DNA of 64,000 bases, from the NCBI RefSeq assembly GCF_001282785.1, contig NZ_CVUA01000001.1, positions 2,728,001 through 2,792,000 on the forward strand, given 5' to 3'. Shown in pieces: positions 1-64,000 of the stretch (positions within the stretch are counted from its first letter, which is position 1; each line of letters starts with the position of its first letter). A program made the translations under genes and the position numbers. This DNA comes from Halolamina sediminis. GTDB taxonomy: Archaea > Halobacteriota > Halobacteria > Halobacteriales > Haloferacaceae. The notes beneath the pieces are model-generated. The model did not search any database, was not told the origin of the DNA, and saw only the letters and a list, made by a program, of their open reading frames with translations.

Positions 1-211
1 TCGAGAGCCCGCGGTCGTGCCGGGAGCGCGTCAGCGGTGCGCCACACCGGGCCGGGTTGCGGTCGTCGTCCTCGAAGCTGCGCCACTCGGGGCCACGGTC
101 GAGCCGGTCGGTCGAGACGACCAGCCCACAGCCCTCACAGACCGTCTCGTCGCCGTCGGCGGTCAGTCGCCCGTCGCACTCGGGACAGCCGGTCGCACGC
201 GTCGTGCTCAT
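1..211 (-). CDS. Transcription initiation factor TFB, N-terminal part (cut by window edge)
   Basis: Only the first 70 codons are inside the window; the gene runs off the left end. The ATG is the complement of 209-211. The product opens with a zinc ribbon: a CPEC knuckle at residues 9-12 and a CEGC knuckle near residue 30. It continues into the TFB B-finger/linker region with the RGPEWRSFEDDDR-type motif typical of archaeal TFB/TFIIB. TFB bridges TBP-bound TATA DNA and RNA polymerase. Haloarchaea carry several TFB paralogues, so which one this is cannot be told from the fragment. The cyclin repeats lie outside the window. Confidence 0.9.
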   Translation of the reverse strand, partial: MSTTRATGCPECDGRLTADGDETVCEGCGLVVSTDRLDRGPEWRSFEDDDRNPARCGAPLTRSRHDRGLS

Positions 212-380
212 ACTCGAAGATCGGTCCCGATCGGATACATAAACCCGGGTGGTTCCCGGGGTTTCGATCCCGCTCCCGTCGGTCGAACGTACCGATAACC
301 GGTACGTTCTCTCACCGCTACTCTCTAGGTATAGTTCAATAGTGAAAACTATTAAACTATATCGCGAAGAACGCCCGCGT

Positions 381-878
381 ATGACGCTCGAAGAGATCGC
401 CGCCGGCATCGAGGTGACCGCGGAGCAGGAGGCCCGCGGCGTCGCCGCCGCCGACGAGACGGGCGAGGCGCTGGTCGAGCGTCTCCGTCCGCACGCGGGC
501 GCGCTTCCCTGTACGCCCGAGGCCGCGGCGACCGTCGTCGAGACACACGCCGCGGGAACGAGCGTGGGCAAGAGCGCACGCGAGGCCGGGATCGCGCCCG
601 TGACGGCCGCGAAGGCGCTGCACCGCTGTGGCGTCTCGGGCGTGACGCCGCTGTCGCCGATGGCTCGGGAGATCGTTCGGGACTGGCAGGCCGGCGAGCT
701 CTCCCGGGCCGAAGCCGTCGAGCTGACGGGCGCAAGCGAGGCGGAGTTCGCGCTGGGGAGCTACATCGAGAGCCACGACGCCGACCCTGCGCTGTCGGCC
801 GCGGTCGCGGACGTGGGCAGCCCCACGGACGAGGATCCGCTCACCGACGCGGTCGGCGACGTCGACGAGCTGTTCTAG
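381..878 (+). CDS. Haloarchaeal conserved protein of unknown function (165 aa)
   Basis: The start was put at the ATG at 381 (protein begins MTLEEIAAGIEVT) because an AT-rich stretch with a TATA-like element lies just upstream at about 343-362, fitting a leaderless or short-leader transcript. A longer in-frame reading from 249 would run through that promoter. The protein is acidic and largely helical. Residues about 50-100 (from PEAAATVVETHAAG to ALHRCG) look like a helix-turn-helix of the kind that scans repeated short helices. I believe such proteins are annotated as DUF7858 in haloarchaea, but I could not check. The last four bases overlap the end of the convergent ATPase gene. Confidence 0.75.
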   Translation: MTLEEIAAGIEVTAEQEARGVAAADETGEALVERLRPHAGALPCTPEAAATVVETHAAGTSVGKSAREAGIAPVTAAKALHRCGVSGVTPLSPMAREIVRDWQAGELSRAEAVELTGASEAEFALGSYIESHDADPALSAAVADVGSPTDEDPLTDAVGDVDELF

Positions 879-1657
879 TTTTCGCGCAGCGATTCGACTG
901 CTGCCACGAGCCCGTCTTCCGCTAACGGGAAGTCGAGTTCGCGGCCGAGAACGACGTCGGCGGCGGCCGCGAGCGCGTCGACCCCGGCCTCCGTCTCGAG
1001 GCCGGCGGGCGCCTCCCCATCGAACTGCGGGAGGATCGCGTCGGCGTCGGCCTCGGGGAACGCCCCCGTCCCCGCGCGGTCGGTAGCGAGGACGGCGTCG
1101 GCGTTCGTCCCCACGTCCTGCAGGCGGCCGCGGATCGTCTGGACCGCGTCGACGCCGCGCTCCGTCGCGGGGGCGACGACGGCCACCCGTTCGGCGGCCG
1201 TCACCGCCGCGACCGCGGGGTTACTCCCGAGCGGCGGCGTGTCGATCAGTACGCGGTCGAACGCGGTCGCCGCCGCCGTGATCCGCTGCTCCAGTTCCTG
1301 TGCGGCCTCGGGGGCCTTCGCCCGTGCGAGGCGCTCGAACGGCGCCCGGGCGGGGAGGCAGACGATCCGGCCCGGTTCGGGCAGCGCCTCGGCGTCGAGC
1401 GCCGCACGGTCGGGGTCGGGGTCGTACTCGATCGTCCCCGCCGAGAGCGGCCTGTCGCTCCCGTCGGTGACGAGCGTCGTCGCGTCCGGGTCGATCCGGC
1501 CCGGGAGGTGCCGGGCGAGCCCTTGCGTGTCGTAGGCGGTGTCGAGCACCGCCACGTCGTCGCCGCCGGCGGCCAGCGCGTTGGCGAGTTCGAGACAGGT
1601 CCGGGTCGTGCCTGCGCCGCCGGTCGCGCCGACGAGCGCTGCAGTCGAGAGCGCCAT
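875..1657 (-). CDS. MinD/ParA-like P-loop ATPase with altered Walker A motif
   Basis: A 260-residue protein starting MALSTAALVGATGG. The fold of the SIMIBI/MinD-ParA group is shown by the N-terminal glycine loop, an acidic strand VAVLDTAYD and the Walker B-like VLIDTPPLG around residue 160. The loop reads GATGGAGTTRT: the lysine expected in GKGGVGKT[ST] is replaced by Thr, and the deviant signature lysine is also absent. ATP hydrolysis may therefore be lost or altered. Family members position protein complexes or sort plasmids; no partner is evident here. The start is the ATG at 1657, because the upstream in-frame extension is promoter-like sequence. Confidence 0.8.
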   Translation of the reverse strand: MALSTAALVGATGGAGTTRTCLELANALAAGGDDVAVLDTAYDTQGLARHLPGRIDPDATTLVTDGSDRPLSAGTIEYDPDPDRAALDAEALPEPGRIVCLPARAPFERLARAKAPEAAQELEQRITAAATAFDRVLIDTPPLGSNPAVAAVTAAERVAVVAPATERGVDAVQTIRGRLQDVGTNADAVLATDRAGTGAFPEADADAILPQFDGEAPAGLETEAGVDALAAAADVVLGRELDFPLAEDGLVAAVESLREN

Positions 1658-1799
1658 ACGCTTCTTTCCGTTCCTTATTTCAGAAAAATCTTCGGCACCG
1701 TTCGGGCACAGGCCGCTGTCGGTATTTTTACTATCCGCGTCAGCGACCCCCATACGGAACCAATGGGACGACCGAGTACGGACGGCGTCACGGTGAGCG

Positions 1800-2648
1800 A
1801 TGACGGCTGAGTTCCCGGTCGACAGCGTCGTCGACGCACACGTCCACCTGATGCCCGACCGGCTCATGCGGGCGATCCGGGACGCGCTCGGCGACGCTGC
1901 CGGCTGGACGTTCGACCACCCGACGGATCTGGCGGCGATGACCGAGATCCTCCGGGCGGCCGGCGTCGAGGAGTTCTTCGCGCTGCCGTACGCCCACCGG
2001 CCGGGGATGGCCGACGAGCTGAACGAGTGGGTCTGCGAGACGGCCGCGACCGCCGAACACGTGGTGCCGTTCGCGACCGTCCACGCGGGCGACGACGACG
2101 TCGGCGGGATCGTCGAGCGGGCCGTCGACGCCGGCGCCCGCGGGCTGAAGTTCCAGTTGCCGGTTCAGGGGTTCCCCGTCGACGACCCGCGGCTGGAGCC
2201 GGCGTACGAGGTGGCTGCCGCCAACGACCTGCCGCTGCTGGTCCACGCGGGGACCGCGCCGATGTTTCGGGACGACCCGAACGTCGGCGTCGACCGGTTC
2301 CGCTCGTTCCTCGACTCCTACCCGGATCTCCGGGTGTGTGCCGCCCACATGGGCGCGTACGACGTGGACGCGTTCTGTGAACTGGCCCGGACCAACGAGA
2401 ACGTCTTCCTCGATACGACGTTCTCCATGTCCGCCGTCGCCGAGGAGTACATGGCGTTCGACCCGGACTCGGTCGCCGACGAGACGCTGATCAAGCTCTC
2501 GGAGTCGGTCATGTACGGCTCGGACTTCCCGAACATCCCGTACTCCTACGAGAAGGAGCGGGCACACCTGCTGGCGCGCGAGCTCCCGATCGAAACCCAG
2601 CGGGACATCTTCTCGCGGACGGCGCGTCGGTTCCTGGGGGAGGCCTGA
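1800..2648 (+). CDS. Amidohydrolase family protein (metal-dependent TIM barrel)
   Basis: A 282-residue protein of the amidohydrolase-2 (ACMSD-like) group. The metal-binding HxH is at residues 14 and 16 (VVDAHVHLMP). A middle histidine is in PLLVHAGTAPMF, another in VCAAHMGAYD, and the catalytic aspartate in MYGSDFPNIPYSY near the C-terminus. These enzymes hydrolyse or decarboxylate cyclic or aromatic acids and lactones. The substrate is not predictable from sequence. The gene sits upstream of a thioesterase on the same strand and beside a CoA-ligase/transport cluster, which fits an organic-acid catabolic role, but that is inference. Confidence 0.85.
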   Translation: MTAEFPVDSVVDAHVHLMPDRLMRAIRDALGDAAGWTFDHPTDLAAMTEILRAAGVEEFFALPYAHRPGMADELNEWVCETAATAEHVVPFATVHAGDDDVGGIVERAVDAGARGLKFQLPVQGFPVDDPRLEPAYEVAAANDLPLLVHAGTAPMFRDDPNVGVDRFRSFLDSYPDLRVCAAHMGAYDVDAFCELARTNENVFLDTTFSMSAVAEEYMAFDPDSVADETLIKLSESVMYGSDFPNIPYSYEKERAHLLARELPIETQRDIFSRTARRFLGEA

Positions 2649-2719
2649 CTTCGGCGGATCCAGTGGGGGCCGCCCCCATCCGACGTTTTTTGTCGGCCTG
2701 TGGTGAACGCTGACACAGT

Positions 2720-3211
2720 ATGGGAGAGCGAGGCCGGCGGCTCGTCACGGACGGTGAGGGATCGACGAGCGACGACGCCACAGCCGGAGGAACCGAGGGG
2801 ACCGGCGACGAGGACGACCGGACGGCGCTCGTCCGGGAGCTGTACGACGCGATCCCGTTCCACCGGGAGCTCGAGCTGGAGGTGCTCGCGGTGACCCCCC
2901 GGAAGGCGGAGACGAGGATCCCGTTCGACGGCTCGCTGGTGGGCAACCCCGATCTCGAGGTGCTCCACGGCGGCATCATCAGCTCCATCGTCGATCTCAC
3001 CGGCGCCGCGGTGTTCATCGGCCACCGCGGCGACTACACGCCGACGGTCGACCTGCGCGTGAACTATCTGGAAGCCGCCGGGAAACACCCGCTGTACGCG
3101 ACGGCGACCATCGAGCGCCGCGGCGAGAACATCGGCGTCGCAAGCGTGGCGGTCGAGTCCGGCGACGCGGTCTGTGCGACGGGCACCGGGGTGTACAAGC
3201 TGAGCGACTGA
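2720..3211 (+). CDS. PaaI-like hotdog-fold acyl-CoA thioesterase
   Basis: A 163-residue protein. After an acidic, probably disordered leader of about 40 residues comes one hotdog domain with the hallmark LHGGIISSIVDLTGAA (the HGG loop followed by the long central helix) and the strands TPTVDLRVNYLEAA and YATATIERRGENIG. PaaI-type enzymes hydrolyse phenylacetyl- or other acyl-CoAs, releasing stalled CoA. It lies between the amidohydrolase and the convergent PaaK-like ligase, so it may remove dead-end CoA esters formed by that pathway. The leader makes the exact start slightly uncertain. Confidence 0.88.
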   Translation: MGERGRRLVTDGEGSTSDDATAGGTEGTGDEDDRTALVRELYDAIPFHRELELEVLAVTPRKAETRIPFDGSLVGNPDLEVLHGGIISSIVDLTGAAVFIGHRGDYTPTVDLRVNYLEAAGKHPLYATATIERRGENIGVASVAVESGDAVCATGTGVYKLSD

Positions 3212-3226
3212 ACGCCGCCGCGACCG

Positions 3227-4372
3227 TCAGTAGCGGTTGTCGACGACCCCGGTCTCGTCGAGTTCCGCGACCAGCGTCACCTCGTCGGGCGTGACGAGCA
3301 GGCGGTCGCCGAGCGCGGCCCGCAGTTCGTCGACGGGGGCCTCGCCCGCACAGACGACCGTCAGTCGGTCGGTCGTCTCCGGCTGGTCGACCTCGATACG
3401 GTACTCGCCGGTGAGCCCCTCGAACCCCGCAAGCACCGTCTCGATGCTCTCGGGGTACACCTTCACGCCCTTGACTTTCAGTCGCTCGTCGGTTCGTCCG
3501 ATGACGCCGTCGGGCAGGACGAGTTCGCCGTCGCGTTCCTCCAGTTCCGCGAGGTCACCCGTGCGGTAGCGGATCAGCGGGATCCCCTCCTTCCGGACGT
3601 GCGTGACGACGACCTCCCCGCGCTCGCCCGTTCCGAGCACCTCCCCCGTGTCGGGGTCGACGATCTCCACGACGGCGTAGTCGGTGACGACGTGGAGCCC
3701 GTCCTCCGCCTCGGTCTCGGCGGCGACGGGCATGATGTGCCGCGTGCCGAAGTAGTCCGTCGCCGTCGTGGCGCCGAGGGCGTCTTTGACCGCCTCGCGC
3801 CGGCCCGGGATGGAGGTGAACGGCTCGCCGGCGCCGACGAACGTGTCCACCTCGCCGCCCGCCTCCCCGACTTTCAACGCGAAGCTCGGGTTCCCGATGA
3901 GCGCGTCCACGTCGAACTGGTGGGTGATGTCGGCGGCCTGCTCGGAGTCGCCGGGGCCGAGCGGGAACACCTCCGCGCCGAGCTCCTCCAGCGCCCGGTG
4001 GACGACGTAGCCCGTGCCGAACAGCTGGTAGCCGAACGTGTTGATCACGCGGTCGCCGGGCTCGATACCGGCCCGTTCGAACACCTCGGCGTTGACAGCG
4101 GCCTGGTGCTCCAGATCTCCCTTGGTGTCGAACACCGGCTGGAGATCCTCGCCCATCGGGGAGAACGTCACCATCGCGGCCCCGTCGTACAGCGAGCCGG
4201 TCGGCGGGTCGGCCTCGAAGTCGTCGACCAGCTCCTCGCCCGTCGTGAACGGGAGCTCCCGGAACGCGTCCCAAGAGTCGACGGCGTCGGGATCGATGTC
4301 GGCGTAGAACTCGTGGTCGGTCGCCCGCGTCAGTTGCTCGCGGACGGCCGCGAGCGTGTCGGAGTCGTACAT
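3227..4372 (-). CDS. Phenylacetate-CoA ligase-like adenylate-forming enzyme, short form
   Basis: A 381-residue protein of the PaaK-like ANL superfamily. The C-terminal half keeps the hinge and A8-type signatures: PLIRYRTGDLAELEE, then GRTDERLKVKGVKVYPESIE. The N-terminal half is shorter than in PaaK (about 430 aa). Where the SSGTTGxPT phosphate loop should lie the sequence reads VTFSPMGEDLQPVF, so the glycine/threonine-rich loop is missing. Typical enzymes convert an aromatic acid, ATP and CoA to aroyl-CoA. This one may have a changed substrate or altered ATP use. It lies 84 bases downstream of livM on the same strand and may be the last gene of that transport operon. Confidence 0.82.
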   Translation of the reverse strand: MYDSDTLAAVREQLTRATDHEFYADIDPDAVDSWDAFRELPFTTGEELVDDFEADPPTGSLYDGAAMVTFSPMGEDLQPVFDTKGDLEHQAAVNAEVFERAGIEPGDRVINTFGYQLFGTGYVVHRALEELGAEVFPLGPGDSEQAADITHQFDVDALIGNPSFALKVGEAGGEVDTFVGAGEPFTSIPGRREAVKDALGATTATDYFGTRHIMPVAAETEAEDGLHVVTDYAVVEIVDPDTGEVLGTGERGEVVVTHVRKEGIPLIRYRTGDLAELEERDGELVLPDGVIGRTDERLKVKGVKVYPESIETVLAGFEGLTGEYRIEVDQPETTDRLTVVCAGEAPVDELRAALGDRLLVTPDEVTLVAELDETGVVDNRY

Positions 4373-4456
4373 CGAGTGGAGTAGGGGTCTACGGTCACAT
4401 AAATTTCCGTCCGGGCTACACTCGGGGTGGTGCGACGGCAGAGGGGAGCGGGCCGG

Positions 4457-5500
4457 TCAGTAGGCGAACGGCCACTTGCGGAAGTACTCCTTGATCTTGC
4501 CGAGCGCAGCCAACACCCCCTTGGGCTCGACCGCGAGGACGACGATGATGATGACGCCGAAGAACACCGGCACCGTCGCGGTGGCGTTCAGCCCGGTCGC
4601 GTCGCTGACGATGCCGAGTACCTCGCGGAGGTTGTCCCGGATGAGCGTGACGACGCCCACGCCGAGCAGCGCGCCCCAGACGCGGCCGAGGCCGCCGAAC
4701 AGCAGCATCACGTAGTGTTCGAGCGTGAGCGAGAGGGTGAAGTAGCCGGGGCTGATGAAGCCGATCTGGAACCCGTAGAGGCCGCCGGCGACGCCGATCA
4801 TGAACCCCCCGATGCCGAACGCGAGCAGCTTGTTCTTGAACACGTTGACCCCCAGCACCGCCGCCGAGAGGTCGTTCTCGTGGACCGCGCGGAACGTCTT
4901 CCCGATCCCGGTCCGGGAGAGGTTCAGCGACAGCAGCGCGAACAGCAGCACCGCGACCAGCGCCAGGTAGTACTTGTCGAAGGTGCTCCCGACGTCGGCG
5001 ACCGGGCCGAGCAGCCCGACGCTCGACGGGAACTGCTGCTGGGAGCCGCCGTGGATGAACGCGGCCTGCCCGTTGTTGAAGAACCACTCCGAGATGAACT
5101 GGAGCGCGAGCGTCGAGATGGCGATGTAGAACCCCTTGACGCGGAACGAGGGGAGGCCGAACCCGACGGCGACCATCGCCGACATGACGCCGCCGATGAC
5201 CAGCGCCGGCAACAGTCCGGCGCCCGCCTCGAGCAGCCGGCTCGTCGAGTAGGCGCCGATCGCCATGAACGCCCCCTGTGCGAGGACGATCTCGCCGGCG
5301 TACCCCAGGATGATGTTCAACCCGAGCACGGCGATCCCGAAGATGTACGCCTGTGACAGGAGGGTCAACGTCCCCCCTTCGAACAGCAGCGGGGCGAGGA
5401 ACGGGAGGGGGAGGCCCAGCGCCAGCGCGATCTTCTGGGTGCGCCAGCGGACCAGCCCCATCCGGGAGGTGTAGTCGGTGAAGTACTCACCGCAGGGCAT
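4457..5500 (-). CDS. livM: Branched-chain amino acid/carboxylate-type ABC permease, LivM family
   Basis: A 347-residue polytopic membrane protein. The N-terminal helix pair around PLPFLAPLLFEGGTLTLLSQA is followed by the LivM signature GLNIILGYAGEIVLAQGAFM. The conserved cytoplasmic loop is at FRAVHENDLSAAVLGVN, and FGGLGRVWGALLGVGV comes near the C-terminus. It is one of two channel-forming subunits of a Liv-type importer whose other parts (LivH, LivG, LivF, receptor) lie just upstream. The start at 5500 is supported by a GGAGGTG Shine-Dalgarno-like run just before the ATG. About 100 bases separate it from livH. The island context suggests an organic acid rather than amino acids as substrate. 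Confidence 0.92.
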   Translation of the reverse strand: MPCGEYFTDYTSRMGLVRWRTQKIALALGLPLPFLAPLLFEGGTLTLLSQAYIFGIAVLGLNIILGYAGEIVLAQGAFMAIGAYSTSRLLEAGAGLLPALVIGGVMSAMVAVGFGLPSFRVKGFYIAISTLALQFISEWFFNNGQAAFIHGGSQQQFPSSVGLLGPVADVGSTFDKYYLALVAVLLFALLSLNLSRTGIGKTFRAVHENDLSAAVLGVNVFKNKLLAFGIGGFMIGVAGGLYGFQIGFISPGYFTLSLTLEHYVMLLFGGLGRVWGALLGVGVVTLIRDNLREVLGIVSDATGLNATATVPVFFGVIIIVVLAVEPKGVLAALGKIKEYFRKWPFAY

Positions 5501-5602
5501 CGCACCACCTCCGTCCTGCGGGCTCGGTGTCGGCCCGCCGTCGGGCCGTCGATACGTCGTCGGTGCGCCTGACGGCGCGTAGGGGATCGTGTCCTGCCAT
5601 TC

Positions 5603-6556
5603 TCAGAGCCTCTCGATCCGCTCGGTGCCGTACAGGCCGTACGGTTTCACCATGATCACCACGAGGAGGAAGATCATCGGGAGGATCTCCCCGAAGCCGG
5701 CGCCGAAGTTCGCCTGCACGTCCAGCAGGGGGACGACGACGGCGGTCCCGCCCTCGAGGTAGTACGAACCCAGCTCCTGCAGGAGTCCGACCACGATGGA
5801 CCCGATGAAGGCGCCGGGGATGCTGTCCAGCCCGCCGAAGACGACGGCCGCGAAGATGATGATGCCCGTCGTCTCGATTGAAAAGGCGGCGCCCCCGCTG
5901 GACATCGCCAGCAGGATGCCGCCGATCGCGGTGACGGCGATGGAGAGCGTCCACGCCAGCGCGATCGTCCGCTCGATCGAGACGCCGAGCACCATCGCCG
6001 CCTGCTCGTCGCTCGCCGACGCCCGGAGGATGGAGCCGGTGACGGTGCTCCGGAAGAACAGCATCAGCACGCCGACCACGATCAGGGCGATGACGACCGC
6101 GACCGCGTAGGCGCCCTGGATCGACGCACCGAGGGGGAGCCCGACGGACCAGTCGAACGCCAGCTCCGCGGGGTAGGCCTTGAAGTTCCGGCCGAACAGG
6201 AACGCGATGAACCCCTCGAAGATCCCGCCCAGCGCCAGCGTGACGATGATGACCGAGAGCACCGGCTCGCCGATGAACTGCCGGAACACGACCCGTTCGA
6301 GCGCGAGGCCGAGCCCCACGCCCACGAGTATCGTGAGCACGACGGCGGCCCACGCCGGCAGCGCCGTCGGGAGGATCGCGGCCGTCCCGAAGATGACGAC
6401 GCTGTAGGCGCCGACCATCGCGATCTGGCCCTGTGCGAAGTTGAGCACGCCAGTCACCTTGTAGATGAGCGAAAAGCCCATCGCGACCAGCGCGTACAGC
6501 GCGCCGAGGCCGATGCCGGAGACGGCGATGTCGAAGAAGGTGGTGAGATCCACCAT
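5603..6556 (-). CDS. livH: ABC transporter permease, LivH family
   Basis: A 317-residue membrane protein starting MVDLTTFFDIAVSG. It shows the LivH hallmarks GLGALYALVAMGFSLIYKVTGVLNFAQGQ in the first helices, the loop ILRASASDEQAAMVLGVSIERT and GGLDSIPGAFIGSIVVG. It pairs with LivM to form the transmembrane channel. Its ATG overlaps the TAA of the acyl-CoA synthetase gene by one base (TAATG), so the two should be translationally coupled. Such coupling of a ligase to a permease is the most telling sign that the imported compound is activated to a CoA thioester. Confidence 0.93.
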   Translation of the reverse strand: MVDLTTFFDIAVSGIGLGALYALVAMGFSLIYKVTGVLNFAQGQIAMVGAYSVVIFGTAAILPTALPAWAAVVLTILVGVGLGLALERVVFRQFIGEPVLSVIIVTLALGGIFEGFIAFLFGRNFKAYPAELAFDWSVGLPLGASIQGAYAVAVVIALIVVGVLMLFFRSTVTGSILRASASDEQAAMVLGVSIERTIALAWTLSIAVTAIGGILLAMSSGGAAFSIETTGIIIFAAVVFGGLDSIPGAFIGSIVVGLLQELGSYYLEGGTAVVVPLLDVQANFGAGFGEILPMIFLLVVIMVKPYGLYGTERIERL

Positions 6557-8601
6557 TACTCCATCACCACCCCGAGGTCGGCGTCCTCGTCGATCGGTTC
6601 GTCCACGTCGACGACGCGCATCACGCCGCGCTCGTCGGACTCACGCCCGTCCTGGTAGGTGATCGTTATCTCCATCTCCACGCTGTCACTGCCGTCGTAG
6701 AGCGCCTCCACGACGTCGTCGTACCGGTCCATCACGACTTCTCGCCGGAGCTTCCCGGTCCGGGTGAGCTCGCCGTCGTCGGCGTCGAACTCCTTGAACA
6801 GGACGATGAACCGCTGGATCGGGTTGTCGAGCTCCTCGTTGGTCTCGGCGACCACGTCCCGCATCAGCTCCAGCACTTCGGGCTTCTGCGTGAGGTCGCG
6901 GTAGCCGGCGTACTGGATGTCCCGCTGGTCGGCCCACTCGGCGACGTTGTTGAACCGGATGTTCAGCACCGCCGTCAGGTCCTCGCGGCCGTCGCCGACG
7001 ACCATCGCCTCCTTCAGGTAGGGGTTGAACTTCAGCTTCGTCTCGACGCTGATGGGGGCGATCGCGGTGCCGTCCTGCATCTCCATCACGTCGTCCATCC
7101 GGTCGAAGATCTTGACGTGGCCGTCGTCGGTGAGCGCGCCGAAGTCGTCGGTGTGGAGCCAGCCGTCCTCGATGGCGGACTCGGTCTTCTCGGGCATCCC
7201 GTAGTAGCCCGAGGTGACCACCGGGCCGCGGACGACCAGTTCGCCCTCGGGGGTGATCCCCACCTCGATGTTCGGGAACACCTCCCCGACGGTCTCGACC
7301 TGCACGTCGTCGTCGCGGTGCATCGTCACGAACCCACAGACCTCCGACTGGCCCCAGATCTGCTTCAGCGGGACGCCCATCGCGTGGTAGTACTCGAAGT
7401 GGTCCTCGCCGAGCGGGCCGCCGCCGGTGTAGACGTTCTTCGCCCGCTTCAGCCCGATCTTGTCGAGGATCGGGCGGTAGGCCACCCAGTAGGAGAGCCA
7501 GTGGGCCGCCCGCAGGGTGGCGGGCGGCTCCTCGTCGTTCTTGTCGCCGATGACGTACTCCGCGTACCGCTCGCCGATGCTCATCGCCTTGTCGTACACC
7601 CACTTCTTGAACCGCGTCGTGTTCTCGATCTTCGCCTTCACGTCGGCAACCCACGCCTCGTAGCGGTTGGGCGAGGAGAAGATGATCTCGGGGCCGATCT
7701 CCCGGAGGTCCTCGTCCTCGGTCTCGGGCTGTTCGGGGAAGTTCGCGGTCCAGCCGCCGACGAACGCCGCCGCGAGCAGGATCATCTGCTCGCCGACCCA
7801 CGCCATCGGGAGGTAGGAGAAGTAGTCCGACTCCTTGGGCAGCGGGTCGATGTCGATGGCGGCGTTGGCCAGGTTCACGAAGTTGAAGTGCGAAAGCCGG
7901 ACGCGCTTGGGCATCCCGGTGGTGCCCGAGGTGGGAGCCAGCATCGCCGTCGTCTCGGGGTCGACGGTCGTGATCTGCTGGTGGAGGTAGTCGTCGTCGA
8001 CGTCGCCCGACGCCAGTCGCTGCTCGCCGCGGGCCTCGATGTCGTCGTAGGCGACGATCTCGGGGTCGTCGGGGCCGACCTTCTCGCCGTTCTCGTACCG
8101 GAACATCCCCTTCTCGTCGCGGTAGATGATGGTTTCGAGCGACGGCACGCTGTCGGCGACCAACAGCAGCTTGTCGACCATCTCCTGATCCTCCGCGTAG
8201 ACGATGCTCGGCTCCAGCAGCTGGAGTTGCTTCTCGATATCCTCGGGGAGCATGTCCTCGTAGTTCGGCGCGGCCATGCCACCCAGCGACTGGGCGGCGA
8301 TCCACGCCCACAGTTGGTGGGGGCGGTTGTAGCCGATGGTGAACAGCACGTCCTCGTCGCCGAACCCGTACTCCTCGAGCCCGAGCGCAAACTGCTCGAC
8401 GCGCTCGTAGTACTCCTCCCAGGTGAACTCCTGCCAGACGCCGTAGCGCTTCCAGCGCAGGGCGGTGTCCTCGGGGTGCTCCTCGGCGTGGTCGACGAGG
8501 ATCTCCGGGAGCGCCCGGTCGGAGACGATCTCGACGGTCTCGTCGTCGGGCGCCGTGAGCACGCGGTCGATGGTGAGCCCCTCGGCGTCGTCCTCAGCCA
8601 C
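6556..8601 (-). CDS. Long-chain-type acyl-CoA synthetase (AMP-forming)
   Basis: A 681-residue member of the FAA1/FadD-like ANL family. The P-loop is TSGTTGMPK near residue 222, the A5 motif is IWGQSEVCGFVTMH, the A7 region is GWLHTDDFG, and a C-terminal lid region holds the LTRTGKLRRE motif. It converts a carboxylic acid, ATP and CoA to acyl-CoA, AMP and PPi. The start is the GTG at 8601, one base after the livG stop; an in-frame ATG further upstream would overlap livG deeply. The gene is inserted between the ATPase and permease genes of a Liv transporter and overlaps livH by one base. The substrate (fatty, aromatic or other acid) cannot be told. Confidence 0.92.
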   Translation of the reverse strand: MAEDDAEGLTIDRVLTAPDDETVEIVSDRALPEILVDHAEEHPEDTALRWKRYGVWQEFTWEEYYERVEQFALGLEEYGFGDEDVLFTIGYNRPHQLWAWIAAQSLGGMAAPNYEDMLPEDIEKQLQLLEPSIVYAEDQEMVDKLLLVADSVPSLETIIYRDEKGMFRYENGEKVGPDDPEIVAYDDIEARGEQRLASGDVDDDYLHQQITTVDPETTAMLAPTSGTTGMPKRVRLSHFNFVNLANAAIDIDPLPKESDYFSYLPMAWVGEQMILLAAAFVGGWTANFPEQPETEDEDLREIGPEIIFSSPNRYEAWVADVKAKIENTTRFKKWVYDKAMSIGERYAEYVIGDKNDEEPPATLRAAHWLSYWVAYRPILDKIGLKRAKNVYTGGGPLGEDHFEYYHAMGVPLKQIWGQSEVCGFVTMHRDDDVQVETVGEVFPNIEVGITPEGELVVRGPVVTSGYYGMPEKTESAIEDGWLHTDDFGALTDDGHVKIFDRMDDVMEMQDGTAIAPISVETKLKFNPYLKEAMVVGDGREDLTAVLNIRFNNVAEWADQRDIQYAGYRDLTQKPEVLELMRDVVAETNEELDNPIQRFIVLFKEFDADDGELTRTGKLRREVVMDRYDDVVEALYDGSDSVEMEITITYQDGRESDERGVMRVVDVDEPIDEDADLGVVME

Positions 8602-8602
8602 G

Positions 8603-9438
8603 TCAGTCCACCCCCGTGTAGACGCGGGCGACTTCGGGGTCCTCGGTGACCGCCTCCGGCGGCCCCCGCGCGATGACACCGCCTTTCTGCATCACGATCA
8701 TCCGGTCGGAGACGGCGGTGACGACCTCCAAGTCGTGTTCGATCATCACCAGCGTCATCCCCTCCTCCTCGTGGAGGTCGGTCAGAAAGCGGATCATGTC
8801 GTACTTCTCGTCGAACGTGAGGCCGCTCATCGCCTCGTCCAGCAGCAGGACGTCGGGTTCGAGCGCGAGCGAGCGCGCCAGATCCACCCGGCGCTGCACG
8901 CCGAGGGGGAGCGCCGACACGGTCGCGTGGCGGTGCTCCCAGAGCTCGAGGTAGTCGAGTATCTCCTCGACCCGGCGCATGTTCCGGGCCTCGACCTGCC
9001 GACCCCGACCGTAGAACAGCAGCGCCGACAGCAGGTTCGGCCGCTCGTGGACCGCACGGACGGTCATCACGTTCTCGAGAACGTTCTCCTCCTCGAACAG
9101 TTCGAGCCCCTGGAACGTCCGGGCCAGCCCCTGTCGCGCCCGGTAGTGGGACGGGCGGCCGGTCACATCCTCGCCGTTCAGGTAGACGACCCCGCCGGGG
9201 TCCGGCGAGTAGAAGCCGTTGAGGATGTTCAACAGCGTCGTTTTGCCGGCGCCGTTGGGGCCGACGATGGAGACCCACTCGCCGCTGTCGATCCCGATCG
9301 TCACGTCGTCGACGGCGGTGATGGAGCCGAACGTCTTCGTCACGTCGCGACAGCCGATGACGGCTTCCTCGGGGCGGACGTGGGCGCCCTCCCGGAGCGA
9401 GGCCGCACGCTGGTCGGCGGTCGCGTCCTCGGTGCTCA

Positions 9439-9439
<1 letters not shown>
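8603..9439 (-). CDS. livG: ABC transporter ATP-binding protein, LivG family
   Basis: A 278-residue ATPase. Walker A is GPNGAGKTTLLN near residue 58, the signature region is degenerate (LPLGVQRRVDLARS in place of LSGGQ), and Walker B is DVLLLDEAMSGL. The H-loop is in LVMIEHDLEVV. The start at 9439 (MSTEDATADQ) overlaps the livF stop as TGATG; a start three codons earlier is possible but would overlap more. It energises import through LivH/LivM as a LivF-LivG heterodimer. The changed LSGGQ (first Ser replaced by Pro) is seen in some LivG proteins and need not mean inactivity. Confidence 0.93.
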
Positions 9440-10280
<841 letters not shown>

Positions 10281-10281
<1 letters not shown>

Positions 10282-11528
10282 CACAGTCCGATCCACTCGT
10301 CACGCCGGGGGAGCTCGACGGTCGTGTCGAAGCTGAGCGAGCCGTCGGTCACCTCGAACAGCCGCCCGGTCATAGTGGGCCGGCGGTCCCCCTCCTCGAA
10401 CGTGTACGGTTCGGCGAGCCCCTCCATGTCGTCGTCCTCGATGCCGAACATCCCGTTGCGGGCGTTCGGGCCGGTCAGGTCGTCGTCGTTGTCGATGGCG
10501 TTCTGGAGCCCCTTCAGCGCGAGCAGCGCGTGGATGACCCCGCGGACGTAGTTGAGCTGGGCCACCTCGGTGTTGTCCATGCTCCGGTCCTCGCGCTCGA
10601 AGTTGGCCTCGATGATGTCGGCACCGAGCCCGCCGCTGTCGAGCGCTCCCTGGAACGTCTTGAACGCGTTGACGTAGCGGACGCCCTCGAACAGCTCGGG
10701 CGACTCGGAGACGACACGCTCGTCGACGGTGTAGGTGAGCCCACACACCGTCACGTCCGGGTACACGTCTTCCTTGTCCTGTAGGAGCACCCGCATCGGG
10801 GCGGACGTGTTCTGGTGGATGAGGTAGTCGACGTTGCCATCCTTGGCCTGCCGGAGCTGGGTCGTCGCCGAGTTGGCCGTCAGTGGGAGGTTGATGTCGG
10901 AGCCGACCTCGAGGCCGAGCTCCTCGGCGTACTGCTTCCCGCCCTCGACCGGGGACTGGCCGAACGGGGTGTTCGAGAAGATGAACGCGATCTTCGCCTC
11001 GGGGTCGTTGTCGGCGATCCACTTCAGGTGCGCCCGCGCCTGACTCGTGTAGTCGAGGTTGCCGAAGAAGTTGTACGGCGCCTCCTCGGTCACCAAGTTC
11101 GCGGAGTACGACGCCGAGATGTAGACGATCTCGTCCTCGGCGACCGTGCCCGAGAGCGCCTCGGTGTCCGCGGTCCCCCACCCGATGATCATCGGCGGGT
11201 TCTCGCCCGACGTGTACTCCTGGTAGAGCTGCTGGGCCTCCGGTACCTCGTAGGCGTAGTCCTCGTTGGGGTGGTCGATCTCCCGTGAGAGGAGGTCGTT
11301 CTCGTTGATGTACGCGATCGTATCCCGGGAGCCGATCGCGGCCGGCCGCCCGACGTCGGACGTGCCGCCGCTCTCGTCGTAGATCCCCGGTACTGTGACC
11401 GCATTGGAGTTTCCGCCGCCACCGCCACAGCCCGCAAGCGTGAGCGCGACCCCGCTGGCTGCCGCACCTTTCAGAAGCCGTCGCCGTCCCACCGTCGTCT
11501 CGAACGTGTTCTCGTCGTTACGTGGCAT
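10281..11528 (-). CDS. Tat-exported lipoprotein receptor of Liv-type ABC importer
   Basis: A 415-residue extracytoplasmic binding protein (periplasmic-binding fold type I). Residues 15-17 are the twin-arginine region (GRRRLLKG), followed by a hydrophobic run and a lipobox ending in Cys34 (LTLAGC) and a glycine/serine linker. This is the normal haloarchaeal arrangement for a folded, lipid-anchored receptor. The mature part contains the two-lobe pattern with GRPAAIGSRDTIAYINEN and the hinge-like NFFGNLDYTSQARAH. It should capture the ligand and deliver it to LivHMFG encoded directly downstream. The ATG at 11528 was chosen because the signal sequence begins there. The upstream in-frame extension lacks signal features. 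Confidence 0.93.
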
Positions 11529-11655
11529 TATGTAACACGCAACAATGGAAGTATACATCATATTTAATGGTTGGGTTGAGATACGCCGACGTGAACGTGA
11601 ACCGGGGTTCACCGCGGGGAAACAGTAAAACACTCCCCCGCCCATTTCGTGGGAT
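11529..11655. promoter_or_regulatory. Divergent promoter region: ABC receptor operon / uspA
   Basis: A 127-base gap between divergently read genes. An AT-rich stretch at about 11546-11570 (complement contains ATTAAATATGATGTATAC) lies about 20-45 bases upstream of the receptor ATG and is a good TATA/BRE candidate for the leftward operon. The part next to uspA is GC-rich with a short AAACAGTAAAACA run at about 11620-11632 that could serve the rightward gene. No repeat or operator-like palindrome stood out. Confidence 0.5.
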
Positions 11656-12054
11656 ATGTACACGTTCCTCGTAGGAATCGACGCCGACGAATCCCGAGCG
11701 CTCGCACAGGCCGAAACGCTCGCCGAACTCCCGCTGGAGGCGGACGCGGTGCGTGCGGTTCTCGTCCACTCCTTCGAGGAGAAGACGAAGGGGAGCACCG
11801 TCGAACAGGTCAAGGCCGTCCGTCTCGCACGAGACCAGCTGGAGGACGCCGGCATCGAAGTCGAGTTGGAGGGGTACGGCGGCGACGCCGTCAGGGCGAT
11901 CCTCAACGTCGCGAAGGAGCACGACGCCGACCAGATCGTCCTCGCCGGGCGGAAGCGGACGCCGACGGGGAAAGTCCTCTTCGGCAGCGTCACACAGAGC
12001 GTCATCCTCGACACGGAGCGGCCCGTCCTCGTCTGTAGCGCCGACGAGGAGTGA
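11656..12054 (+). CDS. Universal stress protein (UspA family)
   Basis: A 132-residue single UspA domain. It starts with the typical strand YTFLVGIDADESRALAQAETL and ends with the ATP-binding-type motif: DQIVLAGRKRTPTGKVLFGSVTQSVIL, matching the G2xG9G(S/T) pattern. Such proteins bind ATP and accumulate under stress. Their direct targets are usually unknown. It is divergent from the ABC receptor operon and 73 bases before the acyl-CoA dehydrogenase, possibly co-transcribed with the latter. Confidence 0.9.
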   Translation: MYTFLVGIDADESRALAQAETLAELPLEADAVRAVLVHSFEEKTKGSTVEQVKAVRLARDQLEDAGIEVELEGYGGDAVRAILNVAKEHDADQIVLAGRKRTPTGKVLFGSVTQSVILDTERPVLVCSADEE

Positions 12055-12127
12055 GACGGGAGTTGCTGACGGCCGCAAAACCAGTACTAATGTACCGGGG
12101 GTGCCTGTGAGTATGTGAAACACAACC

Positions 12128-13294
12128 ATGGATTTCGACAGTAGCTCCGAGCAGGCGATGATCCGCTCGACCGCGAGCGAGATCGCGTCCCAGTTCGGGC
12201 CGGCACACTGGCGCGAAAAGGAGGAGAACGGCGAGTTCTCGGCGGCGTTCTGGGACGAGCTCGGCGAGGCGGGGTTCCACGGGCTGTTGATCCCGCCGGA
12301 GTACGAGGGGGCCGGGATGGGGATGCAGGAGATGGGGGTGGCGATGGAGACGCTGTGTGCGGAGGGGTGTGGGATGGCCGGCACCTGGTATCTCGTGCTC
12401 ACGGCCGGGATGGCGGCGGTCGGTATCCGCGAGCACGGCACCGAGGCCCAGAAGGAGCGCTACCTGCCCGACATCGCGGCCGGGGACCGCAACTTCTCGA
12501 TCGGGATCACCGAGCCCGAGGCCGGAACGAACACGCTGAACGTCGCGACCCGCGCCGAGAAGGACGGCGACGAGTACGTGCTCGACGGGCAGAAAGCGTG
12601 GATCACGTTCTCGGACCGGGCCGACAACATGATCCTCGTCACGCGGACCACCCCCCGCGAGGAGGTCGATCGCGGCACCGATGGGATCAGCCTCTTCGTC
12701 GTCGACATGGACGATCCGGGGATCGAGACGGTCCCGATCCCGAAACACGGCATCAACTACTCGAAGTCCTGTGAGGTGTTCATCGAGGACGTCAGAGTCC
12801 CCGAGGCGAACCTGCTCGGCGAGGAGGATCGTGGCTGGTGGCCGTTGGTCGACATGCTCAACCCCGAGCGAATCGGGTTCGCCGCCGCCGGCACCGGGAT
12901 CGGGAAGCTCGCGGCCGAGACCGCGATCGAGTACGCCAACGACCGCGAGGTGTTCGGGCAGCCGATCGGCGGCCACCAAGCGGTCTCCTTCCCGATCACG
13001 AAAGCCTACGCCCGGATGGAGGCGGCCGCGCTGATGCGCGACAAGGCAGCGTGGCGCTACGATCAGGGCGAGGACTGTGGCTACGAGTCCAACGTCGCCA
13101 AGGCCACCGCCGTCGAGGCCGGGATCGAGGCCGTCAAACAGTCGATGCAGGCGTTCGGCGGCTGGGGGTACGCCACGGAGTACGACGTCGAGCGCTGGTG
13201 GCGCGAGATCAACCTCACGCGGCTGGCGCCGGTGAGCCAGCAGATGGCGTACAACCACATCGGCCAGGAGCTCGGCTTCCCGAAGTCCTACTGA
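12128..13294 (+). CDS. Acyl-CoA dehydrogenase
   Basis: A 388-residue flavoprotein of the ACAD family. The N-terminal helical domain (FDSSSEQAMIRSTASEIASQ) precedes the FAD/substrate signature FSIGITEPEAGTN and the beta-domain GQKAWITFSDRADNMI. The C-terminal domain contains the FGQPIGGHQA motif and the YATEYDVERWWREI end. It oxidises an acyl-CoA to the trans-2-enoyl-CoA and passes electrons to ETF. Its position next to a CoA-ligase/transporter cluster suggests it takes the first oxidation step on the acid imported and activated there, but no hydratase or thiolase is present in this window. Confidence 0.92.
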   Translation: MDFDSSSEQAMIRSTASEIASQFGPAHWREKEENGEFSAAFWDELGEAGFHGLLIPPEYEGAGMGMQEMGVAMETLCAEGCGMAGTWYLVLTAGMAAVGIREHGTEAQKERYLPDIAAGDRNFSIGITEPEAGTNTLNVATRAEKDGDEYVLDGQKAWITFSDRADNMILVTRTTPREEVDRGTDGISLFVVDMDDPGIETVPIPKHGINYSKSCEVFIEDVRVPEANLLGEEDRGWWPLVDMLNPERIGFAAAGTGIGKLAAETAIEYANDREVFGQPIGGHQAVSFPITKAYARMEAAALMRDKAAWRYDQGEDCGYESNVAKATAVEAGIEAVKQSMQAFGGWGYATEYDVERWWREINLTRLAPVSQQMAYNHIGQELGFPKSY

Positions 13295-13303
13295 GCCGCC
13301 ACG

Positions 13304-13726
13304 TCAGTCGCCGCGGATCGTCGCGGCGATCTCGTCGAGCTCCTCGTCGGTGGGCGACTCGCTCGCCGGGGAGATCGTGTGGAACGAGCCGCCGCCGTCG
13401 CCGTCGAACCGCGGGACGAGGTGGACGTGCGTGTGGGGAATCTCTTGCCCGGCGGCCTCGCCGTCGTTGATGCCGATCGAGACCGCGTCGGCGTCGACGG
13501 CGTCCTCGACGGCCGCGGAGAGCTCGTGGACCGCGTCGAACAGTTCGGCGGCCGCCTCGCCCGGGATGTCGTGCAGCCGCCCGTAGTGCTGCTTGGGGAC
13601 GACGAGCGTGTGCCCGGGCGCGAGCGGGTTCGCGTCGAGGAAGGCGACGGCGTGGTCGGTCTCCTCGACGATCCGGCCGGGGATGTCGCCGGCGACGATG
13701 CGACAGAAGATGCAGTCTTCGGCCAT
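13304..13726 (-). CDS. HIT family nucleotide hydrolase
   Basis: A 140-residue histidine-triad protein starting MAEDCIFCRIVAGDIPGRIV, the conserved opening of HINT-type proteins with CxxC zinc-ligand residues. The catalytic triad is HTHVHLVPR near residue 105. The strand LAPGHTLVVPKQHYGRLHDI is also diagnostic. These enzymes cleave nucleoside phosphoramidates or AMP adducts. The start at 13726 was chosen because family alignment begins there. The gene is convergent with the acyl-CoA dehydrogenase and divergent from the giant channel gene. Confidence 0.93.
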   Translation of the reverse strand: MAEDCIFCRIVAGDIPGRIVEETDHAVAFLDANPLAPGHTLVVPKQHYGRLHDIPGEAAAELFDAVHELSAAVEDAVDADAVSIGINDGEAAGQEIPHTHVHLVPRFDGDGGGSFHTISPASESPTDEELDEIAATIRGD

Positions 13727-13897
13727 GGACGGGCGTTGGACGGCTCGGGCCATGAAACCTCGGGCCAGCCCGACCGCCGGCGGCCCCGCGACACGATCTC
13801 CCTTTCGGTATCCGCCGCCTTCGGGGGTGAGCACACCGGTTCGCGATCCGGGGAAAACCTTATTCGTCACCGATCTATTGGTGCATTGAGAAAACGA
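13727..13897. promoter_or_regulatory. Divergent promoter region: HIT gene / solenoid-channel gene 1
   Basis: The 171-base gap between the HIT gene start and the first solenoid-channel gene. AT-rich sequence at about 13851-13866 (GGGGAAAACCTTATTC) lies about 35-45 bases before the ATG at 13898 and may be its TATA/BRE. A second AT-rich stretch immediately precedes the ATG (TGAGAAAACGA). Confidence 0.4.
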
Positions 13898-16800
13898 ATG
13901 GGAGAGTGTCGATTCACCTTCGATCGAGCGTCGGCGGAACAGGCGCCGGAGTCGCTCGACGGCTGGTCCTGTCCACACGAGACTCATCCGGACGCGGAGC
14001 GGTGTGTGTTCCACCTCACGCCGGGCGAGCGGGGCGAACTCGGCGTCGACGACGAGGCAGTGGTCGATGCGTTTCTGGATCGGGCGCTCGGATCGGGCGA
14101 GGCAGCCAAGCAGTTCGTCGGCGCCCAGTTCGGGGAGATGGACCTGCGGCGGCGGATCGTCGCCGCCGACGACCGGCACCCGATCGACCTCCGGTACGCG
14201 TCAATCGAGGGGACGTTCGATCTCCGGAACGCCGTCGTCAGCCAGCCGATCCGGCTGAACGGCGCCGAGATCGGGACGCTCGCGTGTCGCGACGCGACCG
14301 TCGAGGGCGAGTTCGAGTTCGTCGACGGCCGCTGTACCGGCCCCGTCGAGGGGGTGGAAGTGGTGTTCGAGGGTGACGTGGACTGGCGGGACGCCACCTT
14401 CGAAGGGCCGGTCACCCTCGACGAGGCACGGTTCGAGGGCGACGGCGCGATCGGCGGGGCGCGGTTCCGCGACGACGCGCAGTTCCGCGGGGCGGAGTTC
14501 CACGGGGAGACGAACCACCTCGACGACGACATCTCCTTCGAGGCGGCGGAGTTCGACGGGGCGGCGTCGTTCGCGAACGCCGAGTTCGAGCACGCCGACT
14601 TCGGCGGCGTCACGTTCCGGGCGTCCGCGTCGTTCGCCGAGACCGTGTTCGACGGCAGGGGCGAGTTCGTCGGCGCCCACTTCGAGGCGGCCGTCGAGTT
14701 CGACGACGCCTATCTCGACGGCGGGACGTTCCACGACGCCACCTTCGAGGGGTCCGTGACGTTCGACGCGACCGAGTTCGACCGCGACGGCGTGTTCACC
14801 GACGCGACCGTCGAGGGCGAGGCCTCCTTCGAGGAGGTCCGCTTCCGCGAGGACGCGAACTTCGCGGGGGCGGCGTTCGAGTCGACCGTGACGTTTCTCG
14901 GCACCGAAGTCGAGGGCGGGGACAACGTCGTCGACGACGACGCCAGCTTCGAGGGAGTGACGTTCCGGGAGGCGACGTTCGACGCCGTCCAGTTCCGCTA
15001 TGCGACGTTCGAGGACGCCACCTTCGCGGGGACGGCGAGCTTCGGGGAGACGACGTTCGACGACGACGGCGTGTTCACCGGGGCGACGTTCCGCGAGCCT
15101 GCGACGTTCCTGGAGTGTCGGTTCCGTGACGACGCCGCCTTCGACGACGCCAGCTTCGAGGCGACGGCGACGTTCGACGGCGCCGAGTTCCAGGGCGGCG
15201 CCAACACGAAAGACGAGGACGGCACCTTCGAGAACGCGACGTTCGACGGCGAGGCGTCGTTCCACCGGGCTCGCTTCCGCGCCGCGGCGTTCGCGGGCGT
15301 GACGTTCGGGGACGAGGCCGACTTCGAGTCGGTCGTGTTCGACCGAGCAGCCACGTTCGCGGACTGTACCTTCGAGGGCGAATCGACGTTCGACGACTGT
15401 CGATTCCGCGGTGACGCGACGTTCGCGGACGCGACGTTCGGCGACGAGGCCGACTTCGAGTCGGTCGTGTTCGACCGAACGGCCACGTTCGACGAGTGCA
15501 CGTTCGAGGACGAGCCCCGCTTCGACGAGAGTCGCTTCCGGGGCGACGCGGACTTCGTCGACGCCGTCTTCGAGGCCGAGGCGTGGTTCCAGGGAGTCGA
15601 GTTCCAGGGTCGATCACGGATCCTCGAGGGGGACGTGAGCTTCCGGAACGCGATCTTCCGCGGGGTCATCCACTTCGAGCGGGCCGAGTTCGGCTTCGCC
15701 GTGTTCGACGACGCGGAGTTCCACGATAACTGTTCGTTCGCCGATACGTCGTTCACCGACAACGCGACGTTCGAGACGGTGCAGTTCCGGGGGAACGCCA
15801 CGTTCGAGCGGGCGGTGTTCGTGGCGAGTGCGGAGTTCGAGGGGGCGACCTTCGCGGGCGTCGCGGAGTTCAGCGAGGCGGAGTTCCGGGACAACGCGAG
15901 CTTCGAAAACGCGACGTTCGCCGGCACGACGACGTTCAAAGGGGTGAGCTTCCACGGGAGCGAGACGGTCGTGGAGGACGACTCGTCGTTCGGCGGGGCG
16001 ACGTTCGAAAACGGCGTGACGTTCGCCCGCGCGCGGTTCCGGTTCGCGAACTTCACCGACGCGACGTTCGGGGGCAGAGTCGAGTTCACGGAGGCGATCC
16101 ACGAAGCCGGCGCCAACTTCGACGGCGCCGAAGTGGCGGGCCGCTTCGACGCGACGGAGGCACAGTACGACGGCACCGTGACAGTCGACGGCGCGACGTT
16201 CCACGCGCCGTGTGATTTCACCGACGCGGCGTTCGGCGGCGACACGGCACTCAACGGCTCCATGGTCGCGTTCGAGAACACGACGTTCGACGACGTGGTG
16301 TCGTTCGCGGACGCGAAGTTCGGGCCGGTCGAGTTCGACGACACCGCCTTCGGCGCCGGCGTCACCTTCGCCGGATCGAGGTTCGAAGAGACGTTCGATC
16401 TGACCATCGAACCGGTCGACGCCGAGACGGTCGTCGACATGTCCGGCGTCTCGTTCGCGGACGGGCGGATCGCCCAGCCCGCCGACGGAGCGGTGTTCTA
16501 CGACATGGAACAGGCCGTGCTCCGGGACGTCAAGCTCGAAAGGAACGATGCGGGGACCGACGAGCACGAACTGTTCGATTACTTCCGGTTCTGTCACACC
16601 GAGTTCGAAGACTTCGACTTCTCGAAACACAACGAGGAGCTGGCACGGACCGACTGGACGATCCACGAGTTCAGGTTCGACGGCTCGGGGGGCGAGCCCC
16701 GAGGAGTCACTGACGGCGGGGAGTCGATACGGACGCCGAACCGTAGTATCGGCCCAGTCGAGTCGCCCTCGAAGCTCGAATCGACGTACTTGAAGGCGAA

Positions 16801-17305
16801 AAACAGCGCCGGCGCGTTCGGCCACCGGAAGGCCGCCGCCGAGTTCTTCATCAAGGAGCTCACCTACCGCCGCAAGAAGAACGTCCGGGCGTTCACCCAC
16901 GGCGGGGGGACGGTCCGCGACCGCCTGACTGCCGGCGGGAAGGCGCTCGGCAACTGGGTGCTCTACCAGACGTGTGGCTACGGGGAGCGCCTCTGGCGGG
17001 TCGTCTACGTCTCCAGCGTGCTCGTGTTCCTGTGGGGGGTGTTCTACACCCTGTTTACCCGGGGGACGACCGGCGCGGTCGAAGCCAACGCCCTCGAAGG
17101 GCCGCTGGCGCTGTTCACCCCCGGCGGCGTCATCACCCTCGGAAAGAACGTCTACTTCAGTATCGTGACGTTCACGACGCTCGGCTACGGCGACGTCCAG
17201 CCCGTGGGCACCGTCGCCCGAACGCTCGCCGGCATCGAGTCGTTCGTCGGCGCGTTGCTCGTCGCGCTCGTCGTGTTCGTCCTCGGTCGGCGTGTGGCCC
17301 GCTGA
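13898..17305 (+). CDS. Giant pentapeptide-like beta-solenoid protein fused to a K+-channel-type pore
   Basis: A 1135-residue protein starting MGECRFTFDRASAEQ. Order of parts: (1) residues 4-39, a Cys/His cluster (C4, C25-P-H27, H30, C36, H39) that may bind metal. (2) Residues about 75-870, a pentapeptide-repeat-like solenoid in which Phe recurs at alternating 5 and 6 residues (ATFAGTASFGETTF). Acidic loops begin at residues 200, 337, 430, 568 and 684, and a degenerate one lies further on. (3) A conserved connector (LFDYFRFCHTEFEDFDF, WTIHEF, YLKAK, AAAEFFIKELTYRRKK). (4) A two-helix pore: TM1 about residues 1032-1053, filter TTLGYGD at 1093-1099, TM2 about 1111-1131. The filter is the canonical potassium-channel signature. 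Pentapeptide plus ion-channel combinations are known, but their function is not. The start was set by alignment with the paralogue at 18073. Confidence 0.9.
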   Translation: MGECRFTFDRASAEQAPESLDGWSCPHETHPDAERCVFHLTPGERGELGVDDEAVVDAFLDRALGSGEAAKQFVGAQFGEMDLRRRIVAADDRHPIDLRYASIEGTFDLRNAVVSQPIRLNGAEIGTLACRDATVEGEFEFVDGRCTGPVEGVEVVFEGDVDWRDATFEGPVTLDEARFEGDGAIGGARFRDDAQFRGAEFHGETNHLDDDISFEAAEFDGAASFANAEFEHADFGGVTFRASASFAETVFDGRGEFVGAHFEAAVEFDDAYLDGGTFHDATFEGSVTFDATEFDRDGVFTDATVEGEASFEEVRFREDANFAGAAFESTVTFLGTEVEGGDNVVDDDASFEGVTFREATFDAVQFRYATFEDATFAGTASFGETTFDDDGVFTGATFREPATFLECRFRDDAAFDDASFEATATFDGAEFQGGANTKDEDGTFENATFDGEASFHRARFRAAAFAGVTFGDEADFESVVFDRAATFADCTFEGESTFDDCRFRGDATFADATFGDEADFESVVFDRTATFDECTFEDEPRFDESRFRGDADFVDAVFEAEAWFQGVEFQGRSRILEGDVSFRNAIFRGVIHFERAEFGFAVFDDAEFHDNCSFADTSFTDNATFETVQFRGNATFERAVFVASAEFEGATFAGVAEFSEAEFRDNASFENATFAGTTTFKGVSFHGSETVVEDDSSFGGATFENGVTFARARFRFANFTDATFGGRVEFTEAIHEAGANFDGAEVAGRFDATEAQYDGTVTVDGATFHAPCDFTDAAFGGDTALNGSMVAFENTTFDDVVSFADAKFGPVEFDDTAFGAGVTFAGSRFEETFDLTIEPVDAETVVDMSGVSFADGRIAQPADGAVFYDMEQAVLRDVKLERNDAGTDEHELFDYFRFCHTEFEDFDFSKHNEELARTDWTIHEFRFDGSGGEPRGVTDGGESIRTPNRSIGPVESPSKLESTYLKAKNSAGAFGHRKAAAEFFIKELTYRRKKNVRAFTHGGGTVRDRLTAGGKALGNWVLYQTCGYGERLWRVVYVSSVLVFLWGVFYTLFTRGTTGAVEANALEGPLALFTPGGVITLGKNVYFSIVTFTTLGYGDVQPVGTVARTLAGIESFVGALLVALVVFVLGRRVAR
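14495..15985 (+). repeat. Super-repeat inside solenoid-channel gene 1 (five loop-bearing units)
   Basis: Units open at 14495, 14906, 15185, 15599 and 15947. Spacings are 411, 279, 414 and 348 bp, that is 137, 93, 138 and 116 residues. Each opens with an E-F/V-x-G turn, a polar loop and an acidic triplet (LDDD, VDDD, DEDG, LEGD, VEDD) before the Phe ladder resumes. A sixth, degenerate unit without the acidic triplet follows around 16250 (ALNGSMVAFENTTF). The spacings fit 22n+6 residues within one residue, as in the paralogue. Confidence 0.8.
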
Positions 17306-17308
17306 GAG

Positions 17309-17899
17309 TCACTCCGTCGCCCACTTGAAGAAGCCGAGGCTGAACGCGAGGATGGCGGCGCCGGCGGGGATCACGAGGAATCGCTCGATCTCCGTGATCT
17401 GGTCGGCATTTGCGACCATCTGCTCGAAGAACTTGATCGCGAGGATGACGAGGACGACCTCGATGAGCTTGTTCTTGAGCTCGCCGGTCGACTCGAACTT
17501 GAACCAGTCGGGGCGGATGCTCGACCGCTCGGCCGGGTCAAGCTCGCTGATGAAGAAGTCGTAGATGCCAAAGGAGAAGATGACGAGGATGATGCCGACG
17601 AGGAACGCGTCGAGCGCCTTGATGATCGGGAGCGTCACCTCCTGTGAGCTCCCGAGGTGCTGGCCGATGACCAGCGCCGACATCGCCTTCGCGGTGTGGT
17701 AGGTGCCGTTGGCGAACATCACGGTCGAGCCGATGAACGCGACGATGACGGGGACGAGGAGCGTGTACCTGAGCGCGAAGAACCGCGACTCGAAATGTCG
17801 GTTCAGCCACTGCTCGCTGCTGCCCATCTCGAGTTCCTCCCCGCCGTCGGACGCGTGGGTCCCGTGCTCGCCGGCCTCGACCGTGTCTCCGTTTGCCAT
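17309..17899 (-). CDS. UPF0114 (YqhA-like) membrane protein
   Basis: A 196-residue protein with an acidic N-terminal tail of about 40 residues and then four hydrophobic segments. The segments include ALRYTLLVPVIVAFIGSTVM, ALDAFLVGIILVIFSFGIYD, KNKLIEVVLVILAIKFFEQM and the C-terminal FLVIPAGAAILAFSLGFF. The stretch running from LDAFLVGIILV through FFISELD to STGELKNKLIEV aligns well with E. coli YqhA (MTLVGGLLVMVMFSGYENF, VSQLD, ATSLKNKV), which identifies the family. Its function is unknown. It lies on the opposite strand between two solenoid-channel genes: convergent with the first (3-base gap) and sharing a divergent promoter region with the second. The start at 17899 is preferred over one nine codons upstream. 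Confidence 0.85.
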   Translation of the reverse strand: MANGDTVEAGEHGTHASDGGEELEMGSSEQWLNRHFESRFFALRYTLLVPVIVAFIGSTVMFANGTYHTAKAMSALVIGQHLGSSQEVTLPIIKALDAFLVGIILVIFSFGIYDFFISELDPAERSSIRPDWFKFESTGELKNKLIEVVLVILAIKFFEQMVANADQITEIERFLVIPAGAAILAFSLGFFKWATE

Positions 17900-18072
17900 G
17901 GTGGCTCGGAGTTTTCGATGCACCATCATTATAGTAGTGATTAGTCGATGGCCTGATATATTGTCGAGATCGGGGAGGGCAGTCGCGGCGACGGCCGGTC
18001 CCGAACGGGGCGGGCGACCCATGTCAAATAGCCACGTACTTTTTTGTGTCAAGAGAGGAACGCCATACGCGT
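17900..18072. promoter_or_regulatory. Divergent promoter region: UPF0114 gene / solenoid-channel gene 2
   Basis: A 173-base region between divergent starts. CATTATAGTAGTGATTA at about 17927-17943 lies 28-44 bases before the UPF0114 ATG and contains a TATA-like CTATAATG on the minus strand. ACTTTTTTGTG at about 18036-18046 lies about 27-37 bases before the ATG at 18073. A further AT-rich GATATATTG sits at about 17954-17963. The placing suggests the two genes could be co-regulated from this spacer. Confidence 0.45.
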
Positions 18073-21000
18073 ATGCGCGGGGACTGCTCGTACACGTTCG
18101 ACCCGGATTCGGCATCACGGTCCGCCGACCGTGACAGTTCACTCACCGAACCGTGGTCCTGTCCCCACGACGCACACGACGAGAGCGAGTACTGCGTGGT
18201 CCACATGCCGCCCGAGGAGCGCGAGGAGCGCGGCGTCGACGACCGCGATGTGGCAGCAGCCGTCGAACGCACGGCGGAGTCGGCAGGGCGCGAGCGGAAA
18301 CAGCTGATCGGCGGGAACTTCGCGGATCTGGATCTCTCGTATCTGGTGGTGGAGACGGGCGACCAGTTCCCGCTCGACCTCCGGCACGCGACCGTCTCCG
18401 GGACGCTGTCGTTGGCGACGGCGGAGTTCCGTCAGCCGCTTGACCTCCGGCACGCCTCGATCGGGGACGTGGCGTTCGAGGAGGCCGTGTTCCGGGAGTC
18501 CGTCGACGTCTCCGACGCGACGGTCGAGGGGGAGTTCGACGCCGCACACGCGACGTTCGCGGGGGACGTGGACCTGATCGGCACCCACTTCGAGGGCGCC
18601 GTCTCGCTGGAGGAGGGACGGTTCCACGGCGACACCTGCCTCCGGTTCACCGAGTACGACGAGCCCGCCGTCTTCGACGGGGTCGAGTTCCGCGGCGACG
18701 CCAACCTGCTCGACGACGACGCCTGTCTCGAGGAGGCCGTGTTCCACGACCGCGCCTCTTTCCGGAAGGCGGAGTTCCGGTACGCCGACTTCGTCGGCGC
18801 CACTTTCGAGGGGGTCGCCGACTTCGACGAGGCGACGTTCACCGGCGACGGCGAGTTCCGGGAGACGCGGTTCGAGGCCGACGCCTCGTTCCGCGGGGTC
18901 GAGTTCCGCGGGGACACGAACGTCGAGATCGACGACGCGGACTTCAGCGGCGCGGCGTTCGGCGGCGACGCCGACTTCACCAACGGGCAGTTCGCCCTCG
19001 GGAACTTCGCGGGGGCGACGTTCGCCGGCGAGACGCTGTTCACCGAGGCCGCGTTCGACGAGGACGCCGACTTCCGCGGGGTCGCGTTCGAGAGCGACCT
19101 CGACTTCACGGAGGCGCGGTTCCGCGAGGACGCCGATCTCTCGGGCGTCACCGTCGGCGGCGAGGCCACGTTCCGCGGGGTCGAGTTCCGCGGCGGCGAC
19201 AACGTCGACGACGACGACGTGAGTTTCGAGGGCGCCGCCTTCGCGGGCCCCGTCGACTTCCACGCCGCCGAGTTCCGGTACGCCGACTTCCGGTCGGTCG
19301 AGTTCGAATCGACGGCGGCGTTCGTGGCGGCGACGTTCGCTGGCGACGCGCGGTTTGCGGACGCGACGTTCGCCGACGCGATCGAGTTCGAGGAGGCCCG
19401 CTTCCAGGACGACGTCGACTTCGCCGCCGTCGACGTCGGCGGCGACGCCTCGTTCCGGGGCGCGGAGTTCCACGGTGGGGCGCGGATCCGGACCGACGAC
19501 CTGCGCTTTACCGACGCGACGTTCGCGGGCGACGTGACGTTCGAGCGGGCGGCGTTCCGATCCGCCAACTTCGAGGACGTCGCAGTCGCCGGCGACGCCG
19601 ACTTCGACGAGGCGGTGTTCGACGGGGAGTTGACGCTGACGGGCGCGTCGTTCGACGGGGCGCTCGTGTTCGCCGAGGCGCGGTGTAACGCCGACGTGGC
19701 GCTGGACGAGGTGACCGTCGGCGGCTCCGCGAACTTCGAGGGCGTCGAGTTCCGCGGCGGCGACAACGCCCGCGACGACGACGTAACGTTCGCGAACACC
19801 ACGTTCGCGGCCGATGCCACGTTCGAGAACGCCGCCTTCGAGTACGCGGAGTTCTCCGGCGCCGCCTTCGGCGACGACGCCGTCTTTCAGAACGTCCGGT
19901 TCGGACAGGACACGTACTTCGAGGGCGTCGAGTTCCGGGGCGACGTGGACCTGAACGAGACGCGCTACGGGGAGGACGCCTCCTTCGAGGGGGCGACGTT
20001 CGCGGGCGAGGTCTGCTTCCGCGGCGCGGAGTTCCACGGCGGCGACAACGTCGAAGAAGACGACGTGCGCTTCGTCGACGCCACGTTCGAGAGCCACGTC
20101 GACTTCGAGGGTGCACAGTTCCGCTACGTCGACTTCACGAGGGCGACGTTCCACGCGGCGGCCGACTTCGAGGACACCGTCTACGAGGCGGGTGCCGTGT
20201 TCGAGTCGGTCAGGTTCGACGCCGGCGTCTGGTTCACGGAGGCACGATTCCGCAACGACGCCTCCTTCGAGGGGGTGACCGTGCAGGGCGACTGGGACGG
20301 CGACGAGGTCTGGTACACGGAGTCGCCGCCGGAGGAGGAGATCGGCGGCCAGCGCGATCCCGAGGCGTGTTTCCGCGGGGTGGAGTTCCACGGCGGCGAC
20401 AACGTCGACGAGGACGACGCCCGGTTCGTCGACGCCGCGTTCGCGGTGCCGGCGACGTTCCACCGCGGCCAGTTCCGGTCGGCGAACTTCGAGGGCGTCG
20501 AGTTCGGAGCGCCGGCGGACTGTTCGTTCGCCGAGTTCGGCCGCCACGCCAACTTCCGCGACGCCCGCTTCGACGCCAGCGCCGACTTCGACGAGGTCCG
20601 CTACGAGAGCGACGTCTGTTTCGCGGCGGCGACGTTCGAGGGGCCCGCACGGTTCCGCGGCAGCGAGTTCACCGGCGGCGCCTACACCGTCGAGGACGCC
20701 GACTTCGAGGGCGTGGGGTTCCGGGACGACGTGACGTTCAGCTACACCGAGTTCAGACAGGCGAGCTTCGCCGACGCCGCGTTCGAGGCGACCACCGAGT
20801 TCACGGAGACAGCGTTCTCGGACACGGTGACGTTCGAGGGGGCGACGTTCGACGGCGAGGCCTCGTTCGCCGAGGCGACGTTCGAGGACACGCTCGACGC
20901 CTCCGAGACGGTGTTCGGCGACGACGCTCGCTTCGTGAAGGCCGTGTTCGAGGACGAGACGACGTTCGAGGGCGCGCGGTTCGAGGGGCCAGCGGCGTTC

Positions 21001-22107
21001 GCCGCCACCGAATTTCAGGCGACGGCGAACATGCACGAGGACGACGCCAACTTCCGGGCGGCGGCGTTCGAGGCCGAGGCGAACTTCGCCCAGAGTCGCT
21101 TCGAGTACGCGACGTTCGCCCAGACGACGTTCGACGCCGGCGCGACGTTCAGACGCGTCGTGTTCAAGCAGTCGGCGACGTTCCGGCCCCGCACCAGCGA
21201 CGGCGAGCCGACGCTGCTCTCGTTCAACCGCGCGGTGGTCGGCGGCGGAGTGCTCGGGCAGACCGAGGACAGCGTCGCGTTCTACGACTTCACCGGCGGC
21301 GAGATCCACGACGTTCGACTCGACGACAGCCACTGCGAGCATCCGCTGTTCGACCACTTCCGGTTCTGCAACACCGACTTCGTGGGGTTCGACTTCAGCG
21401 CCCACAAGGCCCACCTCGCACGGAACAACTGGGTGATCCACGAGTTCGCCGCCGACCCGTCGCTGCTACCCACGGGCGAGGCAGCGACGATCACCGACCC
21501 GGCGACGCTGGAGAACACGTACATGAAGGCCAAGAAGTGCGCGAAGGCCGACGGCGACACCAAAGCCGCCGCGGAGTTCTTCCTCCGGGAGATGACGTAC
21601 CGGCGGAAGAAACACTGGCACGTCGCCTTCGGGAGCGACGACGACGAGACGGCGAGTTCCGCCCGTCGGGACGTCGACGTCGCGACCATCGCGAGCGACC
21701 TGAACGACCGGACCCGGGTCACGACCCGGCTCAAGGCGTTCGGCAAGTGGGCGGGCAACACCACCCTCTACCAGACGTGTGGCTACGGGGAGCGCCTCTG
21801 GCGGATCGTCTACATCTCCACGATCGCCGTCGTGTTCTGGGGGATCCTCTACACCCTCACCGCGACCACCACGTCGGAGACGGGGACGCTCCAGGGGATC
21901 GAGGACGCCGGCCACCTAGCGTCGGTCGACGGACTACTCGTGATCGCGGAGAACCTCTACTTCTCGACGGCGACGTTCATCACGCTCGAGTACGTCGGCT
22001 CGCCCTCGAGCGAGCTCACGCGCTGGCTCGCGAGCATGGAGGCGTACTTCGGCGCGCTGCTGATCGCGCTCGTCGTGTTCGTCCTCGGCCGGCGCGTGGC
22101 CCGGTAA
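18073..22107 (+). CDS. Giant pentapeptide-like beta-solenoid protein fused to a channel-like pore with altered filter
   Basis: A 1344-residue paralogue of the product of 13898-17305. It has the same N-terminal Cys/His pattern (C5, C30-P-H32, H35, C41, H44). The solenoid spans about residues 90-1080 with nine acidic-loop units beginning at residues 205, 277, 371, 465, 559, 653, 771, 865 and 980. Five of the eight spacings are exactly 94 residues. The connector (FDHFRFCNTDFVGFDF, WVIHEF, YMKAKK, AAAEFFLREMTYRRKK, YQTCGYGERLWR) and both pore helices (TM1 about 1242-1262, TM2 about 1320-1340) are conserved. The filter position, however, reads TLEYVG at 1304-1309 in place of TLGYGD, so potassium selectivity is not expected. 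Start chosen at 18073 (MRGDCSYTFD) by alignment to the paralogue. Confidence 0.88.
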   Translation: MRGDCSYTFDPDSASRSADRDSSLTEPWSCPHDAHDESEYCVVHMPPEEREERGVDDRDVAAAVERTAESAGRERKQLIGGNFADLDLSYLVVETGDQFPLDLRHATVSGTLSLATAEFRQPLDLRHASIGDVAFEEAVFRESVDVSDATVEGEFDAAHATFAGDVDLIGTHFEGAVSLEEGRFHGDTCLRFTEYDEPAVFDGVEFRGDANLLDDDACLEEAVFHDRASFRKAEFRYADFVGATFEGVADFDEATFTGDGEFRETRFEADASFRGVEFRGDTNVEIDDADFSGAAFGGDADFTNGQFALGNFAGATFAGETLFTEAAFDEDADFRGVAFESDLDFTEARFREDADLSGVTVGGEATFRGVEFRGGDNVDDDDVSFEGAAFAGPVDFHAAEFRYADFRSVEFESTAAFVAATFAGDARFADATFADAIEFEEARFQDDVDFAAVDVGGDASFRGAEFHGGARIRTDDLRFTDATFAGDVTFERAAFRSANFEDVAVAGDADFDEAVFDGELTLTGASFDGALVFAEARCNADVALDEVTVGGSANFEGVEFRGGDNARDDDVTFANTTFAADATFENAAFEYAEFSGAAFGDDAVFQNVRFGQDTYFEGVEFRGDVDLNETRYGEDASFEGATFAGEVCFRGAEFHGGDNVEEDDVRFVDATFESHVDFEGAQFRYVDFTRATFHAAADFEDTVYEAGAVFESVRFDAGVWFTEARFRNDASFEGVTVQGDWDGDEVWYTESPPEEEIGGQRDPEACFRGVEFHGGDNVDEDDARFVDAAFAVPATFHRGQFRSANFEGVEFGAPADCSFAEFGRHANFRDARFDASADFDEVRYESDVCFAAATFEGPARFRGSEFTGGAYTVEDADFEGVGFRDDVTFSYTEFRQASFADAAFEATTEFTETAFSDTVTFEGATFDGEASFAEATFEDTLDASETVFGDDARFVKAVFEDETTFEGARFEGPAAFAATEFQATANMHEDDANFRAAAFEAEANFAQSRFEYATFAQTTFDAGATFRRVVFKQSATFRPRTSDGEPTLLSFNRAVVGGGVLGQTEDSVAFYDFTGGEIHDVRLDDSHCEHPLFDHFRFCNTDFVGFDFSAHKAHLARNNWVIHEFAADPSLLPTGEAATITDPATLENTYMKAKKCAKADGDTKAAAEFFLREMTYRRKKHWHVAFGSDDDETASSARRDVDVATIASDLNDRTRVTTRLKAFGKWAGNTTLYQTCGYGERLWRIVYISTIAVVFWGILYTLTATTTSETGTLQGIEDAGHLASVDGLLVIAENLYFSTATFITLEYVGSPSSELTRWLASMEAYFGALLIALVVFVLGRRVAR
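18685..21048 (+). repeat. Super-repeat inside solenoid-channel gene 2 (nine loop-bearing units, mostly 282 bp)
   Basis: Loop-bearing units start (GAGTTC codons, GAATTT in the last) at 18685, 18901, 19183, 19465, 19747, 20029, 20383, 20665 and 21010. Spacings are 216, 282, 282, 282, 282, 354, 282 and 345 bp, that is 72, 94, 94, 94, 94, 118, 94 and 115 residues. Each unit opens with EF[RH]GG-N, an acidic run such as DDDD or EEDD, then a Phe ladder through FRYADF-type steps. The DNA of the loop is also conserved (GGCGGCGACAACGTCGA in several copies), pointing to internal duplication. The 118-residue gap contains a 24-residue non-repeat insertion (WDGDEVWYTESPP and following). Confidence 0.85.
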
Positions 22108-22108
22108 G

Positions 22109-22975
22109 TCAGACCAGTTCGGCGAGCAACGGCGCGACCGACACCGCCGACACGTCGCGCTCGACCGTGTCCGTGCCCCAGATGCCGGCCAGCCCGGCCC
22201 GTTCGAGCTTCGTCCGTGCGTTGCCGACCAGCAGCGGGTGAACACAGACGACGAACGCCCGCCCCACCTCGCGACCGTGGAGCGCGTCGATCGCCTCGCT
22301 CATCGTCGACCCCGTGGCGACGATGTCGTCGACGAGCACCACGTCCCGGCCGCCCACGTCGGCGTTCCCGGGCGAGATTTCGACCTCACCGGTGTCGTAG
22401 TCCCGCTCCTTCTCGAAGTAGTCCGCGTCGCCGGCGCCGTAGGCGTCCCGAGCCCGCTCGGCGATCGCGATCGCTCCCTCGTCGGGCGCGACGAACACCG
22501 GGTCGTCGAGGTCGTCGGGCAGCGGTTCGGCCAGCCGCGGCGCCCCCTCGACGGTCTCGCAGGGCACGTCGAAGAAGTCGGCCACGTCCGGCTCGTGGGG
22601 GGAGACGAGCAGCACGCGGTCGGTACCGGTGGAGATCGCGCGGGCGACCGCGCGGGCCGAGACGGGCTGGCCCGGGGAGAACGCCTCGTCCTGCCGGCCG
22701 TACCCCATGTACGGGAGTACCGTGGTCACCTCGGTCGCGCCGGCCTCGCGGGCGGCGTCCTGGAGTTGGAGCAGTTCGAGGTGGGCGTCGCTTGTGAGCG
22801 TCGACGCGACGACGACCGCGTGCTCGCCCGCCAGCGCGTCCGCGTCGGCCTCCATCAGCGCCGTACAGCGCTCGCCGTCCGGGAACTGGTCGTAGGTCAC
22901 CCTCGCGAGGTCGTGGTCGGTCGCCGCCGCCAGCCGCGCCGAGAGCGACTGGGAGTGCGAGCCCGGGAGTATCAT
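22109..22975 (-). CDS. prs: Ribose-phosphate pyrophosphokinase
   Basis: A 288-residue class of PRPP synthetase as found in archaea. It opens MILPGSHSQSLSARLAAATDH and keeps the FPDGE motif, the catalytic-loop region ATEVTTVLPYMGYGRQDEAF and the PRPP loop DVVLVDDIVATGSTMSEAI. It makes PRPP from ribose 5-phosphate and ATP for nucleotide, histidine and tryptophan synthesis. In this window that feeds the indole-glycerol-phosphate branch indirectly. Convergent with the channel gene, one base apart. Confidence 0.95.
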   Translation of the reverse strand: MILPGSHSQSLSARLAAATDHDLARVTYDQFPDGERCTALMEADADALAGEHAVVVASTLTSDAHLELLQLQDAAREAGATEVTTVLPYMGYGRQDEAFSPGQPVSARAVARAISTGTDRVLLVSPHEPDVADFFDVPCETVEGAPRLAEPLPDDLDDPVFVAPDEGAIAIAERARDAYGAGDADYFEKERDYDTGEVEISPGNADVGGRDVVLVDDIVATGSTMSEAIDALHGREVGRAFVVCVHPLLVGNARTKLERAGLAGIWGTDTVERDVSAVSVAPLLAELV

Positions 22976-23028
22976 GCGCGAGCCTCGCGCCCGCGCCGGT
23001 AAACACGTTTCCGTTGGCTCCGAGCGTG

Positions 23029-23889
23029 CTACTCGGTGGACTGCGGCCCGGCCGCGATCGAGCGAACCCCGGTGACGCCGATCGCGCGCGACCGCCAGCC
23101 CTCGCCGGCGTTCGCGAGTATCGAGCCCGATCCCGTGGCGGCGACGACGGCCTCGGCGGTGTAGGTGAAGTCCGTGATCCAGCCGTCAGTCGGCACGTCG
23201 AGTTCGGTCCACTCGCCGCCGTCGGTCGAGCGGCCGACGACGGTCTCGTCAACAGCGACGGCGTGGGCCTGCTCGCCGTCGGTCGCGACCGCCTCGTACT
23301 CCCCTTCGCGGGCGAGCATCCAGCCGTTGCCGAGTTCGTACAGCCCCTCACCCGTCGCCGCCAGCGGCGCGCCGCGGGCAGCAACGTCGCGCGCGTCGTC
23401 GAGGCCGGCGTGGTCGACGCCGGACACAGTGAGGCGATGCACACCGTCGGCGGCGGCGACGAGCCGGCCGTCGAGAGCACGGGGGTCGTCGACGCTCCCG
23501 AGGTCGAGCCAGTCGGCGTCCGCGATCGACGCCTCGAACTCGCCGGGCGGGAGCGGGAACCGCGCGATCCCACCCGAATCGTCGACGGCGGCGACAGACC
23601 GCTCGGGGCCGTCGACGAGCGAGACGCCCGTCGCGGGTCCGAACCCCGTCTCGTGGAACCGCTCCGGGTCGGCGTCGGGCGCAAGCAGCAGCGACTCGTC
23701 GGTCGCGAGCGCGAGCGTTCCGTCCGGACCGACCGCGACGTCCTGCGCGGTACAGCGGTGGGCCAGCGAGAACTCGCCGACGGCGTCGTCCGAGAGCTGG
23801 GCGACCACCAGCCCCTGTTCGGCGGCGACGAACACGGGCGTCGGGACGGCCGCCTCGTCGTACACCCGTTTCTCTCTGATGGTGGGCAT
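23029..23889 (-). CDS. HVO_0234-type beta-propeller protein
   Basis: A 286-residue cytoplasmic protein without signal peptide, starting MPTIREKRVYDEAA (a start two codons earlier is possible). It is built of repeated short blades with G-x-A-x-A-x-D type turns (VFVAAEQGLVVAQLSD, LALATDESLLLA, VVAATGSGSILAN, WRSRAIGVTGVRSIA). This matches my memory of the haloarchaeal family named after Haloferax HVO_0234. No catalytic residues are evident. Function is unknown; a scaffold or ligand-binding role would be a guess. Confidence 0.75.
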   Translation of the reverse strand: MPTIREKRVYDEAAVPTPVFVAAEQGLVVAQLSDDAVGEFSLAHRCTAQDVAVGPDGTLALATDESLLLAPDADPERFHETGFGPATGVSLVDGPERSVAAVDDSGGIARFPLPPGEFEASIADADWLDLGSVDDPRALDGRLVAAADGVHRLTVSGVDHAGLDDARDVAARGAPLAATGEGLYELGNGWMLAREGEYEAVATDGEQAHAVAVDETVVGRSTDGGEWTELDVPTDGWITDFTYTAEAVVAATGSGSILANAGEGWRSRAIGVTGVRSIAAGPQSTE

Positions 23890-24076
23890 ACCCACGAGTT
23901 CGGCTCCCGGTCGGCAAAAACGGTCCCCTCTTTATCGGTTACTGGGAGATGAGTGATGCGAGCGGCTGTGTCAGCGTCGTCGTCGGTTGCGTGAGGAACG
24001 CAGGTCGGGCCCCTCGAAGCGGTAGCGGCCAGGCACTCCGCGAAGCGTGCTGATCGCCCACAAAAAATGCGTGTCG

Positions 24077-24727
24077 CTAGGCGGTTGTCGCCGAGAGACT
24101 CAGACTCCCGGAGATCTCGTCTTCGGTGACGCCTTCGAGCGCGTTGACTATGAACGAGACTCCAATCGACTCGCCGGTAGCCAACTGAGTGGTCAGTTGC
24201 CCCGTTATCGGACTCGTCGCGAGTCCTTCCCGTGTACCGCTTCCGCCCTTGGAAGACTGCAGTTCGAAGGCGTACTCGGTTCCGCCCTCAACATCGTCGT
24301 TCAGTTCGAAGTCGACCGTGACGAGGAAATCGTCCGCAGCCTGGTTGACGATGGCAAATGCGGACTCCAGTGAGTTCTGACCGTCGCTCAGATCCGAGGG
24401 GTCGTCGTCCGTGACCACGGAAAACGTTCCTCCGGGGAGGTCGTCCACGCCGTCGTCGCTGACGAACGCGCCGAACTGATACACCGAACTGACATTCACT
24501 CCGGGGTCGTCGCCGCCGATCGATATCGTGAGCTCGCCGCCCGTGTCCGACTGCACGCCCGAGATCGCTTCGTTCGCGACCAGTCCGACCAGGCCATCAC
24601 TGTCGTCGACGACTTCGATCTCCGCCTGCCGAGAGACCTCCGCAGCGCTGAAGGCGCCGGTTCCGGAAGCCAGCGCTCCCGCACCGACGAGCCCTCCCAG
24701 CCCGACCACGACATCACGTCGATTCAT
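24077..24727 (-). CDS. Secreted DUF1102-like protein, paralogue B
   Basis: A 216-residue protein with an N-terminal RR motif (MNRRDVVVGLGGLVGAG) and the characteristic GTGAFSAAE end of the signal region. This is followed by a beta-rich mature part that carries LVGLVANEA and ends in strands (ISGSLSLSATTA). The layout matches haloarchaeal proteins annotated DUF1102, which resemble TasA/camelysin-like filament subunits in overall design. That link is by analogy only. It follows its paralogue by 28 bases and is probably in one operon with it. Confidence 0.7.
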   Translation of the reverse strand: MNRRDVVVGLGGLVGAGALASGTGAFSAAEVSRQAEIEVVDDSDGLVGLVANEAISGVQSDTGGELTISIGGDDPGVNVSSVYQFGAFVSDDGVDDLPGGTFSVVTDDDPSDLSDGQNSLESAFAIVNQAADDFLVTVDFELNDDVEGGTEYAFELQSSKGGSGTREGLATSPITGQLTTQLATGESIGVSFIVNALEGVTEDEISGSLSLSATTA

Positions 24728-24755
24728 GGTAGCGTTCTCCCGTTAGCGTCACCCG

Positions 24756-25502
24756 TTAATCGTCGGCGTCGGTGAAGTCGTCGTGACTCCCTGCACGAAC
24801 GGTGAGGTCGCCGCCGAGGTCGGTACCCGTGTCGGCATCACCGACCTCGACGAGGATCGTCACGTAGAACTCCTCGCCCGAACCGATGGACGCGGAATAA
24901 TCCTGATCGTCGTCGAAGATGATGCTGGCGGCCTTCTCGTTGTTGTTCGTGTAGTCACCGACAGCGAGCCCCTCCTCCTGTTCGGAGTTGTCGTCCCCGC
25001 CAGGGTAGTACGCGACAAGGAACAGTCGCGTGCCATCGGGGAACGGCTCGTCGTTGGCGCCGTAGGAGACTTCGATGTCTTTCGCACTGTTCGTCTGATT
25101 CATCACCTTGAACGCGTACTCGCCCGTGATATCTGTCGTCGTGTCGATGGCGACATCGCCGACTGACGGGGACGTCGTCGGATCACCCGGGACCTGGAAG
25201 ATGTTATTGCTGTCGAGCCCGCCGAGTCCACCGACTTGGTACGTGGAGTTCGGGTTGATGCCGTCACCGCCATTGCCCGAACTGAAGTCGATCATCAGCT
25301 CGTTCTCGCCACCGCCGCCGTTGTTGGTGACGAACTCGGTGGTGCCTGCTTTGAGTCCGATGAGGCTGTTCGTGTCGTTCTCGACGTTGATATTCGCTTC
25401 CCGTCCACGGATCTCTGCGGCGGTAAACGCTCCCGTACCCGTCGCAGCCGCGGCGCCCGAAGCCAGTGCACCCAGTCCGATTACGAATTTGCGTCGTTCC
25501 AT
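24756..25502 (-). CDS. Secreted DUF1102-like protein, paralogue A
   Basis: A 248-residue protein starting MERRKFVIGLGALASG, with a twin-arginine-type signal and the GTGAFTAAEIRGREANINV junction seen in this family, then a beta-rich acidic domain (LIGLKAG, EYAFKVMNQT, GTRLFLVAYYPGG, EEFYVTILVEVGD). The start at 25502 is supported by an AGGTGAG Shine-Dalgarno-like sequence a few bases upstream; a longer in-frame reading has no signal features. It is the first gene of the pair and divergent from a DUF7344-type regulator. Probably a cell-surface or filament subunit, but no function is established. Confidence 0.72.
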   Translation of the reverse strand: MERRKFVIGLGALASGAAAATGTGAFTAAEIRGREANINVENDTNSLIGLKAGTTEFVTNNGGGGENELMIDFSSGNGGDGINPNSTYQVGGLGGLDSNNIFQVPGDPTTSPSVGDVAIDTTTDITGEYAFKVMNQTNSAKDIEVSYGANDEPFPDGTRLFLVAYYPGGDDNSEQEEGLAVGDYTNNNEKAASIIFDDDQDYSASIGSGEEFYVTILVEVGDADTGTDLGGDLTVRAGSHDDFTDADD

Positions 25503-25958
25503 TTCTCTCACCTGTGTTCGCGCACCCCCGGGACCCGGACATCCGGGCCGGAAGTGCTCGAATAACCCATATGGAGGGTGACACTTGGTTATGAGATCCT
25601 CAACATGTTCGCTGGGCTGGCTCGATGGATGGCAGGGCCTGATCGCTGGATGACGGGCCGTTCTCGTCGGCGACAGCGAGGGGACACTGAGGCAGTGTGT
25701 TGACTCGAAGGGGCCGCTCGTCAGGATCAACAGTCCAGGCTGAAACTGGAAGGGAGAGACGGCGACGCCCTCGGTGAATACGTACAACTGATCAACGGCT
25801 CCTCTTGGGGGCGACGAGGGGGCCCATCTCCTCTCACTATACATAGATTAACAGTTAAACTATCCAATCAATTTATGGTACCTCTTCACACACTTACTCG
25901 AGAGATTCGCCGGTTCCGGACTGGGGAGATCCGGTTTCTGGCGGGGAGGTCGAAACCA
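25503..25958. promoter_or_regulatory. Divergent control region of secreted pair and DUF7344 regulator
   Basis: A 456-base stretch without a convincing gene. On the minus side a CATATGGGTTATTC-type AT-rich element (about 25562-25575) could drive the secreted pair. On the plus side an AT-rich block at 25836-25875 (ACTATACATAG, then a perfect palindrome TTAAC-A-GTTAA at 25848-25858) precedes the regulator. The palindrome is a candidate operator or BRE/TATA. An in-frame ATG at 25875 could be an alternative regulator start. Confidence 0.45.
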
Positions 25959-26540
25959 ATGGTGTCCATCACCGCAAACGGGGCGGAGTCGGAGCGGGCG
26001 GAGCTATCCGAGGACGACGTCTTCGAGATGCTCTCGAACCGCCGTCGGCGCTTCGTCATCCACGCCCTTAAGCACGCGGAGGGGCCGGTGGAGATCTCGG
26101 AGCTCTCCACCGACGTCACCGCGTGGGAGCTCGGCGTCGAACCGACCCGAGTCACCTACGACGACCGGCGGAACGTGTACAGCACGCTCAAACGAACTCA
26201 CCTGCCGAAGTTAGCGGAGAAGAACGTCGTGGCGATCGACGACGAGGCCCATCTCGTCGAGCCGACGCCCGCGCTGGAGGATCTCGACGTCTACGTCGAA
26301 GTCCTCGACAGTCGGGAGATCCCTTGGAGCCTCTACTACGTTGGGCTCGCGGGCGTCGCCGCGGCGCTGCTGCTCGCCGTCGTCACCGGGACGCCCATCT
26401 TCGCCGCGCTCGATTCGGTTCGCGTCGGGGTGTTCGTCACGACCGTGTTCGGTGTGTCGTCGGTCGTGCATTACGTCGTTGGCCGGCGTACCCGTCTCGG
26501 GAGCACGGAGAAACCGCCCGAACTACGCGAACGGGAGTGA
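25959..26540 (+). CDS. DUF7344-type winged-helix protein with two C-terminal membrane helices
   Basis: A 193-residue protein. Residues about 15-100 form a winged-helix domain with the family pattern EDDVFEMLSNRRRRFVIHAL, EISELSTDVTAWE, NVYSTLKRTHLPKLAEKNVV. The C-terminal part has two membrane helices (YYVGLAGVAAALLLAVVTG and VRVGVFVTTVFGVSSVVHYVVG). Haloarchaea have many such putative membrane-tethered regulators, often beside the gene they are thought to control. Here the divergent partners are the secreted DUF1102-like pair. The start at 25959 is preferred; an upstream in-frame ATG at 25875 would add 28 basic residues. Confidence 0.75.
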   Translation: MVSITANGAESERAELSEDDVFEMLSNRRRRFVIHALKHAEGPVEISELSTDVTAWELGVEPTRVTYDDRRNVYSTLKRTHLPKLAEKNVVAIDDEAHLVEPTPALEDLDVYVEVLDSREIPWSLYYVGLAGVAAALLLAVVTGTPIFAALDSVRVGVFVTTVFGVSSVVHYVVGRRTRLGSTEKPPELRERE

Positions 26541-26564
26541 GGCGGCGGCCCCCACGCGGCGTCG

Positions 26565-27284
26565 CTACTCCGACTGGAGCCCGCTGACCAGCGCCGCCAG
26601 CGTCTCCAGATCGTACTGCCCGGGTGCGGTAGCGTCCGCGGCGTGAACGGGCGCGTAGCCGATCTTCGAGCCGTACAGCGGCGCGACGGCGCGGGTGTGC
26701 CGGCCGGCCTCGCCCATCGCCATCGTCGCCACACGTTCGCCCGCGGCGTCGGCGGCGTGGGTCGCCGACAGCAGCGCCAGCGCGTCCTCCCGATCCGTCG
26801 CTGTCACCGCGAGCTTGCCCACGTCACCGGCGGCCGCGGCCGCCGAGAGCAGCGAGCCCATCGCCCGCTCCGAGGGGGTCCGCTCGAAGTCGTGGACCGA
26901 GACGACCACACTGACGCCGCGGGACTCTGCTTCGTCGGCGACCGCCACGGCGCGCTCGGACCGTCGGAGTGCGGCCAGTTCGATATCGACCGCCGCGACG
27001 GCGTCGTTGCCCAGCACGTCGGCGAGCGCGTCGAGGCGGGCAGCCTCCGCCGCCGCGTCGCTGCCGTCGGCCTCGCCGCCCTCCCACGCAGGACGGTTCG
27101 TCACCAGTAGCGGGAGCTCGCCGTCGTAGGCCGCCAGCTGCTCGAAGGGGTCGGCCGCGAGGTCCATCCGGAACTCCACCAGGTCGGCGACGCCGCGGGC
27201 CGCCCGCTCGTCGGCGAGGTCGGCCGTGGCGGCGACGCGGGTGAACGAGTCGAACACGGTCGGGGAGTGGGGCCGGGGGATCAT
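26565..27284 (-). CDS. aroD: 3-dehydroquinate dehydratase, type I
   Basis: A 239-residue type I enzyme. The Schiff-base lysine lies in DVGKLAVTAT near residue 156, the catalytic histidine in VSVVVSVHDFERTP near residue 130, and the substrate-binding arginine in EFRMDLAADP. It dehydrates 3-dehydroquinate to 3-dehydroshikimate in the shikimate pathway. DHQ synthase II (35801) and ADH synthase (63684) supply its substrate by the archaeal route. The start at 27284 aligns with family N-termini; the longer reading upstream overlaps the divergent gene's promoter. Confidence 0.93.
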   Translation of the reverse strand: MIPRPHSPTVFDSFTRVAATADLADERAARGVADLVEFRMDLAADPFEQLAAYDGELPLLVTNRPAWEGGEADGSDAAAEAARLDALADVLGNDAVAAVDIELAALRRSERAVAVADEAESRGVSVVVSVHDFERTPSERAMGSLLSAAAAAGDVGKLAVTATDREDALALLSATHAADAAGERVATMAMGEAGRHTRAVAPLYGSKIGYAPVHAADATAPGQYDLETLAALVSGLQSE

Positions 27285-27336
27285 ACGGGTTCGGGCTCCC
27301 GCGGGGTATTTCCCGATCCGGCCCCCACCACCGCCA

Positions 27337-28086
27337 ATGCGACTCGTCTCGCTGGCCCCGAGCGCGACCGCGACGCTCGTCGCGATGGGCGCCGCCGACG
27401 AACTGGTCGGCGTCACGCACCACTGCGACCTCTCGGACGCGGCCGTGGCGCCGGAGCGCGTCGGCGGCTGGCTCAACACGGATCTCGACGCCGTCGCGGC
27501 GCTCGACCCCGATCTCGTGCTCACCAGCGACCCCCTCCAGCGTGACACCCGCGACGACCTCCGCGAGCGCGGACTCGAGGTTTACCACGCCGAACCGGAG
27601 ACGCTCGACGACGCCGTCGACGGCTTCGCTGCGCTGGGTCGCGCGGTGGACCACGCCGCGGCGGGCGAACGGCTCGCGGCCGACGCGCGCGAGCGCCTCC
27701 GACGCGTCCGCGAGGCCGTCGCCGACGAGCCGCGGCCCACCGTCTACTGCGAGGAGTGGGCCGACCCGCCGATGGCCGCGGGGAACTGGGTGCCGGAGGC
27801 GGTCGACGCGGCCGGCGGCGCGTACCCCTTCGCCGACCCGGGCGAGCGCTCCGGGGAGGTGAGCCGAGAGGAGGTCGCCGCGGCCGACCCCGAGTACGTG
27901 ATTCTCCACCCCTGCGGGAAAGGGGACCGCGCGGATCCGGACGAGTTCCGCGAGCGGGACTGGGGGCTCGACGCCGAGATCCACGTCGTCGACGACTCGC
28001 TGCTGAACCAGCCGAGCCCGAACCTGCTCGCCGGGGTCGAGCGACTGGCCGGGATCTTGCACGGGATCGACGAGCCGGCTGACTGA
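27337..28086 (+). CDS. Cobalamin-binding-type (BtuF-like) protein without signal peptide
   Basis: A 249-residue helical-backbone binding protein of the TroA/BtuF superfamily. It starts MRLVSLAPSATATLVAMGAADELVGVTHHCD and contains the ALDPDLVLTSDPLQ motif and the PTVYCEEWADPPMAAGNWVPE segment. It lacks a Tat or Sec signal and lipobox, so it is cytoplasmic or starts elsewhere; I see no better upstream start. Such signal-less BtuF-like proteins are common in haloarchaea beside no transporter. Vitamin B12 or corrinoid binding is a family inference. Confidence 0.8.
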   Translation: MRLVSLAPSATATLVAMGAADELVGVTHHCDLSDAAVAPERVGGWLNTDLDAVAALDPDLVLTSDPLQRDTRDDLRERGLEVYHAEPETLDDAVDGFAALGRAVDHAAAGERLAADARERLRRVREAVADEPRPTVYCEEWADPPMAAGNWVPEAVDAAGGAYPFADPGERSGEVSREEVAAADPEYVILHPCGKGDRADPDEFRERDWGLDAEIHVVDDSLLNQPSPNLLAGVERLAGILHGIDEPAD

Positions 28087-28130
28087 ACCGGAGCCACAAA
28101 GGAAACGTCCCCCCGTCCCCGAGCGAACCC

Positions 28131-28649
28131 ATGCGACTCGCCGTCGGCAGCGGGAACCCGGTGAAGCGGCGCGCAGTCGAACAGGCTATCGAGGGGACGC
28201 TCGAGGGTTCGACGGTCGAGGCAGTCTCCGTCGACTCCGGGGTGAGCGAGCAGCCCCGCGGCCGCGAGGAAACCGTCGCTGGGGCGAAGAACCGCGCCCG
28301 GAACGCGCTCGCGGCGGGCGAGTACGATCTCGGCGTCGGGCTGGAGGGCGGCGTCGCCGAGGTGCCCGAGACCGAGGGGCTGTTCCTGATCATGTGGGTC
28401 GCGGTGACCGACGGCGAGCAGGTGGGGCTCGGTTCGGGGCCGGCGTTCCGCCTGCCGGCGTCGATCGGCGACCGCGTGGCCGCGGGCGAGGAGCTCGGTC
28501 CAGTGATGGACGACGTGCTCGGGGAGGACGACGTGGCGGAGAAGCAGGGCGCCGCGGGGGCGTTGTCGGCGGGCGTGGTGGATCGCGACGACGCGCTGGC
28601 CGCGGGGGTGGCGGCGGCGATGGGGCCGTTCGTGACGGATCGGTACTGA
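28131..28649 (+). CDS. Inosine/xanthosine triphosphatase (YjjX/DUF84 family)
   Basis: A 172-residue protein starting MRLAVGSGNPVKRRAVEQAI, the family's phosphate-binding SxNPxK motif. It continues through VSEQPRGREETVAGAKNRARNAL and DLGVGLEGGVAEV to GAAGALSAGVVDRDDALAAGV. These enzymes hydrolyse non-canonical ITP/XTP or GTP and cleanse the nucleotide pool. It lies 44 bases after the BtuF-like gene on the same strand. The last gene before a repeat-filled intergenic region. Confidence 0.9.
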   Translation: MRLAVGSGNPVKRRAVEQAIEGTLEGSTVEAVSVDSGVSEQPRGREETVAGAKNRARNALAAGEYDLGVGLEGGVAEVPETEGLFLIMWVAVTDGEQVGLGSGPAFRLPASIGDRVAAGEELGPVMDDVLGEDDVAEKQGAAGALSAGVVDRDDALAAGVAAAMGPFVTDRY

Positions 28650-28768
28650 GTCTGGGTTGGGTGCGTCGGAGTCGGCTTTTTCGTGAGTTCAGTCAGGTTT
28701 GGGAGCAGCAGCTCTGTTAGAGACCTCGGTCGCCCGGCCCGGCTTGGACATTTCTCGCTTGTTTCAGA
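28650..28768. other. Spacer between the NTPase gene and element A1
   Basis: The stretch holds no recognisable gene. It contains a GGCTTTTTCG run near 28674-28683 (possible poly-T termination region for the NTPase gene) and otherwise unremarkable sequence. Confidence 0.4.
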
Positions 28769-29292
28769 GGTCAGCAACACCGTGAAAGCCCCTGCCCCTT
28801 TCAGTCCCGCCCGTAACCGCGGCCACACCCTCCCCAGCCGACGCTGCCGCGCTGGCGGCTCACCACGAGGGTTCGCCGGCGCGGGCAGCGTCCTCCGAGG
28901 GAGCAAGCTCCCTCGTGCCCTCGTTCGTTCCACTCACGAGGACCTCGCGCGTACTCGGGCAGCTGACGGAGCGGCTGCCCGCACGCGCCACCGCGGATCG
29001 GCGCGAAGCGGGCGCGGCCTCGTGCCGCGTCATCAGAAATCTTCGATTTCTGATTGGCAGACGAGAGCTTCGCTCTCGTCGACGCCTCAGCGCGAGGGAC
29101 GAGTGAGCGACCGCAGGGAGCGAACGAGTCGGCTGGGGAGGCTCGTGGGCTGTGCAGTCTGGGTGGGACTGAAAGGGGCTGTCCGCTCCGGGAAGGCGGC
29201 CGACGTAAGCACCGCAGGTGAGCGAAGCGAACCGAGGAGCGCAGCGAGGCCCCCGACCGGAGCGGACAGGGGCTTTCACGGTGTTGCTGACC
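28769..29292. repeat. Repeat element A1: 524-bp non-coding element with perfect 26-bp terminal inverted repeats
   Basis: Positions 28769-28794 (GGTCAGCAACACCGTGAAAG and six more bases) are the exact reverse complement of 29267-29292. Between them lie small hairpins, for example AGAAATCTTCGATTTCTGAT at about 29036-29055 and GAGAGCTTCGCTCTC at about 29064-29078. There is also a core (about 29084-29150) that is recognisably shared with elements A2, B1 and B2 in this window. No open frame in it looks like a real gene and no target duplication was found at the ends. Probably a non-autonomous mobile or otherwise dispersed repeat of the haloarchaeal type. Confidence 0.75.
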
Positions 29293-29378
29293 CCTCTCCC
29301 GAAACGTTCGAACCGAGCAGAAACGCCGCCATCAACGAACCAAACCACAACGAAACCTCTGAAAAGCCAGTATCCGAA

Positions 29379-31253
29379 TCAAGCCGAGTCCACCGACTCG
29401 ACCTCCTCCATCTCCTCGGCCTCCTCCACCGCGGTCGTCAGCGACACGTTCAGCGCGAGCATCGACACGCCGCCGCCGATCATCGTCACCACGTTCTTCA
29501 GGAAGTGATCCACGATCGCCGCACCGAGCGCGACCGACGCCGTCACCGGCGTCAGCCCCGCGACGAGCAGGGTAAAGGCGGCCTCGTACAGCCCGACGCC
29601 GCCGGGACTCAGCGGCAGCACCTTCGCGAGGTTGCCGACCGACACCGCGAAGAAACAGATCGTCACCAGCGTCGCTGTCTCCAGTCCCGTCCCGAACGCC
29701 GCGAGCACGAACACCGCGGTGATCACGTCGAGCGTCCAGATCACCAGACTCGTCGCGCCGACACGGGTGAACGCCTTCGGGTCGCCGCCGACCTGCTGGA
29801 CGTCGCCGACGAACCGCTCCAGCGCGCCCGCGACGTAGTCCGCGTAGGAGTCCGAGGAGAACCGCTCGACGAGGCCCCGGATACGGTTGCGGTCCGAGCG
29901 CGCCGAGAGCACGATCCCCGCGACGGCGGCGATCGCGACCACGGCGATGCCGACCGCGACGAGCACCGCGATCTGCCCGCTCTGTGACGCCCCCGTCACC
30001 GACTCGGCGACGCGGGCCAGATCGCCCGTCGCTGCGTAGCCCAGCAGCACCAGCCCCGCGAGGACGGTGATCGTGAGCAGGTCGAACACGCGTTCGGCCG
30101 CCAGTGACGCAAAGCCCGAGGGGTAGGGGATGCCCCGGCGGGCCTTCACGACGTACGCCCGCACACCGTCGCCGAGGCGGGCCGGGAACACGAGGTTCCC
30201 CGTCTGGGAGATGAACACCGCACCCGTGAGAAAGCCCAGTTTCTCCGTATACCCCAGCTCCGCGAGGATGTCGCGGTACCTGAGCCCCCGGAGGGGCCAG
30301 GAGAGCGCGTACACGACCGCCGCGACCGCGATCAGCGTCGGGTCGGCGTCGGAGATGCGGTCCAGCACCGTCCCGTAGTCGATGTACAGCGTCGAGAGCA
30401 GGAACGCGAACAGCACCAGCAGCGCGCTGGCGCCAAGCGTCACCCACTTGTTCACCCGCGGCTGGACCGAGAGCTGCCACCACGTCCGGAGGATCTGGCT
30501 CCCCATCCCGAACACGTCCCGCACGAGGTCGACTTTCGAGTCACCCTTGGGCTCCCAGTCGACCGGGAACTCCCGCACCTCGAACCCGGCGCGCTGGGCG
30601 CGCACGAGCAACTCCGTGTCCCAGAACCAGTGGCGGTCCTCCACGTCGTCGTGAACCGCGTCGAACGCCTCGCGGGAGATCGCCTTGAAGCCGCACTGGT
30701 GGTCCCGCAGGCCGGTCCGGAGGAACAGCCGCGTCGCGGCGTTGTACCCCCGCGAGGGGATGCCGCGCTTCGCGGGCCGGTCGGCGACGTTGTCGGGCAT
30801 CCAGCGCGAGCCCGTCGCCACATCTGCCTCGCCGTGCCTGACGGTGTTCACCAGCTCTTCGAGATGCTTCATGTCCGTCGCGAGGTCGGTGTCGAAGTAC
30901 ACCAGCGTCCCGCCGTGGGCGGCGTCGAACGCGCGCTCCAGCGCGCCGCCGCGGCCGAGCCGCTCGTCGCTGTGGAAGTGTCTGACTCCGGGGATCTCGT
31001 CGGCGAGACGGTCGGCGATCGTGGGCGTGTCGTCCTCGCAGCCGTCCTCGGCGACGATCACCTCGAACGTTCCGGGGTCGAGGAACGCTTCGAGCGTGTC
31101 GACGGTGGTCCGAACCGTCCCCTCGATCGTGTCCGCCTCGTTGTACGCCGGGAGCACGACGCTCACCTCGACCCGTGTCGGCTCGGGCGGCGCCGCGCCG
31201 TCGGCCCCCGCCGCCCGCTCGGCGGCGTCGCTCCCGTCGGCGGGGTCGTTCAT
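29379..31253 (-). CDS. aglD: AglD-type glycosyltransferase: GT2 domain fused to flippase-like membrane domain
   Basis: A 624-residue protein. Residues about 28-260 are a GT-A family 2 domain (VSVVLPAYNEADTIEGTV, DxD-type motif YFDTDLATDM, CGFKAISREAF). The rest is a polytopic UPF0104/LPG-synthase-type domain with the AVFISQTGNLVFPARLGDGVRAY and LPLSPGGVGLYEAAF signatures. This matches Haloferax AglD in architecture and length. AglD charges dolichol phosphate with the terminal mannose of the S-layer N-glycan on the cytoplasmic face of the membrane. The start at 31253 precedes an acidic leader. No other agl genes are in the window. Confidence 0.88.
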   Translation of the reverse strand: MNDPADGSDAAERAAGADGAAPPEPTRVEVSVVLPAYNEADTIEGTVRTTVDTLEAFLDPGTFEVIVAEDGCEDDTPTIADRLADEIPGVRHFHSDERLGRGGALERAFDAAHGGTLVYFDTDLATDMKHLEELVNTVRHGEADVATGSRWMPDNVADRPAKRGIPSRGYNAATRLFLRTGLRDHQCGFKAISREAFDAVHDDVEDRHWFWDTELLVRAQRAGFEVREFPVDWEPKGDSKVDLVRDVFGMGSQILRTWWQLSVQPRVNKWVTLGASALLVLFAFLLSTLYIDYGTVLDRISDADPTLIAVAAVVYALSWPLRGLRYRDILAELGYTEKLGFLTGAVFISQTGNLVFPARLGDGVRAYVVKARRGIPYPSGFASLAAERVFDLLTITVLAGLVLLGYAATGDLARVAESVTGASQSGQIAVLVAVGIAVVAIAAVAGIVLSARSDRNRIRGLVERFSSDSYADYVAGALERFVGDVQQVGGDPKAFTRVGATSLVIWTLDVITAVFVLAAFGTGLETATLVTICFFAVSVGNLAKVLPLSPGGVGLYEAAFTLLVAGLTPVTASVALGAAIVDHFLKNVVTMIGGGVSMLALNVSLTTAVEEAEEMEEVESVDSA

Positions 31254-31458
31254 GGCCGACGTTGGCCGGGGCGCGGGTAAGTAGCTTCTGAACGGGGCCG
31301 AAACGGGGAGCGCGACCGGCCGGCCGTTAGCCGAGCGTACCTGACGGCGCCACGAGGGCGGTCGGAGTGGCCGTGGTTGGGGCGAAAACCGCACGACTGC
31401 AGTGGGATTAATCCGCCGTACCAAACCCCTGAAGGGGGAACGGCCCGACCGTGGAGGT

Positions 31459-31707
31459 ATGAGCCAAGCAGGCGTGGCGGCGACCGCGGAGCTCTCGGAG
31501 AAGCAGACCCGCATCCTGAACCACCTGCGATCGGCGGCCGGCGAGCGGACGTACTTCAAGTCACGGCTGGTCGCCGAGGAGTTGGACATGACCGCCAAGG
31601 AGGTCGGCGCCAACATGCGCGCGCTGCTCGCGGCGGACCACGGCCTCGAGATCGAGAAGTGGGGCTACTCTTCGGGCACGACGTGGAAGGTCACGCGGGC
31701 GGAGTAG
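31459..31707 (+). CDS. Small haloarchaeal winged-helix protein (DUF7123-like)
   Basis: An 82-residue protein. Its core is a winged-helix fold: LSEKQTRILNHLRSAAGERTYF, SRLVAEELDMTAKEVGANMRAL and a C-terminal wing WGYSSGTTWKVTRA. I recall it as DUF7123, present in most haloarchaea. The ATG at 31459 follows a GGAGGT ribosome-binding-like run directly upstream. DNA binding is likely from the fold; targets are unknown. Convergent with the next gene with one base between. Confidence 0.75.
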   Translation: MSQAGVAATAELSEKQTRILNHLRSAAGERTYFKSRLVAEELDMTAKEVGANMRALLAADHGLEIEKWGYSSGTTWKVTRAE

Positions 31708-31708
31708 C

Positions 31709-32005
31709 TCAGAGCTGCCGCGCACAGCCACGACAGTAGCGGTAGGCGGGATCGTTTTCGGTCCCGCAGTGGCTGCAGCGTCTGGTCCCGCCCTCGGCGG
31801 CGGCCTCTCGGGCGGCGGCGGGGCCGCTCTCGGAGAGCCGCCGCCGGTACGCCGCGCCGTCCTCGTCCTCGCCGCCCCAGATCTCGGAGCCGGCCTGATC
31901 CGGCGCCTCGTCGATCTCTATCCGGGACATCATGAACCACAGCAGCGGCACTTGTATCGCGATGGGGATCACCAACAACAGCCAGAGTACGGCTGTGTCG
32001 GGCAT
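31709..32005 (-). CDS. Small membrane protein with C-terminal zinc ribbon
   Basis: A 98-residue protein. One N-terminal membrane helix (VLWLLLVIPIAIQVPLLWFMM) is followed by an acidic linker of about 45 residues and a C-terminal zinc ribbon CSHCGTENDPAYRYCRGC. This is a common haloarchaeal layout (I believe DUF7577) in which the ribbon faces the cytoplasm. Function is unknown. The start at 32005 gives a helix beginning a few residues from the N-terminus; a longer reading would extend through an AT-containing promoter-like stretch. Confidence 0.75.
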   Translation of the reverse strand: MPDTAVLWLLLVIPIAIQVPLLWFMMSRIEIDEAPDQAGSEIWGGEDEDGAAYRRRLSESGPAAAREAAAEGGTRRCSHCGTENDPAYRYCRGCARQL

Positions 32006-32075
32006 ACGTGGGCGATAAGAGAGCCACTGTCTTATCGGTTGGGAACTGTCCACACGGAGAGACGTTCGACCGCGG

Positions 32076-32675
32076 TCACGGGTCGTGGCTGATCAAGTCG
32101 GCCGCATCGGCCGCCAACGCGTCCGCGGCAGCGTCGAAGGAGTCGGCGTAGCGCACGAGCAGCGAGAGCAGCGTCTCGGACTCTTCGAGCGCGTAGCCGT
32201 CCGCCCGGGAGAGCAGCCCCGCCGACTCCAGCGCGGCGGCGTGGCTGCTGACGGTCGCCCGGGAGACCCCCAGCTCGTCCGCGAGGTCGGCGCCCGTCGC
32301 GTCGGGGTCCCGGAGCAGCGCGATCACCATCCCGCGAGGCGTCGAACGCCGGAGGTAGCCCAGCGCCGTCCGCTCGAACTCGGAGAAGCGGTCGGCGGGG
32401 TAGAAGCGCCGGTAGTCGCCGTCACGCCGGGAGACGAGGCTCCCCTCCGAGAGCAGGCGCTCGACGTGGTGTTGGGTCTCGCCGGTGCCCAACTGGAGGT
32501 CGTCCCGGAGCTTCGAGAAGTGCGCGCCGGGCGTCGAGGCGACGTAGCCGACGATGGCGTCCCGGGTGTCGCTGTCGCCGGCGTCGCCGCTGAACGCCGC
32601 AAACGGCGCGGCCGCGCCGGCGGCGGCGAACCGCTTGAGCGTCGCCCGTTTCTTCTCGTCGACGCCGCGTGTCAC
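32076..32675 (-). CDS. Transcriptional regulator with two winged-helix domains
   Basis: A 199-residue protein. Two winged helices can be seen: residues about 35-95 (RDAIVGYVASTPGAHFSKLR, ETQHHVERLLSEGSLVSRRD) and about 105-165 (TALGYLRRSTPRGMVIALL, TGADLADELGVSRATVSSHAA). Paired winged-helix regulators of this kind are frequent in haloarchaea. The GTG at 32675 is my preferred start (protein VTRGVDEKKRATLKRF); a TTG eight codons upstream is possible. The KRFAAAGAAAPFAAF segment near the start is hydrophobic but too short to call a membrane anchor. No target is evident. Confidence 0.75.
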   Translation of the reverse strand: MTRGVDEKKRATLKRFAAAGAAAPFAAFSGDAGDSDTRDAIVGYVASTPGAHFSKLRDDLQLGTGETQHHVERLLSEGSLVSRRDGDYRRFYPADRFSEFERTALGYLRRSTPRGMVIALLRDPDATGADLADELGVSRATVSSHAAALESAGLLSRADGYALEESETLLSLLVRYADSFDAAADALAADAADLISHDP

Positions 32676-32772
32676 GTGTTCTCTTGGGATGTTGGTGGAC
32701 AAAGAGGTTTCGACGCCCGGGGAACGGCCGCCACCCAAACGGCTTTCCGCGCCGACGGCCTCCGTTCGGTCG

Positions 32773-32967
32773 ATGAGCGACGCCCGCGATACCGACGAGG
32801 GCGAGGAGGAATGGGCGATCAGCCTCGCCGACCTCGAAGAGGGTGAGGAGGAGGGGGCGCGGTACGAGCCCGGGCCGATCGAGCCCGGTAACCCCACGGC
32901 CGAGGGCGTGGGGTTCGTCGTTCTCGGCGCCGCGCTGACGCTCGTGCTCCTGTTCGCCGGTTTCTGA
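32773..32967 (+). CDS. Small acidic haloarchaeal protein with one C-terminal membrane helix (DUF7312-like)
   Basis: A 64-residue protein: acidic head with the motif EEEWAISLADLEEGE, a GPIEPGNPTAEGV linker and a single C-terminal helix (FVVLGAALTLVLLFAGF). I recall this layout as DUF7312, restricted to haloarchaea and of unknown function. The ATG at 32773 is chosen because the family opens with a short acidic segment. A longer in-frame reading runs antisense through the regulator gene. Confidence 0.75.
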   Translation: MSDARDTDEGEEEWAISLADLEEGEEEGARYEPGPIEPGNPTAEGVGFVVLGAALTLVLLFAGF

Positions 32968-33059
32968 GCCCGCCACACCTGCGGCGACCACACGACCGCC
33001 GCGGCCTCGGCGGACCCACGGCCCGTCACGTCTAAACCGGGCCGGACCGACCTCCGCTC

Positions 33060-33971
33060 ATGGAGAGCTACCGGACGCTTCTCGTCGACGCGTTCACGAC
33101 GGAGCCGCTGGCGGGCAACGCCGCCGGGGTGGTGCCCGACGCCGCCGGGCTGAGCGACGAGCAGATGCAGGCGATCGCACGCGAGCTGTCGGTCTCCGAA
33201 ACCGCCTTCCTCCTCCCCTCGACGGCGGCCGACCGGAAGGTGCGCTACTTCACGCCGACACAGGAGGTCGACCTCTGTGGCCACGCGACGATCGCGGCCC
33301 ACGGCGCGCTGTTCGACGACGGAACGATCGACGCCGGGAGCTACACGCTCGAGACCGAGGTCGGCGTGCTGGAGATTCAGGTGACCGACACGGGCGCAGT
33401 GTGGATGACCCAGAACGCCCCGCAGGTCATCGAGATCGACCTCGACTACGGCGCGGCCGCCGACGCGCTGGGGATCGACGAGGCCGCGTTCAAGGACGTC
33501 GGGGCGGATCTCCCGCCCGCGTACGCCTCGACCGGGCTGCCGTTCCTGATCCTCCCGGTGAACTTCCTCGAACACCTCTCGGCGATGGAGCCCGACTTCG
33601 AGGCTGTCGAGGCGCTGGCGGCGAAACACGACACCGAGGGGATCTACACGTTCACGTTCGACGCGATCGGCCGGAGTCAGGACTCGACGCTACACGGCCG
33701 GGCGTTCGTCCCCGGCCTCGGCGTCGACGAGGACCCCGTCACCGGCACCGCCTCCGGCGCCTGCGGCGCCTACCTCGACCACTTCGCGGCGTTCGACGAC
33801 GAGTTCCCCGAGCGGATGACGTTCGAGCAGGGCCACTTCCTCGACCGGCCGGGCTACGTCGGCGTGCGCGTTGACGGCCGGACGGTGCAGGTCGGCGGCG
33901 ACGCGATCGTGTCGCTGGACGGATCGCTGACGGTACCCGAGTACGACGAGGACGAGATCATCGAAGCCTGA
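33060..33971 (+). CDS. PhzF family isomerase-like protein
   Basis: A 303-residue protein with the two-lobed diaminopimelate-epimerase-like fold. It opens YRTLLVDAFTTEPLAGNAAGVV and contains ELSVSETAFLLPS with the catalytic-position glutamate. The lobe motif VRYFTPTQEVDLCGHATIAA and the second-lobe FVPGLGVDEDPVTGTASGACG follow. PhzF itself isomerises a phenazine precursor. Most members, including archaeal ones, have unknown substrates. No phenazine genes are nearby. Confidence 0.92.
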   Translation: MESYRTLLVDAFTTEPLAGNAAGVVPDAAGLSDEQMQAIARELSVSETAFLLPSTAADRKVRYFTPTQEVDLCGHATIAAHGALFDDGTIDAGSYTLETEVGVLEIQVTDTGAVWMTQNAPQVIEIDLDYGAAADALGIDEAAFKDVGADLPPAYASTGLPFLILPVNFLEHLSAMEPDFEAVEALAAKHDTEGIYTFTFDAIGRSQDSTLHGRAFVPGLGVDEDPVTGTASGACGAYLDHFAAFDDEFPERMTFEQGHFLDRPGYVGVRVDGRTVQVGGDAIVSLDGSLTVPEYDEDEIIEA

Positions 33972-34013
33972 GGCTTGCTCGGTGTGCCGCCGCCGTCGGC
34001 GGGCCGGTTCGGG

Positions 34014-34184
34014 CTAAGGGAGCTCCTTCCACTCCGTCCCGCAGTCCGGGCATTTCCGGACGTTGTACACCTCGTCCGGTGGGTTCTCGGTGGCGAGCGT
34101 CTTCTCACACCCCGCACAGTTGAGCCGCTGGTAGGTGTCCTTGTAGAGTTCGTCGTTTCGCAGCCCCTTCCGCGTGCTCTTCAT
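34014..34184 (-). CDS. HVO_0758-type small zinc-finger protein
   Basis: A 56-residue protein starting MKSTRKGLRNDELYKDTYQR, with two CxxC knuckles (CAGC near residue 23 and CPDC near 46). It ends TEWKELP. Sequence and length match the haloarchaeal micro-protein family named after Haloferax HVO_0758, which folds around one zinc ion. The role of the family is regulatory or unknown. The start is the ATG at 34184; it lies between convergent PhzF and the divergent MFS gene. Confidence 0.85.
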   Translation of the reverse strand: MKSTRKGLRNDELYKDTYQRLNCAGCEKTLATENPPDEVYNVRKCPDCGTEWKELP

Positions 34185-34443
34185 ACCTCCCGGTTCGGGT
34201 GCCAACGCAAAAAGGCCCCGCACGGATTCCCATTCGCTCGGGCGCCGGTCGATCGACTCGAACTGACACCGCCGCGCTATCGAGACGCGAACGGCGTTGG
34301 ACGAACACATTCGATTCTTTTCACTGTGTGAAAGTTCGAGGGGTGTTTTTCGGTTTTCCACGACGGATTTCGAACGAAGCGAACGCTGTAGCGGGCGGAA
34401 AGCAGGTGACGGCACGTCGGCCCCCGATCGGAGGCTGATACGA

Positions 34444-35742
34444 ATGCACGAGCCAGACGACGACACCTCGATATCGATCGACGACGACGAGCGATCCGGA
34501 ACGCTTGACCCCACCCACCAGCAAGCGACGCGTGTGTCTCGCTCTCGGCTGTTCGGTGCGCTCTGTGGCTACGCCTTCCTCGTCAACTTCGCGCGGGTGG
34601 TGATGGCGCCGCTGGTGAGCGTGTTCATCGCGACGTTCGGCGTCGGCGAGGGGACCGCCGGGCTCGTCGCCTCGGCGGCGTGGATCGGCAGCGCGCTCCC
34701 CCGGATCCCGACCGGCTACCTGCTGACGAAACTGTCGCGGCTGACCGTCGTGTTCTCGGCGGGGCTCGTGCTCGCGGTCGGCGCAAGCGTCGCTGCCGTC
34801 GCCGGAAGCGTCCCGCTGTTGATCCTCGGCTCCGGGCTGGCGGGGCTGGCCTCGGGCCTCTACTTCGTCACGGGCAACACGCTGGTCAGCGAGCTGTTTC
34901 CCGCCCGGGTGGGCCGGATGATCGGCATCCACGGCACCGCCAACCAGGTCGCCGCCGCCATCGCCGCGCCCGTGGTGACACTCGCCGTCGGTGCGACCGT
35001 CGACTGGACGCCCGTGCTGGCCGTGCTGGGGCTCCCCGTCGACGAGCCCTGGCGGCTGGTGTTCGTCGCGCTCGCGGCGGGCGGGCTGCTCACGACCGCG
35101 GCGGCGTTCGTGCTCTCCCGGGGCGTCGACCTCCCCGACGCCGGCGCCGCCGACCGCGACCTCGTCGGTGCCGTCCGGGCTGAATGGCGGACGGTGCTGC
35201 TCGGCGTCACCGTGATGGGGACGCTCGGCTTCGCGTGGCAGGGCGTGTTCAACTTCTACCAGCTGTTCATGGAGTCCCGCGGCGTCGCGCCCGGGGTGGC
35301 TCGGAACACGCTGACGCTCGTGTTCGTCGCCGGGGTCCCGGCGTTCGCCGTCAGCGGCTCGCTCGCGGATCGGCTCCCGAAAGTGCCGTACCTGCTGGGG
35401 CTGGTCACCGCCTTCGTCGTGCTGGTGTTCGCGCTCACCCTCGCGCCGGGGACGGCGTCGCTACTCGCGGTGTCGGCCCTGCTCGGGTATACGGTCCACA
35501 GTATCTACCCCGTCATCGACTCGTTCCTGCTCGGGTCGTTCCCCGACCACAACCGCGCCAGCGCCTACGCGGTGTACAGCGGCGCGATGATGCTCGCACA
35601 GGCGCCGGGGTCGTGGTTCGTCGGGACGCTCGCGGAGTCCGGCGTCGCCTACGTGACGGCGTTCCGCGGGCTGGCCGCCGTCGTCGGCGGGGTCGCCGTC
35701 CTGCTGCTGGCGCTCCAGTGGGCGGGTCGGCTGCCGAACTGA
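34444..35742 (+). CDS. MFS transporter
   Basis: A 432-residue protein with a 35-residue acidic cytoplasmic head and about 12 membrane helices. The first helix contains LCGYAFLVNFARVVMAPLVSVFI and the loop between helices 2 and 3 reads GSALPRIPTGYLLTKLSRL, the MFS GxLaDrxGrR-like position in altered form. The loop between helices 8 and 9 is GSLADRLPKVPYLLG. The substrate cannot be assigned. It is the last gene before DHQ synthase II, from which it is separated by about 58 bases; no functional link is evident. Confidence 0.88.
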   Translation: MHEPDDDTSISIDDDERSGTLDPTHQQATRVSRSRLFGALCGYAFLVNFARVVMAPLVSVFIATFGVGEGTAGLVASAAWIGSALPRIPTGYLLTKLSRLTVVFSAGLVLAVGASVAAVAGSVPLLILGSGLAGLASGLYFVTGNTLVSELFPARVGRMIGIHGTANQVAAAIAAPVVTLAVGATVDWTPVLAVLGLPVDEPWRLVFVALAAGGLLTTAAAFVLSRGVDLPDAGAADRDLVGAVRAEWRTVLLGVTVMGTLGFAWQGVFNFYQLFMESRGVAPGVARNTLTLVFVAGVPAFAVSGSLADRLPKVPYLLGLVTAFVVLVFALTLAPGTASLLAVSALLGYTVHSIYPVIDSFLLGSFPDHNRASAYAVYSGAMMLAQAPGSWFVGTLAESGVAYVTAFRGLAAVVGGVAVLLLALQWAGRLPN

Positions 35743-35800
35743 GGTCGGGCAGGCTACAGGATTCGCCACGTTCAAGCCGCCTCACGGAGAGTGTCCCGAC

Positions 35801-36982
35801 ATGACGCGTTCCGTGTGGCTGAAAGCCGACGACGCGGTCGGGGACTGGGAAGCGCGAAAGCGACGGATCACCGCCGGCCTCGAAGCCGGGGTGGACTGGG
35901 TGCTTGTCGACGAGGCCGACGTAGGGCGGGTTCGCGAGCTCGGCAGCGTCAACGTCGCCGCGTTCAAGGGCGCCGGTGACCACGAGGCGGAGATCGTCGA
36001 CGCCAGCCGCGACACCGAACCGGACATCTCCGTCGTCGGGAAGGAGGGGGAGGGCGACGGGACGGTCGACCTCCCCTCGGACTTCTCGGGTTCGGCGGAT
36101 CTGACGACGCTCCGGCGCTCGGACGACCGCGCGCAGGGCTCCTACGTCCGCGTGTTCGACGAGGACTACGAGGAGTTCGCCGAGGAGGCCGCCCGCGACG
36201 CCGAGTACACTATCGTCGCCACCGAGGACTGGGACATCATCCCGCTGGAGAACCTGATCGCCCGCGTGGGCAAAACGACGAATCTCGTCGCCGGCGTCGA
36301 CTCCGCCGACGAGGCCGCGACCGCCTTCGAGACGCTCGAGATCGGCGTCGACGACGTGCTGCTCGACACCGACGACCCCGACGTGATCCGCGAGACCGTC
36401 GAGGTCCGGGACCGCAGCGAGCGCGAGCGGCTCGACCTGCGCTACGCCGAGGTTCAGCAGGTCGAGGAGACCGGCGCCGCCGACCGCGTCTGCATCGACA
36501 CGGGCTCGCTGCTCGAGGACGACGAGGGGATGCTCGTCGGCTCGCTCTCCCGCGGCCTCTTCTTCGTCCACGGCGAGACCGCCGACTCGCCGTACGTCGC
36601 CTCCCGACCGTTCCGAGTCAACGCCGGCGCAGTCCACGCCTACGTCCGGACGCCTGAGGGCGAGACGAAGTACCTCGCCGAACTCCAGTCCGGCGACCGC
36701 GTGCAGGTCGCCGACACCGCCGGCCACACGCGCGAGGCGATCGTCGGCCGCGTGAAGATCGAGCGGCGCCCGATGTTCCGCGTGCAGGCCGAAGTCGAGA
36801 CCGAGGACGGCCCGGACGTGGTCGAGACGCTGCTGCAGAACGCCGAGACGGTGAAAGTCGCGACGAAGGAGGGCCGGAAGGCGGTGACGGATCTGGCAGC
36901 CGGCGACGAGGTGCTGCTGTACTACGAGGCGGGCGGGCGCCACTTCGGCGAGAAGATCGAGGAGAGCATCATCGAGAAGTAG
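35801..36982 (+). CDS. aroB': 3-dehydroquinate synthase II
   Basis: A 393-residue archaeal DHQ synthase II, unrelated to bacterial AroB. It opens MTRSVWLKADDAVGDWEARKRR and has conserved blocks RVGKTTNLVAG, VGSLSRGLFFVHGE, FRVNAGAVHAYV and the C-terminal DEVLLYYEAGGRHFGEKIEE. With NAD it deaminates and cyclises 2-amino-3,7-dideoxy-D-threo-hept-6-ulosonate to 3-dehydroquinate. Its partner enzyme ADH synthase starts at 63684 and its successor 3-dehydroquinase is at 26565-27284, so the same window holds all three early steps. Confidence 0.95.
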   Translation: MTRSVWLKADDAVGDWEARKRRITAGLEAGVDWVLVDEADVGRVRELGSVNVAAFKGAGDHEAEIVDASRDTEPDISVVGKEGEGDGTVDLPSDFSGSADLTTLRRSDDRAQGSYVRVFDEDYEEFAEEAARDAEYTIVATEDWDIIPLENLIARVGKTTNLVAGVDSADEAATAFETLEIGVDDVLLDTDDPDVIRETVEVRDRSERERLDLRYAEVQQVEETGAADRVCIDTGSLLEDDEGMLVGSLSRGLFFVHGETADSPYVASRPFRVNAGAVHAYVRTPEGETKYLAELQSGDRVQVADTAGHTREAIVGRVKIERRPMFRVQAEVETEDGPDVVETLLQNAETVKVATKEGRKAVTDLAAGDEVLLYYEAGGRHFGEKIEESIIEK

Positions 36983-37088
36983 GTTCGGTTGTCGGATCTT
37001 TTCGGTCAGGTTGGTCCGAGGTGGTCGGAGGTGTCGGGATCATTGACTGCGGAGGCAGCGACTCGCCCAGCAACGGCAACTTGATCGT
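36983..37088. other. Spacer between DHQ synthase II and element B1
   Basis: No gene or clear promoter seen. The part next to B1 contains GATCGT, which also precedes element B2 at 52504-52509, so the true element boundary may be slightly further out than the inverted repeat. Confidence 0.5.
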
Positions 37089-37506
37089 TGACCACTTGTG
37101 ACCGCACCGCCCAGTACAGTCCTCGAACCTCCCCAACCGACTCGTTCCTTCGCTATCGCTCAGTCACTCGTCCCTCGCGCTGACACGCGGCACGAGGCTG
37201 CGTGCGCTTCGCGCCGACAGCGACCGCGGTGCGGTAGCGGTGGACGCCTCGCGTCGGCGACCTGTCGCCGTCACCAGAACGCGAAGCGTTCTGGTTGGCA
37301 GACGAGAATCTGCGATTCTCGTCGACGGCGCGGGGGGAGGGGTAGGGACTCGGCGCTGCGCCGTTCACGGGAGCGAAGCTCCCGTTAGCCATCGAGGGAC
37401 TCCGTCCCTCGGGCACCCGGAAGCCGTCGGCTTCCGGTGACAATCAGAAATCTCCGGTTTCTGATGACGGCCCTCGTGTCCGGCGCACTGCGGTCACAAG
37501 TGGTCA
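37089..37506. repeat. Repeat element B1: 418-bp non-coding element with 18-bp terminal inverted repeats
   Basis: TGACCACTTGTGACCGCA at 37089-37106 is the exact reverse complement of 37489-37506. Inside are several hairpins, for example AGAACGCGAAGCGTTCT at about 37267-37283, GAGAATCTGCGATTCTC at about 37305-37321 and AGAAATCTCCGGTTTCT at 37446-37462. A core of CCTCCCCAACCGACTCGTTC type starts near 37131. The core matches the reverse complement of part of element A1. No coding potential was seen. A related copy is B2 at 52509-52755. Confidence 0.75.
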
Positions 37507-37571
37507 TGGGAACTCCGCGGTGCCGTTCGTGGTCGCTGTACGAAGCGCTACGTCTCACGCAGGAGTACGGG

Positions 37572-37598
37572 AGAAACGCCAGGACTGGGATTTGAACC
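37572..37598. repeat. Duplicated 3' end of tRNA-Ser (27-bp direct repeat, possible attachment-site scar)
   Basis: These 27 bases are identical to 37709-37735, which covers the 3' end and T-arm of tRNA-Ser on the minus strand. The two copies are 137 bp apart. The DNA between them includes a second T-arm-like GGGGTTCAAATCC at about 37647-37659 on the plus strand and a hairpin around 37671-37708. Such 3'-end duplications are what integrases leave when an element inserts at and is lost from a tRNA gene. No integrase remains nearby. Confidence 0.65.
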
Positions 37599-37713
37599 GG
37601 AATCAGACGGTCGACCTCGCGCTGCTCGGTCGCTGCGACTGATAGGGGTTCAAATCCGACAGCGGTTCGTCGACGCCAGCGCTCGCTCCGCTCGCGGTTG
37701 GCGTCGACAGAAA

Positions 37714-37795
37714 CGCCAGGACTGGGATTTGAACCCAGAATCCCATAAGGGAACACGCTTTCCAGGCGTGCGCCTTACCGTTCGGCCATCCTGGC
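37714..37795 (-). tRNA. tRNA-Ser (anticodon GGA)
   Basis: The complement of 37714-37795 folds as a class II tRNA. The acceptor stem GCCAGGA pairs with TCCTGGC and is followed by discriminator G. The D-arm region is TGGCCGAACGGTAAGGC, and the anticodon stem CACGC/GCGTG has loop CTGGAAA. The long variable arm (TTCCCTTATGGGA) is typical of serine, and the T-arm is CTGGGTTCAAATCCCAG. Anticodon GGA reads UCC and UCU. The 3' CCA is not encoded. Its 3' half is duplicated at 37572-37598. Confidence 0.95.
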
Positions 37796-37822
37796 TCGGT
37801 CGAATCTACCGCCCTGTGTGGG

Positions 37823-38029
37823 TTAAGTCCTTCCTTTCGTCCGCAGGCGGTGCTCCGTCGCGTACGCCACGCCGGCGGTCAGCAGTCCGACGCCGACCGC
37901 GACGGCACCGATCGCCGGGATCGACACCGGCACCGGAGCGACGAGCAGTTGGTACCCCTGCACCGCCGCGAGGAAGGCCAGCAGGCCCACCGCCCCCCAC
38001 AGCAGCGCCGACTTCGTTCGCGGGGTCAC
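37823..38029 (-). CDS. Small two-helix membrane protein
   Basis: A 68-residue protein with two hydrophobic helices (ALLWGAVGLLAFLAAVQGYQLL and IPAIGAVAVGVGLLTAGVAYA) and a basic C-terminus (HRLRTKGRT). It starts with GTG at 38029, one base after the RidA stop, so it is probably coupled to ridA. I recall similar two-helix proteins next to haloarchaeal ridA but no function. Confidence 0.7.
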   Translation of the reverse strand: MTPRTKSALLWGAVGLLAFLAAVQGYQLLVAPVPVSIPAIGAVAVGVGLLTAGVAYATEHRLRTKGRT

Positions 38030-38030
38030 C

Positions 38031-38411
38031 TCACTCGACGCTGACGACGGCCTCGATCTCGACGCCGACGCCCTTGGGGAGCGCGCCGGCCTGCACGGCG
38101 CTGCGGGCCGGCGGCTCGGCGTCGAAGAAGCTCGCGTACGTCTCGTTCATCTCCTCGAAGTCGTCGATGTCGGCCAGAAACACCGTCGTCTTGAGCACGT
38201 CGTCCATCGACGCGCCGGCCTCCTCGACGATCGCCTCGAGGTTCGAGAGCGACTGCTCGGCCTGGGTCGCGATGTCCTCGTCGTCCAGCAGTTCGCCCTC
38301 GGGCGTCATCGGGATCTGGCCCGCGGTGAACAGGATCTCGCCGTTAGTCGTCGCCTGACTGTACGCGCCCACCGCTTCGGGGGCGTCGTCGGTGTGGATA
38401 GTCTCTTTCAC
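38031..38411 (-). CDS. RidA/YjgF family enamine/imine deaminase
   Basis: A 126-residue protein with the family landmarks AVGAYSQATTNGEILFTAGQIP, the loop QAEQSLSNLEAIVEEAGASM and the C-terminal PARSAVQAGALPKGVGVEIEAV with the conserved arginine that binds the carboxylate. RidA hydrolyses reactive 2-aminoacrylate and other imines made by PLP enzymes such as threonine deaminase, whose gene (39922-41133) is close by on the same strand. The small membrane protein gene follows immediately. Confidence 0.93.
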   Translation of the reverse strand: MKETIHTDDAPEAVGAYSQATTNGEILFTAGQIPMTPEGELLDDEDIATQAEQSLSNLEAIVEEAGASMDDVLKTTVFLADIDDFEEMNETYASFFDAEPPARSAVQAGALPKGVGVEIEAVVSVE

Positions 38412-38450
38412 ACCCGTTGCTCCGGTGTGACGACCCTTAATTCCTCTCGA

Positions 38451-38960
38451 CTACGACCCGAGTAGCTTTCGGAGCGAACGCACCGTCCGGTAGCCGTCGC
38501 TTGGGCGCCCGGCGTAGGCGCTGCTCCACCAGTCAGGGTAGCGGACCGGCACGGCAGTGACCACGAACTGCCAACCGGCCCCGAGCGCGACGCCGGTAAC
38601 GAGGAGCTCCGAGACGGGACTAACGTCGACCGACCGGAGCGTCACAAGCGCCACGAGACAGACAGACAGGGAGGTCAACGGTCCGGTGAAGGAGCAGAGG
38701 GTACGCTGCCGGAGTGTCATCTCCCCAGCGGCGCGGTAGAAGCCGACCCAACCACTGAGCGCCGACACACCGATCGTGAGTCGACCGACAGTCCACTCGC
38801 GGTCGGCCTCCGTGCCGAGTACAATCCCGACCGACCCGTCAGTAACCGCCAGCGCGACCGCCGCGTGGCCGAGTTCGTGGACTGCGACCAGCGCCGGAAG
38901 CACCCCGACGTAGAGGAGTACACAGAGCACGACGACGGCAGGGGTCGAAACCGAATCCAT
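38451..38960 (-). CDS. M50-like membrane metalloprotease homologue
   Basis: A 169-residue membrane protein. The first helix carries HELGH at residues 28-32 (LVAVHELGHAAVALAV), the zinc motif of site-2-protease-like M50 peptidases. Two to three further helices follow (LCSFTGPLTSLSVCLVALVTL and LLVTGVALGAGWQFVVTAVPV). The second M50 motif (NxxPxxxxDG) is not obvious, although FTGPLTSL occupies a similar position to the NxxGP-type helix of some M50 members. Either a minimal protease or a non-catalytic relative. It is divergent from the gene at 39047. Confidence 0.7.
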   Translation of the reverse strand: MDSVSTPAVVVLCVLLYVGVLPALVAVHELGHAAVALAVTDGSVGIVLGTEADREWTVGRLTIGVSALSGWVGFYRAAGEMTLRQRTLCSFTGPLTSLSVCLVALVTLRSVDVSPVSELLVTGVALGAGWQFVVTAVPVRYPDWWSSAYAGRPSDGYRTVRSLRKLLGS

Positions 38961-39046
38961 CGGGCGGGAGCAGACACAGCACGGGCAAATAGCTGTCGGC
39001 GCGCCGCGACCGACGTTTCAAGTACGATAGCGCGCCAACGACGGCC

Positions 39047-39925
39047 GTGAACCGAACGGTCGCCGGCGCCCTCCGTACAGCGGCGCTCGCCGTCGTCGCC
39101 CTCCTCGCGTTCGCACTCCGGCGCGCCCGGAAGCGCGCTCGCGAGGTCCCGCTCTCGCCGATCACCGCCGGCTGGTACGTCGGGTCGGGGTTCGTCGAAC
39201 GCGAGGGACTGACGACGGGCGAGGAGCCCGCCGGCGAGGTCGCCGACGTAGCCCATTTCGCCGGCGAGGCGTTCGATCCCGACCGACTCCACCCTGAAGT
39301 GCGTCGGTTCTACGAACGCACCGCGGCGTCCGAGATGCGCTACCGGGCGAACTGGCACCGGCCGTTCCGGACCGGCGCCGCCGTCGCGAGCCGGCTCACG
39401 AGCCGGATCGAGCAGCTCAACCTGCCGGGGCCGGGCGACCAGTCGTGGCACCGGCTGGAGAGCCGGTTTCTCGACGTCCGGGAGCCCGGCTCGGTCGCGA
39501 TCGACGACGACCCCGCCGAGCCCGCCCGCGAGGACGTGCGAGCGTGGATCCGCACCGATCCCGAGACCGACGAGGCGGTGTTCGTCGCCCTCTACGCCAC
39601 CCATCACCGCGACGGCGACGGCTTCGCGAACATCTCCGTGCCGGTGCCGGACGGCGGCGTCGACACCGTGTTGCGCCCGGAGAACCTGCCCGTCGAGGGA
39701 GTCGACGGCGGCACCGGCATCCGCCTCACCACCGAGGTAGCCGGCGATCCGGGGCTGTTCCTCCGGACGCCCGCGGGCCCGTTTGCAGTGCCGGGCGGCC
39801 AGCGCTTCGACGTGTGGCCCGTGGACAGCGAGACCGAGGGCGAGCCACGGCTCCGCGCGACCCACGAGATGTGGCTACTCGGACAGCCGTTTCTCACCGT
39901 CGAGTACGAGATCGAGCGCGCCTAG
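39047..39925 (+). CDS. Haloarchaeal conserved protein with N-terminal membrane helix
   Basis: A 292-residue protein I do not recognise. One N-terminal helix (ALRTAALAVVALLAFALRRARKR) is followed by a soluble, probably cytoplasmic or external mixed domain with WYVGSGFVEREG, DPDRLHPEVRRFYERTA, RYRANWHRPFRTGA and a C-terminal beta-rich part ending LLGQPFLTVEYEIERA. The helix has positive residues after it, so the large domain is probably cytoplasmic. The last four bases overlap the convergent threonine deaminase gene. No motif indicates a reaction. Confidence 0.75.
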   Translation: MNRTVAGALRTAALAVVALLAFALRRARKRAREVPLSPITAGWYVGSGFVEREGLTTGEEPAGEVADVAHFAGEAFDPDRLHPEVRRFYERTAASEMRYRANWHRPFRTGAAVASRLTSRIEQLNLPGPGDQSWHRLESRFLDVREPGSVAIDDDPAEPAREDVRAWIRTDPETDEAVFVALYATHHRDGDGFANISVPVPDGGVDTVLRPENLPVEGVDGGTGIRLTTEVAGDPGLFLRTPAGPFAVPGGQRFDVWPVDSETEGEPRLRATHEMWLLGQPFLTVEYEIERA

Positions 39926-41133
39926 ACCAGCCTCTCGGTCTCGTAGCCGTGGGCTTCGATCGCGGCGAGCAGTTCGTCGACGTGGTCGTGGCCGTGGGTC
40001 TCCAGATCCAGCACCACCTCCGCGGCGTTCATCGCCACGTCGCGGGAGGTGCGGTCGTGCTGGATGCCGTAGATGTTCGCGTTGTGGTCGGCGATGATCT
40101 CCACCAGGCGTTCCAGCGACCCGGGGTTGTCCTTGAGTTCGGTCCGGACCTTCACGTACCGCCCCATCTGGACCAGCCCCCGGACGACGACCGTCGTGAG
40201 GTCGTTGAGGTCGATGTTGCCGCCACAGAGCGCCGGGACGATCGTCTCCTCGTCGTCGTACGCGAACGCCTCGCTCAGCACCGCCGCCAGCGCCACCGCG
40301 CCGGCGCCCTCGACCAGCGTCTTCGAGCGTTCGAGCAGGTACGTCAGTGCCAGCGCGATCTCGTTGTCGGAGACGGTCACCACCTCGTCGACGCGCTCCT
40401 GAATGATCTCCCACGGCTTCTGGCCGACCGACCGGGTGGCGATCCCGTCGGCGATCGTGTCGACGGCGTCGAGTTCGTGTCGCGTCCCTTTCTCCAGCGA
40501 TCGGGCGACGCTCGAAGCGCCCTCGGCCTGTACACCGATCACGCGCACGTCGTCGAGCGTAGCCTTCAGCGCCGTCGCGACCCCGGAGATGAGTCCGCCG
40601 CCGCCGATGGGGACGACCACGGTGTCGGCGTCGGGACACTGCTCGGCGATCTCGAGGCCGAGCGTCCCCTGGCCGGCCATCACGTACTCGTCGTCGAACG
40701 CGTGGACGTACGTCCGGTCCTCGAGCGCCTCGATCTCGTGGGCGCGGTCCTGTGCGTCGTTGTAGTCGGCGCCGAAGAGGATCACCTCCCCGCCGTAGCT
40801 TTCGGTGGCGTCGACTTTCGCGATCGGCGCGTGCTCGGGCATCACGATCTTGGCGTCGACGCCCGCCCGGGTCGCCGCGAGAGCGACGCCCTGTGCGTGG
40901 TTGCCGGCGCTGGCGGTGATCACGCCGGCGGCCTTCTCCGCCTCCGAGAGGGTGGCGATCCGGTTGGCCGCGCCACGGATCTTGAACGAGCCGGTGCGTT
41001 GGAAGTTCTCGAGCTTCGGGCGCACGTCCGCGCCGGTCATCCGGGAGAAGCTGTGGGAGTACTCGAGCGGCGTCGTCCGTGCGACCTCGTCGACGCGGTC
41101 GCGTGCCGCCTCGATATCGGCGAGCGAGAGCAT
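39922..41133 (-). CDS. ilvA: Threonine ammonia-lyase (threonine deaminase)
   Basis: A 403-residue PLP enzyme. The PLP lysine is in GSFKIRGAANRIA near residue 56, the phosphate loop in SAGNHAQGVA and the glycine loop in VVPIGGGGLISGVATAL. It ends with an ACT domain (residues about 330-400, VRTELKDNPGSLERLVEIIADHNANIYGI). It converts threonine to 2-oxobutanoate for isoleucine synthesis or threonine breakdown. The ACT domain suggests allosteric control by an amino acid. The start is the ATG at 41133. Confidence 0.93.
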   Translation of the reverse strand: MLSLADIEAARDRVDEVARTTPLEYSHSFSRMTGADVRPKLENFQRTGSFKIRGAANRIATLSEAEKAAGVITASAGNHAQGVALAATRAGVDAKIVMPEHAPIAKVDATESYGGEVILFGADYNDAQDRAHEIEALEDRTYVHAFDDEYVMAGQGTLGLEIAEQCPDADTVVVPIGGGGLISGVATALKATLDDVRVIGVQAEGASSVARSLEKGTRHELDAVDTIADGIATRSVGQKPWEIIQERVDEVVTVSDNEIALALTYLLERSKTLVEGAGAVALAAVLSEAFAYDDEETIVPALCGGNIDLNDLTTVVVRGLVQMGRYVKVRTELKDNPGSLERLVEIIADHNANIYGIQHDRTSRDVAMNAAEVVLDLETHGHDHVDELLAAIEAHGYETERLV

Positions 41134-41303
41134 ACCCTCGACAGTCCCACGGCTGGCGCTAAGGCGTTTCGATGCTGAAAGGGAAAGGGGGGAAACGCAC
41201 GCGTCACCTGCGTGCACTCACTCCTTGGATAGCCCCCGGCATAAGCCTACCCCGACCGCGGTGAAAGTGAAACCGGGCGCCGTGTGTCGATCGACGACGA
41301 GCG

Positions 41304-41741
41304 TCACTGCGGTCGAACGTGTACGTCGTGTCGACGAACGTACTCGCGAACGCGGTCGGCGAACGCTCCGTGCTCGTCAGTCTCAGGCCACGTCACTTCG
41401 TCGTCGACGCCGAGTCGCTCGGGGTCGCCGACGTACACCGCCGCTGTCTCAGTCAGTCCAGACTCCCCGGTCGAATCGACCGCCGACGAGTCGGCCCGCT
41501 CGACCGGGACGGATACCCGGACGTAGAGCCCGTCATCGACGCCCTCGTAGGCGTCGAGGGCGTCGATGTCGTCGGTCCGGAGCAGTCGCCCGCCGGTCTC
41601 GCCGCCGGGGGCGAGCGTGGGGTACTCGCCCTGCACGGGGTGGAGCCCCGACAGCACCGCCGAGCCGATGAAGGCGTAGGCGTCGACGGCCGACGCGACT
41701 CGCTCGGGCTCGGTCAGGGTGCCGTAGACGAACACGTCCAT
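41304..41741 (-). CDS. Gamma-glutamylcyclotransferase-like (AIG2/GGCT) protein
   Basis: A 145-residue protein starting MDVFVYGTLTEPERVASAV, the YGTL substrate-binding motif of the GGCT fold. The catalytic glutamate position is in ALDAYEGVDDGLYVRVSV. Family members release 5-oxoproline from gamma-glutamyl compounds. Haloarchaea use gamma-glutamylcysteine as a major thiol, which makes that a plausible substrate, but this is inference. Confidence 0.88.
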   Translation of the reverse strand: MDVFVYGTLTEPERVASAVDAYAFIGSAVLSGLHPVQGEYPTLAPGGETGGRLLRTDDIDALDAYEGVDDGLYVRVSVPVERADSSAVDSTGESGLTETAAVYVGDPERLGVDDEVTWPETDEHGAFADRVREYVRRHDVHVRPQ

Positions 41742-41794
41742 ACCGATCGTTCGGCGCGCTCGCTTAAGAAGGAAGGGCCGGATCGTGATTTCGG

Positions 41795-41948
41795 GAAGCG
41801 GTCGGCGCGAAACGGGCGCGACCTTGTGTCGCGCCTCAGCGCGAGGGACGAGTGAGCGACCGACGGGAGCGAACGAGTCGGCTGGGGAGGAGTGTGGACT
41901 GTGCGGGTGGGACTGAAAGGGGCAGGGGCTTTCACGGAGTTGCTGACC
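41795..41948. repeat. Repeat element A2: truncated copy of the A family
   Basis: The right terminal repeat (CAGGGGCTTTCACGGAGTTG and six more bases, 41923-41948) matches that of A1 with one mismatch. The core GCCTCAGCGCGAGGGACGAG at about 41833-41852 and the CGAACGAGTCGGCTGGGGAG stretch are nearly identical to A1. The left terminal repeat is absent, so this is a half copy. It ends 85 bases upstream of the trm1 start and could influence that promoter. Confidence 0.7.
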
Positions 41949-42033
41949 ACTACACCGAGAGAACACACGAAACAAACCCCGAAACCGAATCCCGAACACA
42001 ATCGCTTTCCCCACACCACGACCACCAACGACC

Positions 42034-43275
42034 ATGCGCGTCAGCGAGGGCGACGTCGACGTCGAGGCGCCCGACCCGCGGGACGGCAGCAGCGAGGGCG
42101 CCGGCGACGACGTGTTCTTCAACCCCGAGATGGAGCTGAACCGCGACCTCACCGTCGCGGTCCTGCGAGCCTACGCCGAGCGAACGGAGGCCGGCGCGGC
42201 GAACGTCAGCCGCGACGGGACAGAGGCCGGCGCGGCGAACGTCAGCCGCGACGGGACCGAGGCCGGCGCGGCGAACGTCGAGCAGTCCCACTCCGACGAA
42301 CGGACGCTCTCCTACCTCGACGCCATGACCGCCACCGGCGTCCGCGCCGCCCGCGCGGCCGAGGCGGGATACGACGTGACCGCCGCCGACGTGGACCCCG
42401 ACGCCGTCGAACTCGCCCGCGAGAACCTCGCGCTCAACGACCTCCCCGGCGAGGCCGTCGAGTCCGACGCCAACGTCCTCATGCACTCCGAGCGGTTCGA
42501 CGTGGTCGACCTCGACCCGTTCGGCACGCCGATGCCGTTCGTCGACGCCGCGGTCGCCGGCACGCGGAAGCTACTCTGCGTGACCGCGACCGATACCGCG
42601 CCGCTGTGTGGCGCCCACTTCGACTCCGGCGTCCGGAAGTACGACACCGTCCCGCGGAACACCGACTTCCACCGGGAGATGGGGCTGCGCGTCCTGATCG
42701 GCGCGCTGGCCCGCGTCGCGGCCCGCCGGGACGTCGCGGTCGAACCGATCGTCTCCCACGCCACCCGCCACTACGCCCGGACGTACCTCGATCTCACCCA
42801 CAAGGCCACCGCCGCGGACGAGGCGCTGCAGTGGCTCGGCTTCGTCTACCACTGCGAGGACTGCCTCTACCGCGAACACGAGTTCGGCCGGATCGCCCAC
42901 CCGCCCGAAGATTGCCCGAACTGCGGCTCCGCGCGCTGCTCGTCCGCGGGCCCGATCTGGCTCGGCCCGATCGCCGACGGCGAGTTCGTCGACGGCGTCG
43001 CCGACGAGGTGACGCCGAACATGGGCGAGTGGAAGCGCGTCAGTCGGCTGCTCGACACGCTCGGCGCGGAGCTCGACACGCCGACGCACTACGATCAGCA
43101 CCGCCTCTGCAAGCAGTGGGGCGCGCCGGCGAACAAGCTGGAGACGTTCCTCGACGACCTCCGCGACGCGGGCTACGACGCCAGTCCGGCCCACTACGGC
43201 GGGACCTGCTTCAAGACCGACGCCGACGTCGAAGAGATTCGCGAGGCTGCGGAACCGACGCTGGATACCGAGTAG
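42034..43275 (+). CDS. trm1: tRNA (guanine-26-N2)-dimethyltransferase
   Basis: A 413-residue protein. The N-terminal [24 protein letters not shown]-binding [17 protein letters not shown] and [14 protein letters not shown] regions precede the catalytic region [15 protein letters not shown]. The C-terminal zinc region has two pairs (CEDC and CPNC). It makes m2,2-G26 in tRNA. An unusual low-complexity insert of a 12-residue unit ([12 protein letters not shown]) repeated 2.7 times occupies residues about 51-82, between the N-terminal segment and the SAM-binding fold. The rest of the protein is intact, so it is probably functional. Confidence 0.92.
42184..42279 (+). repeat. 36-bp in-frame tandem repeat inside trm1 (about 2.7 copies)
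   Basis: The unit ACGGAGGCCGGCGCGGCGAA and 16 following bases repeats with a period of exactly 36 bases (units begin at 42184, 42220, 42256). It differs by only one base at the unit junction (ACG/ACA/ACC, synonymous Thr codons). Period divisible by three keeps the frame. The near-identity suggests a recent expansion. Confidence 0.9.
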
Positions 43276-43278
43276 CGC

Positions 43279-44442
43279 TCATTCCCGCGGATTGACAGTC
43301 TCGTGGATGCCCAGCACCACCGCTGGGACCACGATCATGAAGATATGCTCCTCCAGCGGGATGCCCAGCAGTTCGATCCCGGTCCGCATCGGGATCGCGA
43401 ACACACCCACCTCCAGCGTGTACCAGTCCCAGACGTAGGCAATCGGGTACAGCGCCGGGATCGTCCGGGCGGCACGGCGGAGTGCACCCTCTCCGGCCCG
43501 GAGCAGTAACGCCAGCGCGACCGCGCCGAAGACGACCTCCGTCGCGAGATACGTGTAGGGTCCCAGCGCGGTGATGTCCGGCAACGGAACGCCCGCAAGC
43601 GGTTCGAAAAACACCGCGACCAGCAGGGCCGCGAGGAACAGGTACGCGCCGCGGACGAGCAGCATCGTCGCGATCTCGGGGTCGCGCCGGACCGCCACGG
43701 CGGCGACGGCGCCGAAGAGCAGACTCGCCGCGGGCGCACTCGGCGGGAGCACCCCGATAATCGAGAGGGGGACGACCGCGAACAGCCCCGCGGCGAGTAG
43801 CGCGACCGCAAGCGAGCGCGAGCGGTCGGAGCCGAGGACGACCGCGACCGTCCGCTTCCCGATCGAGCGGTCGTACTCGTAGTCTTGCGCGTCGTCGATT
43901 ATCTTCACACCCGCGAGCACGACCACCAACACCGCCGCCAGCGCGAGCGTTCGGGGCGCGATCGCGCCCGTCTGGGCCGCGTAGCCCGTGAGCAGACAGA
44001 GGCCGATCCCGACGGGGTAGCCGAGCGTCGTCGTCACGGGGTTGGTGTCGAACTGCGGCGCGTGGAGGTAGCCGATCGCCCACATCGGCGCCGCGAACGC
44101 GACGGCGACGGGGTGGGCAAGCAGCGCCAGTCCGAGGAGACAGCCGAGGAAGCCGACGGTCGCGGCCGCGAGTCCGAGCCGACAGCCCAGCACGGTCAGG
44201 GGGTGGTCGTCGTCCTCGCCGCGGCGGTGGAAGTCGACGTAGCCGTCCTTCACGTGGGCGGTGTAGACGGCGAAAAAGGCGGCCCCGGCGCCGACCAGCG
44301 CGACTGCAGGGTCGAACGCGCCCGAAAGCGCCGCGCCGAACAGCGCGGTCGCCACCGGCGGGAGCATGAACACCGGATGGACCTGTGAGGCGTACGCGCT
44401 GGCGAGGGCTGTGGGGCCGCTCCCGTGACGGGCGATGACCAT
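43279..44442 (-). CDS. UbiA-type prenyltransferase fused to a lycopene-cyclase-domain segment
   Basis: A 387-residue membrane protein. Residues about 1-270 are UbiA-like, with an Asp-rich loop KDGYVDFHRRGEDD and a second DDAQDYEYDRSIGKRT, the prenyl-diphosphate-binding motifs. Residues about 285-380 resemble one lycopene cyclase repeat (YTYLATEVVFGAVALALLL, WDWYTLEVGVF, GIPLEEHIFMIVVP with the PxEE motif). UbiA homologues in haloarchaea add C5 units to lycopene in C50 bacterioruberin synthesis. A fused partial cyclase domain suggests a related carotenoid or quinone reaction. The substrate is not certain. Confidence 0.8.
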   Translation of the reverse strand: MVIARHGSGPTALASAYASQVHPVFMLPPVATALFGAALSGAFDPAVALVGAGAAFFAVYTAHVKDGYVDFHRRGEDDDHPLTVLGCRLGLAAATVGFLGCLLGLALLAHPVAVAFAAPMWAIGYLHAPQFDTNPVTTTLGYPVGIGLCLLTGYAAQTGAIAPRTLALAAVLVVVLAGVKIIDDAQDYEYDRSIGKRTVAVVLGSDRSRSLAVALLAAGLFAVVPLSIIGVLPPSAPAASLLFGAVAAVAVRRDPEIATMLLVRGAYLFLAALLVAVFFEPLAGVPLPDITALGPYTYLATEVVFGAVALALLLRAGEGALRRAARTIPALYPIAYVWDWYTLEVGVFAIPMRTGIELLGIPLEEHIFMIVVPAVVLGIHETVNPRE

Positions 44443-44541
44443 GCGGTGTGTTGGGTAGGAACATCAATAAGTGACGCGACGGGTGGCTCCCGACCCGGCC
44501 GCTCCACGGGGTTCTTGTAACGCGCTCGCCTACGGAGAGTC

Positions 44542-45810
44542 GTGCTTTCACGTCTCCGCAGCGCCTTCGGGACCGGCAGGCGCGTCGCCGTCGTCGCGAA
44601 GGAACAGGAGCTCACGTTCCTCGCGGCGGCGGTGGCCTACTACGCGTTCGTCTCGCTGATCCCCGCGGCCGTGCTTATCCTCATCGTCGCTAGCGTCCTC
44701 GGCGGCGACCAGCTGGCTGCGGTCGTGCTGGAGTCGACCGGGCAGTTCCTCACCGAGAACGGGCAGGACGTCCTGACGACGGCGCTCACCGCCGACGACT
44801 GGCAGGGTGGCGCGACGCTGATCGGGCTCGTCTTCCTGATCTGGGGGACGCTGAAGGTGTTCCGCGCACTGGACACCGCGTTCGGCAACGTCTACGGCAC
44901 GCAGAGCGAGGACACGCTGCTCGACCAGTTGATCGACTCGGGTATCGTCGTGGTCGGGATCGGGCTCTCGATGACCGTGATGTTCGTCCTCGCGGGCGCC
45001 TTCGCGGCGTTCGACCTCGGCCCGGTCGTCGAGGCGCTGGGCGTGCTGGTGTTGCCGGTGTTCCTGACCGGCGCGTTCCTCCCCATCTACTACCGCTTCC
45101 CGGACACGTCCGTCACCGTCCGGGAGGTGCTGCCCGGCGCCGTCGTCGCCGCCGTGGGCTGGACCGCGATGCAGGCCGTGTTCCAACTGTACGCCAGTGT
45201 TGCGAGCACCTCCGCCTACGGCATCGTCGGCGGGGTGATTCTGCTTGTGACGTGGCTCTACTTCGCGGGCGCGATCGTCATCTTCGGCGCCGTCGTCAAC
45301 GTCGTGCTCGCGGACAACCGCACGCACGGCGTCGACTCACCGGGGGAGCCGATCGGCCAACCCGGGCCTGGCCCGCCGACCGACGACCGGCAGTTCCAAG
45401 GGGAACGGGAGCCAGCCTCGGAGTACATGGCAGAGCGCGAACCCCGCGGCGCGCCCGACGTCACCGAACTCGCGGAGGAGGTCGACGAGCTCCGGTCCGA
45501 GCTCGACGGCTTCGAGGACGACGTCGAGCAGCGGACCGTCGACAGACCGCAGTTGGAGGAGGATCTCAAGTCGTACGTCCGCGCCCGGATGCGACAGGGG
45601 AAAGCCCGGGGCTGGGGGCCGTACCTGATCCTGCTGTACGGCGTCGTGCTGAGCCTCGGCGCGTTCTACTGGCTCTCGGACTGGGCCGCCGTCGCGGCGA
45701 TGCTCGTCGCCTTCACCTCCACGCTGGGGCTCTACGTCCTCTTCGTCCTGTTCGGCGGCGTCATCGGCGCCGCGAGAACTGCCGGCGGGATCGCGGAACG
45801 CCTGCGATAG
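44542..45810 (+). CDS. YihY/BrkB family inner membrane protein
   Basis: A 422-residue protein starting at GTG 44542. Six helices typical of the family lie in residues 25-275 (FLAAAVAYYAFVSLIPAAVLIL, LIGLVFLIWGTLKVFRALDTAF, VLPVFLTGAFLPIYYRFPD). An acidic cytoplasmic region of about 100 residues with coiled-coil character (LAEEVDELRSELDGFEDDV) and two extra C-terminal helices follow. The family was once mis-annotated as RNase BN. Its true role is unknown. The downstream PAP2 gene starts at the base after its stop. Confidence 0.88.
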   Translation: MLSRLRSAFGTGRRVAVVAKEQELTFLAAAVAYYAFVSLIPAAVLILIVASVLGGDQLAAVVLESTGQFLTENGQDVLTTALTADDWQGGATLIGLVFLIWGTLKVFRALDTAFGNVYGTQSEDTLLDQLIDSGIVVVGIGLSMTVMFVLAGAFAAFDLGPVVEALGVLVLPVFLTGAFLPIYYRFPDTSVTVREVLPGAVVAAVGWTAMQAVFQLYASVASTSAYGIVGGVILLVTWLYFAGAIVIFGAVVNVVLADNRTHGVDSPGEPIGQPGPGPPTDDRQFQGEREPASEYMAEREPRGAPDVTELAEEVDELRSELDGFEDDVEQRTVDRPQLEEDLKSYVRARMRQGKARGWGPYLILLYGVVLSLGAFYWLSDWAAVAAMLVAFTSTLGLYVLFVLFGGVIGAARTAGGIAERLR

Positions 45811-46698
45811 ATGCACGGCTGGGGGGTCACGGAGGCGCTAGCCAGCCTCCCCGACGGGGTCGTGCTGCTGTTCGCGCTACTGACCCAGCTCGCCGACGCG
45901 TGGTTCGTCTTCGGCGGGCTTGCCCTCCTCTATCTGCTCGCCGACGGGCGACTCGCGAGCGAGCCGCGACGGGCCGGTGCGACGCTGATCGCGCTCGCGA
46001 TCTGTGCGCTCGCCGCCACGGTCGCGTTCAAAACCGCCTTCGGGGTCCACCGCCCGGCGGGCGCGGGCACGGCGACGGCGCCGGCGTGGCTCCCCGCGCT
46101 CTTGGACCCTGTCTACGCCAGCATCGCGACCGGCGACGGGTTCGGCTTCCCCAGCGGCCACGCCACGTCGAGCAGCGTCGTCTACGGCGGGCTCGCGCTC
46201 GCGCTGGACCGGCTCTGGACCCGCCGGAAGCGACTGCTCGCCGCCGGCGGGATCGTCGCCGTCGTCGCGCTCTCCCGACTCGTCATCGGCGTCCACCACC
46301 TCCCCGACGTGCTGGCGGGGGTCGTCGCCGGCAGCGTGGTGCTGCTCGTCGTGTGGCAGGTCGCCGACGGCCGGGCCGACCGGGCGTTCCTCGCCGCGGC
46401 GGCGATCGGCATCGTCGCGCTCGGCGCCGCGGCGATTTTTGCACCGAACCACCCCGACGAGGCGCTGAAAGCCGGGATCGCCGTCGGCGGGGGCGTCGGC
46501 GCCGCCGTAGCGTGGCGCCGGATCGGCGGCGAGTACCCGTCGCTCCCGGTTCGGATCGCGCTCCCGGCTACGCTCGTTCTCGGTGCCGCGTGGGGCGGGA
46601 TCTACGCCGGGGGGTTCCCGCTGCCGGCGGCAGTCGGCGGCTCGGCGCTGGTCGTCGGCGCCATCGTCGCGCTGCCGTGGGCGGTCGTCCGACGCTAG
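45811..46698 (+). CDS. PAP2-type membrane phosphatase
   Basis: A 295-residue protein with about 8 membrane helices. The three phosphatase motifs are visible: KTAFGVHRP (KxxxxxxRP), GFPSGHATSS (PSGH) and SRLVIGVHHLPDVLAG (SRxxxxxHxxxD). Such enzymes dephosphorylate lipid phosphates such as polyprenyl diphosphates or phosphatidyl compounds at the outer face of the membrane. Its ATG abuts the yihY stop, so the two form an operon. It overlaps the stop of the acetyltransferase remnant on the other strand. Confidence 0.9.
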   Translation: MHGWGVTEALASLPDGVVLLFALLTQLADAWFVFGGLALLYLLADGRLASEPRRAGATLIALAICALAATVAFKTAFGVHRPAGAGTATAPAWLPALLDPVYASIATGDGFGFPSGHATSSSVVYGGLALALDRLWTRRKRLLAAGGIVAVVALSRLVIGVHHLPDVLAGVVAGSVVLLVVWQVADGRADRAFLAAAAIGIVALGAAAIFAPNHPDEALKAGIAVGGGVGAAVAWRRIGGEYPSLPVRIALPATLVLGAAWGGIYAGGFPLPAAVGGSALVVGAIVALPWAVVRR

Positions 46699-46812
46699 TC
46701 GAGGGACTTCTCCATCACGACCTCGTCGTACTCCCGGAATTCGAGCGGGCAGTCGTCGACGATCTCGTAGCCGTGGGCGTGGTAGAACTCGGGCAGGAAC
46801 AGACCACCGCCG
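46695..46812 (-). pseudogene. 3' remnant of a GNAT acetyltransferase gene
   Basis: Reading the minus strand from about 46812 to the TAG at 46695-46697 gives about 38 residues. These contain AGGGLFLPEFYHAHGYEIVDD and then CPLEFREYDEVVMEKSLD. This is the typical C-terminal end of GNAT proteins (FYxxxGYE...). There is no upstream acetyl-CoA-binding domain: immediately upstream in the same frame lies the stop region of the UspA gene. The gene was evidently truncated, probably by the rearrangement that brought the UspA gene next to it. It is unlikely to be expressed. Confidence 0.75.
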
Positions 46813-46813
46813 G

Positions 46814-47293
46814 CTACTCGGTCACTCGCAGATCTGGAGCACCCCCGACGGCCACCTGTTTGGCGTGGCGGACGATCACCACGTCGTACGTCAGATCGGC
46901 GGCGACGTTGCCGCCGACGCTCGAGAGCGTCGTCACCAGTCTGCCGGCGTTGTCGCTCCCGATGAACACCATCGAGGCGTCGACCTTCCGAGCGACCTGT
47001 CTGAGCTTCCGGGCGATCGATCCGGCGGGGGCTCTCCGTGAAGCGCGCTCGACGCGGAACGTCGCTTCGGGCGCGTGCTCACGAACCTGCTCGCGGAGCC
47101 GTGCAACGATAGCCTCGTGGTCGAACGGCTCGCCAGCCTCCATCCACCCGCGGTCCCGGGCGTACTCGGTGTTCCCCTGCGGGACGACGGCGGCCGCGAT
47201 CACCGGCTGGTCGAACGTGTCCGCGAACTGGACTGCACGGTCGAGCGCCGCCGCCGCGAGTGTCGACCCGTCGAAGGGAACGAGAAACGTCAT
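46814..47293 (-). CDS. Universal stress protein (UspA family)
   Basis: A 159-residue UspA domain. It opens MTFLVPFDGSTLAAAALDRAVQF and ends with MVFIGSDNAGRLVTTLSSVGGNVAADLTYDVVIVR. The ATP-binding glycine pattern is weaker than in the gene at 11656, and the protein ends with an unusual VAVGGAPDLRVTE tail. Its stop is two bases from the acetyltransferase remnant. Reading the opposite direction from glnA's end, it lies downstream of glnA on the same strand. Confidence 0.88.
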   Translation of the reverse strand: MTFLVPFDGSTLAAAALDRAVQFADTFDQPVIAAAVVPQGNTEYARDRGWMEAGEPFDHEAIVARLREQVREHAPEATFRVERASRRAPAGSIARKLRQVARKVDASMVFIGSDNAGRLVTTLSSVGGNVAADLTYDVVIVRHAKQVAVGGAPDLRVTE

Positions 47294-47342
47294 TGGAGAG
47301 TAAACGCCGGCGGTAAATAAAAAGAAATCGCGAGCGGATCGC

Positions 47343-48698
47343 TCAGAACTTCTCGAGGTAGCGGTCCAGCTCCCAGTCGGAGACGTCGACGAGGTACTCC
47401 GCGAACTCCGCGTTCTTCGCCTCGACGAACTTCGGCCCGACGTGGGGGCCGAGCGCCTCGTAGACGGTGTCGTCGTCTTCCAGCGCGTCGACGGCCTCGC
47501 CGAGGTTGGTCGGCAGCGTCTCGATGCCGTACTCCTCGCGTTTCTGCTCGTCGAACTCGTAGATGTTCTCGCGGATCGGATCCGGGCAGTCGAGCCCCCT
47601 CTCGACGCCGTCTAGGCCCGCGTGGATCAGCACCGCGAAGGCGAGATACGGGTTACACGAGGGGTCGGGGAAGCGTGCCTCGATGCGCGAGGCGGCCGGC
47701 ACGCGCGCGGCCGGCTTGCGGATCAGCGCCGAGCGGTTGCGGTCGGACCACGCGACGTACACCGGCGCCTCGTAGCCGGGAACCAGTCGCTTGTAGCTGT
47801 TCACGGTCGGGTTGGTGACTGCCGCCAGCGCGGGCGCGTGGTTCAGGATCCCGGCGGTGAACTGCTTGGCTGCCTCGCTCAGGTTGAACTCGTCGTCCTC
47901 GTCGTGGAACGCGTTCTCGCCGTCCTCGAACAGCGAGAAGTGGACGTGCATCCCCGAGCCGTTGACCTCGGCGATCGGCTTGGGCATGAACGTCGCGTGG
48001 AGGTCGTGCTGGGCCGCGATCGCCCGGACGACCGTCCGGAACGTCGCGACGTTGTCGGCCGTCGAGAGCGCGTCGTCGTACTCGAAGTTGATCTCGTGCT
48101 GGCCCTCAGCGACCTCGTGGTGGGAGGCCTCGATGTCGAATCCCATCTCCTCGAGGCCGTAGATGATGTCTCGGCGGACGTCCGAGGCGAGGTCCTTCGG
48201 CGCCACGTCGAAGTAGCCGCCGGCGTCGTTGGTGTTCGTCGTCGCCTTCCCCTCCTCGTCCTCCTCGAACAGGAAGAACTCCGGCTCGGGCGCGGCGTTG
48301 ACCTCGTACCCCATCGACTCGGCGCGGTCGAGTGCGTCCTGCAGCACCGCACGCGGGTCGCCCTCGAACGGCTCGCCCGTCGTCGTGTCGATCACGTCGC
48401 AGATGAGTCGCGCGGAGGTGTCGCGCCACGGCAGCACCGCGAACGTGCCCGCGTCGGGCTTGAGGCGCATGTCCGACTCCTGGATGCGGACGAACCCCTC
48501 GATCGAGGAGCCGTCGAAGTAGATTCCCTCGGTGAACGCCTTCTCCGCCTGATCGGCCGGGACGGAGACGTTCTTCACCGTCCCGAGAATGTCCGTGAAC
48601 TGGAGTCGCAGGAAGTCGATACCTTCGCGGTCGATACGTTCGAGAACGTCGCGTTCCTCCTCGGTGAGGCCGCCGTCCGGGGCCGGGTTGTCCGTCAT
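47343..48698 (-). CDS. glnA: Glutamine synthetase
   Basis: A 451-residue type I glutamine synthetase. Visible signatures are [56 protein letters not shown] and the ATP-region [37 protein letters not shown] is also present. It joins ammonia and glutamate with ATP. The adenylation tyrosine region of bacterial enzymes (NLYDLP) is not present. It is divergent from an Lrp-type regulator that starts 125 bases away, a layout known in Halobacterium, where an Lrp protein controls glnA. Confidence 0.96.
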
Positions 48699-48823
48699 GC
48701 TCTATCGGCAACTACGCCTCATACTACAAGAATATTCCCTTCCTACCAGAATAGTGCCGAGGCCTGAGCTCGATAATTGGATGTTCGTAAAGTTCTTCCC
48801 GGGGGCGAGCGGAATGGAGTACC
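48699..48823. promoter_or_regulatory. Divergent promoter region glnA / lrp
   Basis: This 125-base spacer carries an AT-rich palindrome GAATATTC at 48730-48737, 32-39 bases before the glnA ATG, in TATA position for that gene. On the lrp side, GATAATTGGATG at about 48772-48783 lies about 40-50 bases before the lrp ATG. Placement of the palindrome between the two genes fits autoregulation and control of glnA by the Lrp protein; this is inference. Confidence 0.5.
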
Positions 48824-49288
48824 ATGACGTACGAAAACCTCGATGCGCGCCTGATCAACTCCCTGCTGGGCAACGGTCGCGCGAGCCTCCGCAGTCTCGG
48901 TGAGGAGCTGGACGTCTCGGTCACGACGGTGTCGAACCACCTACAGGATCTGGAGGATCAAGGCGTGATCGAGGGGTACAGTCCCGACGTGAACTATCAG
49001 GAGCTGGGGTACGACGTGACGGCGATCCTCCAGCTCAAAGTCGAGGGGACGGCGCTACCGGAGATCACCGACCGGCTCGCGGAGCTACGCGGGATGGTGT
49101 CGGTGTACGAGGTGACCGGCGATCACGACGTCGTGGCCGTCGGGAAGTTCGAGGACACCGACGAGATGAACGACCGGATCAAGCGCGTCCTGACCGACGA
49201 CGACGTGCGGGAGTCGAACACGTCGGTCGTGCTGAACGCGGTCGTCGAGGACCAGCAGTTCGAGTTGGCCGTCGACGAGGAGGAGTAG
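48824..49288 (+). CDS. lrp: Lrp/AsnC family transcriptional regulator
   Basis: A 154-residue protein. The N-terminal helix-turn-helix ([38 protein letters not shown]) is followed by the RAM effector domain ([36 protein letters not shown] with the GxxD turn) and an acidic tail. Lrp-type proteins bind amino acids or glutamine and regulate nitrogen genes. It is divergent from glnA, and in Halobacterium salinarum a regulator in that position is reported to act on glnA. Confidence 0.94.
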
Positions 49289-49329
49289 GACGGCGTCGGT
49301 TCACGAAAACGCGAACCGCAGCCTGCCCC

Positions 49330-50274
49330 TTACTCGGGGTCCTTGGGGGTGTACTCCGAACAGGACTGGCCGTCGATAGTCGAGTCGGTGCAGTCGAAGT
49401 CAGCTTCGTCGACGTACACGTCCCCCGACACAGTCGCGTTGTCGAGTTTCACCTGCTCGGTGGACGTGACCGACCCGGTGACCGTGCTGTCGAGGACTTT
49501 CACGGCCTTGTTCTCGCTCCGCACGTCGCCGTCGACGCGGCTTCCGTCGACGACTTCGGCGACCTTCTGGGCGAGGACGTCGCCGCCCACGCTCGCGTTG
49601 CCGAGTTTCACGTCCGCCGTCCGGGAGGTCGCCGCCCCGGAAATCGTGCCGTCCTGCAGGTTCAGAACCTTCTCCACGTCGACATCGCCGTACACGGTCG
49701 CGTCGTCGCCGTCGAACTGGTTGCCGTCGCTCACCGTCTCGCCGAGGACTGTCCCGCCGTTCTGCACTTCGACACCGCCCGTCGTCTCGACATCGCAGTC
49801 GGCGACGATACCGTCGATGGTGATACCGTCGGTTCCCCCGTCGGTCCGCTCTTCGACCCAGTCACAGCCCTCGTCGGGGGACGGAGCGGTCCGTTCGGGA
49901 TCGAACGTGTCGAGGATGTACTCGGTTCCGTGCTCGCCGACGTACACGACCTCGATCTCGTCTCGGACGGGAAGGAGCGTCCCCTTCTCGCCGACTTCGA
50001 GATACGTCCCCTCGAGTGCTCTGGTGTCGACCGCACCCCGCAGACGGAGTTTGTCCCCGTCGAGTCTGTCCCCCTGCTCGTGGATGAGGTGATGGGTGAT
50101 CCTGTCCTCGGTCGGCTCCATCTCCAGAATCACGTTCGGCTGCGGTTCGCGTTCCTGAGCGAGATCGAGGAAGATCACCGTCGAGACGGCGGCGAGCGCG
50201 ATGACGATCGCCAACAGCAGCGCGACACCGACGACTGGCGAGATCGCCCGTTCGTCGGCGGCACCGCGGGCCAT
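49330..50274 (-). CDS. Type IV pilin-like protein with a repeat-rich beta tail
   Basis: A 314-residue protein. The N-terminus DERAISPVVGVALLLAIVIALAAVSTVIFL is the conserved haloarchaeal PilA-type class III signal and assembly helix. A middle domain of about 120 residues follows. The last about 120 residues are built of units of 17-19 residues with the pattern V-x-L-x-[ND]-[AS]-x-V-x-G-[DS]-V (VKLGNASVGGDV, VVDGSRVDGDV, VKVLDSTVTGSV, VKLDNATVSGDV). This is a polymer-forming or bactofilin-like beta-helix pattern. It ends with a CTDSTIDGQSC pair of cysteines. A pilin carrying a beta-helix head is unusual. No prepilin peptidase or assembly ATPase is nearby. Confidence 0.75.
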   Translation of the reverse strand: MARGAADERAISPVVGVALLLAIVIALAAVSTVIFLDLAQEREPQPNVILEMEPTEDRITHHLIHEQGDRLDGDKLRLRGAVDTRALEGTYLEVGEKGTLLPVRDEIEVVYVGEHGTEYILDTFDPERTAPSPDEGCDWVEERTDGGTDGITIDGIVADCDVETTGGVEVQNGGTVLGETVSDGNQFDGDDATVYGDVDVEKVLNLQDGTISGAATSRTADVKLGNASVGGDVLAQKVAEVVDGSRVDGDVRSENKAVKVLDSTVTGSVTSTEQVKLDNATVSGDVYVDEADFDCTDSTIDGQSCSEYTPKDPE

Positions 50275-50411
50275 ATGTTGGCTACGTGGAGCGAGACGTA
50301 TTACGGTTACTGTGGGTAGGTAACGCCGTCGTTCGAAGGAACCCCGCTTCGCGTTTCTCAGTCCCGTCCGCAGGGGTCGTTCCTCCCCGCTCGTTTTTCG
50401 AGACGGTTTGC

Positions 50412-50436
50412 CGTCGCGCCGCCGGCGCGACGTTTT
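50412..50436. terminator. GC-rich hairpin with T-run downstream of the aminopeptidase gene
   Basis: CGTCGCGCC at 50412-50420 pairs with GGCGCGACG at 50424-50432 around a 3-base loop and is followed by TTTT on the plus strand. It lies 10 bases beyond the stop of the minus-strand aminopeptidase gene. The T-run is on the wrong strand for a U-rich terminator of that gene, and no plus-strand gene ends here, so its role is uncertain. Confidence 0.3.
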
Positions 50437-50445
50437 CCCGCCTCG

Positions 50446-51516
50446 CTACTCGAACCTGAACTCCCCGTCTTCCTGTACGACTTCGCCGTCGACCTCGATC
50501 ACGGAGTCCTCGCTCATGTCGAGGATCATGTCGACGTGCTCGGCGCTGTCGTTGACCTCGTTGCCCTCGCCGACACACTGCGGGTAGGCGCTCCCGACGG
50601 CCATGTGGACCGTCTCGCCCATCTTCTCGTCGAACAGCATGTTGTAGGTGAACTGGTCGATGGCGTCGTTCATCCCGATCCCGAGTTCGCCGAGGTAGCG
50701 CGCTGCCTCGTCAGTGTCGAAGACGCCCTGCAGGACTTTCTCGTTGCGTTCCGCGGAGAACTCGGTGACCTTCCCGTCCTCGAAAGTGAGCCGGACGCCC
50801 TCGACCTCGCGGCCCTGCCGGTACAGCGGCATGTCGAAGTAGACCTCGCCCTCGACGCTGTACTTCTCGGGTGCGGTGAACACCTCGCCGCCGGGGAGGT
50901 TCGCCTCGCCGTAGTCGTTGGCCGCGGTGTTGCCCTCGATGGACATCGTGATGTCCGTCTCCTCACCCGCGCGGATGTGGACCTCGCTGGCGTCGTCGAG
51001 GATCTCGACGAGGTTCGACTGGAACTCCCGCTGGGCCTCCCAGTCGAGGGAGACGGCGTCGTAGACGAACTCCTCGTAGGCTTCGGTGCTCATGCCCGCC
51101 AGCTGGGCGTAGCCCGGGCTGGGGTACTGCGTGAGACACCACGTCGTGTCGAGGCGGGCCTTCTTCACGGGGTCGTGGGCACGGTTGTACGCGGCCGTGG
51201 TCTCGGGGTCGACGTCGGCCTTCTCGCTGGGGTTCGGACCGCTGCGGGCGATGATCGTCGCGTCGGCGTGCTCGTACATCGCGAGTTCGTGGTCGGGCGT
51301 GTCGAACGCGTCGCTGCTGCGGAGGAACGCGCGGTCGGCGCGCTCGGAGTAGGTGAGCAGCAGGGGGTTGGCGCCCTTCTCGCCGAGCAGTTCGTGGAGC
51401 GCGACGGCGAGGTCCTCGGCGTCGCCCGGGACGTAGACGATCACGTCGTCGCCGGCCTCGATGCCGGTAGAGTGCTCGACGATGGTCTCGGCGTGTTCGC
51501 GGACTCGTGGATCCAT
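50446..51516 (-). CDS. Aminopeptidase (M29 family)
   Basis: A 356-residue protein. It has the metallo-aminopeptidase T-like blocks [45 protein letters not shown] (with conserved Glu), [27 protein letters not shown] and the metal-binding [13 protein letters not shown] end. The start at 51516 matches the family. It removes N-terminal residues from peptides using two metal ions. Adjacent convergent and divergent neighbours (pilin, PCNA) give no functional hint. Confidence 0.9.
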
Positions 51517-51627
51517 AGCCGGGACGTCGGGGCGAGCGAGCCATACCCCTTGCGGAGTCGAACTGGCGGGCCGGTCGGGGGGCCAAGAATCGGGAGGCTT
51601 TTTGAGTGTCGGGCGGAACGAACGACC

Positions 51628-52371
51628 ATGTTCAAGGCCATCGTGAGCGCGTCGACGCTCCGGGACTCCCTCGACGCCGTGAGCGTGCTGGTCGACGAGT
51701 GCAAGATCCGGCTGAACGAGGAGGAGCTGTCGATCCGCGCGGTCGACCCGGCCAACGTGGGCATGGTCGACCTCACCCTGGAGGCGGCGGCGTTCGAGTC
51801 CTACGAGGCCGACGGCGGCGTCATCGGCGTCAACCTCACGCGGCTGGAGGAGGTCGCCGGGATGGCCAACGCCGACGACCTGATCCACCTCGAACTCGAC
51901 GAGGAGACCCGGAAGCTCCACATCGAGGTCGAGGGGCTCTCCTACACGCTGGCGCTGATCGACCCCGACTCGATCCGCAAGGAGCCGGACATCCCGGATC
52001 TGGACCTGCCGGCGGAGATCACGCTCGAGGGCGCGCAGCTCAACCGCGGGATCACCGCCGCCGACATGGTGAGCGACCACATCCGCCTGCGCGTCGACGA
52101 GACCGACGAGACGTTCCACATCGAGGCCGAGGGCGACACGGACGACGTGGACCTCCAACTGGAGTCCGAGGACCTGATCGCGCTGACTGCGGGGCCCGCG
52201 GACTCGCTGTTCAGCCTCGACTACCTGAAGGACATGAACAAGGCGATCGCCTCCGACGCCGAGGTTCGGGTGGAGCTGGGCGAGGAGTTCCCGGTGAAGC
52301 TGCACTACGAGTTCGCGGAGGGGCTGGGCACCGTGACGTTCATGCTCGCGCCGCGTATCCAGAGCGACTGA
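51628..52371 (+). CDS. pcn: DNA polymerase sliding clamp (PCNA)
   Basis: A 247-residue PCNA with two related halves: [42 protein letters not shown] and the interdomain connector [21 protein letters not shown]. The C-terminal [10 protein letters not shown] end completes it. The homotrimer encircles DNA and tethers polymerase and other PIP-box proteins. As in other haloarchaea the surface is acidic. The gene stands alone with its own upstream spacer and is followed by a short tandem repeat and element B2. Confidence 0.97.
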
Positions 52372-52418
52372 TCGGTCTTTCTGCGTCTTTTGTTGGTACG
52401 GTCCGGGGTGTGGGCTCA

Positions 52419-52466
52419 CCGTACGAGGTGTGATCTCCGTACGTGCTGTGATCTCCGTAGATGCTG
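52419..52466. repeat. 18-bp tandem repeat downstream of PCNA gene (about 2.7 copies)
   Basis: CCGTACGAGGTGTGATCT at 52419 is followed by CCGTACGTGCTGTGATCT at 52437 and a partial CCGTAGATGCTGT at 52455. The spacing is exactly 18 bases. No function is evident; it lies 48 bases after the PCNA stop in a 498-base non-coding stretch. Confidence 0.75.
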
Positions 52467-52508
52467 TTTCGATGTGTGACGACCGTAACAGCGACAGCAG
52501 CTCGATCG

Positions 52509-52755
52509 TAGACCACTTGCGACCGCACCGCCCCGCACAGCCCTCGAACCTCCCCAACCGACTCACTCGGCCTTCGGCCTCGTTCGTCCCTCGCGCGCTC
52601 GTTCGCGCACGGAGGCGCTCACGTCGCACGCCACCGCCGGCAGCGGTGGCGGTGGACGCCTCGCCGGCGCCACATTGGCGCCGGCGGGGGGAGGGGTGGG
52701 GATTCTGTGCTGTGCCGGGCCTCGTGTCCGGCACACTGCGGTCACAAGTGGTCTA
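52509..52755. repeat. Repeat element B2: 247-bp copy of the B family
   Basis: Terminal inverted repeats TAGACCACTTGCGACCGCA (52509-52527) and the complement at 52737-52755 pair with one mismatch. The left part (CCTCGAACCTCCCCAACCGA starting near 52543) and the right end (CCTCGTGTCCGGC then CACTGCGGTCACAAG) are almost identical to element B1 at 37089-37506. Internal sequence is shorter than in B1. No coding potential. The remainder of the spacer between PCNA and the HAD gene holds the 18-bp repeat and AT-poor unremarkable sequence. Confidence 0.75.
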
Positions 52756-52869
52756 GCACCGAGCTGCTGTTGCTGTCGCGGTCATCGACGGACTGTGAGA
52801 ACGTCGTACCATCCACTGTCCAGAATCGCCCCCACCCGGATTTTTCACCCACCGACACCACCGAGAACC

Positions 52870-53499
52870 ATGCGCGCCGTCTACTTCGACTGCGACGGGA
52901 CCCTCCTCACGCTCGACTGCTCCTACGACGACCTGTTCGAGACGGCCTGCGACGCCGTGAACGTCGACGCCACCCCGGACCTCCAAGCGACCTACGCCGA
53001 GGCGTTCTTCGAGGCGTTCGAGTCGTTCCACCCCGATCCCTATCGCGCCGGGATGGCCGCCGCCGTCGAATCCAGCGATCTCGACGCCGACCCCGACGCA
53101 CTCCGGGACGCCTACGTCGACGCCGAAGTCGCTGCCGCCACCCCCGCCGACGGAGCCCGCGACGCGATCGAGGCGTTCGACGGCGCCGACACCGCGCTGG
53201 GCCTGCTCACCAACGGCGTGACCGACGTCCAGCGCCGGAAACTGGCCTCTGTCGGGCTGTTCGACCGCTTCGACGTCTACCTGCCGAGCTACGAGATCGA
53301 GGCGCACAAGCCCGATCCCGCGATCTTCGAGGCGGCACGGGAACGACTGGACGCCGAGGAGTACGTCTACGTCGGCGACTCGCTGGAGCACGACGCGCTA
53401 CCCGCGCGGGAGGCCGGGTTCCTCGCGGTACACGTCGACGCGGAGGCCGAGTCGGGGATCGTGCGCGTCGACGGGCTTGGGACGCTCGCGCGGCTCTGA
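52870..53499 (+). CDS. HAD superfamily hydrolase (phosphatase-like)
   Basis: A 209-residue protein with the HAD motifs: motif I FDCDGTLLTLD (Asp7, Asp9), motif II LGLLTNGV, motif III lysine in IEAHKPDPAIFEAA and motif IV VGDSLEHDALPA. A helical cap sits between motifs I and II. It dephosphorylates small phosphorylated metabolites or acts as a phosphoglycolate-type phosphatase; the exact substrate is unknown. The start at 52870 was chosen for the typical N-terminal strand MRAVYFDCDGT. Confidence 0.9.
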   Translation: MRAVYFDCDGTLLTLDCSYDDLFETACDAVNVDATPDLQATYAEAFFEAFESFHPDPYRAGMAAAVESSDLDADPDALRDAYVDAEVAAATPADGARDAIEAFDGADTALGLLTNGVTDVQRRKLASVGLFDRFDVYLPSYEIEAHKPDPAIFEAARERLDAEEYVYVGDSLEHDALPAREAGFLAVHVDAEAESGIVRVDGLGTLARL

Positions 53500-55209
53500 C
53501 TACGCCTCGTCCATCGGGAACTGCACCTCGACGCGCGTGCCGCCGTCGGCCGGCGTGTCGATGTCGACCGTCGCCCCCAGCAGCGTCACGCCCCAGTGGA
53601 CCGACCAGAGACCGAGCCCGCTGCCGTGTTCGAGCGCCGTCTCCCCGCCCGAGCGCAGCACCGCCACCTCGTGTTCGGGGATCCCCGGGCCGGCGTCGGT
53701 CACGACGAGCCGGGCGACAGCGTCGCCGGCGGTCAGCGACACCGTCACCGGCTCGTCGCCGTGCTGGATCGCGTTCTCGACGAGGTTCTCGACGACCGCC
53801 GCGAAGGCGCGATCGACGCCGTGGAACGGCAGCGTGTCGGCGATGTCGGTCCGAACGGTCGCGTCGGGCGCCTCGCTGAAGACGTCCCTGAGCACCGAGC
53901 GGGTGAGATCGGCGGCGTCGAACGCGGTCTCCTCGGCGTCGAGAAACGCCTCCACCTGCCGTGCGTTCTCGCCGAGGTCGGACAGCTGTCGAGCGTTCTC
54001 CTCGATGTGCTGGACCATCTCGCGCTCCTCGCCATCGAGGCGGCCGGCGAGGGTCTCGGCGTAGCCGAGTACGACGGTGAGATCGTTCCGGAGGTTGTGT
54101 CTGAGCACGCGGTTCAGCACCTCGACGCGCTGGCGCTGACGCTCCCGGACGGTCACGTCCGAGAGCACGACCGTGTAGCCAACGCGGGTCCCGCTGGGGT
54201 CGGTCAGCGGCGACGTCGACACCGCGTACGTCCGGCGCCCCGTCCCGTCACTGGTGTCGATCTCGACCGTCTCACGGGCGGGGGCGTCCTCGCTCTCGCC
54301 GCCGTCGGCCGCCTCGTCGACGCCGACCGGAAGGTCGAGGAACGCGGCGAGCGGACGATCGCGCACGCTTTCGGCATCGACGCCCAGCACCCCCTCGGCC
54401 GCGGGGTTGAGCCGGACGACATACTGATCGAGCGAGAGCACGATGATCGGATCGGCGAGGTCGTCGATCGCGGTCCGCTCGGCGGCGCGGCTCGTCGTCG
54501 GGTTCCGCTCGAACATCTCGGCTCGGTCGAACGCGTAGGCGTCCAGCACGAGATGCGGGACGAACATCAGGGGCGCGAGCTGGAGCTGGGGCACGGCGCC
54601 GATCTCCAGCGTCCACGCGACGAGCGCGAACCCCGGCGGCAGCGAGCTCAGCGCGACGGCGGCGCTCTCCCGGCGGTAGAGCGGGCCGTAGCTGAGCAGG
54701 GTGTCCACGAGAAGGAAGACCGCGCTGGCGACCAGTACGGTCTCGACGGCGACGACGAGGTACGCCCACGGGCTGAACGCGTACGAGACCGTCGCGACGC
54801 CAAAGGCGGGATCGATCTCGAACCCGGTCCAGAACCACCCGAGGATTGGGTTAGTGACCACCAGCACGGTCGAGAAGATCCCGAAGCCGACGATCGCCCC
54901 GAACAGGCGGCTCCGGAGCACGTCGCTCCGGCCGGTGTACTCCAGCGCGAAGCCGAGGAAGGTGACCCCAGTCCAGACGATCCCGAGCCACATCGTCGCC
55001 TCCAGCGCGGCCCGGAGCGACGGATCCCGCACGAGCAAGCCGAACCCGTAGGAGAGACACCACGTCGCCTGCGCGGCGAACACGCCGAGGAACCAGCCGA
55101 CACCGGGTCGCCCTCGGTGTTGCCGGATCCGCCACGCGAGCGCGAGTGCCCCCGCTCCGCCGGCGATCGAGCCGAGGACGGGCCACGGAGGGAAGAGATC
55201 GAACGCCAT
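53500..55209 (-). CDS. Membrane sensor histidine kinase with PAS domain
   Basis: A 569-residue protein. Residues about 1-220 contain seven membrane helices of the haloarchaeal histidine-kinase N-terminal type. A PAS domain follows (AERTAIDDLADPIIVLSLDQY, GVLGVDAESVRDRPLAAFLD). The H-box is RVLRHNLRNDLTVVLGYAE, and the HATPase has N-box ENLVENAIQHGDEPV and G-boxes VTDAGPGIPEHE and GSGLGLWSVHW. It should phosphorylate a response regulator after sensing an unknown signal, but no receiver gene is adjacent. It ends at the base following the HAD stop. Confidence 0.92.
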   Translation of the reverse strand: MAFDLFPPWPVLGSIAGGAGALALAWRIRQHRGRPGVGWFLGVFAAQATWCLSYGFGLLVRDPSLRAALEATMWLGIVWTGVTFLGFALEYTGRSDVLRSRLFGAIVGFGIFSTVLVVTNPILGWFWTGFEIDPAFGVATVSYAFSPWAYLVVAVETVLVASAVFLLVDTLLSYGPLYRRESAAVALSSLPPGFALVAWTLEIGAVPQLQLAPLMFVPHLVLDAYAFDRAEMFERNPTTSRAAERTAIDDLADPIIVLSLDQYVVRLNPAAEGVLGVDAESVRDRPLAAFLDLPVGVDEAADGGESEDAPARETVEIDTSDGTGRRTYAVSTSPLTDPSGTRVGYTVVLSDVTVRERQRQRVEVLNRVLRHNLRNDLTVVLGYAETLAGRLDGEEREMVQHIEENARQLSDLGENARQVEAFLDAEETAFDAADLTRSVLRDVFSEAPDATVRTDIADTLPFHGVDRAFAAVVENLVENAIQHGDEPVTVSLTAGDAVARLVVTDAGPGIPEHEVAVLRSGGETALEHGSGLGLWSVHWGVTLLGATVDIDTPADGGTRVEVQFPMDEA

Positions 55210-55370
55210 CTGTGGGCCACGACGGAGAGCGGTGGGGTAAAGCTGTCGTGGTGGGTGCTATGCTGCCGTTCACCCCGTCGAACACCCGAGAAAACGCCGT
55301 CACTGTGGATGAGAAGCAACGCATCGGTCGGAGGCGGCGGTATCGAGGGGGCGGCTCGATCCCCACTCGC

Positions 55371-55958
55371 TCAGGCGTGGCGCTCGATGACGTGTTTCGC
55401 CGCTTGGGCCTTCTCTTTCCAGCCGTAGCCTGCCTCGTACACGTGGCGCTTGCTGTCGACCAGCTCCGCCGGGCTGGACTCCTCGAACCCCCCACGGGCC
55501 CACGTGCCGGACTCCTCGAGCCACTCGAGCACCTTCTCGCGGGTCTCGGGCCACGTCAGCCCGACCATCTCGTACCACGCGATCATCGCGAAGATCGCGT
55601 TGTCGTGGCAGCCGGGGTAGGAGCCCCGGCGGTAGATGGTCCGCATCGGATCGGTAGTCGGCTCGGAGACCTGCTCGCGGTACGCCTCGGCGGTCAGGAG
55701 TTCGAGGCGACCGTTGGTGTCGGGCTGGACCCGGCCGCTGCGGCGGAGGTGTGAGAGCGCGGCCTGGTGGAGCGCGTCCCACTCCGGCGCCAGATCGCGG
55801 AGGTCGTCCTCCTCGCGGGCGCCGGCGGACAGGGGCGCGAGCACGTCGGCGTAGGCGCGCTCGACGGTCTGCCACTCCACGCCCTCGAAGCGACAGCCGG
55901 CGTCGTGGAGGCTGCTGGCGGCGTGGCAGTCGGGACAGGGGTAGTCGAACCGCGGCAC
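55371..55958 (-). CDS. Haloarchaeal conserved protein with N-terminal zinc-finger motif
   Basis: A 195-residue protein starting MPRFDYPCPDCHAASSLHDAGC; the CPDC pair and a further Cys are zinc-ligand candidates. The C-terminal part is helical with YRRGSYPGCHDNAIFAMIAWYE and GLTWPETREKVLEWLEE. I believe similar proteins are annotated DUF7474, but could not check. Function is unknown. The spacer to the histidine kinase gene is 161 bases and has nothing I could identify. Confidence 0.7.
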   Translation of the reverse strand: MPRFDYPCPDCHAASSLHDAGCRFEGVEWQTVERAYADVLAPLSAGAREEDDLRDLAPEWDALHQAALSHLRRSGRVQPDTNGRLELLTAEAYREQVSEPTTDPMRTIYRRGSYPGCHDNAIFAMIAWYEMVGLTWPETREKVLEWLEESGTWARGGFEESSPAELVDSKRHVYEAGYGWKEKAQAAKHVIERHA

Positions 55959-56003
55959 AGGCCTCCGTACCGCATCGCCCGCCTTAGAGTCCCCGGTCGG
56001 CGC

Positions 56004-56951
56004 TCACTGTTTGGGCTCGATGTAGATGGTCGAGACGCGGCTGTCGACGGCCTCGAGGTCGGCCTCGATCTCGTGGATCGCGTCGTCGATCGCCTCGGCC
56101 GCGAGGTCCGGGTCGACGCTGACCTCGACGGCGACCATCGCGTTCTGGGGGCCGAAGAAGACGGTCCGGAACGAGTCGACGTGGACGACTGCCGGGTGGT
56201 CGGTGACGACGCTCTGGAGTTCGCGCTCGACGTCCGCCGGGAGGCTCTCACCCAGCAGCAGGCGCTTGTTCTCCCACGCCAGCGCGATAGCGAACCCCAT
56301 CAGCAGGAGGCCGATGATCGCGGCGGAGATGGCGTCGTAGATGCCGTTGCCCGTGTACCGCGAGAGCACGACGCCGACCAGCGCGATCGCCGCCCCCGCC
56401 AGCGCGATCGTGTCCTCGGTGAACGCCGTCAGCGTGGTCACGTCGCTGGTCTTGTCGAACGCCTCGCGGATCGAACCCCACCCGAACTCGGTCATCTGCC
56501 GCTGGAGTTCGGCGTTTGCCTTCGCCAGTGCCCACGTCTCGAACACGATCGCCCCCGAGAGCACGACGACGTTGAGCCAGAACGTCTCGACCCGGGCGCC
56601 GACGACGGGGACGGTGAACTTCCCGGCCTCGACGTGGCCGGCGGTCTGGATCGCGTGGATCCCGTGGTTCAGGCTCTCCCAGCCCGCGATCCCGAACAGG
56701 AGCACGGAGACGAGGAAGGCGTAGAAGAACTGGGCCTTCCCGTAGCCAAAGGGGTGCTCGCGGCTGGAGTCCTTCTTCGAGTAGCGGATGCCGATGAGGA
56801 GGAACACCTGATTGCCGGTGTCAGAGATGGAGTGATACGTCTCGGAGAGCATCGACGGGCTCCCGGTCAGCAGGAAGCCGACGAACTTCATGATCGCGAT
56901 GGCGCCGTTGGCGATCAACGCCGCCAGCACGACGCCAGTGCTGCTAGCCAT
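56004..56951 (-). CDS. Cation diffusion facilitator (CDF) transporter
   Basis: A 315-residue protein with six membrane helices. The site in helix 2 reads SETYHSISDTGNQ (HxxxD). In helix 5 the usual HxxxD is altered: TAFTEDTIALAG, so the fourth ligand is Glu/Asp-based, as in ZnT9-like CDF members. The C-terminal cytoplasmic domain ends VDSRVSTIYIEPKQ. Such proteins export Zn2+, Mn2+ or another divalent metal in exchange for protons. The start is the ATG at 56951; the longer upstream reading is antisense to the phosphoesterase gene. Confidence 0.9.
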   Translation of the reverse strand: MASSTGVVLAALIANGAIAIMKFVGFLLTGSPSMLSETYHSISDTGNQVFLLIGIRYSKKDSSREHPFGYGKAQFFYAFLVSVLLFGIAGWESLNHGIHAIQTAGHVEAGKFTVPVVGARVETFWLNVVVLSGAIVFETWALAKANAELQRQMTEFGWGSIREAFDKTSDVTTLTAFTEDTIALAGAAIALVGVVLSRYTGNGIYDAISAAIIGLLLMGFAIALAWENKRLLLGESLPADVERELQSVVTDHPAVVHVDSFRTVFFGPQNAMVAVEVSVDPDLAAEAIDDAIHEIEADLEAVDSRVSTIYIEPKQ

Positions 56952-57041
56952 GGTCGAGCCGTCACGAGACAGCGCCTTATCGGTGTCGCCGGCAGCTGCA
57001 AGCCCACACCGCTTTTCCCGGCCGGGCGCGGAGAACGGTCC

Positions 57042-57599
57042 ATGCTCGTCGTGCTCTCCGACACCCACCGCACCGAAGGGACCGGGCTCGTCGGTGCTGC
57101 GGCCGACGCGGTCGACGACGCCGATCTGGTGCTCCACGCCGGCGACTTCACGACCGAGGCCGTCCTCGACGCGTTCCACGACGTCGCCGAGCGACGCTCG
57201 GCTGGCAGTCAGACGCAGTCTGACGACGCCGCGGCCGACCTGCGCGCGGTGTACGGCAACCGGGACAGTGACGCGGTGACCGACCGGCTGCCCGAGGCAA
57301 CGACGCTCTCCTACGCGGGCGTCCGCATCGCCGCCACCCACCGCCAGCGCGGTGGGGCGACCGGGCTGGCCATGTTCGGGCGCGAACGCGGCGCCGACCT
57401 CGTCGTCTCGGGGCACACCCACCGCCCCCTCGTCGATCAGGCGGGGTCGGTGACGCTGCTCAACCCCGGGAGCCACGCCGACCCGCGGGGGGCGAGACAG
57501 TCGTTCGCCGTACTCGAACCGACGGAGGACGGACTGAACGGGCGACTCACGACGGTCGGCGGCGAGACGTTCGACCGCTTCACGGTCGAGAACGAGTAG
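57042..57599 (+). CDS. YfcE/MJ0936-type metallophosphoesterase
   Basis: A 185-residue calcineurin-like phosphoesterase. The metal-binding motifs are clear: LSDTHRT, LHAGDFT, YGNRDSD, ATHRQR and GHTHRP. Members hydrolyse phosphodiesters or small phosphomonoesters with Mn2+. It is divergent from the CDF gene; the 90-base spacer is GC-rich with a TTTT run near 57013-57016. The substrate is unknown. Confidence 0.92.
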   Translation: MLVVLSDTHRTEGTGLVGAAADAVDDADLVLHAGDFTTEAVLDAFHDVAERRSAGSQTQSDDAAADLRAVYGNRDSDAVTDRLPEATTLSYAGVRIAATHRQRGGATGLAMFGRERGADLVVSGHTHRPLVDQAGSVTLLNPGSHADPRGARQSFAVLEPTEDGLNGRLTTVGGETFDRFTVENE

Positions 57600-57710
57600 C
57601 GCCCTGCGAGGCGTGTTGGAGGGCCGAAGCAGGGACACCCGACGCTTGGATCGGATACTTCAAAGTGGTTAGGTAAGCACAAAGAGCCGTTTTACCGATC
57701 CGTTCGCGGC

Positions 57711-59681
57711 TCAGAACTTCTCCAGCAGGTCCCGGTAGAACCCGTCATCGCTGTCGCCCGCGAGCTTCTCGACGATGAGTTCGGGGGTCGACCGCGCGAG
57801 GTGGTCTTTCTTCGGCGAGCGGTCGACGCGGAGCTCGCCGTCGACCAGCCCGACCGCTTCGATCCCGTCGACCGCCACCTCGAAGCTCGCCGCCTCCCGG
57901 ATGCCGTCGGCGAGGTGGGAGACGAACACGGCGCTTGCCCCCTGGTCGTGGAGCTCTTCGAGGATGCCGGCGATGATCTTCGCGGAGGCGCCGGGCTCGG
58001 TGATCGACTCCAGCTCGTCGACGAGCACGAGCCGACCGTCCGCGCCCTCCACGAGGTCGCCGAACTCCCGGAGCGTGCTCTCGAACGCGCCGGCGTCGAG
58101 GGTGCCCTGTGACTTGGCGTAGTAGTGCAGCTCCGAGACCTGCCCGACGCGGGCGTCCTCGGCGGGCACGGGCAGCCCCATGTGCGCGAGCACGACGAGC
58201 AGCCCGACGAGATCGAGCGTGGAGGTCTTGCCGCCGGAGTTCACCCCGGAGAGCAGCGTCACCCCCTCGACGCCGTAGTCGACGGGGTCGACCTCGTCGA
58301 ACGGCACGTCCAGTAACGGTGAGCGGCCGCCCTCGATCTCGAACCCCTCGCCGGCGATGGTGGGCATCGTGCAGTCGAAGTCGCGGGCGAACCGCGACAC
58401 CGCCAGCTCCACGTCGAGCTCCAGCGCCGCGTCGACCATCGACGCCACGGGCTCGCGGAGCGCCCGAAGTTCGGCCGCCAGTTCGGTCTCGAGCTGGTTC
58501 GCCCGACGATCCCGGTCGGCGGTCAGCTCGGTCCGGAGCCGGGAGACCGCCTCCTCGTTGTGTTCCAGCGGGAACGAGGGCTCGCCGCCGAAGATCCGCT
58601 CGACGAACTCCGCCTCGCCCGAATCGAGGTCGAGGCTCTCGACGACGTGCTCGCGGGCGAGTTCGACCGCCCGGTCGTAGTCGTCGGCCAGTTCGCGGGA
58701 GAGCAGCGAGTCGACCCGGGCGCCCTGCTCGACCAGCGAGAGGAAGTCGGTCCCCTCGATGGTCACGTCGCGCTCGCCGATAGCGTCCCGCAGGTGGTCG
58801 TTGCCGACCGACTCCGCGGTGCTCACGGCGGCGTCGAGGTCGTCGACCGCCACCGAGAGGCGATCGAGCTCCTCGTCGCCGACGATGCCGCCGTCCTCGT
58901 CGACGCGTTCGAGCGCCGCGCGCAGCGAGTCGAGGTCGCAGTCCGGCTCCGTGCCCGCGATCTCGTGGACCGCAGCGGCGGCGAGCAGCCGCTCGCGGTT
59001 GTCGGCGAAGAACGTGAGCGTCCGTTCGGGGACGAACTCCTCGGGGCGCTCCAGCGCGTCCGGGACGACGCGCACGTCGCCCTCCACGTCGATGCCGGCG
59101 AACTCCGCGTCGAGCACGTACACCGTCGAGTACGAGCGGCCGAGCTCGCCGAGTTCGCGGCGGTCGTCGATCACCTCGACGGGCAGTTCGGGCAGCGCCT
59201 CCTTCGCTTCGGCGTAGCGCTCGGCATCGGCCGTCGCGACACAACGCTCCCGGACCCGGATCCCCTCGGCGGGTTCGAGCGGTTCGACGCCGGCGAGTGC
59301 GTCGAGCAGTTCGGGGTCGGGGTCGCGCTCCATCGCCCGCGTCGCGAACGTGCGGACCTCCTCGATTCGGGACCGTTCGGTGCTGGGGAAAAAGGTCGCC
59401 AGCCGCTTCTCGCCGTACGTGGTAACCGCCCGTTCCTGTAGCAGGCCGAGCGCGTCGTCGTAGATCTCCCGCGCCCGGTCGGTGGCGAGGAAACCGCCGT
59501 CGTCGCCGTGTTCCCGACGGATGGCGCCGCGGGCGATCGCCGCGGCGCGGCCCTCGGAGATGTCCGGCGAGCGGGCGATCGCGGCCACGTCGCCGCGCCG
59601 GAGCGCGCCCTCGGCGTCGTCGAGTTTGGCCAGCGAGGCGGCCGTCTTCTCCCCCACCCCCGGGATGGCCGTGAACTCCAT
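57711..59681 (-). CDS. MutS-family ATPase with N-terminal HhH segment
   Basis: A 656-residue protein. It starts with a helix-hairpin-helix region (MEFTAIPGVGEKTAASLAKL). A core/clamp-like region follows (residues about 170-460, highly acidic). The MutS ATPase domain has Walker A LLSGVNSGGKTSTLDL near residue 475, and LVLVDELESITEPGA and AVFVSHLADGI follow. The mismatch-reading F-x-E motif of MutS1 and the Smr nuclease domain of bacterial MutS2 are both absent. It may therefore act in recombination or structure-specific DNA processing rather than mismatch repair. The start is the ATG at 59681. Confidence 0.88.
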   Translation of the reverse strand: MEFTAIPGVGEKTAASLAKLDDAEGALRRGDVAAIARSPDISEGRAAAIARGAIRREHGDDGGFLATDRAREIYDDALGLLQERAVTTYGEKRLATFFPSTERSRIEEVRTFATRAMERDPDPELLDALAGVEPLEPAEGIRVRERCVATADAERYAEAKEALPELPVEVIDDRRELGELGRSYSTVYVLDAEFAGIDVEGDVRVVPDALERPEEFVPERTLTFFADNRERLLAAAAVHEIAGTEPDCDLDSLRAALERVDEDGGIVGDEELDRLSVAVDDLDAAVSTAESVGNDHLRDAIGERDVTIEGTDFLSLVEQGARVDSLLSRELADDYDRAVELAREHVVESLDLDSGEAEFVERIFGGEPSFPLEHNEEAVSRLRTELTADRDRRANQLETELAAELRALREPVASMVDAALELDVELAVSRFARDFDCTMPTIAGEGFEIEGGRSPLLDVPFDEVDPVDYGVEGVTLLSGVNSGGKTSTLDLVGLLVVLAHMGLPVPAEDARVGQVSELHYYAKSQGTLDAGAFESTLREFGDLVEGADGRLVLVDELESITEPGASAKIIAGILEELHDQGASAVFVSHLADGIREAASFEVAVDGIEAVGLVDGELRVDRSPKKDHLARSTPELIVEKLAGDSDDGFYRDLLEKF

Positions 59682-59781
59682 TCGGCCCGGGGTTCCGCGC
59701 CATCGGGCAAAAGCGTGTGGTTCGGCGAGGGTCGCAAATCCCGGCGGTGTTAAGTGGTCTCCCGCCGTCCCTTCTGTCGAT

Positions 59782-60114
59782 ATGGGGGATCGACTCGTCC
59801 AGGCCGGAACCGTGTTCACCGGGTTCCTCGGCGTCGCGCTCGTCGTCTTCGGCGGCTACCGCGTCCGGTACGGGACCGGAACGGTGGAGGAGCTGCTGGC
59901 GCTGGCGTTCCTCGGCGTCGCGATCGTCGCGGGCTACCGGTCGCTGGCGATCCACTCCGGGCCGCGGATCAACGCCGTCAGCAACACCGCGCTGTTTCTC
60001 GGCGCCGCCGCGGCGTACGGCGGGGGTGTGAACCTCGGCGTCGACGCCGTCGCGACGGCGGGGCAGGCGCTGTTCGTGATCGCCGTCGCGTACTTCGTGG
60101 TCCGGCTGGACTGA
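59782..60114 (+). CDS. Small membrane protein, four predicted helices
   Basis: A 110-residue protein of unknown function. The hydrophobic segments are VFTGFLGVALVVFGGYRV, LLALAFLGVAIVAGY, VSNTALFLGAAAAYGGG and ALFVIAVAYFVVRLD. The ATG at 59782 is preceded by a short spacer and the convergent/divergent MutS gene. I do not recognise the family; similar short polytopic proteins are common in haloarchaea. Confidence 0.7.
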   Translation: MGDRLVQAGTVFTGFLGVALVVFGGYRVRYGTGTVEELLALAFLGVAIVAGYRSLAIHSGPRINAVSNTALFLGAAAAYGGGVNLGVDAVATAGQALFVIAVAYFVVRLD

Positions 60115-60150
60115 GTCGGGACTGGTCTCGCTCTCCTGGGTAAACTCTCG

Positions 60151-60603
60151 CTACTCCTCGATCCGGCGGAGCGTCGCCGCCACGTCGTCCGGCGTCGCGC
60201 CCGGGGCGTCCTCGACGCGGTGGTCGGGGACGAAGATCGGCACGGGGTTCGCCCGGAGCGCGGTCCTGACCGTCTGGGCGTCGTCCTCGTCGTCCGGGTT
60301 GAGGTTCGCCATGTGGGCGACCTGTCGCGTGTTGCCGACCTCGCCGTAGGGGATCTGACAGACCGCATCGAGCACCGCGCGCTGGTCTGTCGGCACGGTG
60401 ATCGCCGTCTCCACGTCCTCGAACGCGTCCTCGTCGCCGTCGAGGTAGTCGAACACGCGGTCCAGGATCGGGTGCTCTGGCTCGGCGTCGTCCGGGATGC
60501 GCTCCGGGAACGACGCGTCGATCACCTGACTGCTGGCCACCGCGATCTGGACCGGACGGCCGAGGACATCGGACTCCCGTGCGTAGATGCCGGCGTCTTC
60601 CAT
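60151..60603 (-). CDS. Alkyltransferase-like (MGMT-family) protein lacking the catalytic cysteine
   Basis: A 150-residue protein aligned with O6-alkylguanine-DNA alkyltransferases. AVCQIPYGEVGNTRQVAHMA corresponds to the helix-turn-helix with the arginine finger. TALRANPVPIFVPDHRV corresponds to the NPxPIxxPCHRV active-site strand. The catalytic Cys is Asp here (PDHR). Alkyltransferase-like (ATL) proteins with Trp or Ala at this position bind alkylated DNA without repairing it and recruit nucleotide excision repair. An Asp at this site is a departure even from those. The start at 60603 is the family start. Confidence 0.85.
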   Translation of the reverse strand: MEDAGIYARESDVLGRPVQIAVASSQVIDASFPERIPDDAEPEHPILDRVFDYLDGDEDAFEDVETAITVPTDQRAVLDAVCQIPYGEVGNTRQVAHMANLNPDDEDDAQTVRTALRANPVPIFVPDHRVEDAPGATPDDVAATLRRIEE

Positions 60604-60690
60604 CGCTCGAACGGAGGGGGCTCGCGGCCTTGAACCCGGCGGCAGCGCCGGGGACGGGCGACCGGGGTCGCAAGCCTTTTGAACAGTTCC

Positions 60691-60708
60691 GTACATTAGT
60701 GTACAAGT
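60691..60708. promoter_or_regulatory. Candidate TRP-box palindrome at the trpC start
   Basis: GTACA at 60691-60695 and TGTAC at 60700-60704 form a perfect inverted repeat around TTAG, extended to TGTACA at 60700-60705, three bases before the trpC ATG. TGTACA is the consensus half-site bound by the TrpY repressor in methanogens. The element would overlap the transcription start if the mRNA is leaderless. An AT-rich TTTTGAACA at about 60677-60685 is the likely TATA region. Whether haloarchaea use a TrpY-like protein is not known to me. Confidence 0.5.
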
Positions 60709-61464
60709 ATGAACAGCAACGAGGTGGCGCCCGCGGTGCGGTCGATCCTCGACGCCGCCCGCGAGCGCCCCGGCGGGGCCGAGCGCGTGGCCGTCGAGGA
60801 CGCGCGGTCGCTCCCGGCGGCGTTCGCGGCCGTCGAGGCCGAGGGGCGGACCCCCGTCGTCGCCGAGGTGAAGCCGACCAGCCCGACGACCGAGGGCGAG
60901 AGCGACGCCGACCCCGTCGAACTGGCCGAGGCGATGGTCGCCGGCGGCGCCGCCGCACTCTCGGTGCTCACCGAGCCCGACCACTTCGGCGGCTCGGTCG
61001 AGCACTACGAGCGCGTCCGCGAGGCCGTCGACGTACCCGTGCTGCGCAAGGATTTCCTGCTGGAGGAGTCGCAGTTGGATGCGGTCCCAGCGGACGTGGT
61101 GTTGCTGATCGCGCGGTTCCTAGGCGACGACCTCGCGCCGATGATCGAGGCGGCACGCGAACGCGGGATGCAGGTGCTCGTTGAGGTCCACAGCGAGGCA
61201 GAGGTCGAGCGTGCGGTCGCGGCCGGCGCGGAGATCGTCGGCGTCAACAACCGCGATCTGGCGGCGTTGGAAGTCGATCTCCGAACGTTCGAGGAGGTCG
61301 CGCCCGCGGTGCCCGAGGACGCGACGCTGCTCGCGGAGTCGGGGATCTCGACGCCCGCCGAGGCGCGGCGGATGCGTGAGGCGGGCGCGGACGGCCTGCT
61401 GATCGGCACCGCTATCATGGACGGCGACCCACGAGAGAACACGAGCGAGTTCGTCAACGCATGA
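60709..61464 (+). CDS. trpC: Indole-3-glycerol-phosphate synthase
   Basis: A 251-residue TIM-barrel enzyme. Motifs visible are [64 protein letters not shown]-type strand and [16 protein letters not shown]. It closes the indole ring of indole-3-glycerol phosphate. The stop overlaps the trpB ATG by four bases (ATGA), so the operon is translationally coupled. Confidence 0.95.
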
Positions 61465-62744
61465 GTTCTGATTCATCTGCGGACGGGAAGTTCGGGGAGT
61501 ACGGCGGCCAGTACGTGCCCGAGGCGCTGATGCCCGCGATCGAGGAGCTGCGGGAGGCCTACGAGCGCTACGTGCTGGAAAACGAGGACGGCTTCGTGGA
61601 CGAGTTCCGAGAGCGCCTGCGCGACTTCGGTGGGCGGCCCACGCCGCTCCAGCACGCCGAGCACCTCTCGGCGCGCTACGGCCGGGATATCTACCTCAAG
61701 CGTGAGGACCTGCTCCACGGCGGCGCCCACAAGCTCAACAACGCCCTCGGGCAGGTGCTGCTCGCGAAGTACATGGGGAAAGAGCGGATCGTCGCCGAGA
61801 CCGGCGCGGGCCAGCACGGCACCGCGACGGCGATGGCGGCGGCTCACCTCGACATGCCCTGCGAGATCTACATGGGCGAAACCGACATCGCCCGCCAGCG
61901 CCCCAACGTGTTCCGGATGCGTATCAACGGCGCCGAGCTCAACCCCGTCACCGCGGGCCGGGGGACGCTGAAGGAAGCCATCAGCGAGACGATGCGGGAC
62001 TGGGCGACCAACGTCGGCGACACCCACTACGTCGTCGGCAGCGTGGTCGGGCCCGCGCCGTTCCCGGAGATCGTCCGGGATTTCCAGTCGGTGATCAGCG
62101 AGGAAGCGAGAAAGCAGTCGCGAGAGCAGTTCGGCGCGCTGCCGGACTCCGTCGTCGCCTGCGCCGGCGGCGGCTCGAACACGATGGGCGCGTTCGCCGA
62201 GTTCGTCGACGACGACGTCGATCTGCTCGCCGTCGAGGCGGGCGGTTCCTCGCTCGCGGTCGACGAGGAGGAGGGCGTCGCCCCGAACTCCGCCTCGCTC
62301 TCGACGGGCGGGCAGGGCGTGCTCCACGGCGCTCGCACGAAGGTGCTGCAGGACGAGTGGGGCCAGATCGTCGAGTCCCACTCCGTCTCCGCCGGCCTCG
62401 ACTACGCGGGCGTCGGCCCGGAACTGGCCCACCTCGTCGATGAGGATCGCGTGACCGCGGTCAACGTCGACGACGACGCCGCGCTGGAGGCGTTCCACCG
62501 GCTCTCACAGGAGGAGGGGATCATCCCCGCGCTGGAGAGCTCTCACGCGCTGGCGTATCTGGAGGAACGCCTCGGTCCCGATACCGACTCGGAGGCCAGC
62601 GACGAGGCCGCCGGCCTCGGCGACCGGATCGTCGTGAACCTCTCCGGCCGCGGCGACAAGGACCTCGAAACCGTGATCGAGGAGACCGACAAGCGCGACA
62701 TCCCGAACGCGCCGGACATGAGCGAGTTCGCGGGGGGACTATGA
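61461..62744 (+). CDS. trpB: Tryptophan synthase beta chain
   Basis: A 427-residue PLP enzyme of the TrpB1 type. The PLP lysine is in [21 protein letters not shown] near residue 96. The glutamate-containing [18 protein letters not shown] and the phosphate loop [14 protein letters not shown] are also present. It condenses indole and serine to tryptophan. The start overlaps trpC and the stop overlaps trpA, each as ATGA. Confidence 0.96.
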
Positions 62745-63613
62745 GCGGGCTCGCCGACGCGTTCAGCGACGACGACCCCGCCTTCATCCCCTACCTCGCG
62801 GTCGGCGACCCCGACATCGCGGCCTCGAAGCAGTACGTGGAGGCGCTCGTCGAAGGCGGCGCCGACTGTATCGAACTGGGCCTCCCGTTCTCGGAGCCGA
62901 TCGCGGAGGGGCCGACGATCCAGCAGGCGGTCGTCCGGTCGCTCTCGGGCGGGATCACCCCCGAGGCGTACTTCGAGTTCGTCGAGGACCTCGACGTGGA
63001 CGTGCCGCTGGTCTGTATGACCTACTACAACCTCCTGTTCCGCTACGGCGCCGACTCCGGTACCGCGGCCGGCGGGGGCGACCACACCGCCCCCGGCCCG
63101 CGCCCGTTCGTCGAACGCGCCGCGGAGGTCGGCATCGACGGGTTCGTCGTTCCGGACCTGCCCGCCGAGGAGGCCGACGAGCTCCGGGCGGCCTGTGACG
63201 AGTTCGGCCTCGACCTCGTCTTTATCGTCGCGCCGACGACCACCGACGAGCGCCTCGACACCATCCGCGAGCGCGTCTCGGGCTACGTCTACGTGCAGGC
63301 CCGGCTGGGCGTCACGGGCGCGCAGGCGGACGTCTCCGATCAGACCGCCGAGAGCCTCGCTCGAATTTCGGACTGGGAGGTGCCCAAGGCCGTCGGCTTC
63401 GGCATCTCTTCGGGCGACCACGCCGCCCGGGTCGTCTCGGCGGGCGCCGACGGGATCATCGTCGGCTCCGCGCTCGTCGACATCGTGGCGGACGGGGTGG
63501 AGAACGACCGCCCGACCGCCGACGTGGCCGCCGACCTGCGGGAGAAAGCACAGGAGCTCAAGCAGGGCGCGCTCCGGGGCGCCCGAGAATCGCCGGAAGC
63601 GGAAGGAAAATAG
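62741..63613 (+). CDS. trpA: Tryptophan synthase alpha chain
   Basis: A 290-residue TIM barrel. Catalytic glutamate in [23 protein letters not shown] and aspartate near [16 protein letters not shown]. It has the phosphate-binding [16 protein letters not shown] and [11 protein letters not shown] loop [20 protein letters not shown] near residue 110 is an insertion compared with bacterial TrpA. It cleaves indole-3-glycerol phosphate and channels indole to TrpB. Confidence 0.95.
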
Positions 63614-63683
63614 GGCGGCGAGGAGCGCAACCCTCAAGCCCCCGCTTGCCACAGAGTACCACACCAACCACGCGACTCTCAGC

Positions 63684-64000
63684 ATGACACGACTCACACC
63701 CACCGACGCCGGCAGAGCAGCCCGACTCGACCGCCTCTCGACCGACGGCAACGTCCTGATGGTACCGATGGACCACGGGATCACGATGGGCGCCGTCCAG
63801 GGGCTGGCCGACATCGAATCCACGATCGACGCCGTCACCCGCGCCGGCGCCGACGCCGTGTTGACCCAGAAGGGGATCGCCCCGCGCGTCCACCCGAACA
63901 AGAACGACGCGGGCTACGTGATCCACCTCAACGCCTCGACCACTATCGGGCCCGACGAGGACGACAAGCGCGTCACCGGGACCGTCAAGGAGGCCGTACA
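63684..64000 (+). CDS. 2-amino-3,7-dideoxy-D-threo-hept-6-ulosonate (ADH) synthase, N-terminal part
   Basis: The first 105 residues are in the window; the gene is cut by the right edge. The start MTRLTPTDAGRAARLDRLS is followed by NVLMVPMDHGITMGAVQGLADIES and ADAVLTQKGIAPRVHPNKNDAG, matching archaeal class I aldolase-type ADH synthase. It makes the first intermediate of the archaeal DHQ route. It is placed 70 bases after trpA on the same strand, linking the early aromatic pathway to tryptophan synthesis. Confidence 0.93.
   Translation, partial: MTRLTPTDAGRAARLDRLSTDGNVLMVPMDHGITMGAVQGLADIESTIDAVTRAGADAVLTQKGIAPRVHPNKNDAGYVIHLNASTTIGPDEDDKRVTGTVKEAV

Follow-up and report, generated by a model that had tools for sequence, protein, structure and literature searches.

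Two neighbouring genes of Halolamina sediminis, within the 64,000-nucleotide stretch of DNA analysed here (the window), encode large pentapeptide-repeat proteins that end in sister pores. Gene 1 carries a canonical K+ filter, and gene 2 has, at the matching place, a glycine-free TLEYV filter that is kept in three haloarchaeal genera. Judged by their sequences, the two genes are paralogues of one origin, and in our view gene 2 probably serves as a specialised channel or as a regulatory subunit, rather than being a broken copy. The pair and the gene lying between its members are laid out as follows.

13898..17305, + strand: gene 1 (ATG at 13898), a 1135-aa pentapeptide-repeat protein with a C-terminal pore of the two-transmembrane (2-TM) K+-channel type
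14393..16417, + strand: gene 1 pentapeptide solenoid (PF13576, by Pfam), limits approximate
16574..16969, + strand: gene 1 connector from solenoid to pore
16988..17059, + strand: gene 1 TM1, by hydropathy
17153..17194, + strand: end of the gene 1 pore helix and filter, YFSIVTFTTLGYGD, signature at 17174-17194
17210..17302, + strand: gene 1 TM2, a hydrophobic segment
17309..17899, - strand: four-TM membrane protein of the UPF0114 family (PF03350), lying between the channel genes, 90.8 bits (cut-off 23.1)
18073..22107, + strand: gene 2 (ATG at 18073), a 1344-aa pentapeptide-repeat protein with a GYG-less 2-TM pore
18421..21222, + strand: pentapeptide solenoid of gene 2, limits approximate, containing a higher-order repeat of 94 aa
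21349..21771, + strand: gene 2 connector
21793..21870, + strand: gene 2 TM1, a hydrophobic segment
21958..21999, + strand: end of the gene 2 pore helix and altered filter, YFSTATFITLEYVG, with TLEYVG at 21982-21999
22021..22104, + strand: gene 2 TM2, a hydrophobic segment

Both proteins have the same layout, comprising many pentapeptide repeats (PF13576/PF00805, with 19 stretches in gene 1 and 23 in gene 2 by Pfam), a connector and, at the extreme C-terminus, two hydrophobic segments. Their C-terminal domains align end to end, and their last 130 residues are 50% identical. Common to the two are the pore helix, TM2 and the connector (TYLKAKN...EFF..E.TYRRKK...QTCGYGERLWR). This alignment bears out the original prediction that the pore helix and connector flanking the filter are conserved in both genes, and that TLEYVG of gene 2 (residues 1304-1309) stands opposite the gene 1 filter. 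An N-terminal CPH..H......C.FH motif with the look of a metal-binding site also occurs in both proteins (13898-14100 and 18073-18280) and in their homologues. The gene 2 solenoid repeats at 94 and also at 188 residues, with 11- and 22-residue spacing, not the plain 5 and 20, and contains Asp-rich GGDNVxDDDxxF loops that may bind metal. A third, shorter paralogue with the filter TAFGFGG lies in the same genome outside the window (C1:2591181-2591636).

The gene 1 pore is of a familiar type. Its TTLGYGD filter fits the T-x-G-Y/F-G signature and occupies residues 1093-1099, exactly, to the residue, where it had been predicted. Ion_trans_2 (PF07885) scores 38.6 bits in gene 1, above the curated cut-off of 22.5 (Pfam), and phmmer matches the protein to KirBac3.1 at E 1e-6. 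With KirBac3.1, KcsA and other 2-TM K+ channels, gene 1 has in common TM1, the pore helix, TxGYGD and TM2; in both genes, a giant N-terminal pentapeptide solenoid replaces the Kir cytoplasmic domain. Gene 1 would form a K+-selective pore.

Gene 2 departs from the T-x-G-Y/F-G signature. Both of its filter glycines have given way to bulky residues, with an acidic residue (Glu) at the first glycine position, and the aspartate is gone. The turn after the filter is one residue shorter than in gene 1 (EYV-GSP versus GYGDVQPVG). In a KcsA-type filter, the two glycines take conformations not easily open to Glu or Val, and the Asp props the filter from behind. With bulky residues in place of the glycines and no aspartate, the gene 2 filter should not form canonical K+ sites, and its K+ selectivity would be lost. 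Ion_trans_2 reaches 15.6 bits here, under the same curated cut-off of 22.5 (Pfam), and a PDB sequence search with the gene 2 pore gave no match, unlike gene 1.

As a predicted monomer (252 aa, mean pLDDT 76), the C-terminal part of gene 2 takes up a 2-TM pore fold, with two TM helices around a pore helix that ends at the threonine preceding LEYV. Residues 148-252 of this model match the pores of SthK, NaK, CNG, HCN, Kir2.2 and KCa2.2 at Z 10-11 (Z 11 for the NaK structures); nearly all rows at this level come from pores of cation channels, although chance alone can bring helical models to such Z values. With Foldseek alone, no match to the model had an E below 0.1. For both genes we infer the pore fold and a tetramer. 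The cyclic-nucleotide-binding domain of CNG and HCN channels is absent from genes 1 and 2, with no Pfam match and with TM2 ending the protein. Non-selective prokaryotic 2-TM channels, namely NaK and NaKTs, combine a 2-TM pore with a non-GYG filter, as gene 2 does. To our knowledge, few 2-TM channels in nature have a fixed filter free of glycine; those that have been studied are NaK and NaKTs, which both lie nearer the canonical filter. The NaK filter is given as TVGDGN, with GxG retained (PMC9822992), and that of NaKTs is the proline-rich LPMGNGPLSP (PMC5052707). Unlike either, gene 2 is without both filter glycines.

Among haloarchaeal homologues, the GYG-less form is kept in three genera. 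Of 170 family genomes searched, three carry the EYV pore, namely Halolamina sediminis, Haloparvum sedimenti and Halorubrum sp. GN11_10-6_MGM, and TTLGYGD is the form in all other close relatives. The three filters read FITLEYVGSP in the window genome, FITLEYVGAP in Haloparvum and FITLEYVNGAP in Halorubrum, the span just after the filter differing among the copies (EYVG-SP, EYVNGAP). All three pores fall in one clade, supported at 100/98, and at 97/94 once the columns of filter and pore helix are removed. Over 13 pore-helix and filter codons (YFSTATFITLEYV), every EYV pair has 0 nonsynonymous and 2 synonymous differences, and over the other C-terminal codons (226-247) the pairs have 86-106 nonsynonymous differences (38-47%), figures drawn from three genomes of which one has a 5'-truncated EYV copy. 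The EYV set has eleven fixed residues that occur in none of 15 close GYG relatives; six of them lie at 1299-1318, in the pore helix and filter, and one in TM2 (1331). An altered filter at the aligned site in three genera is not due to chance.

Gene 2 homologues retaining TLGYGD were looked for in related genomes and not found, and a strain-specific filter mutation is ruled out by the EYV form in two other genera. Intact EYV frames of 1340-1344 aa occur in two genera. The Haloparvum gene (locus L058, 6112-7561) is 5'-truncated, with its first start codon a GTG at 6377 and solenoid-like codons upstream, and for this reason it may be decaying. A wider EYV family was sought in the order, in GTDB contigs, in plasmids and in viruses, and only the three known pores emerged. 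In GTDB contigs, the scan picked up two EYV loci, those of Haloparvum and Halorubrum; when 392 order genomes were scanned for the codon pattern FxT[hydrophobic]EYV, chance matches were many, and the loci read contained no pore beyond the three. The plasmid search returned three relatives, GYG-type or distant, and the viral contig search one distant relative with the filter TTLGFGD.

Haloarchaeal pentapeptide-repeat plus pore proteins ('pentapeptide repeat-containing protein') have the domain layout of genes 1 and 2, and their filters vary. Among 131 distinct pores from the order, 97 are GYG or GFG, 10 are GLG or GMG, 5 are SYG, 3 are TLEYV and 16 have other forms, TLTPPG, TSLVLGG and TTVDYGN among them. 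By parsimony, on a poorly resolved tree, the pores changed between GxG and non-GxG forms about ten times, and loss of GxG is therefore, as far as sequences can tell, recurrent in the family. Pentapeptide repeats were present in 8 of 10 non-GxG proteins scanned. Independent losses, most of them with pentapeptide repeats, are seen at loci L160, L183, L184, L045, L057, L137, L181 and L122. Within this pore family, the TLEYV filter is confined to three genomes and the arrangement of gene 1, UPF0114 and gene 2 to two, and the EYV group is the sole case found of an altered filter kept across genera with a fixed pairing. Pentapeptide-repeat 2-TM channels are a known kind, and the glycine-free TLEYV filter is new among them; a search of the literature for pentapeptide channels in archaea found none.

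In 3 of 3 EYV genomes, the EYV gene has a GYGD paralogue on its own strand, no more than a few kb away. In Halorubrum (locus L059), the UPF0114 gene (2701-3315, + strand) also sits between the paralogues, sharing the strand of the channels; its orientation relative to them is thus opposite in the Halolamina sediminis and Halorubrum cassettes. UPF0114 was found in 2 of 293 genomes of the order and 2 of 167 of the family, both being those with full-length EYV copies, and a profile search found it absent from Haloparvum sedimenti, whose EYV gene is truncated. Because UPF0114 lies between both full-length pairs and nowhere else in the 293 genomes, the unit appears from gene order to be a three-gene cassette, an association complete in the sample and based on two genomes. 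No other gene flanking the pair recurs beside homologues. UPF0114 is common elsewhere in the phylum, probably in methanogenic members (the matching control genomes include Methanosarcina), and its 1.5-kb flanks there are without a GYGD/N motif. Searched against the PDB, the UPF0114 model, a four-helix protein, gave weak and mixed matches.

The Halorubrum pair has also exchanged sequence. Its GYG and EYV paralogues have a 118-nt identical tract in their connectors, and the next longest identical tract in any other paralogue or orthologue pair is 42. We read the tract as a recent gene conversion, because its identity extends far beyond that of other pairs although the codons flanking it have diverged. 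The connector tree is poorly resolved, the region being short and subject to gene conversion, and was left out of the inference of kinship. The tract ends before the pore, and the two filters remain different in kind; since the pores of the converted paralogues still differ, either conversion tracts never reach the filter or selection purges those that do.

We tentatively favour reading gene 2 as a working pore of different selectivity beside gene 1, either permeable to Na+ or divalent cations or a weakly selective cation pore, and give this reading somewhat less than an even chance. It is suggested by the new filter, which is exactly conserved and acidic at the first glycine position. Genes 1 and 2 would be ancient paralogues carrying cytosolic pentapeptide solenoids on a tetrameric-type 2-TM pore, within a small cassette with UPF0114, and gene 2 would keep the pore fold with the fixed alternative filter T-A-T-F-I-T-L-E-Y-V. 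Counting against a working pore are the truncated Haloparvum copy, the small number of sequences (only three) and the variable span after the filter. NaChBac and NavAb, bacterial voltage-gated Na+ channels with the filter TLESW, have the same T-L-E tripeptide after the pore helix, and the Glu in TLE sets the Na+ selectivity of NaChBac-like channels (PMC4225499). Gene 2 differs from them in having only two hydrophobic segments and no S1-S4 voltage sensor, in the YV that follows TLE, in a TM2 about 8 residues past the filter core in the model, and in the absence of the second pore helix from the model. The likeness is at most convergent. The fuller proposal, that a K+ filter was converted to an acidic TLE filter convergent with those of bacterial Na+/Ca2+ channels, in a three-gene ion-control unit with a K+-selective sister and UPF0114, seems to us rather unlikely.

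A more doubtful reading than the working pore is that gene 2 encodes a non-conducting or dominant-negative regulatory subunit, which joins gene 1 tetramers and tunes or blocks K+ flux, much as pore-dead or electrically silent K+-channel subunits do. Both filter glycines are missing, and K+ channels mutated at GYG usually fail to conduct, the GYG-to-AAA and G-to-R mutants of Kv channels being dominant-negative as well (PMC11335225), which favours a silent subunit over a working gene 2 pore. The GYG paralogue is always nearby in the three genomes, and the gene conversion in Halorubrum keeps the connectors alike, which could serve a common assembly interface. However, gene conversion can be neutral, and the solenoid-bearing proteins are unequal in length (1135 versus 1344 aa). 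Further, a dead filter needs no residue-for-residue retention, yet this one is so retained.

Alternatively, the cassette could be a stress or anti-phage effector, in which the solenoids sense a signal and open the pores, and gene 2 forms a death or leak pore with no need of K+ selectivity. Its patchy occurrence (EYV in 3 of 170 family genomes, UPF0114 in 2 of 293 order genomes) and differing genomic contexts would suit such a role. So would a fold alignment over connector and pore (21349-22104) between the whole gene 2 C-terminal model and HalA (9nyi), the Hailong anti-phage ion channel, which spans 199 residues at Z 10.5, rmsd 4.9 and Foldseek E 0.25, values that are not decisive for helices. 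We treat this modelled likeness as a lead only. Against an effector role, no sequence match to HalA appears among the matches listed, PADLOC gives no match, and the adjoining genes are metabolic or ABC, with no HalB-like nucleotidyltransferase partner or other defence gene recognised in the list of open reading frames around the pair. We consider the effector reading quite improbable. Still less credible, and largely refuted, is that gene 2 is a decaying duplicate whose filter was lost by chance under relaxed selection: the truncated Haloparvum copy and the recurrent GxG losses of the wider family speak for it, but the altered filter is the same in three genera, its 13 codons being free of nonsynonymous change, and the frames are intact in two.

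The original prediction had proposed a division of labour between a K+-selective member and a non-selective, blocked or purely structural one, possibly mixed in one tetramer. The part of it that stands is the conserved alternative filter, the conserved pore helix and the constant vicinity of a GYG paralogue in three genomes, and a conserved GYG-less form so paired fits a division of labour; the ion passed by gene 2 and the mixing of the two proteins in one tetramer are conjecture. We found no function for UPF0114, a family of wide occurrence, and its tie to the channels offers a possible functional context. If true, the conversion to an acidic TLE filter would show, in a minimal and natural form, how a 2-TM scaffold can switch its filter. 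GYG and non-GYG pores of one origin lie side by side in these genomes, swapping flanking sequence while their filters are kept distinct. As adjacent sister pores with distinct filters, they make the rebuilding or silencing of a K+ filter directly testable.

Follow-up and report, generated by a model that had tools for sequence, protein, structure and literature searches.

An AGT-fold protein of haloarchaea with aspartate in place of the acceptor cysteine, distinct from active alkyltransferases and from typical ATL proteins

The window analyzed here, a stretch of 64,000 nucleotides from Halolamina sediminis (contig NZ_CVUA01000001.1, positions 2,728,001 to 2,792,000 of the forward strand), encodes an AGT-fold protein that belongs neither to the active AGTs nor to the typical ATLs. 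We tentatively propose, giving the idea somewhat less than an even chance, that it is a retired haloarchaeal descendant of the ordinary archaeal Ogt which has been repurposed as a non-transferase binding or adaptor protein.

The gene occupies positions 60151–60603, as had been stated, albeit without a strand, in an earlier sequence-only reading. It is located on the minus strand, where the reading frame runs from 60603 down to 60154 and is followed by a stop codon, giving a protein of 150 amino acids that contains the motif NPVPIFVPDHRV and ends in RRIEE. The plus-strand translation of 60151–60603 is unrelated. The features referred to below are as follows.

60151–60603, minus strand: Cys-less AGT-family gene, 150 amino acids plus stop; PF01035 match, nearest solved chains are AGTs
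60394–60603, minus strand: N-terminal domain, residues 1–70; strands 5–11, 16–23 and 26–31 and helix 45–54 in the AlphaFold2 model
60253–60330, minus strand: helix-turn-helix (HTH) region, residues 92–117, as aligned to human AGT positions
60214–60249, minus strand: active-site motif NPVPIFVPDHRV, residues 119–130
60223–60225, minus strand: codon GAC for Asp127, where the acceptor Cys is expected; 121 of the 129 genomes read here have Asp
60157–60159, minus strand: Glu149, which stands for the Glu of the catalytic network; no exception among the 115 residues read
60604–60708, no strand: head-to-head intergenic region of 105 bp common to the gene and trpC, which starts at 60709 on the plus strand

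Glu149 corresponds to Glu172 of human AGT. Membership in the AGT family, as claimed in the sequence-only reading, is supported by a match of residues 74–135 to Pfam DNA_binding_1 (PF01035; E 2.1e-11, 43.9 bits, cut-off 27) and by a predicted AGT fold. The score against the NCBIfam model TIGR00589 (ogt), 32.2 bits, is below its cut-off of 46.4. A sequence comparison with solved chains places AGTs nearest, with a best E-value of 4.1e-4. Within its own genome, searched as one 2.84-Mb contig (97.87% complete), the gene is the sole PF01035 match at E ≤ 0.001.

For structure prediction, 116 proteins were filtered by length and redundancy to 94 rows, with the window protein placed first and one long orthologue (L061) removed by hand; the resulting AlphaFold2 model has a pLDDT of 96.3 and a pTM of 0.88. 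In the L061 protein, from genome G369, additional sequence separates the two domains, and the match falls into two separate pieces. Foldseek searches with the predicted model returned Ogt/AGT chains with E-values down to 5.0e-8. When the model was superposed by VIA-align, Mycobacterium tuberculosis Ogt (4wxd) gave a Z-score of 17.2 over 133 residues (rmsd 1.9), and several further Ogts reached Z-scores of about 17, aligning from residue 2–4 to residue 150. Schizosaccharomyces pombe Atl1 (3gva) aligned with residues 69–150 only (Z 9.1), and Vibrio parahaemolyticus 2kif, which we take to be an ATL, with residues 70–150 only (Z 8.2). Because the Ogts align over residues 3–150 and the ATLs with the C-domain only, the model predicts a whole two-domain AGT fold rather than the single domain of an ATL.

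The two-domain fold and the Asn/His/Arg/Glu framework are thus common to the protein and to the Ogts of M. tuberculosis (4wxd), Sulfolobus solfataricus (4zyd) and S. tokodaii (1wrj), as far as the predicted model goes for the fold. The differences from these Ogts are the Asp in place of Cys, a Tyr, a Lys and an Arg finger that are not kept, a shorter pocket loop, and an acidic loop in the HTH. The catalytic network of active AGTs is represented by its Asn, His and Glu, in 115 of 115 residues read at each position; the acceptor Cys, replaced by Asp127 in the motif NPVPIFVPDHRV as the sequence-only reading had noticed, is absent, and transfer of an alkyl group to a cysteine, also judged impossible there, is impossible for a protein of this sequence. 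With S. pombe Atl1 (3gva/3gx4) and 2kif the protein shares an AGT C-domain devoid of the acceptor Cys, and to this extent it is AGT-like in the manner of an ATL. However, the solved ATLs are single domains of 102–108 residues which presumably carry the Tyr and the Arg finger, compared with 150 residues and two predicted domains here. Ala is the alternative residue at the Cys position of ATLs. As described in a 2023 review (PMC10779285), ATLs have Trp at this site in most members, lack enzyme activity, are linked to excision repair, and occur in archaea as fusions with EndoV; its alignment, which includes the E. coli ATL, highlights the flipping Tyr and the Arg finger as conserved, and according to the alignment legend both are kept in ATLs. 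The protein from the window has Asp at the site and conserves neither residue. Neither Trp nor Ala at the site, nor a single domain of about 100 amino acids, nor, in the window protein, a retained Tyr and Arg finger was found, and the designation as an alkyltransferase-like protein is not supported for a full two-domain protein that is devoid of the flipping Tyr and of a conserved Arg finger.

A protein search of 391 genomes of the class gave a match in 390, with a best E-value of ≤ 8.3e-16 in each; the single genome without a match, G339, is 88% complete. Residue 127 was read in a sample picked to span 86 genus codes, at least two of which (g61 and g74) are without a read; 130 genomes were tried, one of which (G130) had no orthologue at the place fetched. 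Among the 129 genomes, the residue is Asp in 121, Ser in five, Cys in two and Thr in one, and Trp or Ala in none, so that the conservation of Asp in haloarchaeal homologues, which the sequence-only reading had suggested checking, is evident. Both Cys forms and two of the Ser forms belong to two early-branching families, f5 and f11. When these four basal genomes (G021, G217, G285, G382) are set aside, the remaining 125 comprise 121 with Asp, three with Ser, one with Thr and none with Cys. Asn119, His128, Arg129 and Glu149 are invariant, each in 115 of 115 residues read from 116 distinct proteins, one of which is cut short by a contig end. Comparison with four close relatives yielded dN/dS values (NG86) of 0.15–0.24. 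Given these sequences, neither chance nor a sequencing error can account for the missing Cys. Since the classical reaction has been lost and the protein has nevertheless been retained by selection, it probably has a different, non-classical job.

The orthologue group appears to be restricted to the class. A profile built from 94 orthologues and run against 294 genomes of the phylum, a sample which lacked family f11, gave E-values of ≤ 1.4e-45 in the 53 class members sampled and none lower than 2.1e-20 elsewhere in the phylum, and it is this gap that suggests the restriction within the 294-genome sample. All 20 sequences fetched from outside the class have PCHR, i.e., the Cys, and the 19 of them that were aligned all possess the Tyr, Arg finger, Lys and Glu of ordinary Ogts. 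A tree was calculated from 67 rows, namely 34 thinned orthologues, 14 canonical haloarchaeal Ogts (every second eligible one) and 19 of the 20 outgroup sequences (L181, also PCHR, was left out), with the trait column omitted. Support values are SH-aLRT from a quick search without bootstrap; many inner forks are not settled, and the root misplaces one outgroup row. All haloarchaeal orthologues cluster together (97), and within this cluster f5 and f11 (Cys, Cys, Ser, Ser) branch first (93) and are sister to the crown group (96); the second, PCHR-type haloarchaeal Ogt forms a separate clade (100). Overall, the tree requires six changes of the letter at residue 127. By its order, Cys is ancestral and Asp appeared close to the base of the crown group; the few Ser and Thr are either later changes or leftovers. 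On the evidence of the tree, the protein descends from the Ogts of the phylum, and the spread of residues, the tree and the dN/dS values together show an ordinary archaeal Ogt that lost its Cys close to where the main haloarchaeal radiation begins and has been kept since.

The change at residue 127 is accompanied by others, which were read by alignment to human AGT numbering. Tyr at the position equivalent to Tyr114 is found in none of 30 crown sequences, in all four basal ones, in 19/19 outgroup sequences and in 14/14 haloarchaeal PCHR Ogts; for Lys at the equivalent of Lys165 the respective counts are 0/30, 4/4, 19/19 and 12/14, one of the latter rows having a gap. The Arg finger is Arg in 7/30 crown, 0/4 basal, 19/19 outgroup and 1/14 PCHR Ogt sequences. 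Gly at the Gly131 equivalent is absent from the crown (Arg in 19 of 30) and from the basal forms (all Arg), and present in 19/19 outgroup and 14/14 PCHR Ogt sequences. The window protein has Thr92, Gln110 and Arg113 at the equivalents of Tyr114, the Arg finger and Gly131, respectively, and an acidic loop, DDEDD, precedes its recognition helix. Between PxHR and the last Glu, the crown proteins have a shorter pocket loop than either the basal forms or the Ogts. The basal orthologues of f5 and f11 (L045, L101, L102, L103) belong to the same orthologous group and have Gly5, Arg9 and the Arg at the Gly131 position, as does the crown; unlike the crown, they have kept Tyr, Lys and the longer pocket loop, and two of them have Cys at the site, the other two Ser. 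The alignment thus indicates that loss of Cys, Tyr, Lys and pocket loop marks the crown group. The changes in the DNA-inserting helix probably came first, because they are also found in the basal forms, all four of which retain Tyr and two of which retain Cys.

The mean net charge of the HTH is –5.3 in the crown (111 of 112 proteins, one not being parsed), –5.75 in the basal forms (n = 4), –1.5 in haloarchaeal PCHR Ogts (n = 30) and +3.6 in the outgroup. The acidity does not separate transferases from non-transferases, since the basal, Tyr-keeping forms are at –5.75; it was rejected as proof against DNA binding, because these four forms, of which two have Cys, are no less acidic than the crown. 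The N-domain is better conserved in this group than in the outgroup Ogts (mean column entropy 1.42 versus 2.16), and the C-domain equally well in both (1.34), in a comparison with 19 outgroup sequences from many families to which no sampling correction was applied. The residues conserved in the crown and not outside include Arg9, Pro33, His44 and Arg49.

Haloarchaea may also contain a second, canonical Ogt, a protein of about 130–150 amino acids with PCHR that belongs to the same family and occurs in the same cells, and yet falls into a separate clade. With the basal orthologues excluded, strong separate PF01035 matches (E ≤ 9.3e-17) were present in 39 of 101 genomes, and PCHR was found in 32 of the 32 such sequences read. 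Among the 62 genomes without a strong separate match, G339 has no match at all, and in G021 and G285 the orthologue itself has the Cys; the PF01035 search of the remaining 59 revealed no AGT-family protein beyond the Cys-less orthologue. Haloferax volcanii, a tractable laboratory organism, has a PF01035 match, which could be either of the two AGT-family genes. The canonical PCHR Ogts (L105–L124, L155–L164) keep Cys and Tyr, and have Val or Ile in place of the Arg finger in 13 of 14 rows. One of them, L119 from genome G053, shows an apparent frameshift: the character of its frame changes just past the active site.

The gene is arranged head-to-head with trpC (PF00218), which is followed by trpB and trpA, the latter two named by eye, and 105 bp separate the two divergent genes. 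This arrangement recurs in 68 of 90 sampled loci. Among the 89 loci that have an orthologue, trpC is adjacent in 66 with Asp and one with Ser, plus L095 (Asp), and was not found beside the gene in 14 loci with Asp, four with Ser, two with Cys and one with Thr. The other flank is conserved as well, with lonB in 53/89 and an Rce1-like membrane protein (protease) in 52/89 loci, also where trpC is absent; lonB is likewise near the gene in the basal loci L101 and L102, in opposite orientation. The 3' flank in the window differs, having instead of the lonB/Rce1-like arrangement a small membrane protein, which neighbors the gene in 2 of 90 loci. A protein with MutS domain V (PF00488, E 2.2e-8) is encoded nearby on the minus strand (57711–59819). 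One of the 90 sampled loci shows this arrangement too; another one has the MutS-domain protein on the other side. Since the block as a whole is conserved on both flanks, no function was drawn from the neighbours.

The promoter of trpC (60670–60708 in the window) appears strikingly well conserved across haloarchaeal families and contains a box resembling CTTATGTACA. The repeat TTARTGTACA lies directly 5' of the trpC start codon, and its version in the window is the near-palindrome GTACATTAGTGTAC. A loose two-site pattern was found in 58 of 68 loci and TGTACA in 55 of 68, counts for which there is no shuffled control. The element may be the operator of a tryptophan regulator. Its reading as an operator shared by trp genes was rejected. 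An inexact search of the own genome found, besides the trpC site, three other sites with two mismatches, compared with two matches of the reversed control; one of the three was inspected, and its ORFs do not look trp-like by eye.

What the protein does has to be considered against this background. We propose that it would act by binding rather than by chemistry. The invariant Asn-His-Arg-Glu framework, combined with Asp or a small hydroxyl residue and with a constrained N-domain, suggests a binding site of some kind: Asp127, His128, Glu149 and Asn119 may line a polar pocket that accommodates a ligand, nucleotide or side chain of a partner, and the surface of the N-domain may serve for docking of a partner. 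The framework could equally be compatible with catalysis. Canonical flipping of O6-alkylguanine is probably not performed, since the Tyr, the Arg finger and the pocket loop have each been altered; the missing Arg finger alone would be uninformative and was rejected as sole proof against DNA binding, because 13 of 14 haloarchaeal PCHR Ogts, which are presumably active, also lack the Arg. That the protein might instead mark lesions like an ATL, binding bases with O6-alkylation or other damage, leaving them unrepaired and recruiting nucleotide excision repair, in keeping with the different lesion or scaffold role in excision repair considered in the sequence-only reading, appears possible but rather doubtful. 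It would be in line with AGT ancestry and fold, and with the loss of Cys, as in ATLs. Furthermore, a strong separate Ogt is present in only 39 of 101 genomes, and there is none in the genome of the window, hence many haloarchaea may need another way of handling O6-alkylguanine; organisms that have only an ATL handle it another way, as mentioned in the review (PMC10779285). However, the flipping Tyr is lost, the Arg finger is not conserved, the pocket loop is shortened, the Gly131 equivalent is mostly Arg, an acidic loop precedes the recognition helix, there are two domains instead of one, and Trp or Ala at the site was seen in 0 of 129 genomes. A lesion-marking role is possible, yet nothing points to it specifically.

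The presence of Asp, His, Glu and Asn at the former reaction center, the last three of them invariant, might also suggest an enzyme in which Asp127 cooperates with His128 and Glu149, for instance by forming an alkyl ester that is subsequently hydrolyzed, so that the protein turns over. A nucleophilic acid, a His and a second acid are likewise found in haloalkane dehalogenases. Nevertheless, a carboxylate is a far weaker nucleophile than a thiolate, the Tyr and Lys which aid transfer in AGTs are gone, and the 4 of 125 crown genomes with Ser or Thr instead of Asp make it doubtful that a carboxylate is essential; we consider such an enzyme very unlikely. Its extension to a multi-turnover enzyme common to the whole class, which would hydrolyze an alkyl ester and use as substrate a free base, a nucleotide or a protein and not flipped duplex DNA, is highly improbable. 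Regulation of the tryptophan operon by binding of the HTH to the shared promoter region is suggested by the head-to-head position with trpCBA in 68 of 90 loci and by the conserved repeat element in the trpC promoter, and has a parallel in bacterial Ada, an AGT with a gene-regulatory role. Yet Asp is retained in the 14 sampled loci without adjacent trpC, the trpC element persists where the genes are more than 1 kb apart (L008, L011, L067), and the HTH is acidic. Besides, the syntenic lonB (53/89) and Rce1-like (52/89) genes on the other flank indicate that synteny is a property of the block, which is why we rate a trp regulator as unlikely; moreover, LrpA2 has been proposed as the regulator in Halobacterium salinarum, as stated in PMC4162585. 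That the gene is a mutated or decaying Ogt copy is scarcely conceivable. PCHR orthologues, the sign of a mutated copy according to the sequence-only reading, do occur, albeit confined to two early-branching families and to genomes from outside the class, and elsewhere Asp is found in 121 of 125 genomes, so that the objection does not apply. With matches in 390 of 391 genomes and dN/dS values of 0.15–0.24, decay is refuted as far as sequence allows.

Among the matches listed, the open-access literature contained nothing on a haloarchaeal group of the Asp type. The main texts of PMC10779285 and PMC7216122 have no word starting with "halo" or "PDHR", and the one word starting with "aspart" in the main text of the former refers to the Glu/Asp of the triad.

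Annotation as "methylated-DNA-cysteine methyltransferase" by family alone would credit haloarchaea with a repair reaction which is impossible for this protein. It is kept by nearly every sampled haloarchaeon, whereas a strong separate Ogt is present in only 39 of 101 genomes. The orthologues form a natural series, from forms with Cys and Tyr kept, via Ser, to Asp with Tyr, Lys and the loop lost, and this series lets one ask by which steps an AGT retires and to what other uses its fold can be put.
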